NCBI GenBank assembly: GCA_020850775.1
Contig: JADZEA010000064.1
Span: 1-33,260 of the forward strand
Reading direction: 5' to 3'
Origin: a bacterium
GTDB taxonomy: Bacteria > CLD3
Length of the DNA stretch: 33,260 nucleotides
Below, in pieces: positions 1 through 33,260 of this stretch. The position numbers and the translations under genes were made by a program. The notes beneath the pieces are model-generated. The model was not told the origin of the DNA and ran no database searches. It worked only from the letters and a program-made list of their open reading frames with translations. Each line of letters starts with the position of its first letter. Positions within the stretch are counted from its first letter, which is position 1.

Positions 1-616
1 AAACATCTTCCGCATCAAGGTCTGCAAAAATATTGTCAAAAATGAAAGTTTCGCTAATGTTTGAACTGTCAGCGTCAAGGGCAGCCAAACCTAAGGCATA
101 AAATCCGTTTTCAGCGTTTAAAACTGGATTAAAAGTAATCTCAAAGCTTTTCAGTTCGCCGTTTGCGTCCCTTTCTCTGTAAAAAAGACTGTCAAAGTTT
201 ATGCTTAAAATCTCAAACTTTGAACCATTTCTTTGTGGAACTTTTGTTGTTGAAGTTGTTGAGAGTTCTTTTCCGTCAATTTTTGCGGTAACTTCCAGTT
301 TGTAAGTTTCGCCTTCAAAAATTTGCAGTGCGGTTTCGTCAGCTTCGTAGGATTTTTTGTTTTCGTTAAAGTTTAGCTGAACACCATTAATTTTTACGGT
401 TGCGTTTTTAATGATTAAAGAATCGCGTTTGATTGCAGCGTTTGAGTTTAAAGGGATGTTGCGGCTGATTCTTATGTTTTCAACTTGTCTGTTTGGGAAA
501 AGGTAGCCTTCAACGACAATTTTGGGGCTGTAATTATTTTCTCCGATTTCTACTGTTGGTTCACCGCAAGCAAAAATTACAACGCTTAGAAAAATTAAAA
601 AACTTATTTTTTGCAT
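1..616 (-). CDS. DUF4249-type outer-membrane lipoprotein (partial, C-terminus off window)
   Basis: About 205 codons can be read on the minus strand from an ATG at 616-614; the gene runs off the left edge. The N-terminus (MQKISFLIFLSVVIFACGE) is a lipoprotein signal with a relaxed lipobox ending at Cys17. What follows is a beta-rich region with the pattern KIVVEGYLFPNRQVENIRISRNIPL (shown in two parts: KIVVEGYLF and ENIRISRNIPL), typical of the DUF4249 family that sits beside TonB-dependent receptors in Bacteroidota-like genomes. It starts 10 bases after the receptor's stop codon, with an AAGGA ribosome site inside that gap, so the two are very likely co-transcribed. The family's role is not established; a surface or periplasmic accessory to the receptor is inferred. 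Family assignment is from memory of the pattern. Confidence 0.72.
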   Translation of the reverse strand, partial: MQKISFLIFLSVVIFACGEPTVEIGENNYSPKIVVEGYLFPNRQVENIRISRNIPLNSNAAIKRDSLIIKNATVKINGVQLNFNENKKSYEADETALQIFEGETYKLEVTAKIDGKELSTTSTTKVPQRNGSKFEILSINFDSLFYRERDANGELKSFEITFNPVLNAENGFYALGLAALDADSSNISETFIFDNIFADLDAEDV

Positions 617-626
617 TTTTTTATCC

Positions 627-2981
627 TTAGAACTTAAAGTTTACGCCGATTGTTGGTAAGAGTGGAAACATTGGAGTTGTTTTAACTTCCTGAACGATTG
701 TTTCCGAAGTGCTTTTGTCTTCGTAGCTGACAAACCAAATATTTTTTCTGTTTCCGAGATTGTAGATTTGCAGGTAAGGAGCGATTGACCAGGTTTTAAA
801 TTCTTTTTCGTAGGTAATGCTTGCGTCAAACCTGATGTAAGCGGGAAGCCTGAAATTGTTGATTTCGCTTGGGTACAAGTCAAAACCGTTCTGAAAATTT
901 CCCGGTGGTGTTGAGTTTACGAAGTAAGCGGAACCGGGAGTTGTGATTGGCTGACCTGTTGAGTAAACGAAGTTTGTTCCTAAAACCCACTTTCCGGAAT
1001 GTTTTTTAGCTGTTTTTCCTTTTAAGGCTCGGATTCCGTTTTTGATGTCAAGGTTTCCAACAAAATTTACGGTTGAAGTTCTGTCGTGTCTTGGTGAAAA
1101 TTCTTCGTTGCTGTTTAGTTCCTGAAACCTGTAATTTGTTTTTGCAAAAGAGTAACCAAGCCAGCCTGTAAAAGCTCCGACGTCTTTTCTGAAAAGCATT
1201 TCAAAACCGACAGAATTGCCTTTTCCCTGATTGAAAAGCCCTTTTGTGTTGTTGTAAACCGGTTTGTTGTCTTCTGTGTAGCTGCCGGGTTTGATGTCTG
1301 TCATGAAAGTTGGGTCAAAAGAATAAATATTTTTGTAAACCTTGTAGAACGTTTCAATTTCAAGTTCGTAATCTTTATCAATTTCTTGTTGAAAACCTAA
1401 AATGTAGTGGTAAGAAGTTGATTCTTTTTGATAAGAATTAGAAACCGTCCAAATATCTGAAATAAAAAATCTCGGAATCCGATGCAGGTACTGGTGGTAA
1501 ATTCCTGTTGCTGCTTTTAAATTTATTGTGTCTGTAAGTTTGTACTTCAGAGAAAACCTTGGCTCAACGTTCTGAAAAGTCTTGTCCGATTTAAAAACAT
1601 TGTAGCGAACTCCGCTTTCAACGTTCCACAAAATATTTGGCTTGTAGGTTACTGTAAAGTAAGTAACGTAGTGTTTCGGTTTTTCCTGAACGTCAATTTT
1701 CCCGTCAGGAAAATCCTGCTTTAAAATCACGCTGAGGTTTTTTTCTTCAAAACCGAACTTTGTGTCTATTTTTTCGGAGTGGTGGTACTCAAGGTTTCCT
1801 TTTAGTGTAACGTCTGTAACCATGTTTCTTTCCGAAACTGCGACGGCATCTCCAAGGTCAAAATCAGAAGTGAAGCGGCTTCCTGTAACCCAAAAATTTC
1901 CAAACAATTGCGGCGTAAAAACGCTTGTCCATCGGATGCTTCCTGTCTTGTTTCCCCAATCGTAGTTCAAACCTGTTTTTTCGGTTGCGTTGTTGTTAAA
2001 AATTACTTTCAGAAAATCCCTTCCGCCGTAAGTGCTGATTGTGAGTTTGTTTCTTGGGCTCAGGTCTAAAAATGCTTTTAAGTTGCCGTCGTAAAAGTAG
2101 TAGTCAGGGACTTCGTCAATGCTTTTTGCGATTGTTTGGTCAAAGTAAGTTCGTCTGAACGAACCCGAAAGCGAGCCAAAATTTCCGAGTGGTGTTTGAA
2201 GTGTAGTTTTTGCGGAAAGCAGACTGATTGATGCGCTGCCTTCAAATTCTTTTCTGTTCCCGTCAAGGTTTGTGATGTCAAGGATTGAAGAAAGCCTTCC
2301 ACCGTAATCCGCACTAAAACCGCCTTTTGAAAGTTCAACTTTGCGGATTGCGTCTGTGTTGAACGTTGAAAAGATTCCGAAAGCGTGTTCGGGATTGTAC
2401 ACGTCTGTTCCGTCAAGCAGGTAAAGATTTTGGTCAGGAGTTCCTCCGCGAACGTACAGTGCGGAAGAAAAATCGGAAAGCGGTAAAATTCCCGGTAAAG
2501 TTTGCAGGGAACGTAAAAGGTCTGCTTCTGCGACTTGTGGCAAAGCCTTAATCTGAACGGGAGAAAGCTCAACTTTTGAAATTTCTCTTCTGAACAATTT
2601 TTCAGAAACTTTTAAAGTTTCAGCTTCTGCGACAATCAGAACCTCTTCAGCCTGAAGTTTTTCGGGTTCAAGGTTAATGTTTACGGATTTTTTTTCGCCT
2701 GCTGAAATTTTGATTTTTTCAGCTTTAGTTTTGTAACCTAAGTACTGAAAAACGACAGTGTAATCGCCGGAAGCGATTTTTGGAACGACGTAGTAACCGC
2801 TTACGTTTGTCGTCCCACCAATTTTTAGTTCTTGCAGAAAAACGCTTGCACCAATCAGTGCTTCGCCGTTTGAGGCGTCGTAGATGAAACCGTTAAGAGT
2901 TCCTTTTTTTTCGTTGGTTTCTGCTTTTACCTGGTTCAGAAGCACAAGGACACAGCAGAAAAGACAAATTATTTTTTTCAT
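627..2981 (-). CDS. TonB-dependent outer-membrane receptor with N-terminal carboxypeptidase-D-like domain
   Basis: This 784-residue protein has a signal peptide (residues 1-20, ending QVKA). A carboxypeptidase regulatory-like beta domain follows (about 27-110, with GFIYDASNGEALIGASV and FQYLGYKTK). Next is a plug domain (about 135-245) with the typical LRSLQTLPGI, LYVRGGTPDQNLYLLDG and RKVELSKGGFSADYGGRLSS patterns. The rest is a long beta barrel ending in an aromatic residue (GVNFKF), as expected for outer-membrane insertion. It is a gated transporter powered by TonB-ExbBD; exbB/exbD lie at the other end of the window. The length is normal for the family. The substrate cannot be told. It forms a two-gene unit with the downstream lipoprotein, and a hairpin at 3076-3107 separates it from pgk. 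Confidence 0.93.
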   Translation of the reverse strand: MKKIICLFCCVLVLLNQVKAETNEKKGTLNGFIYDASNGEALIGASVFLQELKIGGTTNVSGYYVVPKIASGDYTVVFQYLGYKTKAEKIKISAGEKKSVNINLEPEKLQAEEVLIVAEAETLKVSEKLFRREISKVELSPVQIKALPQVAEADLLRSLQTLPGILPLSDFSSALYVRGGTPDQNLYLLDGTDVYNPEHAFGIFSTFNTDAIRKVELSKGGFSADYGGRLSSILDITNLDGNRKEFEGSASISLLSAKTTLQTPLGNFGSLSGSFRRTYFDQTIAKSIDEVPDYYFYDGNLKAFLDLSPRNKLTISTYGGRDFLKVIFNNNATEKTGLNYDWGNKTGSIRWTSVFTPQLFGNFWVTGSRFTSDFDLGDAVAVSERNMVTDVTLKGNLEYHHSEKIDTKFGFEEKNLSVILKQDFPDGKIDVQEKPKHYVTYFTVTYKPNILWNVESGVRYNVFKSDKTFQNVEPRFSLKYKLTDTINLKAATGIYHQYLHRIPRFFISDIWTVSNSYQKESTSYHYILGFQQEIDKDYELEIETFYKVYKNIYSFDPTFMTDIKPGSYTEDNKPVYNNTKGLFNQGKGNSVGFEMLFRKDVGAFTGWLGYSFAKTNYRFQELNSNEEFSPRHDRTSTVNFVGNLDIKNGIRALKGKTAKKHSGKWVLGTNFVYSTGQPITTPGSAYFVNSTPPGNFQNGFDLYPSEINNFRLPAYIRFDASITYEKEFKTWSIAPYLQIYNLGNRKNIWFVSYEDKSTSETIVQEVKTTPMFPLLPTIGVNFKF

Positions 2982-3075
2982 TTCTTCCTTTTTTTTAAAA
3001 TTAAAACGGGCTTCAAAAACGTAGCAAAATTAATTTTGTTTAGAAAAAAAATGAGAAGAGTAAAATTATGGTAGC

Positions 3076-3107
3076 GAGAGCCTGAATTTTAAAAAAATCA
3101 GGTTCTC
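3076..3107 (-). terminator. hairpin after pgk
   Basis: GAGAGCCTGA (3076-3085) pairs with TCAGGTTCTC (3098-3107), with one G-T pair and an A/T-rich loop. It lies 11 bases past the pgk stop codon on the minus strand. No long T run follows in that direction, so termination may be partial and allow some read-through into the receptor gene. Confidence 0.5.
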
Positions 3108-3117
3108 ACTCAATTTT

Positions 3118-4317
3118 TTATTTATCAGTTAATGCTTCAACACCGGGAAGTTTTTTTCCTTCAAGAAACTCTAAAGAAGCACCTCCGCCTGTTGAAACGT
3201 GAGACATTTTTTTAGAAAGCCCTGCTTTTTTTACAGCGGATGCAGAATCACCACCACCGATTACGGTAATTCCGCCGTTTCCTGTGCAAGTTGCCATTGC
3301 CTGAGCGATTTCATTTGTTCCGGCTGCAAAGTTTGGCATTTCAAAAACTCCCATCGGACCGTTCCAAATCACTGTTTTGCTCTCTTTAATAATTTTAGAA
3401 AAGTTTGCAATTGTTTCTTCACCAATGTCAAGTCCAAGCCATTCGTCAGGGATTTTGCTTACTAAAACGGTTTTTTTGTTTGCTTCGTTAGCGAACTTGT
3501 CGGCAACGACGCAATCGGACGGAAGCATTAAATTTACGCCTTTTGATTTTGCTTTTTCCAGAATTTCCTTTGCAAGTTCAATTTTGTCGGTCTCAACCAA
3601 AGATTTTCCGATTGACAGCCCTTGTGCTTTGTAGAAAGTAAAAATCATTCCGCCACCAACAAGCAAGTTGTCAACTTTGTCAAGCAAGTGTTCCATCACG
3701 TCTATTTTTCCTGAAATTTTTGAACCGCCGATGATTGCCGTAAAAGGTCTTTTCGGGCTTAGAACCGCACTTCCAAGGTAGTCAAGTTCCTTTTTCATCA
3801 GGTAACCGCTTGCACAGGGATTTAAAAATTTTGTAACTCCTTCGGTTGAAGCGTGCCCTCTGTGAGCCGTTCCAAAAGCGTCGTTAACGTAAACTTCGCC
3901 AAGTTCTGCGAGTTGTTTTGCAAAAACAGGGTCGTTTTCTTCTTCTTCCTTGTGGAAACGCAAGTTTTCAAGCAAAGCAACTTCGCCATTTTCTAAAGAG
4001 TTAACGACCTTTTCAGCTGCTTCACCGACACAATCGTTAGCAAATTTTACTTCCTTTCCAAGAATTTCAGCAAGTTTTTTTGCAACAGGTAACAAAGACA
4101 TTGAAGCGACAACTTTTCCGTCAGGTCTTCCAAGATGGCTCATTAAAATCACTTTTGAGCCTTCAGAAACGAGTTTTTGGATTGTTGGAAGCGTTGCACG
4201 GATTCTTTTGTCATCAGTGATGTTTTGGTTTTCGTCAAGCGGAACGTTAAAATCCACTCTTACTAAAATTTTTTTGCCTGAAAGGTTTTTCAGGTCGTCA
4301 ACAGAAATTTTTCGCAT
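3118..4317 (-). CDS. pgk: phosphoglycerate kinase
   Basis: The protein has 399 residues, the standard length for the family. It catalyses 1,3-bisphosphoglycerate + ADP to 3-phosphoglycerate + ATP in cytoplasmic glycolysis (reversible in gluconeogenesis). Visible family motifs are [11 protein letters not shown] near residue 20, SHLGRPDG near 60, [14 protein letters not shown] near 145 for the substrate-binding N-domain, and the nucleotide-site GGGDSASA near 355. The start is supported by an AGGAG site just upstream (4325-4329 region). A TAACTTTG element on the minus strand at 4365-4358 may be part of its promoter. The gene is divergent from the TPR gene at 4479, sharing about 160 bases of intergenic DNA. 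No irregularities are visible. Confidence 0.98.
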
Positions 4318-4478
4318 TTATTTTCTCCTGAATTTTTATTGTTTAATTTGTAATTTCCAAAGTTAAGAATTTAAAATTGGAAAAAAAAGCAAAGAACTCT
4401 TAGAAAATTTTTTCGTTTTGCTTTAGGAATTTGGTTTTTAAATTAACTAACCCCAAAAATAAATTTTAAAGGTGAAAA

Positions 4479-5981
4479 ATGGCTGTTTTACTTGTGTTGA
4501 TTTTGCTTTTTGCTCAAAATATTTTTGCTCAAAGCAAACTTTCAAAAGAAGAATTTCAAACAATTGAGCGAGGAATTGACAAGACTTACAGGCTAAAATT
4601 CAGTGAAGGGATGGCTTGTTTTGATTCTGTAATCAAAAAATTCCCAAACCGACCTGAAGGTTATTTTTTCAAGGCTTCAAACTATTTTTGGCAAGGAATT
4701 GTGAACTCAAAAGATGATTCAAAAATTGAAAAATTCAAGGAATTTTCAGACCTTGCAATTAAAAAAGCAGAAAAACTTGAAAAAACAGAACCTAAAACGG
4801 CTCTCTTTTTTCTTGGCGCAAGTTACGGGAATCTCGGACGTTACCACGGAATGAAACAAAATTGGTTGCGAGCTTACTGGCATGGAAAAACAGGTTTGGA
4901 TTACCTTGAAAACTTAGTTAAAATGGATAAAAATTACTACGACGCTTACTTTGGGCTTGGAATTTTTCATTACTACGGAGACGTGCTGCCTTCGTTTGTC
5001 AAAGTTTTAGCAGGACTTTTAGGTTTGACAGGAAGCAGGCAACAAGGCTTGGAAGAGCTAAAACTTGCTTCAGAGAAAGGTACTTTTTCAAAAACAGAAG
5101 CAAAGTATTTTTTGAGCGAAATTCTTTTGAACTTTGAAAGTGATTACAATCAGGCAATTCAAATTGCAAACGAACTCGTTACCGAATTTCCTGAAAATCA
5201 AGGTTTCCTGCTAAACCTTGCACTGGTTAAACAAGCAAAAGGCGAACTTGAAGAAGCAATTCTGGATTACACAAAAATTGAACTGACGGTTAACAGGTTG
5301 CTGACTCCAACTCTTTACTCTCTGGCACTTTTACAGCTTTCGGAAACTTACACACAACTTGACGACTACTCAAAAGCAATTCAAACCACAGAAAAACTTT
5401 TGGCTTTTCCGCAAACAAAAGACACCTGGCAAGAAGTTTACGCAACTTTTAACCTTGCCGAATTTCACGAAATTTCGGGAAACAGAACAAAAGCGATTGA
5501 GTTTTACAAGCAGGTTCACAAAAAAGATGACTACGAATCCGTTTACGAAAATGCACAAAACAGGCTGAAAAAACCGATGTCAGAAGTAGAAATCCTTTCT
5601 GAACGTGCAAAAAAACTTGAACGGGCAAAAAAGTACGAAAAAGTAATTGAAATTTGCGGGAAGGAATTACCAAACAAAAAGACGAAAGAACCAAACAAAA
5701 AATTTGTCGCAGAAACTTACTACAGACTTGGAAAATCTTACCTTGAAACAGAAAATTATTTAAAAGCTAAAACTTGTTTTTACGAAGTTCTGACGGTAAA
5801 AGAAATTTCATCTTCACGAAAAGGTTTTACTTTTGTTTTTCTCGGAAAAGCACAGTTTTTAAACGGAGACGAAAAATCTGCACGCGAAAGTTTCAACAAA
5901 GCGTTGAAGGAAGAAACTCCTCAGTGGTTACTGAAAAAAGAAATCCAAAAAATTATCCCTGATTTTTTTGCTGTAAGGTAA
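4479..5981 (+). CDS. exported tetratricopeptide-repeat protein
   Basis: This 500-residue protein starts with a short signal peptide (MAVLLVLILLFAQNIFAQ), so it is predicted to be periplasmic or outer-membrane associated. The body is alpha-helical with repeated TPR-like helix pairs. Clear ones are near residues 270-310 (YSLALLQLSETYTQLDDYSKAIQTTEKLL) and 410-470 (YYRLGKSYLETENYLKAKTCFYEVL), quoted here only as position guides. An AAAGGTG ribosome site precedes the ATG by a normal distance. TPR proteins are binding scaffolds; no catalytic motif is visible. It stands alone, followed by the sigma-54 control region of the next operon. A short inverted repeat (AGGTAAA-C-TTTACCT, 5976-5990) spans its stop codon, but the loop is too small to call it a terminator. 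Its function is unknown. Confidence 0.85.
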   Translation: MAVLLVLILLFAQNIFAQSKLSKEEFQTIERGIDKTYRLKFSEGMACFDSVIKKFPNRPEGYFFKASNYFWQGIVNSKDDSKIEKFKEFSDLAIKKAEKLEKTEPKTALFFLGASYGNLGRYHGMKQNWLRAYWHGKTGLDYLENLVKMDKNYYDAYFGLGIFHYYGDVLPSFVKVLAGLLGLTGSRQQGLEELKLASEKGTFSKTEAKYFLSEILLNFESDYNQAIQIANELVTEFPENQGFLLNLALVKQAKGELEEAILDYTKIELTVNRLLTPTLYSLALLQLSETYTQLDDYSKAIQTTEKLLAFPQTKDTWQEVYATFNLAEFHEISGNRTKAIEFYKQVHKKDDYESVYENAQNRLKKPMSEVEILSERAKKLERAKKYEKVIEICGKELPNKKTKEPNKKFVAETYYRLGKSYLETENYLKAKTCFYEVLTVKEISSSRKGFTFVFLGKAQFLNGDEKSARESFNKALKEETPQWLLKKEIQKIIPDFFAVR

Positions 5982-6009
5982 ACTTTACCTGGAAATTTAT
6001 TTTTAATTG

Positions 6010-6037
6010 TTGCAAAAAGTGTTGCAACCTGTTGCAA
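6010..6037 (+). promoter_or_regulatory. putative activator-binding array (three TTGCAA sites), operon 1
   Basis: TTGCAA occurs at 6010-6015, 6022-6027 and 6032-6037; the middle copy sits in a perfect GTTGCAAC palindrome. Spacings are 12 and 10 bases, about one helical turn each. The array lies about 85 bases before the -12 element of a sigma-54-like promoter, a usual position for an enhancer. The same three-site array, with spacings in mirrored order, precedes the cytochrome unit at 14028-14055. The inferred ligand is the activator encoded at 10660-12348. Confidence 0.7.
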
Positions 6038-6095
6038 GGTTTTGCTGGAAAAATCGCAAAAACCTTGTTCTAAAGCTACTTTCGGCTAAAAACAC

Positions 6096-6113
6096 TTGGT
6101 ACAGCTTTTGGAT
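6096..6113 (+). promoter_or_regulatory. sigma-54 promoter of the oxidoreductase operon
   Basis: TTGGTACAGCTTTTGGAT matches the sigma-54 form TGGCAC-N5-TTGC closely. GG at 6098-6099 is followed by exactly ten bases and GG at 6110-6111, where the consensus has GC. Predicted transcription would begin near 6122, giving a leader of about 25 bases before the ATG at 6148. This places the promoter inside an apparent upstream extension of the reading frame, which is therefore unlikely to be translated. Confidence 0.75.
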
Positions 6114-6147
6114 TAATCCTTTTGCAAAAATTGAAAGGATTAAAAAA

Positions 6148-6753
6148 ATGGAAACAAATTCTCACAAAAATTTAGTCAAAGAACTTGAAGTAGTTTCCCA
6201 ATTTTTTGCTGTCTTGTTTGAGTACCCAAACCCTGCAATTTTAAGTTACTTTACAAACGATAAAATTCTTGTAAAAGACCTTTGTAAAATCTCAAACACC
6301 GAGTTTCTTTCTTTTCGTTCACTAACTTACCGCGACCTTGAGATTGCTTACAATTCACTTTTTATCGTTGAGCCAACTAAAAACGGTGCTGTTCTTTACG
6401 AGTCTTACTACGCTTCCCCGGAAAAAATGCTCAACCAGGAGAGTTCCCGCCAAATCAAAAAATTAGTTGAAGCTGAAAATGGGTTTGTTTCTGAAAATTC
6501 TCCTGCTGACTACTTGCCTGTGATTTTGAGTTTGCTGAATCTTTACTGTGAAAAATTTCTTGAAACAAACGAGCAAAACTACTTTCATAAAATTGTTTTT
6601 TTGCTTGAGAACCACGTTTTCAACTGGATGGAAAAATTCACTTTTGATGTTTTGAGGCATTCAAATGTTTTTTACGGATTTATCGCAAACCTTTACTACA
6701 ACTACTTTCAACTTGTAAAATCAAACCTTGAAGAATTGAGGAAAATAAAATGA
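6148..6753 (+). CDS. TorD/DmsD-family molybdoenzyme maturation chaperone
   Basis: The protein has 201 residues, as is usual for this all-helical cytoplasmic family. Such proteins bind the Tat signal and apo-form of a molybdopterin enzyme until cofactor insertion and export. Family-like features are the central PADYLPVILSLLNLY segment (the equivalent of the usual P-x-DHL helix) and the C-terminal pattern WMEKF followed by FYGFIANLYYNYF. The frame is open back to 6007, but ATG at 6148 is preferred. It has GAAAGGAT at 6133-6140 in good position, and the sigma-54 promoter lies in the upstream part. The stop codon overlaps the ATG of the catalytic subunit (ATGA), which indicates coupled translation and that this is its client. 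Confidence 0.85.
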   Translation: METNSHKNLVKELEVVSQFFAVLFEYPNPAILSYFTNDKILVKDLCKISNTEFLSFRSLTYRDLEIAYNSLFIVEPTKNGAVLYESYYASPEKMLNQESSRQIKKLVEAENGFVSENSPADYLPVILSLLNLYCEKFLETNEQNYFHKIVFLLENHVFNWMEKFTFDVLRHSNVFYGFIANLYYNYFQLVKSNLEELRKIK

Positions 6754-8921
6754 AAAATTTATCAAGACGTGAATTTTTGAGAAGAACTTCACTTTCAGCT
6801 CTTGTTTTGGCTTTTGCTTCTTCGGGAATTCCTGTTTTGTTTTCTGAGGAAACAAAGATTGCAGCTACCACAAAAGGCAAAAAGTACGTTTACACTTCCT
6901 GTGAAATTTGCGTGAACAAGTGCGGATTAAAAGCTCACGTTGAAAACGGCAGAATTGTCAGACTTGAGCCAAACCCGCACTTTCCAAAAAGCCGCGGAAT
7001 GGTTTGTGCAAGAGGAAACGCTGGTGCAAGAGTTCCGTACTCTGCGGACAGATTAAAATTCCCGCTTGTTCGTGTCGGAGAACGCGGTGAAAACAAGTGG
7101 CGAAAAGCAAACTGGGACGAAGCACTGAAAATTGTTGGCGAAAATCTGAACAAAGTAGTTGAAACACAAAAAAACCGTTCTGCTGTAATGTTTGCTTCAA
7201 CCGAAGGTTTTCAGGAAGAATTTTTTAAGACTTTTGCTGAAGCCTTTGGTTCTTACAACGTTGTCAGGCATCCAACTCTCTGCTTAGCTTCAAACATTCA
7301 GGGCTTTTCAGCAGTTCTCGGAACTTATCCGGACGCAGACATCAAAAATGCAAACTACGTGATTTTTTGCGGAAGCAACAGGCTTGAAGCATTGATTACT
7401 CCGGATTCAATTGACCTTTTGAAAACCGGAAACAAAAAAATTGTTACTCTTGACCCGCGTTTTACAAAAACAGCCGCAAAATCAGGCGAGTGGTTACCAA
7501 TCAAAGTCGGAACCGATTTAGCCTTTGCACTTGCGATGATTAACGTTTTGATTAACGAGGAGCTTTACGACAAAAAATTTGTTGAAGAAAAAACTTTTGG
7601 TTTTGAAGAACTCAAAAACCACGTCAAAAATTACACTCCGGAATGGGCTGAAAAGGAAACGGAAATTCCTGCTGAAACCATCAGAAGAATTGCGACAGAG
7701 TTCGCTGAAAACGCACCAAAATCGGTTTACTATCCGGGAAGAAGGTCGTCTTTCAGTAAAAACGACGCAGAACTAAGGCGGGCAATTGCGATGGTTAATG
7801 CTTTGGTCGGGAATTTTAATGCGAAAGGCGGTCTCGTTCAATCTCTTTCAATTCCGCTAAAAAAAGTTGAGTTTGAACCGGTTTGGTACGACGACAACGC
7901 AGAAGAAAGGCTTGAAGCAGGAACAGTTCAGTTTTTGACTGAAAGTTCAGGAGCGTGGCTTCCTTTCAGAGACGCAGTTTTGAAAGGCGAACCTTACCCG
8001 GTTAAAGCGATGGTAACTTACAAAACGAATCCTGTTGCTTCTGTTCCGAACCGTAAAAAAACGCTTGAAATGATGAAAAAGATGGATTTTATCGCAGTGA
8101 TTGACACAGAAATGTCTGACACGGCTTACTTTGCAGACGTGATTTTACCTGAGTCAACTTACCTTGAAAGATGGGACCCGGCACACGTTTTGAGCGGAAT
8201 TGAACCTGTAGTAACTTTCAGGCAACCAGTAATTGAGCCACTTTACGACACAAAATCCTGCCTTGAAATTATGCAGGGATTAGTAAAAACTTGCGGGCTT
8301 GAGACAAATCCTTTTGATTACACAATCCAAAATTACATCAAAACGCAGGTTGAAAATTACGAAGGAGCTTACGAAAAATTGCTTGAAACAGCGGTTTTTA
8401 TTCCTGAAAATTTGCCAAATCCTTACGGCGAAAGACCAATCAAAACCCAAACCCAAAAAATTGAGTTTTACAGCGAAAAGTATCTTTCAAAGGGCTTAAA
8501 CCCAATGCCAACTTACGAAAAGCCAGGTGAAATCCCTGACGGAAAGTTTAAGTTCGTAGTTGGAAGGCACGCATTTTTTACACACAGTTCAACGAATTTG
8601 GATTACCTGAACACAATTATGAACCAAAATACTTTGTGGATTAACACGAAAGCGGCTGAAAGGCTTGGCATCAAAAACAACGATTTGGTGCTTGTAAAAT
8701 CAGCAGTTGGTGAAGGAAAACTCAATGCTTTTGTAACGGAAGGAATCAGACCCGACACAGTTTTTTTCATTCACGGTTTTGGCTCGGTTTCAAAAGGTCT
8801 GAGCAAAACTTACGGAGTTGGTGCTTCGGAATCGGAAATTCTTGAAGACCACTACGAACCAATTTCGGGGAATGCACTGTTACACGAAACGATTGTTCAA
8901 GTTGAGAAAGTGAGAGGATAA
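6750..8921 (+). CDS. psrA: molybdopterin oxidoreductase catalytic subunit, polysulfide/thiosulfate reductase (PsrA/PhsA) type
   Basis: This 723-residue member of the DMSO-reductase superfamily has a Tat signal (SRREFLRR at 5-12 plus a hydrophobic stretch), so it acts in the periplasm. A [4Fe-4S] site is formed by Cys51, Cys54, Cys58 and Cys86 (CX2CX3CX27C). The likely molybdenum ligand is Cys178, in HPTLCLASN, as in Psr/Phs and arsenate-reductase relatives rather than the serine or aspartate types. The C-terminal cofactor-binding domain is complete. It is close in length to PhsA/PsrA and much shorter than tetrathionate or selenate reductases. Expected role: reduction of a sulfur compound or similar oxyanion with electrons from the next two subunits. 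The substrate is an inference; arsenate or another acceptor cannot be excluded. Confidence 0.88.
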   Translation: MKNLSRREFLRRTSLSALVLAFASSGIPVLFSEETKIAATTKGKKYVYTSCEICVNKCGLKAHVENGRIVRLEPNPHFPKSRGMVCARGNAGARVPYSADRLKFPLVRVGERGENKWRKANWDEALKIVGENLNKVVETQKNRSAVMFASTEGFQEEFFKTFAEAFGSYNVVRHPTLCLASNIQGFSAVLGTYPDADIKNANYVIFCGSNRLEALITPDSIDLLKTGNKKIVTLDPRFTKTAAKSGEWLPIKVGTDLAFALAMINVLINEELYDKKFVEEKTFGFEELKNHVKNYTPEWAEKETEIPAETIRRIATEFAENAPKSVYYPGRRSSFSKNDAELRRAIAMVNALVGNFNAKGGLVQSLSIPLKKVEFEPVWYDDNAEERLEAGTVQFLTESSGAWLPFRDAVLKGEPYPVKAMVTYKTNPVASVPNRKKTLEMMKKMDFIAVIDTEMSDTAYFADVILPESTYLERWDPAHVLSGIEPVVTFRQPVIEPLYDTKSCLEIMQGLVKTCGLETNPFDYTIQNYIKTQVENYEGAYEKLLETAVFIPENLPNPYGERPIKTQTQKIEFYSEKYLSKGLNPMPTYEKPGEIPDGKFKFVVGRHAFFTHSSTNLDYLNTIMNQNTLWINTKAAERLGIKNNDLVLVKSAVGEGKLNAFVTEGIRPDTVFFIHGFGSVSKGLSKTYGVGASESEILEDHYEPISGNALLHETIVQVEKVRG

Positions 8922-8922
8922 A

Positions 8923-9477
8923 ATGGAAACTAAAAAAAAATACGTGATGGTGATTGACACTCAAAAATGTTTTGATTGCAAAGCCTGTACAATTGCCTGC
9001 AAGATGGAAAACAACGTCGCAGACAATTCACAGGAGTACCGAAACTGGGTTGAAACGGGAGAAATCTGCGGAACTTTTCCAAACTTAACGCAAAAATTTA
9101 TTCCCGGACAGTGTAACCACTGCACAAATGCTCCTTGTGAAAAAGTTTGCCCGACTTCTGCAACTTACAGAAACGAAGATGGATTGATAATGATTGACGC
9201 TGAAAAGTGCATTGTTTGTAAGTATTGTATGGTTGCCTGCCCTTACGACGCAAGGTTTGTTTCAACTACAAGGCACGTTGTTGACAAGTGTGATTTTTGT
9301 TACGACAGGATTAAAATTGGTGAACTTCCGGCTTGTGTACAAACTTGCCCACCAAAAACGAGGACTTTTGGAGACCTGAACGACCCAAATTCTGAAGTTT
9401 CAAAACTCTTGAAAAATCGTGAGTACAAAGTTCTTAAACCCGAAACAGGTGCAGAACCTAATGTTTTTTACCTTTAA
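8923..9477 (+). CDS. psrB: four-cluster ferredoxin electron-transfer subunit (PsrB/NrfC/DmsB type)
   Basis: The protein has 184 residues and sixteen cysteines in the four classic groups: CFDCKACTIACK (Cys16-26), CNHCTNAPCEKVCP, CIVCKYCMVACP, and CDFCYDR followed by CVQTCP. It therefore carries four [4Fe-4S] clusters that pass electrons between the membrane subunit and the molybdenum subunit. There is no signal peptide of its own; such subunits are exported by hitch-hiking on the Tat-bearing partner. It begins one base after the catalytic subunit's stop codon, preceded by GAGAGGAT as ribosome site. The length is normal and no cysteine is missing. Confidence 0.95.
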   Translation: METKKKYVMVIDTQKCFDCKACTIACKMENNVADNSQEYRNWVETGEICGTFPNLTQKFIPGQCNHCTNAPCEKVCPTSATYRNEDGLIMIDAEKCIVCKYCMVACPYDARFVSTTRHVVDKCDFCYDRIKIGELPACVQTCPPKTRTFGDLNDPNSEVSKLLKNREYKVLKPETGAEPNVFYL

Positions 9478-9496
9478 AATTTATGAGGAACAAAAG

Positions 9497-10609
9497 ATGT
9501 TGACTAAAAAAAATATAATTTACCTTTCAATTTTGTTTGCACTAACCGGAGTTTTTGCGGTTTTTGAAACTTACTACACGGGACGCGAAGAAAGTTTTAA
9601 CCTGACGCGGGAAGTTCCCTGGGGAATGCACATTGTTGGTTACATTTTTTTCGTAGCAATTTCTACGGGACTTTGTTTGATTGCTTCGCTTGGACACATT
9701 TTTAAGATTAAGGATTTTGACCAAATGGGAAAGCACTTGATTTTGCTTTCAATTGTTACGCTTTTTGCGGCGTTTTTTGTGATTGGTCTTGAGCTTGAGT
9801 ATCCGTTAAGGCTTGTGGTTTACAACGTTGTTTCGCCAAATTTTCACTCTCCGATGTGGTGGATGGGAACGCTTTACGGAGTTTACACTGTTCTTTTGAT
9901 TGCAGAGTTTTATTTTTTAAACAAAAAACAATTCAAACTTGCGGGGATTTTAGGTTTGATTGGAGTTGGTGCGGACATCGTGGCTCACGCGAACCTTGGA
10001 GCTTTGTTTTCGGTTGCGAGACCTTTTTGGAGCGGAGCATTTTTACCACCTTACTTTATCGTTTTAGCGGTTCAGTCCGGAGCTTCCGTGATGGTAATTT
10101 TTCTTACTCTAATCAAAAAACACAACAACCTTTCAATTGAAAGTTCAATCGTTGCTGCCGAAAGATTGATGGGAATTGCGATTGGAGTTTTGTTTTTGTT
10201 TCAAGCCTCAAGGATTTTGTCTTCAGCGATAATGTCAAGCCCTGATGTTTACCTTGCTGCGATGAGTTTGATTGCGGGACCGCTTGCATTTTATTTTTGG
10301 TTTGGCGAAGTTTTTTTGGGAATGATTTTGCCGGTTGTCCTTTTGGTGAAAGCTAAAAAATCAGGGAATTTTGGTTTGCTTGCTGCTTTTGCTTCAATCG
10401 CTGGAATGTTTTTTATGCGTTACAACCACGTTGTTGCAGGTCAGCTCGTCCCGATTCGCAAGTACTACAAGTTAGAAATGGCTGGAGATTACGTGATTTA
10501 CAGTCCTTCTTTGGTTGAAACGGCAACAATCGTCGGTGCTGTTGGTTTCACTTTTCTTTTTTACTACCTCGCTGAAAGGTATTTTAAAATGGAAAAAGAA
10601 ATTTCTTAA
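9497..10609 (+). CDS. nrfD: NrfD/PsrC-family quinol-oxidising membrane subunit
   Basis: The protein has 370 residues and about nine or ten hydrophobic helices, the form of the NrfD family that anchors Psr-type complexes and exchanges electrons with (mena)quinol. Supportive segments include REVPWGMHIVGYIFF near the start, a SPMWWMGTLYGVY loop and a late MRYNHVVAGQLVP loop. The frame is open back to 9419, inside the ferredoxin gene. The ATG at 9497 is preferred because GAGGA lies about eight bases upstream and because it places the first membrane helix at the N-terminus. It completes a chaperone-A-B-C set typical of anaerobic respiratory complexes. Confidence 0.92.
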   Translation: MLTKKNIIYLSILFALTGVFAVFETYYTGREESFNLTREVPWGMHIVGYIFFVAISTGLCLIASLGHIFKIKDFDQMGKHLILLSIVTLFAAFFVIGLELEYPLRLVVYNVVSPNFHSPMWWMGTLYGVYTVLLIAEFYFLNKKQFKLAGILGLIGVGADIVAHANLGALFSVARPFWSGAFLPPYFIVLAVQSGASVMVIFLTLIKKHNNLSIESSIVAAERLMGIAIGVLFLFQASRILSSAIMSSPDVYLAAMSLIAGPLAFYFWFGEVFLGMILPVVLLVKAKKSGNFGLLAAFASIAGMFFMRYNHVVAGQLVPIRKYYKLEMAGDYVIYSPSLVETATIVGAVGFTFLFYYLAERYFKMEKEIS

Positions 10610-10659
10610 AATCAATTTTTTGAGTAACTTTGGAGAGTAAAAAATTTAATCAGGGTAAA

Positions 10660-12348
10660 ATGACAAATCTTTCAGCAGACACGGTTCTTGAAATCCTGAA
10701 CAACTTATCGGGAATTATCATTGTTGCGACCGAACAAAGAAAAATTGTTTTTATCAACAAAGAAGGCGAAAAATATTTTAAGTGTAAACTTGAGAGCATT
10801 TTTGAAAAAAGCTGTTCGCTAATCATTAATCAGGAGTTCCACGAAACTTTTTGCCTTTTTGAAGAAGTTACCAAAACCGACGAAGTGCTTTACAAGTTCA
10901 ACGTAAACCTTTTGGGCGAGGCATTTTCGGTAACTGCTTTTAAAATCAGAACTAACGATAACAGAATTTTGATAGTTCATAATTTCAGGTTCGTGAACGA
11001 CCTTGTTTCGATGATTCGCAAAATTGAAACTGAACGCGACATTTTGCACACAAAATTTAACAACATCGTGAAAATTCTGGATAAACTCAACGAAGCATTT
11101 CTGCTTGTAAATTCAAAAGACGAAGTTTCCCTGATGAACCGCTACGCAGAAACCGCAACGGGAATTTCTAAAAAGCAGGTTTTGAACAAAAAATTTGCAA
11201 CTTTTCTTAACCTGCTAAACCTTGAAAATGGAAAAAACATTCTTCCGCTTCTCAAAGCAAAAGATGAAATTTCAGACCTGAAAGGCGATTTTGTCGATTC
11301 GCAGGGCAACAAACACAAAATTTTAATCAATGCTTTTTACATCTCTTCTGACGAAAAAAATTTTGATTACTTAGTAAACATTCGCGACGTTGAACGGATT
11401 GAAGGTCAGCTAAGGCTCAAAAGCGAAGGCGAACTAATCCCGGGTTTTATCGGAAAATCAAAATCAATCCTACAAATCGCAAACACGCTCCAAATGGTCA
11501 AAAACGGCGACACAACAATCTTAATACAAGGCGAAAGTGGAACGGGAAAAGAAGTCATCGCCCGCGGAATCCATCAAATTGGTGCAAGAAAAGACAAACC
11601 TTTCGTCGCCGTAAACTGTGCCGCAATCCCCGAACAACTGATGGAATCCGAACTTTTCGGACACGAAAAAGGCGCTTTCACAGGTGCTTTGGCACAAAAA
11701 ACCGGTAAGTTTGAGTTTGCAACACAAGGAACAATTTTTCTTGACGAAATCGGCGAAATGCCTTTGCACCTGCAAACAAAATTACTTAGAGTTTTGCAGG
11801 AAAAATCTTTTGAGCGAGTTGGAGGAAACAAACAAATCCCGACAAACGCCAGAATCATCGCTGCAACAAACAAAAATTTAGCTGAAGAAGTTGAGAACGG
11901 GAATTTTCGCAGAGACTTGTTTTTTCGCCTGAACGTAATTCCAATCAAACTTCCGCCTCTTCGTGAACGGAAAGAAGACATCAAACTTTTGATTGAAAAT
12001 TTTCTGCCGAAACTCAACAAAAAGTACAACAAAAACATCATCGGAATTGAAAAACAAACGATGGATTTTTTGCTGAACTACGCGTGGCAGGGAAACGTCA
12101 GGGAACTGATGAACGTCCTTGAGTACGGCGTGATTTGTTGTCAGGAAAACCAACTTGAGCAAAAATATTTTCAGGGCATTCTGAACTCAAACGAAACTAA
12201 AACTACAAACGAAAAATACTCTGACCTTGAACGTGAAAAAATTCTCTCAACGCTTGAAAAAAACAAAGGCTCAATCAGTGAAGCTGCAAAAAATCTTGAA
12301 ATGCACAGAAGCACGCTTTGGAGAAAAATGCAAAAGTATAAAATTTAA
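10660..12348 (+). CDS. sigma-54-dependent transcriptional activator with PAS sensor region
   Basis: The protein has 562 residues from the ATG at 10660 (CAGGG ribosome site); a TTG 30 bases earlier is possible but less likely. Two PAS-like regions (about 5-110 and 125-245) precede a complete AAA+ domain. That domain has Walker A GESGTGKE (291-298), the sigma-54 contact loop GAFTGA (338-343), Walker B GTIFLDE (357-363) and the arginine-rich FRRDLFFRLNV. A Fis-type helix-turn-helix closes it (about 530-562). There is no receiver domain, so it probably senses a cytoplasmic ligand or redox state through the PAS part rather than phosphorylation. It follows nrfD by 50 bases with no terminator, so it is likely part of the operon it controls, giving positive feedback. 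Predicted targets are the two TTGCAA arrays. Confidence 0.93.
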   Translation: MTNLSADTVLEILNNLSGIIIVATEQRKIVFINKEGEKYFKCKLESIFEKSCSLIINQEFHETFCLFEEVTKTDEVLYKFNVNLLGEAFSVTAFKIRTNDNRILIVHNFRFVNDLVSMIRKIETERDILHTKFNNIVKILDKLNEAFLLVNSKDEVSLMNRYAETATGISKKQVLNKKFATFLNLLNLENGKNILPLLKAKDEISDLKGDFVDSQGNKHKILINAFYISSDEKNFDYLVNIRDVERIEGQLRLKSEGELIPGFIGKSKSILQIANTLQMVKNGDTTILIQGESGTGKEVIARGIHQIGARKDKPFVAVNCAAIPEQLMESELFGHEKGAFTGALAQKTGKFEFATQGTIFLDEIGEMPLHLQTKLLRVLQEKSFERVGGNKQIPTNARIIAATNKNLAEEVENGNFRRDLFFRLNVIPIKLPPLRERKEDIKLLIENFLPKLNKKYNKNIIGIEKQTMDFLLNYAWQGNVRELMNVLEYGVICCQENQLEQKYFQGILNSNETKTTNEKYSDLEREKILSTLEKNKGSISEAAKNLEMHRSTLWRKMQKYKI

Positions 12349-12375
12349 ACAACTAAAAATTAAAGATTTAAGAAA

Positions 12376-12927
12376 ATGAACCTAAACGATTTGATTGCCT
12401 TTTCAGGGAGCTACTCCAAATTTTTAACCGTAGTTTTTGTTCTGACGCCTTTGTTCGCTTTTGTGTACGGAAAGGTTCACTCCAAAGGTAACGGGACAAA
12501 TTTTCCGCACAAGTTTGTGTACTCGTTTTTAGTTTACTTTACTTGTGTGCCGGGCATTTTTTCGTCTGTTCTGATTGTTTACTCAATTTTTTTCCTTAAG
12601 ACAAACCTCTTGCAGGTTAATTTTTTTGTTTACTTTTTGCCGGTACTTTCAATGATTTTCAGCCTTGCAATCATTAAAAAGAATGTTGAACTTGATTTTG
12701 TGCCTGGTTTTGACCGTTTGGTTGGCTTGTGCACTTTGCTTTCGATGACTTTTGCGGTTGTGTTTTTTCTTCTGAACACGAGGGTTTGGTTAGTTTTTGG
12801 CAGCTCGTTTTTGAGTTTGGTTTTGCTTGTAACTTTTGTGTTTTTGCTTTTGAAGTGGGGATTTTACACTTTTTTTCGTTCTAAAAATGAGCCGAAAATT
12901 AAGCCTCCGAAGTTTCCTGAACTCTAA
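12376..12927 (+). CDS. small multi-pass membrane protein of unknown function
   Basis: This 183-residue protein is strongly hydrophobic, with five or so membrane helices (around residues 17-32, 48-73, 80-98, 110-130 and 135-158). A basic, proline-containing tail follows (KNEPKIKPPKFPEL). I do not recognise a family and see no catalytic or metal-binding pattern. It starts 27 bases after the activator gene, in the same direction and without an intervening terminator, so it is probably the last gene of the respiratory operon. Its 3' end overlaps the convergent gene at 12924 by four bases. A role in the membrane part of the respiratory system is only an inference from position. Confidence 0.7.
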   Translation: MNLNDLIAFSGSYSKFLTVVFVLTPLFAFVYGKVHSKGNGTNFPHKFVYSFLVYFTCVPGIFSSVLIVYSIFFLKTNLLQVNFFVYFLPVLSMIFSLAIIKKNVELDFVPGFDRLVGLCTLLSMTFAVVFFLLNTRVWLVFGSSFLSLVLLVTFVFLLLKWGFYTFFRSKNEPKIKPPKFPEL

Positions 12928-13355
12928 TCTTTTTTGCGTTTGGAAAATTCAGGATAAAGTTTTTGGATGCACTGTGGACAAATTCCGTGAGAGAACTGAG
13001 CTTCAGAATGCTGACTGATGTAAGTTTCAATTTCGTTCCAGTAGCCTTCGTCGTTGCGGATTTTTTTGCAGCAGGAACAAATTGGGAGCAAGCCGCTTAA
13101 TCTTTTTACCTCTTTAAGTGTTTCCTGCAATTTTTCGTTGGAAATGAACAATTTTCTTTCGTAGCTCTCACTGATGCGGATAATTTTTACGATTTCTTTG
13201 AGCAGCGATTCGTAGTTTTTGGTTAGAAAATCATACTCGTGAAAAAGATACTCTAAGGTTAAGTCTCTGTTTTTCAGCAACTCTTTAGCTTGTTTCAGGG
13301 TGCTGAACTCACGTTCAAAGAGTTGATTATCGATTTCTTTTTTGCGTCTTACCAT
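12924..13355 (-). CDS. coiled-coil protein with stand-alone C-terminal Cys-rich module found on signalling proteins
   Basis: This 143-residue protein has no signal peptide or membrane segment. Residues about 1-88 are helical and charged, probably coiled coil. Residues about 88-138 hold LLPICSCCKKIRNDEGYW, then HSEAQFSHGICPQCIQKLYPE. From memory, this module (two cysteine pairs, a conserved tryptophan and histidines) is common at the C-terminus of response regulators and PAS/GAF proteins, where its function is unknown; a metal site is plausible. Here no receiver or PAS domain is attached. The start is supported by CAGG upstream. It is convergent with the respiratory operon and divergent from 13494. 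A small regulator or partner of the nearby signalling protein is possible but unproven. Confidence 0.75.
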   Translation of the reverse strand: MVRRKKEIDNQLFEREFSTLKQAKELLKNRDLTLEYLFHEYDFLTKNYESLLKEIVKIIRISESYERKLFISNEKLQETLKEVKRLSGLLPICSCCKKIRNDEGYWNEIETYISQHSEAQFSHGICPQCIQKLYPEFSKRKKD

Positions 13356-13417
13356 TTTTCAAACCTGATTTTTTCAGAAAAATAACTGATTAGTTCGGTA
13401 CTTCCTACTTCATTTTT

Positions 13418-13434
13418 TTGGCATAAACATTGGA
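13418..13434 (+). promoter_or_regulatory. sigma-54-like promoter of the small exported protein
   Basis: TTGGCATAAACATTGGA has GG at 13420-13421, ten bases, then GG at 13432-13433, with TTGGCA as a near-consensus -24 element. Transcription would begin near 13444, about 50 bases before the ATG at 13494. No TTGCAA array lies upstream in 13356-13418; the nearest is at 14028, downstream of the gene. Confidence 0.6.
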
Positions 13435-13493
13435 AACAATTTTTCTGCTTGTTTTAAGCAAAAGTTAAACCTTTAAAAATGGAGGAAACTAAA

Positions 13494-13967
13494 ATGAAAA
13501 GGTTTGTCTTTTTCGGAATTGTCGTTACAGTTCTGGTTGGTTCGCTGCTAATCACTTCTCAGGCACAGCCTTGGCGAGGTTGGAAAGGAAGTGGCGGCTG
13601 GGGTTGTAAATCCAACTATCAAAGAAATTACAATCCACAAAAAGTTGTTACCGTAAAAGGTAAGGTTCTTAAAGTTGAGGAAATCACTCCTGCAAGCGGA
13701 ATGGCTTACGGGATTCACCTTCTTTTCAAAACGGAAGCAGAAACTTTATCGGTTCACCTTGGACCTGTCTGGTTCGTTGAAAGACAAGATTTTGAAGTAA
13801 ACAAAAACGACGAACTTGAAATCAAAGGCTCAAAAATTACTCTTGACAACAGTAAGGTTTTGATTGCTTCAGAAGTTAAGAAAGGCGAAGACGAATTAAT
13901 TTTGAGAGATGAAAATGGTTTCCCTCTCTGGTCTGGTTTTGGTCGCAGAGGAAGATTGTTCAAGTAA
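13494..13967 (+). CDS. small exported protein, single beta-rich domain
   Basis: The protein has 157 residues. The ATG at 13494 is preferred over one at 13479 because GGAGGA (13481-13486) lies between them. A signal peptide (MKRFVFFGIVVTVLVGSLLITSQAQ) is followed by a Trp/Gly-rich stretch and a compact beta domain (about 50-135). That domain contains VVTVKGKVLKVEEITP, GIHLLFKTEAETLSVHLGPVW and DELEIKGSKI, then a tail LRDENGFPLWSGF. I recall similar small periplasmic proteins with an OB-fold-like domain, some compared to magnetosome MamS, near redox genes; that link is weak. The location between two sigma-54 respiratory units and its own sigma-54-like promoter suggest it serves the same pathway. 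A strong terminator follows it. Confidence 0.8.
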   Translation: MKRFVFFGIVVTVLVGSLLITSQAQPWRGWKGSGGWGCKSNYQRNYNPQKVVTVKGKVLKVEEITPASGMAYGIHLLFKTEAETLSVHLGPVWFVERQDFEVNKNDELEIKGSKITLDNSKVLIASEVKKGEDELILRDENGFPLWSGFGRRGRLFK

Positions 13968-13985
13968 TTTTTTATTTCTTTTAAC

Positions 13986-14022
13986 AAAAGCCTGAAAGGA
14001 GCAGAACTCGTTTCAGGCTTTT
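13986..14022 (+). terminator. rho-independent terminator
   Basis: AAAAGCCTGAAA (13986-13997) pairs perfectly with TTTCAGGCTTTT (14011-14022) and runs into a T-rich tract. It closes the 13494 gene and isolates the enhancer-like array that begins six bases later. Confidence 0.88.
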
Positions 14023-14027
14023 TTGTT

Positions 14028-14055
14028 TTGCAACACTTTGCAACAAGCGTTGCAA
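14028..14055 (+). promoter_or_regulatory. putative activator-binding array (three TTGCAA sites), cytochrome-barrel operon
   Basis: TTGCAA occurs at 14028-14033, 14038-14043 and 14050-14055, with spacings of 10 and 12 bases. That is the mirror order of the array at 6010-6037 (12 then 10). The array lies about 100 bases before the -12 element of the following sigma-54 promoter. The shared site and shared distance suggest one activator for both units. Confidence 0.7.
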
Positions 14056-14126
14056 TCCGTCCTGCTCTTCTCTAAATTTTTTCCTGAAAATCCTGCTTGG
14101 AATATTCTTAAAAGCCATTTTTGTGT

Positions 14127-14143
14127 TTGGTACAGGCTTTGAC
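14127..14143 (+). promoter_or_regulatory. sigma-54 promoter of the cytochrome-barrel operon
   Basis: TTGGTACAGGCTTTGAC has GG at 14129-14130, ten bases, then GA at 14141-14142. Its -24 half (TTGGTACAG) is identical to that of the oxidoreductase operon, while the -12 half is weaker. Predicted start of transcription is near 14153, about 27 bases before the ATG at 14180. Confidence 0.68.
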
Positions 14144-14179
14144 TTAATCTTTATCAAATAAAATTTGGAGGTAAAAAAA

Positions 14180-14536
14180 ATGTGTAGTTCAAGATTTTTA
14201 GCAGCTTTAACGATTGGTTTTTTGGGAGTTTTTTCTCTGACCGGTGCAGAAGCGGCAGACAACGCAAAAAAAGGCAAGTTCCTTTACAAAACTTCCTGCA
14301 GGTTAGCTTGCCACGAAGGAAAAACCGACGGAGCAAAAGAGCTAAACCCAACTTCAAAAACAAAAGCTCAGTGGGAAAGTTTTTTTAAAGACGGAAACAA
14401 AAAACTCCTTAAAGTTCACGGAAAAAAAGAGCTTGAAAAAGTTCAAAATGAATTTAAAGAACAGGATTACAAAGACATTTTAAAATATTTGTACGAACAC
14501 GCTTCCGATTCCGACCAACCACAAACTTGTGGCTAA
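14180..14536 (+). CDS. small exported cytochrome c-like protein with CX3CH haem motif
   Basis: The protein has 118 residues from the ATG at 14180, which follows GGAGGT (14167-14172); a TTG at 14165 falls inside that ribosome site and is rejected. The signal peptide ends near residue 25 (LTGAEAA). The mature part contains a single haem-attachment-like motif, CRLACH, with three residues between the cysteines instead of the usual two. After it comes a helical region (SKTKAQWESFFKD) and a C-terminal helix (YKDILKYLYEHA) like the last helix of class I cytochromes. A final CG pair ends the protein. No clear distal Met ligand is visible. As a periplasmic electron carrier it could link the NrfD-type complex or quinol pool to another partner. 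It is co-transcribed with the barrel 38 bases downstream. Confidence 0.8.
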   Translation: MCSSRFLAALTIGFLGVFSLTGAEAADNAKKGKFLYKTSCRLACHEGKTDGAKELNPTSKTKAQWESFFKDGNKKLLKVHGKKELEKVQNEFKEQDYKDILKYLYEHASDSDQPQTCG

Positions 14537-14574
14537 ACTTGTCTTTTTAAACTAAAAACTAACGAGGTAAAAAA

Positions 14575-16347
14575 ATGAAAACTTTATTTTTAACAATGGT
14601 TTTGTCTTCGGCATTGGTTTCCAACGTTTTTGCTGAAGACGAAGAACTAAAAGAAGAAGTGAAAAGCCTTGACGAGAGGCTTTCAAAAGTTGAAGTGAAA
14701 ACTGCAAACGACAGAGTGAACTTTAACATTGATTTTAGAACGAGGTACGATTACATCAACTACGACGGAATGCAAAGCCTTCCTGAATGGGCTCAAATGA
14801 TGATGGCTTTGTGGTCTTTTGACAGATTAGCCGTAGCAGGAACACAGCAACAAGGTGCGTTAAACGATGGTGATTATATTTTTAACCCAAATTTTATGGC
14901 AAAGTACGGAACGATTTTGCAACCGATGATGCCAAACATGGTTGCCGCAGGTTTTGTAACAGCTAACGAACTTGGAATGTACAAAATCAACACCAACGAA
15001 CTTGGAAAACCTTACTTCAGCGATACTTTTACGGCAACGGATTTGGCAAAGTATCAAATGCTTTTTTCGGGAATTGCACCTGAAAAATACAACAAAAAAA
15101 ACAAGGCTTTGTGGACGAACCGTTTGAAACTTGGTTTTGATTCAAAAGTTGACGAGCATCTTTCTTTTGCCGGAAGGCTTTCAATGTACAAAGCGTGGGG
15201 CGACGCAACAGGTTACAGGTGGTTTAATGGCTCAATGAGTTCTGTAAACATGGATGGAAACGACGCTTCAATCCCAACAGACGACAAAGTCAGAGTTGAC
15301 AGAGCTTACTTTGTTTACTCAAACAAGGTTTACAACACGGATTACCACTGGCATTTTTCTTTCGGAAGAAGACCGGCAACAGCAGGAATGCCAAACCAAA
15401 ACCGTGAAAACTGGAACGTTGCAACAGGCTCACCACTAATCCACATCATTAACTGGCAGTTTGACGGAGCTTCGTTAGGCTTAAACTTTGGCGAAGATTT
15501 TATCGTTCCGGGACACGCAATCAAACTTTGTTACGGAAAAGGTTACGAAGGTGGTTGGGGAAATTCAGCTTCTTACAGTGCTGCAGACACAAAAGACGTA
15601 GAAATGATGGGATTCATCTGGACACTTTTTGACAACTCAACTTACAAATTAACAACTAACTACGCTTACGGAGACGGAATCACGGATGGATTTACAGGAG
15701 TTGTGATTACACCTTTTACAATCAACGGGCTTGACATCAACAGCGACGGAAATTACGACGAGTACTACTTTACAGCTAACGACGGCGGCTACATTTCAAG
15801 GTTTGAAGCAAGGTCAAAAATCGGAAACATGCACCTTGGAACACTTTTGGCACAGTACGAAGGCGAACATCTCAATGCTTTTGTTTCTTACGCATTTTCT
15901 AAAACAATCGCCGACGGAAAATCAATGAATGCAATGATGCAATTTATGGGAACTGACGGACTTCTAAATTCTTTTGGAACACAAAAAGACAGAAGCGGAA
16001 ACTCACTCTACGCAGGAATTATTGGAAAAATCGGCGAACACAGAATTGGTTTTGAGTACAACCAAGGCTCAAAATACTGGTTTAATTTTTCCGGTGCCGA
16101 AGATTCTCCAATTGCAAGTAAGTTAGCAGTCAGAGGAAAAGTTTACGAAGGTTACTGGCACATTCCAATCCACACAAACAGATTTTTTATGACAATTGCA
16201 GGAACTTACTACGATTACGATTACACAGGTTCGGGAAACCCAATGGGCGAGCCAAAGAAAATTTCACAACTTAACGGGCTTGACTCATTAATGCCTGTTG
16301 TTGACAAAGTTTACAACTTTAGTGTCGGGCTAAGTTACCGCTACTAA
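14575..16347 (+). CDS. outer-membrane beta-barrel protein, DUF3373-like
   Basis: This 590-residue protein has a signal peptide ending VFA at residue 20. A short acidic coiled coil follows (about 21-45, EELKEEVKSLDERLSKVE). The rest is a long barrel of amphipathic beta strands (FNIDFRTRYDYI at the start) ending in an aromatic strand (FSVGLSYRY). The pattern resembles DUF3373 outer-membrane proteins, which I recall from several groups of anaerobic respirers; their transport role is unproven. The gene shares a sigma-54-driven transcript with the CX3CH cytochrome, so it may admit the substrate or product of the respiratory enzyme, or dock an electron carrier. The ribosome site is GAGGT. A strong hairpin follows the stop codon. 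Confidence 0.85.
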   Translation: MKTLFLTMVLSSALVSNVFAEDEELKEEVKSLDERLSKVEVKTANDRVNFNIDFRTRYDYINYDGMQSLPEWAQMMMALWSFDRLAVAGTQQQGALNDGDYIFNPNFMAKYGTILQPMMPNMVAAGFVTANELGMYKINTNELGKPYFSDTFTATDLAKYQMLFSGIAPEKYNKKNKALWTNRLKLGFDSKVDEHLSFAGRLSMYKAWGDATGYRWFNGSMSSVNMDGNDASIPTDDKVRVDRAYFVYSNKVYNTDYHWHFSFGRRPATAGMPNQNRENWNVATGSPLIHIINWQFDGASLGLNFGEDFIVPGHAIKLCYGKGYEGGWGNSASYSAADTKDVEMMGFIWTLFDNSTYKLTTNYAYGDGITDGFTGVVITPFTINGLDINSDGNYDEYYFTANDGGYISRFEARSKIGNMHLGTLLAQYEGEHLNAFVSYAFSKTIADGKSMNAMMQFMGTDGLLNSFGTQKDRSGNSLYAGIIGKIGEHRIGFEYNQGSKYWFNFSGAEDSPIASKLAVRGKVYEGYWHIPIHTNRFFMTIAGTYYDYDYTGSGNPMGEPKKISQLNGLDSLMPVVDKVYNFSVGLSYRY

Positions 16348-16380
16348 AAACTTCATCAAAATCTCCAAACCCTTAAACAA

Positions 16381-16412
16381 AAAAGCCGTTGAGTTTTTTC
16401 TCAACGGCTTTT
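16381..16412. terminator. bidirectional rho-independent terminator
   Basis: AAAAGCCGTTGAG (16381-16393) pairs perfectly with CTCAACGGCTTTT (16400-16412) around a six-T loop. T-rich sequence lies on both sides in the appropriate direction. It ends both the + strand barrel gene and the convergent minus-strand secreted protein. Confidence 0.93.
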
Positions 16413-16432
16413 TCTTTAAAACAAATGTTTGT

Positions 16433-19400
16433 TTAGTTGTTAGCTGTTACTTTGTAGTAGTAAGTTGTTCCCAAAGAAGAAACACCAACGTCTGTCCAGC
16501 TTGTTCCTGTAACTGTCGTTTGAAGCGTTGTTCCATCGGCAACAAAATCAGGAGTAGAGCCTCTGTAAATTTTGTAAGAAGTAGCAACAGGCGAAGCAGT
16601 CCAGGTTAAAGTTGCGTCGTTTCCGCTGTTTTGAACGTTTACAGTAACAGGAGTTGGAGCAGGAATGTAAACAATTTTAAGGTGTGGAACTCTCAGGTGA
16701 GAGTTTGAGTTGTTTGTAGTCATCGCGCTTGTTCCTGTTGGAGCTGCACTACTTGCGTAGCTTAAGCCTTTGCTGTCTGTTGTTGTTCCTGCGTAAGCAT
16801 CGTATCTCCAGTTAAAACCGCCGGTTGTTGGGTTTCCGGTAATTCCTGAAATGTTCCAGTCAGAAATGATTTCAAGGCTTGAACCATTGTAAGTAAAAGG
16901 AGTGATTGAACCGAAAGAAAGCCATCCAAGTGTGGAAGGAATGCCTTGTGTTGTTGAAGAATAAACAGAAGTTGCTCCGGCAACTACTGCGTCCCAGGTT
17001 GAGTTTGCCGTGTAGTTTGTTACTGTTGAGTTTCTCATCCACAAGTTAAGTGTTGCACCGTTAGAAACGGTTGCTCCGTTGTTGTCTTTGTAGAACTGAA
17101 TGTCTGTGATTGTTGCACCTGCAGGTAAACCAGCTAAATCTGTTGCTGTGTAAAGGTTTGAAGTGCGGCTGTAGTCAAAAGAACTTGAAGCACTTGAACG
17201 GTAAATCGGACGCATTGAAGCTGCGCTGGTTGTTCCGCTACCGAAAGAGATAAAGTACTCGCCCTTAAAAGTTCCGCTTGCAGCGTCATTTGTAGCGTTT
17301 AAATCACCAGCAAGTTGTGTTGTAACTGTGTAGGTGTAAGTTTGAGGAGCAAGCGCAAGTGTGTAAGGGTCAAAAATTACAACTTCAGTTCCACCGGCAG
17401 CAATAGTTCCTGTCATTTTTGTGTTTGTAAAAACAACGTTTGAACCTGCGTCCCAAATTGTCAGCCCAACAGAAAAAGAGTTTTGTGAGTTTGCACCGAC
17501 GTTAGCGATAGTTGCAGAAACAGTGTTTGTGTTTCCTGGAATTGTGGAAGCTGTGCTTGAAACGCTGTTACAGGAAACGTCGTCAGAAACCGGAAGTCTG
17601 ACATCGGCTCTTAGAATGTAATCGTTTCCAGGGTCAACTGTTGCAGTGTAAACTCCGGAAGCGTCAGAAAGAGAATAACCAACAGGTCCCATTTGAGAGT
17701 TGTTTGAAGCAAGAGGTGAAGAACTGTCGTAAGACAAAGTTACTGTTCCGTTTTGGCTTACCCAACCAATGAAAAATCTTCCGCTACTAATTGTTACACC
17801 AGTAACCGGGATTGTGTTGTCGCCAATAGCAACAGTAGCGATTGTTGAGAAAAGCGGAGTTGTAACGTTAGGTCCGCCGGAACCATTGTCGCCAAAGACT
17901 AAGATTTTTACGCTTCCGCCAACGCTTGCAGTTGTTCTTGCAGCGTCAACTTTAACAGGGTAAACACAAGGCTCAAAACCAACGAGTCTTCCACTGTTAA
18001 TTGTCCAGATTACAGAGCCGTCAACAACTCCGTCGTCGTAACTTAAAGTTGTGGAAGCAACGTTTGTAATTGTAATTGCGTGGTGTTCAAGTGCACTTGT
18101 GTTGTTTGTCGGGTCAAAATCAACTGCTCCCGTAAATGAAACGGTAGAATAAATTACGTAATCACCTAAAGACGGAGGAGTCCAGGACGAAGAAGCGGTA
18201 ACGTCAATTACATCGGTTGTTCCGCCGGCAGCGTCAATTGGTCCGCCAGCAACAGTGTTTGTGTAAATTGTAACGTTTGAAGCATCTTTTACTTCAAAAA
18301 GCACACTAAAAGAAGTAACTGCCTGATTTCCCAAACTTGAAATTCGTGCTTGAGGAGTGATTGGAGAAAGTGAACAGTTGAAGAAATCGTTTGTTGTGTT
18401 GAAAGTTGCACTACTTGCTAAATCACTAAAAGGAACAGCAGTTGTAGTTCCACCAACTCTAATGATTACTTCGTTGTCGTTTGCGCCAGGTAGCCAGGCG
18501 GTTCCGGGAACGAAAGGAGTTCCGCTAATGTAGCCACGGTTGTAGTCATTGTTGTTATCCATCAAGAAATAAGGTCCGGTTCCACCAGTGCTTAAAGGTC
18601 CTAAAACTACGTGGTAACTGTTTCCAAAAGTCCAGTTTACAGCTCCGGAAGGAATTGGTAAGTAGATGAAAGAAGTTGTTCCGACAGTGTAGTCAAAGCA
18701 GTTTGAGTACAAGATGTTGCTTGCATCAGGAACGCCGGCGTTATCGCCTGTAATCCAAAGATTTACAAAACCGTTGGTTAAAATTCCGTTTGGATTGTAA
18801 CCTTGAAATCTTACGTCACTAAGAGCAAAATCACCTGTTGGAGTAAATTTCATTGAGCCGTACTGGTTTGAAGAGTTGTAGTACAAAGCGGAGCCGGTAT
18901 CGTATTGAATTACGTTTGGTGGAGTTGGGGCGGTTGTTGTCAAAGTTAATGAACAACTTGGAGCAACGTACTGAGTAATGTCAAGTGTGTAGGTTCCGTC
19001 GCTTAGGTTGTAGCCATCAACAACAATAAAGTAAGTTCCGACAGCAAGTGTTTTGTTTGAAATTCCATCTGCGACTCCAGGTCCGTTTGTGTCAACAACC
19101 TGATTGATAAAAGATGGGTTTGTACAATCAGCAGCACCGGAAGTTGTTGGTCCGATGATGATAAAGCCAATATCAAAAAGTGCACTTGGAGTTGCTGAAA
19201 TGTTTACGGTTGCAGGAGCAATGTTTACATCAAGCTGGTAAACAACGTCTGGACCATCAAGAGCTGAACCTGTTGGGTTGTAATCGTTTGCGTAACCGAC
19301 AGTAGTTCCGCTTTGGTTGATTGGTAATCCAGTAGTTCCGTTTGTAATTGAAATGTTTGTAGCTCCTGCACAAGTATCAGTTCCCTGATTGATTTGAGCG

Positions 19401-19630
19401 GGATTTTTTCCTGAGACAGCTACTTTTTTAGCAGCTTGTCCTAATTGTTTAATCATTTTAGCTTGAATGTTTTTTTTCTGTGCTAAAGTAGTAGCATTTT
19501 CGTACTGATTAATTAAATCTCCAACTTTAACTGGTGCAGGGAATTCACCAGTTTGTGAAGCAAATGCAGAAGACACTAATCCTAAAGATGTAGTAAAAAC
19601 TGCACAACGAAGTAAATTTCCGCTTGACAT
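16433..19630 (-). CDS. large secreted repeat/beta-domain protein with PPC and C-terminal fibronectin-III-like domains
   Basis: The protein has 1065 residues. A signal peptide (cleavage near SAFA-S, residue 25) is followed by a short helical segment (about 30-75). A bacterial pre-peptidase C-terminal (PPC)-like domain follows (about 85-220, starting DTCAGATNI and ending VDGYNLSDGTYTLDITQY). The middle has several Ser/Thr/Gly-rich beta domains with CARDB-like character. A fibronectin-III-like module closes the protein (about 1000-1065, ATLTWTASPVATSYKIYRG to YYKVTANN). No protease or glycosidase motif is seen, so a surface or adhesive role is inferred. A very strong AAGGAGGG ribosome site precedes the ATG, suggesting high expression. 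Its C-terminal module resembles that of the LamG protein at 28238. Confidence 0.85.
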   Translation of the reverse strand: MSSGNLLRCAVFTTSLGLVSSAFASQTGEFPAPVKVGDLINQYENATTLAQKKNIQAKMIKQLGQAAKKVAVSGKNPAQINQGTDTCAGATNISITNGTTGLPINQSGTTVGYANDYNPTGSALDGPDVVYQLDVNIAPATVNISATPSALFDIGFIIIGPTTSGAADCTNPSFINQVVDTNGPGVADGISNKTLAVGTYFIVVDGYNLSDGTYTLDITQYVAPSCSLTLTTTAPTPPNVIQYDTGSALYYNSSNQYGSMKFTPTGDFALSDVRFQGYNPNGILTNGFVNLWITGDNAGVPDASNILYSNCFDYTVGTTSFIYLPIPSGAVNWTFGNSYHVVLGPLSTGGTGPYFLMDNNNDYNRGYISGTPFVPGTAWLPGANDNEVIIRVGGTTTAVPFSDLASSATFNTTNDFFNCSLSPITPQARISSLGNQAVTSFSVLFEVKDASNVTIYTNTVAGGPIDAAGGTTDVIDVTASSSWTPPSLGDYVIYSTVSFTGAVDFDPTNNTSALEHHAITITNVASTTLSYDDGVVDGSVIWTINSGRLVGFEPCVYPVKVDAARTTASVGGSVKILVFGDNGSGGPNVTTPLFSTIATVAIGDNTIPVTGVTISSGRFFIGWVSQNGTVTLSYDSSSPLASNNSQMGPVGYSLSDASGVYTATVDPGNDYILRADVRLPVSDDVSCNSVSSTASTIPGNTNTVSATIANVGANSQNSFSVGLTIWDAGSNVVFTNTKMTGTIAAGGTEVVIFDPYTLALAPQTYTYTVTTQLAGDLNATNDAASGTFKGEYFISFGSGTTSAASMRPIYRSSASSSFDYSRTSNLYTATDLAGLPAGATITDIQFYKDNNGATVSNGATLNLWMRNSTVTNYTANSTWDAVVAGATSVYSSTTQGIPSTLGWLSFGSITPFTYNGSSLEIISDWNISGITGNPTTGGFNWRYDAYAGTTTDSKGLSYASSAAPTGTSAMTTNNSNSHLRVPHLKIVYIPAPTPVTVNVQNSGNDATLTWTASPVATSYKIYRGSTPDFVADGTTLQTTVTGTSWTDVGVSSLGTTYYYKVTANN

Positions 19631-19663
19631 AAGCAGACCCTCCTTAAATGGTTATTTTTTCTA

Positions 19664-19679
19664 CTCATTTTGTAATGAG
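19664..19679 (-). promoter_or_regulatory. short hairpin in the leader of the large secreted protein gene
   Basis: CTCATT and AATGAG flank a four-base loop about 35 bases upstream of the minus-strand start codon. It may affect mRNA stability or translation, or be chance. No promoter is clear in 19680-19754, so read-through from modB is possible. Confidence 0.3.
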
Positions 19680-19754
19680 ATAATTTACCTGAATTAATAT
19701 TTTAGAAATTAGCTTAAAAGAGTTTTAAAATCAAGAAATAAATTAAATCAATAC

Positions 19755-20450
19755 TTAATTGTTTCTAATTCTTTTTGCAATGATTTCGCTTGCAACCAAC
19801 GAGCCACAAGATAAAATTACGGATAAAATTACAATCCTTAAGGCTGATGCTTCGCCGTTTGGAAACTGAAGGTAAGTAAAAAGTGCTAAAGGAAGCGTTC
19901 TTGTTTCACCTTCAATGTTTGAAACGAAAGTGATTGTTGCACCAAATTCGCCAAGGCTTCTTGCAAAAGATAAAATCAATCCTGTCAGAATTCCCGAAAA
20001 TGCTAAAGGCAAAGTAACTGTAAAAAACACTCTGATTTTGCTTGCTCCAAGTGTAAAAGCTGCTTCTTCAAGTCTTTTTTCAACAAGTTCAATTGACAGC
20101 CTGACTGAACGAACCATTAACGGGAAACCAATTACAGCAGAAGCTAAAACAGCTCCTTTCCAGTTGAAAGCTACGGAGAAGCCGAAAAAATCATTCAAAA
20201 ACTTGCCCAAAAAACCTTGGTTTCCAAAAAATAAAAGTAAAATGTAACCACTAACAATCGGCGGAAGAACTAAAGGCAAGTGAACGAGAACGTCAAAAAT
20301 TGTTTTTCCAAAAAAATTCTTTCTTGCAAGCAACCAACCACAAAAAACACCGGGAATAAAAGTTACGACGGAACACCAGAAAGCAACTTTGATTGAAAGA
20401 AAAAGGGCTGAAGTTTCTTCAGTGTTGAGTGTTAAAAATGAAAAATCCAT
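19755..20450 (-). CDS. modB: molybdate ABC transporter permease
   Basis: The protein has 231 residues from the ATG at 20450, the usual length for ModB; an upstream in-frame ATG at 20543 would add an unlikely tail. It has about five or six membrane helices. The permease loop that contacts the ATPase is EEAAFTLGASKIRVFFTVTLP near residue 135, and the family's SFARSLGEFGATI follows near 170. It imports molybdate across the inner membrane together with ModA (encoded at 21742-22476) and an ATPase, ModC, which is not in this window. The protein needs molybdenum-dependent customers, and the oxidoreductase at 6750 is one. It is separated from modA by an opposite-strand cytochrome gene. Confidence 0.93.
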   Translation of the reverse strand: MDFSFLTLNTEETSALFLSIKVAFWCSVVTFIPGVFCGWLLARKNFFGKTIFDVLVHLPLVLPPIVSGYILLLFFGNQGFLGKFLNDFFGFSVAFNWKGAVLASAVIGFPLMVRSVRLSIELVEKRLEEAAFTLGASKIRVFFTVTLPLAFSGILTGLILSFARSLGEFGATITFVSNIEGETRTLPLALFTYLQFPNGEASALRIVILSVILSCGSLVASEIIAKRIRNN

Positions 20451-20554
20451 AAAATTCTCTAAGTTTTGGTTTGTTAAACTAATTAATTGTAAGAAAGAAA
20501 GCAAGCCTGAGAGTTGGATTTTGAACAACAAGCTCCAAATCAAATAGAATACAA

Positions 20555-20567
20555 GTTATTAAATAAC
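20555..20567. promoter_or_regulatory. 13-base palindrome between modB and the dihaem cytochrome gene
   Basis: GTTATT-A-AATAAC is a perfect inverted repeat in the 253-base divergent region. It is a candidate operator for either gene, but it is AT-rich and could arise by chance. It does not clearly match the ModE site. Confidence 0.3.
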
Positions 20568-20591
20568 AAAAGTATAACACAAATTTTTTTG

Positions 20592-20620
20592 TTGACAGTC
20601 ATTATTCTTTATTCTTAAAT
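20592..20620 (+). promoter_or_regulatory. housekeeping-type promoter of the dihaem cytochrome gene
   Basis: TTGACA (20592-20597), a 17-base spacer and TTAAAT (20615-20620) form a good -35/-10 pair, about 85 bases before the ATG at 20704. Confidence 0.55.
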
Positions 20621-20703
20621 TTCTTTAGCCAAAAATAAAATCTGAACTTTACCAAAATAAATTAAACTGTCTGATGTTTTTAACCCTGACAAAGGAAAAT
20701 ACA

Positions 20704-21681
20704 ATGAAAAAAATAAGCAAAATAATTCTTTCCATCCTTGGAGTGCTGATACTTGTAATCACTTCTCTGCTCGGTTACGTTAAATTTTTTCTCCCTGACG
20801 TTGGCGAACCACCTGATTTAGTCGCAGAAAAAACAACAGAAAATATTGAAAGAGGAAAATATTTGGCAAATCACGTGATGGTTTGCATAGATTGCCATTC
20901 AACAAGAGACTGGAATCTGTTTGCTGCTCCGTTAGTACCAGGAACAGAAGGTAAAGGTGGAGAAGTGTTTGACCAACAACTCGGTTTTCCCGGAAAATAC
21001 GTCGCAGGAAACATCACACCAAAAAACCTCGGAAACTGGACAGACGGGGAAATTTTCAGAGCGATTACTTCCGGCGTTTCAAAAGACGGAACAGCATTAT
21101 TTTCCATTATGCCTCACCATAATTTTGGACAGCTCGATAAAAAAGATATTGAATCTGTAATTGTTTATCTAAGAACTTTGCAAACAATAGATTTTACACC
21201 TGAAAAATCAAAATCAGATTTTCCAATGAATTTTATCGTAAACACCATCCCGAAAAAAGCGGAACTAAAACCAATGCCCTCAAAAAACGATACAGTTAGC
21301 TACGGCGAGTACCTTGTTACTGCTTCAGGTTGCAAAGATTGCCACACAAAACAAGAAAAAGGAAAATTTGTTGGTGAACTTTTTGCCGGAGGATTTGATT
21401 TCAAATTTCCCGATGGTTCAATCGTAAGTTCCTCAAACATCACTCCACACCAAAACACCGGTATCGGAAACAAAACAAAAGAACAATTTGTTAATTTATT
21501 TAAAATGTATGCAGACAGCACCTACTCACCTGCTAAAGTCTCAAAAGGTGATTTTCAAACTGTTATGCCTTGGACAATGTATGCAGGAATGACTAACGAA
21601 GATTTGGAAGCAATTTACGACTACCTGAAAACCGTAAAACCCATTGAAAATTCTGTAACGCGTTTTACAGCTGCAAAATAA
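20704..21681 (+). CDS. membrane-anchored dihaem cytochrome c
   Basis: The protein has 325 residues from the ATG at 20704 (AAAGG ribosome site); an in-frame ATG at 20674 is less well placed. One N-terminal membrane helix (about 5-28, ISKIILSILGVLILVITSLLGY) anchors two class I-type cytochrome domains in the periplasm. The haem sites are CIDCH near residue 64 and CKDCH near 213. Each is followed by a GNITP/SNITP loop and a downstream region with methionines (MPHHNFGQL and VMPWTMYAGM) that may give the sixth ligands. It resembles the cytochrome subunits that accept electrons from periplasmic dehydrogenases, but no dehydrogenase gene is adjacent. It lies, on the opposite strand, between modB and modA. 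Confidence 0.9.
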   Translation: MKKISKIILSILGVLILVITSLLGYVKFFLPDVGEPPDLVAEKTTENIERGKYLANHVMVCIDCHSTRDWNLFAAPLVPGTEGKGGEVFDQQLGFPGKYVAGNITPKNLGNWTDGEIFRAITSGVSKDGTALFSIMPHHNFGQLDKKDIESVIVYLRTLQTIDFTPEKSKSDFPMNFIVNTIPKKAELKPMPSKNDTVSYGEYLVTASGCKDCHTKQEKGKFVGELFAGGFDFKFPDGSIVSSSNITPHQNTGIGNKTKEQFVNLFKMYADSTYSPAKVSKGDFQTVMPWTMYAGMTNEDLEAIYDYLKTVKPIENSVTRFTAAK

Positions 21682-21701
21682 TTTGTATTTTTTGTAAATC
21701 A

Positions 21702-21730
21702 GGCTGATTTGGGAAAATTTCCAAACAGCC
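21702..21730. terminator. hairpin between convergent cytochrome and modA genes
   Basis: GGCTG-a-TTTGG (21702-21712) pairs with CCAAACAGCC (21721-21730) with one bulged A. No strong T run follows on either strand, so its strength as a terminator is uncertain. Confidence 0.45.
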
Positions 21731-21741
21731 TTCAAAAAACT

Positions 21742-22476
21742 TTACTCTGCCAAGCTAAAACCGTACTTTTGAAAAATTGCTTTAGCTTCCTTTGAAAAAA
21801 GAAAATCAAAAAAACCGTTCGCCTGAACGTTTGCATTTTTAACAATCCCAACAGGGTAAACAATTTTTGTGTGGCTTTCCTCAGGAAAAACAGCAAGAAT
21901 TTCTACTTTTTTTGAAATTTTAGCATCTGTTTGGTAAACGATTCCCAAAGGCACTTCACCAAGTTCCACAAACTTCAGCGCTGAACGAACATCAAAAGCA
22001 CCAACTACCCTTGATGGTTCCCACCAACCGAAAAAAATCAATGCTTCCTTTCCATAAATTCCTGCAGGAACGTGTGAAGGGTCGCCAAGTGCAATTTTTC
22101 CGCTAAAAGAACCTGCAAAATCAAAGCCTTTTTCCATTTTTACCGGAAAACTTTTTCCGGCAGGGCAAACAAGGACTAAAGTATTTTTAAGCAAAATTTC
22201 GGATTTGGAGATTTTATTTTTTGTTTGCAGGTGTTTCATCCAATCTAAGTCAGCAGCAAGAAAAATATCAGCATTTGCACCGGCTTCAATTTGTTTTGCT
22301 AAAGTTGACGTGGAGGCGAAAGCGGTAACAACCCTGATTTTTTTTTGTTTTTGGTAAAGTTTAGAAATTTCCGTGATTGCTTCTGTCGTGCTTGCGGGAG
22401 CGAAAACCGTGATTTTATTTTCAGCTTTAGCAAGGTAAGCGATGAAAAAAATGATTAAAAAAGCATGGGAGAACAT
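21742..22476 (-). CDS. modA: periplasmic molybdate-binding protein
   Basis: The protein has 244 residues with a signal peptide (MFSHAFLIIFFIAYLAKA). The mature part begins with the family pattern KITVFAPASTTEAITEI. FASTSTLAKQIEAGANADIFLAAD follows near residues 53-76 (given in two halves: FASTSTLAKQIEAG and ADIFLAAD), supplying oxyanion-binding serines. Then come IALGDPSHVPAGIYGKEAL and a VYQTDAK segment with the conserved late tyrosine. It delivers molybdate to ModB. The start follows TAAGGA by a normal distance. It begins 18 bases after the dnaA stop codon on the same strand, so it may be co-transcribed with dnaA, which is an unusual pairing. Confidence 0.94.
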   Translation of the reverse strand: MFSHAFLIIFFIAYLAKAENKITVFAPASTTEAITEISKLYQKQKKIRVVTAFASTSTLAKQIEAGANADIFLAADLDWMKHLQTKNKISKSEILLKNTLVLVCPAGKSFPVKMEKGFDFAGSFSGKIALGDPSHVPAGIYGKEALIFFGWWEPSRVVGAFDVRSALKFVELGEVPLGIVYQTDAKISKKVEILAVFPEESHTKIVYPVGIVKNANVQANGFFDFLFSKEAKAIFQKYGFSLAE

Positions 22477-22494
22477 TTTCCAATTCCTTAGAAA

Positions 22495-23844
22495 TTAACG
22501 TCTGAAAGTAATTTTTTTAGATAAAGTTTCGACTAAATTTCTTGAAGAAGCATCTTTTTTAATTAGCTCTTCAATGGAAGAAATTGCGTGAATTACTGTT
22601 GAGTGGTCTCTGCCGCCAAAATTAAATCCGATTGTTTTTAGTGAAAAATCTGTGTGTTCTTTGCAAAGGTGCATTGCAATTTGTCTTGCGTAAACGATTT
22701 CTTGTTTGCGTGTTTTGTCTAACAAAAGTCTAAACTCAATTTCAAGTTCAGAAGCAACAAGTTTTTGGATTTCCTCAATTGAAATTCTGACAGGTTTTGG
22801 AGTTGAAGAATTTGTTCCGATAATTTTTTCAGCAAGTTCAATTGAGATTGGTTGGTGGGTAAAAGAAGAGCTTGCGATTAATTTTATCAGCGAGCCTTCA
22901 AGTTCACGAATGTTTGCTGTGATGTTTATTGCGATGAACTGCACAACTTCGTAAGGGATTTCAATGTTGTCCTGTTCGGCTTTTTTTTGCAAAATTGCAA
23001 TTCTTGTTTCAAGGTCCGGAGGTTGAATGTCTGTTACAAGTCCCCACTGAAATCTTGAAATTAATCTTTCTTCAAGTTTATCAAGTTCGTTTGGTGGTCT
23101 GTCAGAAGTCAAAATAATTTGTTTTCCGGCTTGGTGAAGTGCATTAAAGGTATGAAAAAACTCAATTTGCGTTCTTTCTTTTCCAATAAAAAACTGAATG
23201 TCGTCAACAAGTAAAAGGTCAACATTTCTATAAATTGCGTTGAATTCGGCAATTTTTCCAATTTTTATCGCTTTGATAAATTCATTTGTGAAAGTTTCGC
23301 TTGAAAGGTAAACGAGGTTTTTTATTTTTCCGTTTTGAAGTGCAAAATTTCCGATTGCCTGAATTAGATGAGTTTTTCCCAAACCTGATTTTCCATAAAT
23401 CACAAGTGGATTAAATCTTGTTTTTCCCGGTGCTTCTGCGACTGCAACAGAAGCTGCTTTTGCGTATTGGTTACTGCTGCCTTCAATAAAATTTTCAAAG
23501 GTATATTTTTCATTTAAGTTGAAATGAGCTTTTGTTGTAACATCTGAAAAATCTGTTGAGTTTGTTATTAAATTTTCTTCGGGTGAAAAAGGTTCTCTGT
23601 CAACAATTTGGTAGTTAATTTTCACGTCTTTTTTAATGACAAAATCAAGGCAGGTTTTTAATAAATCAAAATGATGAGATTCAACAAACTCATAACTTAG
23701 CTGGCTTGGGAACTCAAGCAGAATTGTATCTTTATCAAATTGAACTGATTTTACGGGAAGGAACCAAGTGCTAAAAGTTTCTGTTGGCAGCTTTGTTCTG
23801 ATAAGTTTTAGGCAGTCTTGCCAAATAATTTGATGCTCGTCCAT
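22495..23844 (-). CDS. dnaA: chromosomal replication initiator protein
   Basis: The protein has 449 residues from the ATG at 23844; the frame is open further upstream, but that part carries DnaA boxes and the more natural N-terminus is MDEHQIIWQDCL. Domain I (about 1-80) is the usual IW..CL...L....F.TWF form. Domain III has Walker A YGKSGLGKTHL near 150 and Walker B LLLVDDIQFF near 210. Domain IV ends with the box-binding helix-turn-helix (YARQIAMHLCKEHT and GGRDHSTVIHA). It binds DnaA boxes and opens oriC. A TTGACA-17-TAAAAT promoter and a box cluster lie directly upstream, which implies self-regulation. Confidence 0.98.
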   Translation of the reverse strand: MDEHQIIWQDCLKLIRTKLPTETFSTWFLPVKSVQFDKDTILLEFPSQLSYEFVESHHFDLLKTCLDFVIKKDVKINYQIVDREPFSPEENLITNSTDFSDVTTKAHFNLNEKYTFENFIEGSSNQYAKAASVAVAEAPGKTRFNPLVIYGKSGLGKTHLIQAIGNFALQNGKIKNLVYLSSETFTNEFIKAIKIGKIAEFNAIYRNVDLLLVDDIQFFIGKERTQIEFFHTFNALHQAGKQIILTSDRPPNELDKLEERLISRFQWGLVTDIQPPDLETRIAILQKKAEQDNIEIPYEVVQFIAINITANIRELEGSLIKLIASSSFTHQPISIELAEKIIGTNSSTPKPVRISIEEIQKLVASELEIEFRLLLDKTRKQEIVYARQIAMHLCKEHTDFSLKTIGFNFGGRDHSTVIHAISSIEELIKKDASSRNLVETLSKKITFRR

Positions 23845-23869
23845 GATTTTACCATTTTTAAAAATTAAC

Positions 23870-24063
23870 TTATCCACACCAAAAATAGCTTGTTCACAAG
23901 TTATTAACACATTTATTAACAAAGTGTTAACAACTTTTTACACAATCCTAAAATGTGGATTTGGATTTTATCAAAAATCCTTTTGATTGTCAAGCCATAA
24001 ATCTTAAAAAAATTTTTAGGTTCACAAAAACACAAAAGCTTTGCTAAATTCAGGCGAAAAAAC
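23870..24063. other. probable replication origin (oriC) with DnaA-box cluster
   Basis: Between dnaA and the divergent gene at 24078 lies a perfect DnaA box, TTATCCACA (23870-23878). Looser matches are TTGTTCACA (23890-23898), TTATTAACA (23901-23909 and 23913-23921), TTGTTAACA on the minus strand (23925-23933), TTTTACACA (23936-23944) and AAATCCACA on the minus strand (23954-23962). That is seven sites in about 93 bases. The AT-rich stretch to 24063, with ATAAATC and A/T runs, could be the unwinding element. All visible genes to the right are on the + strand, as expected when leaving an origin. Confidence 0.75.
23965..23993 (-). promoter_or_regulatory. dnaA: dnaA promoter
   Basis: On the minus strand TTGACA (23993-23988), a 17-base spacer and TAAAAT (23970-23965) form a near-consensus housekeeping promoter. 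Transcription would start near 23958, directly at the DnaA boxes, so DnaA binding could repress its own gene. The spacer holds the inverted repeat ATCAAAA/TTTTGAT. Confidence 0.75.
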
Positions 24064-24077
24064 AAAAGGAATTTTTG

Positions 24078-24395
24078 ATGTTAATTGTCATTGAAGCATT
24101 CACTCACACTGAAGCTCACAACCAACTTGCAATTAGCCTTAGCGTTAATACTATTGATTTTATGATTTACAATTTTAAACCTTCCGACAAAAAGCACATT
24201 GAAGAAATGGGTTTTCGCTGGAATGAACAAGTAGAATTTTATGTCAAACAAATAAAATTTGATAACCACCACAACGCAGAAAGAATTTTACAAATTAACA
24301 TCGAGATGATTAAATTCTCTCCTGTTGAATTCACTTTGGCAGAAACTAATCTTTCACAACTAACTGAAAACTCACGTTTTAGAATTGAATTTTAA
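24078..24395 (+). CDS. small protein of unknown function beside oriC
   Basis: The protein has 105 residues from the ATG at 24078, with AAAAGGA upstream. There is no signal peptide or membrane helix. The sequence is mixed and rather basic in the middle (FKPSDKKHIEEMGFRWNEQVEFYVKQIKF region, about 35-62), with two adjacent histidines at about 64. I do not recognise a family. Its stop codon is directly followed by the ATG of the cobalamin adenosyltransferase with no gap, so translation is probably coupled. A single functional link to either cobalamin or replication is not established. Confidence 0.7.
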   Translation: MLIVIEAFTHTEAHNQLAISLSVNTIDFMIYNFKPSDKKHIEEMGFRWNEQVEFYVKQIKFDNHHNAERILQINIEMIKFSPVEFTLAETNLSQLTENSRFRIEF

Positions 24396-24947
24396 ATGAA
24401 AATCTACACAAAAACAGGCGATGAAGGACAAACAAGCCTTTACGGTGGACAAAGAGTGCAAAAATCAAACTTGCGAATTGATACTTACGGAACTGTTGAC
24501 GAGCTAAATTCATTAATCGGAATTGTGCGGGTTTACAACAAAGACAAAGAGCTTGAACAAAAATTTTTCAGGCTTCAAAACGAACTTTTTAATCTTGGAG
24601 CAGACCTTGCAACTCCGCTTGAAACAGGAAAAATTTTAAAAATCATAAGAATAGCCGAAGCTGAAATCTTAGCTTTGGAGCAGGAAATTGATTTTTGGGA
24701 AACGGAACTTGAACCTTTAAAGACTTTTATTCTTCCCGGTGGAACGGAAACAGGAGCATTTTTGAACCTTGCAAGAACCGTTTGCAGGCGGGCAGAACGT
24801 TTAACCGTTGAACTCACTGGTTTGGAAGAATTAAACCCTTGTTGCCTAAAATTTTTAAACCGGCTTTCGGATTGGCTTTTTGTTGTTTCAAGAATCGCAA
24901 ACAAACGGGAAAATTTTAACGAAACAAAGTGGCAAGTTAGTTTTTAA
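24396..24947 (+). CDS. pduO: ATP:cob(I)alamin adenosyltransferase, PduO type
   Basis: The 183-residue length is standard for this trimeric cytoplasmic enzyme, which transfers the adenosyl group of ATP to cob(I)alamin to make coenzyme B12. The N-terminal ATP-binding motif KIYTKTGDEGQTSLYGGQRV (residues 2-21) is present, followed by DTYGTVDELNSLIG near 30. The C-terminal RTVCRRAERLTVEL and LNRLSDWLFVVSRIAN patterns complete the active site. It is translated directly after the small gene at 24078 with no spacer. The product would serve B12 enzymes such as methylmalonyl-CoA mutase; none lies in the window. Confidence 0.96.
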   Translation: MKIYTKTGDEGQTSLYGGQRVQKSNLRIDTYGTVDELNSLIGIVRVYNKDKELEQKFFRLQNELFNLGADLATPLETGKILKIIRIAEAEILALEQEIDFWETELEPLKTFILPGGTETGAFLNLARTVCRRAERLTVELTGLEELNPCCLKFLNRLSDWLFVVSRIANKRENFNETKWQVSF

Positions 24948-24986
24948 AGCATTGAACACTTTGATTTTTAGAAAGGGAAAAATAAA

Positions 24987-26168
24987 ATGAGAGAAGTTTT
25001 TATTGTTAGTGCAGTTAGAACTCCAATTGGCAAATTTGGTGGAAGTTTAGCTTCTTTTCCAGCAACAAAACTCGGCAGTTTGGCTGCTAAAGAAGCGATT
25101 AGAAAAGCAGGTTTGGTTCCCAACCAAATTCAGGAAACAATTTTTGGACACGGAAGGCAAGCAGGTTGCGGACCAAATTCTGCAAGACAAGTTTCGTTTG
25201 GAGCAGAAATTCCGGAAACTTCACCCGCTTACACAATCAACAAAGCTTGTGCTTCGGGAATGAAATCCATCGCAAATGGCTTTGCTTCAATACTTTTGGA
25301 AGACAACGAAATCGTTTTAGTCGGTGGGATGGAATCAATGAGTAACACTCCTTACCTGCTTCCACAAGCACGTTGGGGAATGAAAATGGGAAATTTTGAA
25401 CTTTCCGACGGAATGTACTTGGATGGTTTTTCTTGTCCAATTTCAAAACAATTAATGGGGCAAACGGCTGAAAATCTTGCTGACGACTACAAAATCTCAC
25501 GGCAAGAACAAGACGAGTACGCAGAGTGGACACAAAAAAAGTGTGGAAATGCTTTGGAAAAAGGTTTCTTTAAAAATGAGCTTGTTCCGATTGAGATTTT
25601 GACACGAAAAGGAAACGTAATTTTTGAACTTGACGAACACGCAAAACCAGATTCAACTGCTGAATCAATGAAAAAACTTACTCCTGTTTTTAGGAAAGAC
25701 GGAACTGTTCACGCAGGAAATTCTTCGGGAATTACGGATGGAGCAGCGGCTTTGGTTTTGGCTTCAAAAGAGAAAGTTGAAGAGCTTGGATTAAAGCCGG
25801 TTGCAAAAATTATTGCTTACCAAACTGCGGGAGTTCCGGCAAGAATTATGGGAATCGGTCCTGTTCCTGCGACAAGGAAACTTTTTGAAAAGACTGGTTT
25901 TAGCTTTGATAAAATTGGGCTTACAGAACTCAACGAAGCTTTTGCTGCTCAAGTTATCGCTTGCGAAAGGGAGCTAAAAATTCCTCGTGAAAAACTCAAC
26001 GTGAACGGAGGCTCAATTGCTTTGGGTCATCCAATCGGTTGTACGGGAGCAAGGATTGTCGTAACCTTAGTTCACGAGCTTCAAAGGAGAAAAGAGCAGT
26101 ACGGACTTGCAACACTTTGCGTTTCGGGAGGTTTGGGAATGAGTTTGATAGTTGAATCAATTTATTAA
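24987..26168 (+). CDS. acetyl-CoA acetyltransferase (thiolase)
   Basis: The 393-residue length is normal for tetrameric thiolases. It condenses two acetyl-CoA to acetoacetyl-CoA or runs the reverse cleavage in the cytoplasm. The nucleophile is Cys88 in NKACASGMKSI. The catalytic His lies in GGSIALGHPIGCTGAR near residue 350, and the second Cys in CVSGGLGMS near 380. The N-terminus EVFIVSAVRTPIGKFGGSL is typical. The ribosome site is AAAGGG. It follows the adenosyltransferase by 39 bases and may share its transcript. Biosynthetic and degradative members cannot be separated from sequence alone. Confidence 0.95.
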   Translation: MREVFIVSAVRTPIGKFGGSLASFPATKLGSLAAKEAIRKAGLVPNQIQETIFGHGRQAGCGPNSARQVSFGAEIPETSPAYTINKACASGMKSIANGFASILLEDNEIVLVGGMESMSNTPYLLPQARWGMKMGNFELSDGMYLDGFSCPISKQLMGQTAENLADDYKISRQEQDEYAEWTQKKCGNALEKGFFKNELVPIEILTRKGNVIFELDEHAKPDSTAESMKKLTPVFRKDGTVHAGNSSGITDGAAALVLASKEKVEELGLKPVAKIIAYQTAGVPARIMGIGPVPATRKLFEKTGFSFDKIGLTELNEAFAAQVIACERELKIPREKLNVNGGSIALGHPIGCTGARIVVTLVHELQRRKEQYGLATLCVSGGLGMSLIVESIY

Positions 26169-26306
26169 ATTTTTGGAAGGTTTTTTTACAACTAAAATAA
26201 AATCAATTTTGGTTTGCAGGATTTAAGCAGTTTTACACCTTACAACTGTCCGGTTTTTTGGAAGTGTTACTTAAAAATCAGGTTCATTAAAAAAAGAGGA
26301 GAAAAA

Positions 26307-27275
26307 ATGATAACTTTTTTACTAACAATTTTTTTGCTTTGTTTTTCAACTTTTACTTTTGGGGAAGAAAAATTTTACAGGCAAGCTGACGAATTTTACC
26401 AGGCAAAAGACTACCAAAACGCAGCGGATTTTTACCTGAAAGCCTTTGAGAAAGACAGAAAAAATGCTGCTGCGTGTTACAACGCGGCTTGTTGTTTTGC
26501 ACTTATCGGCGAAACAAAACAAGCACTTGAACTTTTAGACAAATCTTACCGGCTTGGGATGTTTGGTTTTAACGACGACAAAGATTTTGACAAAATCAAA
26601 AACGAGCCAAAGTTTAAGGAACTTGTAGAAAAAGCAGCCAAAGAACTTGAGACTTTGCAAAAAAACATTCCCGAAAGCATTGTCATTTTGCCAAAAAATT
26701 TTGATAAAAACAAAACTTACAAACTGATTTTTGCGTTGCACGGACAAGGCGGAAACCCAAAAGAACTGGAAAAATTTTACCGTGAAGTCGCTGAAAGTTT
26801 TGATTGCATTTTAGTTTTGCCGTACGGAACTACTGCTTTGGGAAGAGAAGTTTTTGGTTGGGAAACTTCAACTTCAAGTGCCGAAAAAAAGGTTTTGGCT
26901 GAACTTGAAAAGGTTTTTACCAGCTATAAAATTCAAAAAAACAAAGTGGTTTTGACGGGTTTTTCAAGAGGTGCGTACTTAACTTACCAGCTTGGAATGA
27001 AAAATTCTGACTTGTTTTGTGGAATTATTCCCGTTGCGGGAAGGTTTGAACTGACCGAAGACGAAACAAAAATTGCTAATCAAACGATGAAAGTTTTTTC
27101 AATTTTTGGAAGTCAGGACGACAAAAAATTAATAGAAAGCAATTATCAGGCACAAGATTTTTTTCCGGAAAACGGTGTTGAAATCAGGATTAACGAATTT
27201 CCTGTCGGACACGAGTTTCCAAACGACTACAAAGAACTGCTAACGGAAGCGATAGAATGGTTTTGTTCAGAGTAA
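26307..27275 (+). CDS. exported TPR-alpha/beta hydrolase fusion (predicted esterase)
   Basis: The protein has 322 residues from the ATG at 26307 (AGAGGAG ribosome site); the open frame back to 26214 lacks a good start. A signal peptide (MITFLLTIFLLCFSTFTFG) is followed by a TPR-like region (about 20-105, with YQAKDYQNAADFYLKAF and CCFALIGETKQALELLDKSY). An alpha/beta hydrolase domain then runs to the end. It has an oxyanion-side LIFALHGQGGNP, nucleophile Ser in GFSRGA, an Asp candidate in FGSQDD and His in VGHEFP, so the triad appears complete. It resembles LpqC/feruloyl-esterase or polyhydroxybutyrate-depolymerase-like enzymes. The substrate is unknown. Its end overlaps the next gene by 19 bases. 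Confidence 0.87.
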   Translation: MITFLLTIFLLCFSTFTFGEEKFYRQADEFYQAKDYQNAADFYLKAFEKDRKNAAACYNAACCFALIGETKQALELLDKSYRLGMFGFNDDKDFDKIKNEPKFKELVEKAAKELETLQKNIPESIVILPKNFDKNKTYKLIFALHGQGGNPKELEKFYREVAESFDCILVLPYGTTALGREVFGWETSTSSAEKKVLAELEKVFTSYKIQKNKVVLTGFSRGAYLTYQLGMKNSDLFCGIIPVAGRFELTEDETKIANQTMKVFSIFGSQDDKKLIESNYQAQDFFPENGVEIRINEFPVGHEFPNDYKELLTEAIEWFCSE

Positions 27276-28027
27276 ATTCAAACCAAACCTTTAAATTTAA
27301 AGGTTTATTAAAAATATTTTTGGGAACAGTTTTTTTGTTAGTTTTGAGTAGTTCGGTTTTTGGTCAGTACTCAAAAATTTTAAATTCTCTTCCATTTTCA
27401 ACACAACAAAAGTATGCTTCAACGATTGAAAACTGTGAAATCAGTTACACTTTTCCGAAGTTTGAAATCCAAACGGACTCGTTAACAATGAACAGGATTT
27501 TGGAAAATCTTGACCTTGCTTCGCTTTTGTGGCGTGTTTACGGGCTTAAACCAAAGTATGACATTATTTTTCTGAATAAAAAAGGAATGTTTTACCTTGA
27601 CGACCACAGAACGATTCGCGGAAACATTGAGCTTACTTTCAACGACAGGCACAAAATGGGACTTTGGTTTTCGGGAAAAATGAACAGTTCAAAACCAATT
27701 TTAAAAAATATGACAGTTTTGGGAGACGGGATTTTGCTTGCGGATTTTCGTTACGTTAGAAAAAACGGAAAACCTTACGTTGAGGTTGAGTGTTACGCTT
27801 TTGCAAAGATTCACAACTCGTTTGTGAGTTTTCTTGCGGGAGTTTTTAACAGTGCGATAAAAACTTTTGCAATCAAGCGGATGGATACTTTAATTAACCG
27901 TTCAAAGATAATTTTTACAAGCCTTTACAGTGATGCCGATTACGTTAGTTTCAAATTAGAAAAATCTGGCGAAAAAACACAATCTAACTTTGCAAAGTTT
28001 AGAAAAGTGTTTTTTGGCGAAAGCTAA
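27257..28027 (+). CDS. exported protein of unknown function
   Basis: The 256-residue protein has a hydrophobic export segment at about 19-36 (IFLGTVFLLVLSSSVFGQ) after a basic stretch. The mature part is mixed alpha/beta with no pattern I recognise; YVRKNGKPYVEVECYAFAKI and FAIKRMDTLINRSKI are notable stretches. The ATG lies inside the hydrolase gene's last codons, so the two are translationally coupled and probably work together. The C-terminus (KFRKVFFGES) shows no sorting signal or barrel-type end. Periplasmic location is inferred. Confidence 0.75.
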   Translation: MVLFRVNSNQTFKFKGLLKIFLGTVFLLVLSSSVFGQYSKILNSLPFSTQQKYASTIENCEISYTFPKFEIQTDSLTMNRILENLDLASLLWRVYGLKPKYDIIFLNKKGMFYLDDHRTIRGNIELTFNDRHKMGLWFSGKMNSSKPILKNMTVLGDGILLADFRYVRKNGKPYVEVECYAFAKIHNSFVSFLAGVFNSAIKTFAIKRMDTLINRSKIIFTSLYSDADYVSFKLEKSGEKTQSNFAKFRKVFFGES

Positions 28028-28060
28028 GAAAGAAACATTCTGGTTTTATTTCACCTTTTT

Positions 28061-28076
28061 TGTCGGTAAACTGACA
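28061..28076. promoter_or_regulatory. inverted repeat upstream of a sigma-54-like promoter
   Basis: TGTCGG-TAAA-CTGACA is a near-perfect inverted repeat (one G-T pair) about 110 bases upstream of the sigma-54-like element at 28174. It is at the distance expected for an activator site, but does not resemble the TTGCAA arrays. Support is limited to position and symmetry. Confidence 0.3.
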
Positions 28077-28173
28077 CCAAAAAACACTTTTCCTAAAAAC
28101 CTGTTTTTGAGCTTTTCACAAAAAAATATTCCGTGAGTTCCTGATTCGTAGCTTTTAGATTAAAATTTGTTTG

Positions 28174-28190
28174 TGGCACGTTTGTTGGCA
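28174..28190 (+). promoter_or_regulatory. sigma-54 promoter of the LamG-domain protein
   Basis: TGTGGCACGTTTGTTGGC contains the exact -24 consensus TGGCACG (GG at 28175-28176), ten bases, then GG at 28187-28188. Transcription would start near 28199, about 40 bases before the ATG at 28238. Confidence 0.68.
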
Positions 28191-28237
28191 AAAGAAAATT
28201 GAACTTGATAAACATCTTTTACTTTAGGAGACCAAAA

Positions 28238-29998
28238 ATGAAAAAACAACTTCTGCTTTCAACCTTACTTTTAGCAAACATCAATTCCGTCTTTGCAGAA
28301 AGTAAAGTTCTTGTTCTTGACGGAAACAGCGACTACCTAAACCTTTCTTCACACTCAACAAACCTGATTTTTAGCTCTCCCGCAACCATTGAGTTTTGGC
28401 TGAAACCAAATTTTGACCACAAAACATCCTCTCTCGGCGGAACCATCTGGTCAATCAGCGACGGAAACGCACTCGGTTTTGGTGAACGTTTTGAAATCCG
28501 CTACGGACAAACCTCAACAACAGTCTCCAACGAAAGAATCAGCATTGTTCACGCAAGGAATGCAACCCAAACAATTTATTCGCTCCTTGACACCGGAACT
28601 TACACAAACGAGTGGCACCACTACACAATTACTTGTAGCGGAACTGCCTGGACACTTTACGTTGACGGAGTTTTGCAAACTTTGGTTTTAGCTTCTGCAA
28701 GTTCTTCTTTTGCCGGCGATTACGGAGAAAGTTTTTCACCTGAAACCTACACAAACATCGGAATCAGACAACTTAGCACAACCGAGTACGACCTGAACGG
28801 TTCACTTGACGAAATCCGTTTGTGGAACGTTGTAAAAAACCAAAATGAAATTCAGGCAAGCTACAATCTTTCACTTTTGGGAAACGAAACAAACCTTGTT
28901 GGCTACTGGAATTTTGATGACAACACAGCAAACGATGTTACAGCTAACAACTACGACGCAACTTTTGTTGGAAATTCTGCAATCCAAACAGACACAGAAA
29001 TTTTCCCTGAACCTGGTTACAACCTGCTTGAACCGGTTAACGGAGACACAGTCGGAACTCTGAACATTAAATTTGACTGGAGCAACGCACCAACAGACAG
29101 TTTTGCACTTGGTTCACAAATTTTTTACAAACTTGAAGTTGGTTTTGATTCAAGTTTTGCAACCGGTTCGGGAGCGAATTTTCTGAACGCTGACAGCCTG
29201 ACGAACAGTGAGTACGAAACCGATTACGTTGCGACTTTACAAAGCATTTTGACTTACCTTGATACTTTAATTGACACAACAACTTCAATTAATTTTCCAA
29301 AGTACACAAACCAAACAAACGGTTTCGTTTACCCGGCGATTCCGCTTTACTGGCGTGTTTTGGCTTTTGCTGGTTCGGACAGTCTTTCTGCAAACCAAAC
29401 CGGGTTTTTTAACTACAAACTTGGCACTTTTGACTTGTTTGCTCCGTTTGACTCAACGAACTACCAAACGGCGCCTGACTCAATCAGTTTTTCCTGGGAA
29501 CAGGTTGGTTCGTCAGTAAACACGGCTTACGTGTTGTTTTTGGCGAAGACTTTGAGTTTTGAAGATTACTTTGTGCTTCCCGTTGCGGATACAAACGCTT
29601 CGCAGTCGGACGTAGTTTACGATTTTTCAGAAGCAGACACGCTGGCAGAAGGGAACTACTACTGGTTAGTTGTTGCAGTAACGGGGCTTGTTGGCGGAAC
29701 GGATTACGAAGTTGAGCTAAGCAAACAGATTCTTTACTTTTCAATTGGAGACACGACGACAGTTATTCCTGACGTAGTGAACGATTTAAAAATTGAGGCA
29801 ACGGCAACAAGCATTCAACTAACCTGGACAGCCGTTACAAACGCAACGAGCTACAACGTTTACAAGTCTGGTTCGCCAAACGAAATTTACCTGACTACAA
29901 ATTTAATTGGTAACACGGCAACAAATTCTTACACAATTGACACGAGCAGCGGAGTTTTGACGGGAGGTTACTTTGTAGTTACTTCAGTAAGCAATTGA
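28238..29998 (+). CDS. secreted LamG/concanavalin-like protein with fibronectin-III-like modules
   Basis: The protein has 586 residues from the ATG at 28238 (TAGGAG ribosome site). A signal peptide ends near residue 20 (INSVFA). A LamG-type jelly roll (about 23-245) starts VLDGNSDYLNLSSH. It includes IEFWLKP and WHHYTITCSGTAWTLYVDGV, then closes with LDEIRLWN and GYWNFDDNTANDVTANNYDA. Two or three beta-sandwich modules follow (about 260-520). A final fibronectin-III-like module has IQLTWTAVTNATSYNVYKSG and ends FVVTSVSN. LamG folds usually bind glycans or matrix; no catalytic residues are visible. A predicted sigma-54 promoter drives it, and a hairpin at 30028 follows. Confidence 0.87.
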   Translation: MKKQLLLSTLLLANINSVFAESKVLVLDGNSDYLNLSSHSTNLIFSSPATIEFWLKPNFDHKTSSLGGTIWSISDGNALGFGERFEIRYGQTSTTVSNERISIVHARNATQTIYSLLDTGTYTNEWHHYTITCSGTAWTLYVDGVLQTLVLASASSSFAGDYGESFSPETYTNIGIRQLSTTEYDLNGSLDEIRLWNVVKNQNEIQASYNLSLLGNETNLVGYWNFDDNTANDVTANNYDATFVGNSAIQTDTEIFPEPGYNLLEPVNGDTVGTLNIKFDWSNAPTDSFALGSQIFYKLEVGFDSSFATGSGANFLNADSLTNSEYETDYVATLQSILTYLDTLIDTTTSINFPKYTNQTNGFVYPAIPLYWRVLAFAGSDSLSANQTGFFNYKLGTFDLFAPFDSTNYQTAPDSISFSWEQVGSSVNTAYVLFLAKTLSFEDYFVLPVADTNASQSDVVYDFSEADTLAEGNYYWLVVAVTGLVGGTDYEVELSKQILYFSIGDTTTVIPDVVNDLKIEATATSIQLTWTAVTNATSYNVYKSGSPNEIYLTTNLIGNTATNSYTIDTSSGVLTGGYFVVTSVSN

Positions 29999-30027
29999 TT
30001 TTTCTCTCTCTCTCTTCCTTTTTTCAT

Positions 30028-30063
30028 TTAAGCCTGAAAGGTGTCAGAGCCTTTCAGGCTTAA
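30028..30063 (+). terminator. long hairpin after the LamG gene
   Basis: TTAAGCCTGAAAGG (30028-30041) pairs perfectly with CCTTTCAGGCTTAA (30050-30063) around an eight-base loop. Only a mixed A/T tract follows. The GCCTGAAA arm also occurs in the terminator at 13986. Confidence 0.75.
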
Positions 30064-30224
30064 TAATTCTACCCAAACTTGAAATAAAATTTTCTCTTTT
30101 AAACATTAAAGACTTATCTTTTAGCAAACCGCTTGCAAAATAAAATAGAAAAAAACAAGCAACTTTTAATGTGAAAAAAGGTAAACTTCCTTTTTTAAAA
30201 TTCACAAGACTTAGGAGAAAAACA

Positions 30225-31835
30225 ATGTTTAAGAAAATAATTTTTGGATTGCCAATTTTAATGGGTTTGATGGTTGGTTCTTTTTACCTTGGAACTGGAG
30301 TTCAGCAGGGAATTGCTACGGATGATTTTTTTCAGCAGTTTGGCAAGTTTAAGGAAGTTGTGCAAAGAGCCAATGCTTTTTACGTTGAGCCAATTAATTG
30401 GGATAAAACGATGGAAGGAGCAATCAACGGTTTTTTGGAAGAGCTTGACCCTCATTCGGTTTACATTGACCCGAAAAAACTTGAGAAAGTTACCGAAGAT
30501 TTTAAAGGTGAATTTTCAGGAATTGGGATTCAGTTTGACATCATTGACAAGTACATAAAAGTTATCACGGCGATTCCGGGAACTCCTGCTTACGATCTTG
30601 GATTAGCACCCGGTGATTTGATTGTTGAGATTGAAAAAAAGTCAACTTATGGAATTGATACTGATGAAGTTGTAAAAAAACTTCGCGGGCCGGTTGGAAG
30701 TATGGTAAATATTACGGTTCAACGGGAAGGTGAAGATGAATTGCTTTACTACGACATCAGGCGGGCAAAAATTCCACTTTACAGTGTTGAAGCAACTTTT
30801 ATGATGGATAGTAAAATTGGTTACGTTGCAATCAACCGGTTTGCTGAAAAAACTGCGGAAGAGTTTGAACAGGCAGTTGACAAATTACTTGCACAGGGAA
30901 TGAAGGAGCTTGTTTTGGATTTACGTGGAAATCCTGGCGGACTTTTAGACCAATCGTTTAAAATCAGTGATCTTTTGCTTAAAAAATCTAATGAAATGAT
31001 TGTTTACACAAAAGGCAGAGTTGAAGGTTCAGACAGTGAGTATCGTTCAGAAGGCAATGGAAAATTTGGAAACTTACCAATTATTATTTTGATAAACAGA
31101 GGTTCAGCAAGTGCTTCGGAAATTGTTTCAGGAGCAATTCAGGACCTTGACAGAGGTTTGGTTGTCGGGAAAGACAGTTTTGGGAAAGGTCTTGTTCAGA
31201 AACAGTATCCTTTGAGCGATGGTTCAGCAGTCAGAATTACGACTGCGCGTTACTACACTCCAAGCGGGAGACTAATTCAAAGACCTTACGGCGAAGGTGC
31301 ACAAGGTAAAATAGATTACTACAAAAATGCTTACAAAGACAGGAACTTTGAAGCAATTAAGGATTCGCTTGACGACGCACATCTTTATTTTGAAACCAAA
31401 TATTTAAAACGCAAAGTTTACGGTGGTGGTGGAGTTCATCCTGATTACGAAGTTGAAGCAGACACAAGTGGCGATTTTAAATTTATTGGCAAACTAATCA
31501 CAAAACGAATTCCTTTTGAGTATGCGGCTAAGTTTTGCAGGGAAAACCCACAACACAAAGGGGATTTTGAGAAATTTTTGAATTCATTTGAAATCAGTAG
31601 CAAAATGATTGGTGAGTTTAAACAAATTGCCAGGGAAAAGGAAATTAAGTTTGAGGAAAAGGATTTCACGGATGCAGACAATTTAAAATGGGTTTCAAAT
31701 TTGATAAAATCTGAAATGGCTTTGATTTATTGGGACAGAGACCATTATTACAGAGTTCGTGCAGAGAGAGACAAACAACTCAATGAGTGTTTAAAATATT
31801 TCACAGAAGCCAAGCAATTTGCAAATTCTAAATAA
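30225..31835 (+). CDS. ctpA: carboxy-terminal processing protease (family S41)
   Basis: The protein has 536 residues from the ATG at 30225 (TAGGAG); an in-frame GTG at 30171 is less likely. An N-terminal membrane/signal segment (about 5-25) is followed by the GAINGFLEELDPHSVYI cap region. A PDZ domain (about 85-165) contains GIGIQF and PAYDLGLAPGDLIVEI. The protease core includes LVLDLRGNPGGLL, the nucleophile Ser in RGSASASEIVSGA near 300 and the base Lys in DSFGKGLVQ near 325. A longer helical C-terminal extension (about 420-536) is typical of Bacteroidota-type Ctp proteins. It trims periplasmic proteins from their C-termini. Confidence 0.95.
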   Translation: MFKKIIFGLPILMGLMVGSFYLGTGVQQGIATDDFFQQFGKFKEVVQRANAFYVEPINWDKTMEGAINGFLEELDPHSVYIDPKKLEKVTEDFKGEFSGIGIQFDIIDKYIKVITAIPGTPAYDLGLAPGDLIVEIEKKSTYGIDTDEVVKKLRGPVGSMVNITVQREGEDELLYYDIRRAKIPLYSVEATFMMDSKIGYVAINRFAEKTAEEFEQAVDKLLAQGMKELVLDLRGNPGGLLDQSFKISDLLLKKSNEMIVYTKGRVEGSDSEYRSEGNGKFGNLPIIILINRGSASASEIVSGAIQDLDRGLVVGKDSFGKGLVQKQYPLSDGSAVRITTARYYTPSGRLIQRPYGEGAQGKIDYYKNAYKDRNFEAIKDSLDDAHLYFETKYLKRKVYGGGGVHPDYEVEADTSGDFKFIGKLITKRIPFEYAAKFCRENPQHKGDFEKFLNSFEISSKMIGEFKQIAREKEIKFEEKDFTDADNLKWVSNLIKSEMALIYWDRDHYYRVRAERDKQLNECLKYFTEAKQFANSK

Positions 31836-31860
31836 TTTACAAGTGAAAATGATTTTTGAA

Positions 31861-31891
31861 AAACCTGCGTTGAATGGAAAAACGCAGGTTT
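31861..31891 (+). terminator. rho-independent terminator after ctpA
   Basis: AAACCTGCGTT (31861-31871) pairs perfectly with AACGCAGGTTT (31881-31891), followed by a run of Ts. It separates ctpA from the exbB operon. Confidence 0.93.
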
Positions 31892-31913
31892 TTTTGTTTT
31901 TGCTATTTTTGGA

Positions 31914-31944
31914 TTTGACATCAGGCATAATTTTTTTATTTTTG
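31914..31944 (+). promoter_or_regulatory. promoter of the exbB-exbD operon
   Basis: TTGACA (31915-31920) with a 16-base spacer and TATTTT (31937-31942) gives a standard promoter. The same bases also fit the Bacteroidota form TTTG-N19-TANNTTTG exactly (31914-31917 and 31937-31944). The start of transcription would be near 31950, about 57 bases before the ATG. Confidence 0.65.
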
Positions 31945-32006
31945 AGCCAAACTAATTTTGCTTTTACAAGAGTGTTAATTTAAATTTTAACGGAGGCTTT
32001 TAAGTT

Positions 32007-32633
32007 ATGGGAGTACTTGAGTTGTACATTAAAGGTGGAGTTTTTATGCATCCTATCCTTTTTTGTTTAATTATTGGGATTGCGTTTGTAATTGAAAGAC
32101 TTATTTCTCTTACAAAATCGTCAACAGACATTAAAAAGTTTATGGTTTCTTTTAATCAAACTTTAAGAGAAAAGGGTGTTGATTCTGCAATTGAACTTTG
32201 CCAAAAAACAACTGGTTCAGCTTCAGCGGTGATTCTTGCCGGGCTTGGTAAGATTAAGTACGGAACGAAACACGTTGAAACAGCTATTGAAAATGCTGCT
32301 TCAGTGGAAATGGCTTTTCTTGAAAAAGGGTTAATTTACCTGAACACAGTAATCGCGATGGCTCCAATGCTTGGATTTACGGGAACTGTTTGGGGAATGA
32401 TTGAAGCTTTTAATGCTATCGCTGCTGCGGGAGACGTTTCACCATCTCTTGTTGCTGATGGTATTTCTCAGGCTTTGATTACGACACTTGGCGGACTTGT
32501 AGTTGCGATGATTATCCAACTTTGCACAAACTACTTCATTTCAAAAATCAGCTCAATGATTGTTGAAATTGAAGAAAGTTCAGTAGAAGCAGTTGACGCA
32601 TTAATTGACCAGGGCATCCTTAAAGTAGATTAA
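32007..32633 (+). CDS. exbB: MotA/TolQ/ExbB proton-channel protein
   Basis: The 208-residue protein has three membrane helices (about 10-30, 110-135 and 150-172). It shows the family's core pattern LEKGLIYLNTVIAMAPMLGFTGTVWGMIEAFN followed by GISQALITTLGGLVVAM (positions about 108-170). It forms the stator pentamer that uses the proton gradient to energise TonB for receptors such as the one at 627-2981. The ribosome site is GGAGG at 31992-31996. It is first in an operon with two ExbD genes, as is common in FCB bacteria. Confidence 0.95.
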   Translation: MGVLELYIKGGVFMHPILFCLIIGIAFVIERLISLTKSSTDIKKFMVSFNQTLREKGVDSAIELCQKTTGSASAVILAGLGKIKYGTKHVETAIENAASVEMAFLEKGLIYLNTVIAMAPMLGFTGTVWGMIEAFNAIAAAGDVSPSLVADGISQALITTLGGLVVAMIIQLCTNYFISKISSMIVEIEESSVEAVDALIDQGILKVD

Positions 32634-32650
32634 AATTTGGTGTTAAATTT

Positions 32651-33202
32651 ATGATTAGAAAGAAAAAAATTGAACCAACACCAATTCCAACTGCTTCAAC
32701 AGCGGATATTGCTTTTTTACTTTTGCTTTTCTTTTTGGTTACAACAACTATTAATTCTGATAAAGGTATCAGAATGGTTCTTCCTGAGTACAATCCAAAC
32801 CCGGAAGAATCAAAAATAGAAATTCACAAGGATTACCTTGCGAAAGTGCTTGTGAATGCTGAAGGAAAAGTTCTTCTTGATGACAAAGAAGTTGCTATTG
32901 AAGACATCAAAGGTGCTATTGAAAAAAGAGTTATCAAAGACCACGATGAAGCAATAGAAAAAACTATGGCAACTTTTGCCGATGCAAGGCTTTTAGACCA
33001 AAAGCTTTTGAGACAGTACGCAACAGCTAAGTTTTCCAAGCAGGAAGAAGAGATTAAGCAAGAGTACTCCAAAAATTTAAAGTTAGTAATTTCTGTTAAA
33101 GTTGATAAAAGTACGCAATACGATGTTTACATCAAAGTACTGGACCAACTTAAACAGTCTAATGCTAAAAAGATTTCAATCGCAGAACCAAATGTTGGGT
33201 GA
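32651..33202 (+). CDS. exbD: ExbD/TolR biopolymer transport protein (first copy)
   Basis: The protein has 183 residues, longer than the roughly 140 of proteobacterial ExbD. A single membrane helix (about 18-38, TADIAFLLLLFFLVTTTI) carries the essential Asp near residue 19. A periplasmic domain follows (VLVNAEGKVLLDDKEV, then VDKSTQYDVYIKVLDQLKQ). A charged helical insertion of about 50 residues (about 90-140) lies within the periplasmic part, as I recall for Bacteroidota-type ExbD. It couples proton flow through ExbB to TonB. It starts 17 bases after exbB. Confidence 0.93.
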   Translation: MIRKKKIEPTPIPTASTADIAFLLLLFFLVTTTINSDKGIRMVLPEYNPNPEESKIEIHKDYLAKVLVNAEGKVLLDDKEVAIEDIKGAIEKRVIKDHDEAIEKTMATFADARLLDQKLLRQYATAKFSKQEEEIKQEYSKNLKLVISVKVDKSTQYDVYIKVLDQLKQSNAKKISIAEPNVG

Positions 33203-33205
33203 TTT

Positions 33206-33260
33206 ATGAAACTAAGAAACAGAATGAGACCAGTTACGGATATTTCTACCGCTTCGCTTC
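33206..33260 (+). CDS. second ExbD/TolR protein (start only)
   Basis: Eighteen codons are visible from the ATG at 33206, three bases after the first exbD stop. They read MKLRNRMRPVTDISTASL, matching the cytoplasmic tail and the start of the Asp-containing helix of ExbD. Two consecutive exbD genes after exbB are common in FCB bacteria. The gene continues off the right edge. Confidence 0.8.
   Translation, partial: MKLRNRMRPVTDISTASL

Follow-up and report, generated by a model that had tools for sequence, protein, structure and literature searches.

Enzymes of the PsrABC/PhsABC type (Thermus, structures 2vpw-2vpz; Wolinella; Salmonella Phs) combine a Mo-bisPGD subunit, which carries a Tat signal and a Mo-ligand Cys, with Fer4 and NrfD subunits, a composition shared by the enzyme described here. 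A porin and a rhodanese have been proposed to feed polysulfide to Psr or Ttr, an idea close to the one put forward below; the suggested porins are of the phosphate-selective type in Deferribacter and Deferrivibrio and of the OprD type in Sulfurovum (PMC6896113, PMC11896075, PMC10045233). Sulfur transport in sulfur respiration is still experimentally unassigned (PMC10045233). The octaheme tetrathionate reductase (OTR) locus of Shewanella (1sp3; L121) encodes the reductase (SO_4144) and, immediately before it, a "periplasmic monoheme cytochrome c" (SO_4142) with the same C-terminal motif as the small protein of our locus and a DUF3373 barrel. PAS-type activators of the NtrC family, such as PrdR-like ones, have the PAS-AAA+(GAFTGA)-Fis HTH architecture and the multiple upstream dyads also seen here. 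Our literature search found no published sigma-54 polysulfide regulon, no study of SO_4143, and no functional paper on DUF3373.

We analyzed a stretch of 33,260 nucleotides (contig JADZEA010000064.1 of the CLD3 assembly GCA_020850775.1; hereafter the window), which probably carries a sigma-54 regulon of two operons that serve a single anaerobic respiratory chain, with a sulfane-sulfur compound as the likeliest acceptor. The genes and sites of the two operons are all on the forward strand. The enzyme operon begins with a TorD-family chaperone for the molybdenum enzyme (6148..6753; PF02613, 4.8e-16; start corrected, probably ATG 6148) and a Psr/Phs-like molybdopterin catalytic subunit (6750..8921; PF00384, PF04879, and PF01568), which has the Tat leader SRREFLRRT and the Mo-ligand Cys within HPTLCLAS, aligned to SVSLCTAP. 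These are followed by the 4Fe-4S electron-transfer subunit (8923..9477; PF13247, 2.4e-26), a four-cluster Fer4 B subunit, and by the NrfD-type membrane subunit C (9497..10609; PF03916, 2.7e-27; corrected start probably 9497), which from its family would make the quinol connection. The subunit order is the same in G001 ("Calditrichaeota bacterium CLD3 48"), the sole relative genome of the same family. Next comes a PAS-AAA+-Fis-HTH sigma-54 activator (10660..12348; PF00158, 4.3e-72; PF00989; PF02954 [HTH_8]; corrected start probably 10660, alternative TTG start 10630), assigned to the NtrC family by its Sigma54_activat AAA+ domain with GAFTGA and its Fis-type HTH. Three small genes at 12376-13967 lie between the two units and are not assigned to either, as we found no trace of them at the three G001 loci. 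The second operon encodes a small exported cytochrome-like protein (14180..14536; corrected start probably 14180) and a DUF3373 outer membrane barrel (14575..16347; PF11853, 1e-119), a predicted 16-strand porin with an N-terminal coiled coil. Pfam bears out the gene content given for both units in a preliminary description of this DNA, with a marginal match for the cytochrome.

Each operon is preceded by three TTGCAA sites, which we propose as binding sites of the activator, and by a sigma-54-type promoter. Array 1 (6010..6037; TTGCAA-N6-TTGCAA-N4-TTGCAA, sites starting at 6010, 6022, and 6032) and array 2 (14028..14055; TTGCAA-N4-TTGCAA-N6-TTGCAA, starting at 14028, 14038, and 14050) are mirror images, with gaps of 6 and 4 versus 4 and 6. 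The enzyme operon promoter, TGGTACAGCTTTTGGA (GG-N10-GG; 6097-6112), lies 87 bases from the first site of its array, and the cytochrome-barrel promoter, TGGTACAGGCTTTGAC (GG-N10-GA; 14128-14143), lies 100 bases from the first site of the other. Compared with the consensus used, TGGCAC-N5-TTGCW, the -24 element is good, whereas the -12 element is GG, GA, or GT instead of GC; the score of the cytochrome-barrel promoter has a p value of 0.013 in the window and 0.003 in G001. The window holds only three matches to TGG[CT]AC-N5-TTG, and each genome has one sigma-54 (rpoN) gene.

Could the similar promoters of the two operons reflect chance rather than a regulon? We consider this very improbable. 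In favor of chance, the AT-rich genome contains TTGCAA fairly often, but single words show only a mild excess in the window (45 versus 34), and the signal therefore lies in their clustering: TTGCAA-N2-8-TTGCAA-N2-8-TTGCAA occurs twice against 0.01 expected, and none of 100 shuffles reached two. Across the whole 3.09-Mb genome, the layout TTGCAA-N50-80-TGGYAC-N5-TTG matched the two places in the window and one site at C106:15043, which was rejected as a regulon member as it sits within an amidase open reading frame (ORF). The paired arrays with sigma-54-type promoters are confirmed, and as far as promoters are concerned, the regulon may be called self-contained, as first suggested. Pairs of the form TTGCAA-N6-TTGCAA are enriched genome-wide (15/38), but when 13 pairs outside the window were inspected, 12 proved to lie within ORFs and 1, at a contig end, could not be assigned, and a sigma-54 site was found near none of the 11 checked; a larger regulon was rejected on these grounds, and the enrichment is taken as a coding-frame effect. 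In G001, the enzyme (C24), the activator (C36), and the cytochrome-barrel unit (C46) are on separate contigs, yet the enzyme unit keeps a two-site version of array 1 (L101:6556-6571) with a sigma-54-like promoter (TGGTACAAGTTTTGAA at L101:6633), and the cytochrome-barrel unit keeps array 2 (L040:13549-13577) with another (TGGCACTCTGTTTGTC at L040:13647). This conservation at unlinked loci favors a real two-operon regulon. It is a separate matter which protein binds the arrays, and another sigma-54 activator of the genome might do so while the operon-borne one controls something else. The genome encodes 23 strong sigma-54 activators, and the G001 orthologue (69%) is unlinked to the enzyme and cytochrome-barrel loci, with no TTGCAA array upstream of its gene. 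We nevertheless regard this alternative as unlikely, since the recognition helix of the conserved activator, MHR[ST]TLWRK, hardly differs between the window and G001, where the sites are TTGCAA; at L124 and L127, a related activator with the helix SRTTLWR adjoins the cytochrome-barrel-enzyme cluster, with its own promoter and an array of TGAAAC/GTTTCA rather than TTGCAA. Given the unlinked G001 gene and the 23 activators, the case for the adjacent activator as the cognate one depends on its position beside the respiratory genes at L124, at L127, and in the window, and the preliminary claim to this effect is not firmly supported.

The sequence suggests that the acceptor is most likely a sulfane-sulfur compound, e.g., polysulfide, thiosulfate, or a polythionate. 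Sulfur compounds are indicated by rhodanese and flavocytochrome c neighbors (the Deferribacterota clusters contain triple-rhodanese and flavocytochrome c genes) and by OTR as the alternative partner of the cytochrome-barrel pair. A Psr operon of Desulfurivibrio with a triple-rhodanese sulfurtransferase is induced in sulfur disproportionation (PMC12142623). Among solved structures, the molybdenum subunit is by a wide margin nearest to Thermus polysulfide reductase (2vpw, 1.5e-118; next family, 1.5e-57; ArrA far lower), and its top NCBIfam model is the thiosulfate reductase PhsA, although below the cutoff of that model. These points count against the same architecture serving a nonsulfur acceptor (e.g., arsenate, selenate, nitrite, or an organic N- or S-oxide), which we regard as a less likely but serious alternative. 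OTR also reduces nitrite in vitro. Nitrite use has been suggested, and many Deferribacterota with psr clusters are unable to reduce elemental sulfur (PMC6896113). Furthermore, the molybdenum subunit falls in a 14-row Psr-like clade (support, 100/100) without Thermus PsrA, which belongs to another group (100/100), and we class the enzyme as Psr-like only. A search of G000 and G001 for a triple rhodanese, run without a positive control, gave no match; together with the separate clade and the psr carriers that do not reduce sulfur, this means that the acceptor may differ. A further alternative places the reduction outside the cell, with the cytochrome and barrel forming an extracellular electron conduit. 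A heme protein beside a barrel recalls porin-cytochrome systems, and the two genes adjoin almost everywhere, but the protein has at most one heme (none in five genomes), the barrel is modeled as a 16-strand general porin rather than a large MtrB-type one, and the partner reductases are periplasmic enzymes, making a conduit quite improbable. An MtrAB-type system, defined by a multiheme cytochrome within a 26- to 28-strand barrel, was rejected, as the window has a single heme motif and a barrel of porin size.

The AlphaFold2 model of the barrel (pLDDT, 72) has about 16 long strands, and Foldseek matched it to the OmpF, PorB, and OmpM1 porins (8e-11), with mostly 16-strand top matches, at TM scores of only 0.3 to 0.4 on the query. 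The barrel is modeled as a porin and not as an electron conduit, in keeping with the earlier suggestion that it may bring in the acceptor. Its homologues in genome contigs were found by alignment search; a single-sequence scan gave none. The small protein has the heme motif CRLACH (CX3CH) and ends in DSDQPQTCG, and the Cys of the DSxQPxTCG terminus is invariant among its relatives (36/36; a Shewanella inventionis row was left out of the alignment owing to an in-frame stop). The heme motif is CX3CH in 15 sequences, CX2CH in 16, and missing in 5, these 5 all being from Deferribacterota. CX3CH is lineage specific, most other relatives having CX2CH; the distal (TPM) Met is missing in all 15 CX3CH members and present in 13 of the 16 CX2CH relatives. 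Having neither CXXCH nor this Met, the window protein was rejected as a standard class I cytochrome c; it matched class I structures only weakly, and its Foldseek matches were not significant. These sequences form a natural series of heme-motif loss within one protein family.

Other genomes share the combination, which is a recurring module. Enzymes lacking the cytochrome-barrel unit were looked for as evidence against the association, and in the enzyme clade, the cytochrome-like protein accompanies every true orthologue examined and the barrel all except that of G031. The cytochrome-porin pair is found in several bacterial phyla, and the reductases next to it are of two unrelated kinds, as it also lies directly upstream of OTR in Shewanella and others, which marks it as an exchangeable cassette for periplasmic reductases. 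In three other lineages, the same regulatory layout with the site TGAAAC/GTTTCA precedes the cytochrome-barrel operon. No convincing sigma-54 site was found upstream of TorD or the cytochrome in Deferribacterota, and hence sigma-54 control is not universal.

In the mechanism that we infer, covering activator binding, coinduction, porin substrate, acceptor, and the role of the small protein, the PAS activator would sense a redox or ligand signal, bind the phased TTGCAA sites ~60 to 75 bases upstream of both -24/-12 promoters, and drive sigma-54 RNA polymerase. One operon would supply the periplasmic, quinol-linked Psr-like Mo/Fe-S/NrfD reductase with its chaperone and activator, and the other a general-porin-type DUF3373 barrel admitting the acceptor and the small protein, which may partner the enzyme on the periplasmic side as an electron carrier or, through its C-terminal Cys, as an acceptor carrier or adapter. 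In a more tentative version, which we think rather unlikely, the small protein is the central part of the cassette: it would bind the acceptor, e.g., as a persulfide on that Cys, and hand it to either reductase. The heme would then be secondary, its binding first relaxed as CX2CH gave way to CX3CH and the Met disappeared, until one Deferribacterota lineage lost it altogether. Of the interpretation first proposed, the two-operon sigma-54 regulon is well supported and the acceptor pore fits the predicted fold. The cognacy of the activator is not firmly supported, nor is a cytochrome link between the units, since NrfD already connects the enzyme to quinol and the heme motif is gone in five relatives. 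On the two-operon reading, an uncultured lineage has a small sigma-54 regulon whose DNA sites are open to in vitro testing. It also gives DUF3373 its first testable role, as an outer membrane pore that specifically serves periplasmic reductases and acts where the acceptor enters in sulfur respiration.

The locus differs from each of the systems that it resembles. Unlike PsrABC/PhsABC, the enzyme belongs to a separate, fully supported clade and comes with a TorD chaperone, sigma-54 control, and the linked cytochrome-like protein and DUF3373 porin. PrdR is the top named model for the activator but far below its cutoff (388 versus 795 bits), and the target operons here are respiratory. The proposed polysulfide porins belong to other families, without mention of DUF3373 and without shared sigma-54 control. 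At the Shewanella locus, where we found no upstream sigma-54 promoter, the small protein has CX2CH and the reductase is an unrelated octaheme cytochrome; one common partner pair nevertheless connects OTR with the Psr-like enzymes.

The two triple TTGCAA arrays (6010-6037 and 14028-14055) and two sigma-54-type promoters (6097-6112 and 14128-14143) that the preliminary description assigned to the enzyme operon and to the cytochrome-barrel operon were borne out at these positions. The improbable feature of the control regions is the clustering of TTGCAA sites, with two triple clusters observed in 33 kb and 0.01 expected. A looser promoter scan (two mismatches) did not by itself reach significance, and hence the case rests on the combination of elements and its conservation. 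Across the whole window genome (3.09 Mb, 265 contigs), the pattern TTGCAA-N50-80-TGGYAC-N5-TTG had just three matches: both promoters of the window and a place that falls within an amidase ORF. The remaining TTGCAA-N6-TTGCAA pairs also lie within ORFs, except for one at a contig end that has no assignment. Another sigma-54-like site in the window (TGGCACGTTTGTTG, 28174-28187) stands directly ahead of a Laminin_G_3 protein gene (28199) and has no TTGCAA array.

The only same-family relative, "Calditrichaeota bacterium CLD3 48" (G001), carries the TorD-Mo-FeS-NrfD operon (contig C24; Mo subunit, 77%; no activator), the activator (C36; 69%), and the cytochrome-barrel pair (C46; 56% and 74%) each on a separate contig. 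Upstream of its cytochrome gene, TTGCAACAAAATGCAACTTCGAGTTGCAA is followed after 69 bases by TGGCACTCTGTTTGTC, and upstream of torD, TTGCAACTTCTTGCAA is followed after 61 bases by TGGTACAAGTTTTGAATTAATC; all four promoters of the two genomes can be aligned with one another. Such a common control layout at independent locations is strong evidence of a regulon. In G001, TTGCAA-N50-80-TGGYAC-N5-TTG matched both orthologous promoters and a single intergenic stretch (C52:558-651, L136). The latter, with TTGCAA and a good sigma-54-like site, lies ahead of a gene of HD-type look, possibly a third regulon member.

Three small genes lie between the window operons. One (13479-13967), not found at the three G001 loci, encodes an exported protein with weak likeness to the magnetosome protein MamS (NCBIfam, 4e-4, far below the cut-off). 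Another (12924-13355, minus strand), oriented convergently to the gene that follows the activator, encodes a 143-residue protein with CSCCKKIR...CPQC and no Pfam family match.

Outside this lineage, the cytochrome genes with the best upstream sigma-54 sites (L124, Polarisedimenticola, P = 0.003; L127 and L114, both P = 0.023) belong to exactly those loci that are enriched in TGAAAC/GTTTCA words (P < 0.001, P = 0.0005, and P = 0.004, respectively). L124 and L127 have a two-PAS sigma-54 activator gene closely upstream, whose product has the recognition helix SRTTLWR, whereas the window lineage has MHR[ST]TLWRK; the DNA sites differ likewise (TGAAAC/GTTTCA versus TTGCAA). That the helix difference tracks the site difference is suggestive, not proof. 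The window activator (10660-12348) has three N-terminal PAS cysteines (C42, C52, and C65 of the ATG-started protein), all kept in G001, and the third aligns with a cysteine of the L124 and L127 activators. These cysteines could form a redox or sulfur sensor.

When GTDB genomes were scanned with a profile, 22 barrel loci emerged, 18 of them with the small exported cytochrome directly upstream. Counted among these is the Shewanella inventionis cytochrome gene (L121, about 9515-9853), upstream of the octaheme reductase operon; its in-frame stop reflects either a disrupted gene or a sequencing error. The barrel is followed by a Psr-like Mo enzyme (L116, L119, L124, L127, L129, and L134), a homologue of octaheme tetrathionate reductase (L114, L121, L122, L123, L125, L126, L128, L130, L131, and L133; L121 against 1sp3, 5e-266), or a different multiheme protein (L117, L118, and L120). 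In a second search, most Deferribacterota had one barrel, mostly in the order TorD-cytochrome-barrel. Six of the loci examined from this phylum also contain Mo-FeS-NrfD-triple rhodanese, often with flavocytochrome c; in several thermophilic members, no enzyme gene adjoins TorD-cytochrome-barrel.

In the enzyme tree, one clade (100/100) unites the enzymes of the window, G001, seven Deferribacterota, L127, L124, and another relative (G031), which has the cytochrome, no barrel, and a cytochrome b561-type gene in place of NrfD. Thermus PsrA falls outside this clade. The Terriglobia enzyme L129, which likewise adjoins the cytochrome and barrel, belongs to the Thermus group; therefore, the pairing arose more than once.

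Among 36 small-protein family members, 16 have CX2CH, 15 have CX3CH (both genomes of the window lineage and 13 Deferribacterota), and 5 lack a heme motif. The last are Deferribacterota of two genera (L174, L175, L176, L182, and L204), and each is the sole homologue found in its genome; RYHTxCADG replaces the heme motif, and the signal peptide and DHAADSDQPETCG end are retained. A TPM methionine, likely the distal ligand, occurs in 13 of the 16 CX2CH members and in none of the others (the automated count of 14 included a chance upstream match in L103). C44, W65, A108, D110, S111, P114, and C117 (window numbering) are invariant in all 36; hence, it is the C-terminal motif rather than the heme that stays constant, along with the second heme cysteine. 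We infer that the protein may be a sulfur carrier or adapter.

An AlphaFold2 model of the barrel (20 sequences, pLDDT 72) shows some 16 long strands, with a helix resembling a coiled coil at the N terminus; the PDB entries that match it best belong to general porins (OmpF family, PorB, VhChiP, and OmpM1), with modest TM-scores. In the literature covered, DUF3373 is mentioned in two papers, neither of which, judged by title and abstract, concerns this system.

In summary, the combination and conservation of these elements support a real, conserved two-operon sigma-54 regulon that serves a respiratory enzyme of Psr-like type and includes a porin/small-protein cassette of its own; activator binding to the arrays, the electron acceptor, and the role of the small protein are putative. 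In the literature available without subscription, neither the cassette nor the regulon was found described. Psr clusters are reported for most Deferribacterota, and only a few members are reported to reduce elemental sulfur (PMC6896113). In Shewanella, SO_4142 is listed as a monoheme periplasmic cytochrome without an assigned role and SO_4144 as octaheme tetrathionate reductase (PMC5789149, PMC5955497); by analogy with the S. inventionis locus, SO_4143 would be the DUF3373 barrel. Polysulfide porins from other families have already been proposed (PMC6896113, PMC11896075, PMC10045233). The parts of the regulon were known already, and it is their combination that is new.

Follow-up and report, generated by a model that had tools for sequence, protein, structure and literature searches.

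Atypical haem-attachment motifs are known from several respiratory cytochromes. CX3CH occurs in ImcH and in certain CymA homologues (PMC6295460). Across three families of metal- or sulfate-reducing bacteria, CXXCH accounts for 84-94% of haem-motif proteins, and a pattern search assigned most of the remainder to CXXXCH (PMC11434368). NrfA (CXXCK), MccA (CX15CH), and SirA (CX12NKGCH) place their atypical motifs at catalytic sites of multihaem proteins and need lyases of their own (NrfEFG, NrfI, CcsA1, SirEFG). The porin-cytochrome conduits (MtrAB, OmbB-OmaB-OmcB) and Cyc2 encode an outer-membrane barrel and a cytochrome together, and the cytochrome maturation (Ccm) machinery termed System I* is known from Desulfovibrio and archaea.

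We describe here a locus of a CLD3 bacterium, contained in a window of 33,260 nucleotides (the whole stretch of DNA that was analysed). Like ImcH and the CymA homologues, its cytochrome bears CX3CH as a conserved bacterial haem motif; unlike these multihaem quinol oxidases of the inner membrane, where CX3CH is one site among several, it is a small soluble protein in which CX3CH is the sole site. The gene and the main features of its product are as follows:

14180..14536, + strand: monohaem c-type cytochrome gene, 118 aa (ORF, translation, Pfam profile, homologues)
14167..14171, + strand: GGAGG ribosome-binding site, 8 bases 5' of the ATG (from the sequence)
14180..14254, + strand: predicted Sec signal peptide, residues 1-25, cleavage near AEA/A (from reading of the translation)
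14297..14314, + strand: CRLACH, the CX3CH haem-attachment motif, C40-R-L-A-C44-H45 (position conserved in the family alignment)

The reading frame runs from an ATG at 14180 to a stop codon at 14534-14536; the frame, its coordinates, and its motif agree with those of the preliminary description of this DNA. The GGAGG favours this ATG as the start over a TTG at 14165. The signal peptide, with the h-region LAALTIGFLGVFSLTG, is clearly of the Sec type, and a profile search returned Pfam Cytochrom_C (PF00034) at 23.2 bits, above the curated cut-off of 21.3, along with a CBB3 match (9.1e-05) under that profile's own cut-off. These data bear out the earlier claim of a small exported cytochrome, and we read the 118-aa protein as a class I-like monohaem cytochrome c, small, exported, and putatively haem-binding. 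It resembles class I monohaem cytochromes (PF00034/PF13442) in its size, its export, its haem motif near the mature N-terminus, and its passing of the PF00034 cut-off, and differs from them in its CX3CH, its lack of Met in the mature protein, its DSDQPQTCG end, and its barrel partner. A PDB search by sequence found yeast iso-1 cytochrome c only, weakly (E 0.2 and above), and an AlphaFold model from a two-row alignment (pLDDT 47.7) was too poor for use and was discarded.

The family alignment, with 30 CX3CH rows and 34 CX2CH rows, adds three features of the mature protein:

14417..14419, + strand: His80, candidate distal ligand at the place of the class I Met (H in 21 of 30 CX3CH rows)
14498..14500, + strand: His107, alternative candidate distal ligand (30 of 30 CX3CH rows, 21 of 34 CX2CH rows)
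14501..14533, + strand: C-terminal signature A-S-D-S-D-Q-P-Q-T-C-G with the conserved Cys117

No Met occurs in the mature protein and none is conserved across the family alignment, which, taken with the place of His80 and the invariance of His107, suggests that the haem probably has His as its sixth ligand or lacks one; ligation would probably be His/His or His/other, not His/Met. Cys117 is present in all CX3CH, YX2CH, and haem-less rows and in 23 of the 34 CX2CH rows. Rows without His80 often carry a Cys near that place plus the C-terminal Cys, and in these members the two perhaps form a disulfide or provide a Cys ligand.

CRLACH is one residue longer than CXXCH, and the translation of the 118-aa protein holds no CXXCH anywhere. 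A search of nine genomes of the window's phylum for the cytochrome and a DUF3373 barrel found both in two, the window's own genome and the only other member of its family ('Calditrichaeota bacterium isolate CLD3 48', contig QQUF01000044), whose homologue (56% identity) has CRVACH at the same place, the same DSDQPQTCG end, and the barrel gene following it. A two-row profile run on 386 genomes recovered strong relatives with the same C-terminal signature, and a six-row profile matched 25 of 51 genomes of one phylum (that of G118) and 46 of 395 of another (that of G031), the latter count including weak, generic cytochrome matches. We assign the former to Deferribacterota, given the 100% matches of the G396 plasmid to Deferribacter desulfuricans SSM1 and of the G391 plasmid to Calditerrivibrio nitroreducens; the latter appears to be Desulfobacterota-like. 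A search for plasmid relatives returned none of note. CX3CH is carried by two CLD3-type genomes and 17 Deferribacterota genomes, in the latter as CRTACH, CRLACH, CRLTCH, CRTTCH, CRTVCH, CREACH, and CRVACH, and CXXCH (CRTCH, CRSCH, CKTCH, CGSCH, and so on) by Desulfobacterota-like genomes, G283, G242, and G386, the single genome on the Deferribacterota side with that spacing. All motif classes occupy one position of the alignment.

Since CX3CH is conserved in the same-family genome and in the Deferribacterota set, and thus across two phyla, we reject a frameshift or a chance motif, and the atypical site first noticed in the preliminary description is real. That description would have counted homologues with a normal CXXCH at another position against the motif. 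Our alignment shows the spacing to be conserved within two lineages, and the CXXCH homologues that exist elsewhere have their motif at the same position, not another. The rarity that it ascribed to such spacings was overstated, in view of ImcH, some CymA homologues, and the survey cited above. Within a 527-kb sample of the window's genome, six other exported cytochromes carry 17 CXXCH motifs and zero CX3CH, so that CX3CH, found in one of seven exported cytochromes, is not common in that sample. A dihaem cytochrome with two normal CXXCH motifs, at 20674-21681 of the window, is a further case of standard spacing in the same genome.

Two groups of homologues lack the motif. Five Desulfobacterota-like genomes have YXXCH, YXXCQ, or YXXCK in place of CXXCH, possibly a single-thioether or haem-free version of the cytochrome fold; the loci concerned (L121-L123, L125, and L126; L170-L174) read YKSCH, YKACH, YEACH, YESCQ, and YKKCK, and all are without CcmF. 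The other group, nine rows in which the first Cys and the His are both gone (YHTxCAD(G)), comes from two Deferribacterota genera:

L093-L099, L150, L152-L154, L188, L190: haem-less YHTxCADG homologues, conserved in two Deferribacterota genera

Together with the CXXCH homologues, these groups make CX3CH one variant of a variable site and not a rigid new motif; the haem motif appears to have been stretched or lost during the evolution of the family, and its loss in some members suggests that the module may be able to do without haem. In a cytochrome tree of 78 rows (three of them second readings of the same genome's gene) and 81 columns, motif columns excluded, a length that affords little resolution, the motif classes cluster strongly (7 state changes vs ~35 with shuffled labels) and a single CX3CH origin is not rejected (AU p 0.21). 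In the barrel tree the window's barrel groups, with modest support, with that of G283, a CXXCH genome, and a union of the CLD3 and Deferribacterota barrels is not rejected (AU p 0.28). These topologies are consistent with one or two origins of CX3CH. Solitary second copies with CYKECH, CYKQCH, CYQMCH, or CHKTCH stand apart from barrel and molybdoenzyme genes in Deferribacterota (L137, L140, L145, L147, L149, and L189). Two haem domains of the family are fused into one protein at L176, L178, and L177; the first two of these loci encode the barrel on the opposite strand.

The partner gene and the element that bounds the pair are these:

14575..16347, + strand: partner gene for a DUF3373 protein of 590 aa, a predicted outer-membrane barrel (Pfam PF11853, 1e-119)
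13990..14025, + strand: terminator-like hairpin (GCCTGAAA/TTTCAGGC, then a T-run; read from the sequence)

The barrel gene starts 38 bp past the cytochrome stop codon and scores 400.7 bits against PF11853 (curated cut-off 26.1), which bears out the tie proposed earlier, to what is predicted to be an outer-membrane barrel; DUF3373 is listed among outer-membrane pore families (PMC4827864). An AlphaFold model of the barrel from a two-row alignment (pLDDT 31) was likewise too poor for use and was discarded. The hairpin has a 13-base loop, beyond the limits of our hairpin scan, and is not on that scan's list; it stands between the upstream gene and the pair, from which we infer that cytochrome and barrel probably form a two-gene unit. 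In each of the 13 main CX3CH loci that we examined at length, the next gene downstream on that strand encodes the barrel, and the two genes adjoin in genomes of the CLD3 type, in Deferribacterota, in G283 and G242, and in Desulfobacterota-like genomes. The locus is like the porin-cytochrome conduits and Cyc2 in encoding barrel and cytochrome together. Unlike MtrAB and the Omb conduits, it has one haem, in a separate small protein, and a DUF3373 barrel, with a single motif in the cytochrome and no multihaem cytochrome or further motif in the ORFs adjoining the pair; unlike Cyc2, it consists of two genes 38 bp apart and not of one polypeptide.

Upstream of the pair lies a respiratory operon of the Psr/Phs type:

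6007..6753, + strand: TorD-like molybdoenzyme chaperone (Pfam Nitrate_red_del, 7.7e-16)
6750..8921, + strand: Psr/Phs-like molybdopterin oxidoreductase catalytic subunit (Pfam Molybdopterin, 1.1e-42)
8923..9477, + strand: 4Fe-4S electron-transfer subunit, Psr-type operon (Cys clusters; homologues downstream of the molybdoenzyme in relatives)
9419..10609, + strand: NrfD-type membrane quinol subunit (Pfam NrfD, 2.9e-27; true start probably inside the ORF)
10630..12348, + strand: PAS/sigma-54 activator beside the Psr-type operon (Pfam Sigma54_activat, 4.3e-72; PAS)

Among NCBIfam models the molybdoenzyme scores highest with that of thiosulfate reductase PhsA, at 539 bits against a cut-off of 694, a sub-threshold match that does not fix its substrate. 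The activator gene sits between the Psr-type operon (6007-10609) and the pair; a sigma-54 promoter 5' of the cytochrome was considered and rejected, the pattern not being enriched in the window. The operon lies 3.5 kb from the pair, and in G001 no molybdoenzyme occurs in the ~4-8 kb read on each side of it, so that the functional link to the molybdoenzyme is loose in these genomes. In all 11 of the main CX3CH loci examined in Deferribacterota, the gene just upstream is TorD-like. In the family of G118, genes for a molybdoenzyme, an FeS protein, and NrfD follow the pair, and the flavoprotein of a flavocytochrome c sulfide dehydrogenase precedes it; the haem-less Deferribacterota copies are found outside the TorD-barrel slot, beyond the sulfide dehydrogenase gene. 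The CXXCH member of Desulfobacterota-like genomes often comes right before the genes for a molybdoenzyme and an FeS protein, or next to an octahaem-type cytochrome (PF11783). For Deferribacter autotrophicus, a porin near the tetrathionate reductase cluster has been suggested as an entry route for polysulfide (PMC6896113). Elsewhere in the window, two genes at 19755-20543 and 21742-22476 resemble, by reading, those for the permease and the binding protein of a molybdate transporter (ModB, ModA), which would suit the molybdoenzyme at 6750-8921.

The preliminary description held that unusual spacings sometimes need special lyases. We searched the whole genome of the window (100% complete) with PF01578, PF05140, PF03100, and PF03918 and found a single CcmF and a single CcmC as the sole Cytochrom_C_asm proteins, together with one CcmE, one CcmH (1.6e-23), and no ResB/CcsA above threshold. 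A second lyase like NrfE, SirE, or CcsA1 was thereby rejected for this genome, which sets the protein apart from NrfA, MccA, and SirA and leaves the special lyase unsupported. The CcmE is located as follows:

L060:274-702: Cys-type CcmE of the window's own genome (C229); other phylum members at L029-L036

This protein reads QAKCASKYEND, and its CASKY, with Cys in place of His, is that of System I*; the same Cys-type CcmE occurs in all nine genomes of the phylum, and a CXXXY CcmE is likewise present in the other ccm-bearing carriers in which CcmE was found. The genome departs from System I* in having a CcmH, there a variant with PCCW in place of the usual CXXC, but the absence of CcmH is not a strict criterion, since roughly one in three System I* sets of bacteria includes it (PMC3601427).

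Among 59 genomes with the cytochrome family, CcmF_C is present in 18 of the 19 that have CX3CH; the one without it, G393, is a draft assembly, and its three congeners have the protein. The count is 5 of 28 for genomes with CXXCH alone, 7 of 7 for those whose sole form is the haem-less one of Deferribacterota, and 0 of 5 for those with YXX forms. All CcmE matches in the fetched ccm regions, a few of which yielded no CcmE, are of the CPSKY type, CXXCH genomes with CcmF included. The CXXCH genomes that we checked have mostly CcsA-type proteins, among them G386, of the same phylum as the Deferribacterota CX3CH carriers, which has a 983-aa CcsBA-like protein and no CcmF. CX3CH thus occurs only alongside System I*, while System I* also occurs alongside CXXCH. 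The carriers are related and fall in two lineages; the match is a correlation that reflects at most two independent events and is no proof of cause. When given altered Cys spacing, the Ccm of Escherichia coli is reported to produce aberrant persulfide attachment (Sawyer 2010, as cited in PMC3601427), so that tolerance of CX3CH by the CLD3 machinery is not assured; the Cys-type Ccm may behave differently on such substrates.

We consider it probable that the protein is a periplasmic monohaem cytochrome that works with the DUF3373 barrel in a Psr/Phs-type module and receives its haem from a single System I*, with no dedicated lyase. The precedents of NrfA, MccA, and SirA, and a second CcmF in G400, G401, G402, and G395, speak for an unrecognised lyase or chaperone dedicated to CX3CH, a reading that is nonetheless quite improbable. 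Apart from its one CcmF, the window's genome encodes no Cytochrom_C_asm protein but CcmC, Deferribacter desulfuricans (G396), Calditerrivibrio (G391), and other CX3CH genomes give one CcmF_C match, and the neighbourhoods that we read showed no lyase-like gene near the cytochrome; the single-CcmF point is qualified by the additional short Cytochrom_C_asm proteins of several CX3CH genomes with one CcmF_C. On present evidence CX3CH needs no new kind of lyase. Nor is it likely that CX3CH is a degenerating site on its way to loss, with haem bound poorly, through a single thioether, or missing altogether, and with the protein retained for a structural role beside the barrel. Both motif-less groups do keep the rest of the protein, but a decaying site would drift, and both Cys and the His are invariant in 30 of 30 CX3CH rows from two phyla. 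The haem-less Deferribacterota copies, moreover, have left the TorD-barrel slot and look like a different use of the protein.

We also doubt that the pair is a conduit for extracellular electron transfer, a split, single-haem analogue of Cyc2 and the porin-cytochrome complexes with no part in sulfur-compound respiration. The adjacency of the two genes across phyla fits such a conduit, as does the fact that Deferribacterota include iron reducers without most known porin-cytochrome genes (PMC6896113). A single haem, however, cannot span the membrane unless it is seated inside the barrel, and the neighbours in the CX3CH clades are sulfur-type reductases and a sulfide dehydrogenase, not multihaem conduits. 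In the respiratory module that we favour, centred on Psr/Phs-type molybdoenzymes, the periplasmic cytochrome would carry electrons between the quinol-linked complex and an acceptor, by a presumptive path and with a presumptive substrate. The neighbouring barrel, with which it may make physical contact, would probably admit a sulfur compound or other acceptor to the periplasm or position the cytochrome at the outer membrane. Haem would be attached at CX3CH by the cell's one ordinary Ccm machine (System I*, Cys-type CcmE), which would tolerate a spacing apparently lengthened by one residue from the CXXCH found in sister lineages.

The family is a small, uncharacterised one with a real, conserved, and unusual haem motif. 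As a tentative generalization, it is possible that the two-gene outer-membrane module serves Psr/Phs-type respiration across several phyla, that the spacing of its haem site depends on the maturation system, CX3CH being allowed only where a Cys-type CcmE delivers the haem, and that haem was given up on two or more occasions. More interesting than the motif itself are the association of DUF3373 with a sulfur-type module, the way in which Cys spacing parallels the maturation system, and the fact that two groups have lost the haem site. The locus also supplies a gene context, sulfur-type respiration with a cytochrome partner, for DUF3373 barrels, to which Pfam assigns no function. One small cytochrome offers a natural series of CXXCH, CX3CH, YXXCH, and no haem site in hosts with System I* or System II, and this series is a direct handle on what decides the Cys spacing that a haem lyase accepts.
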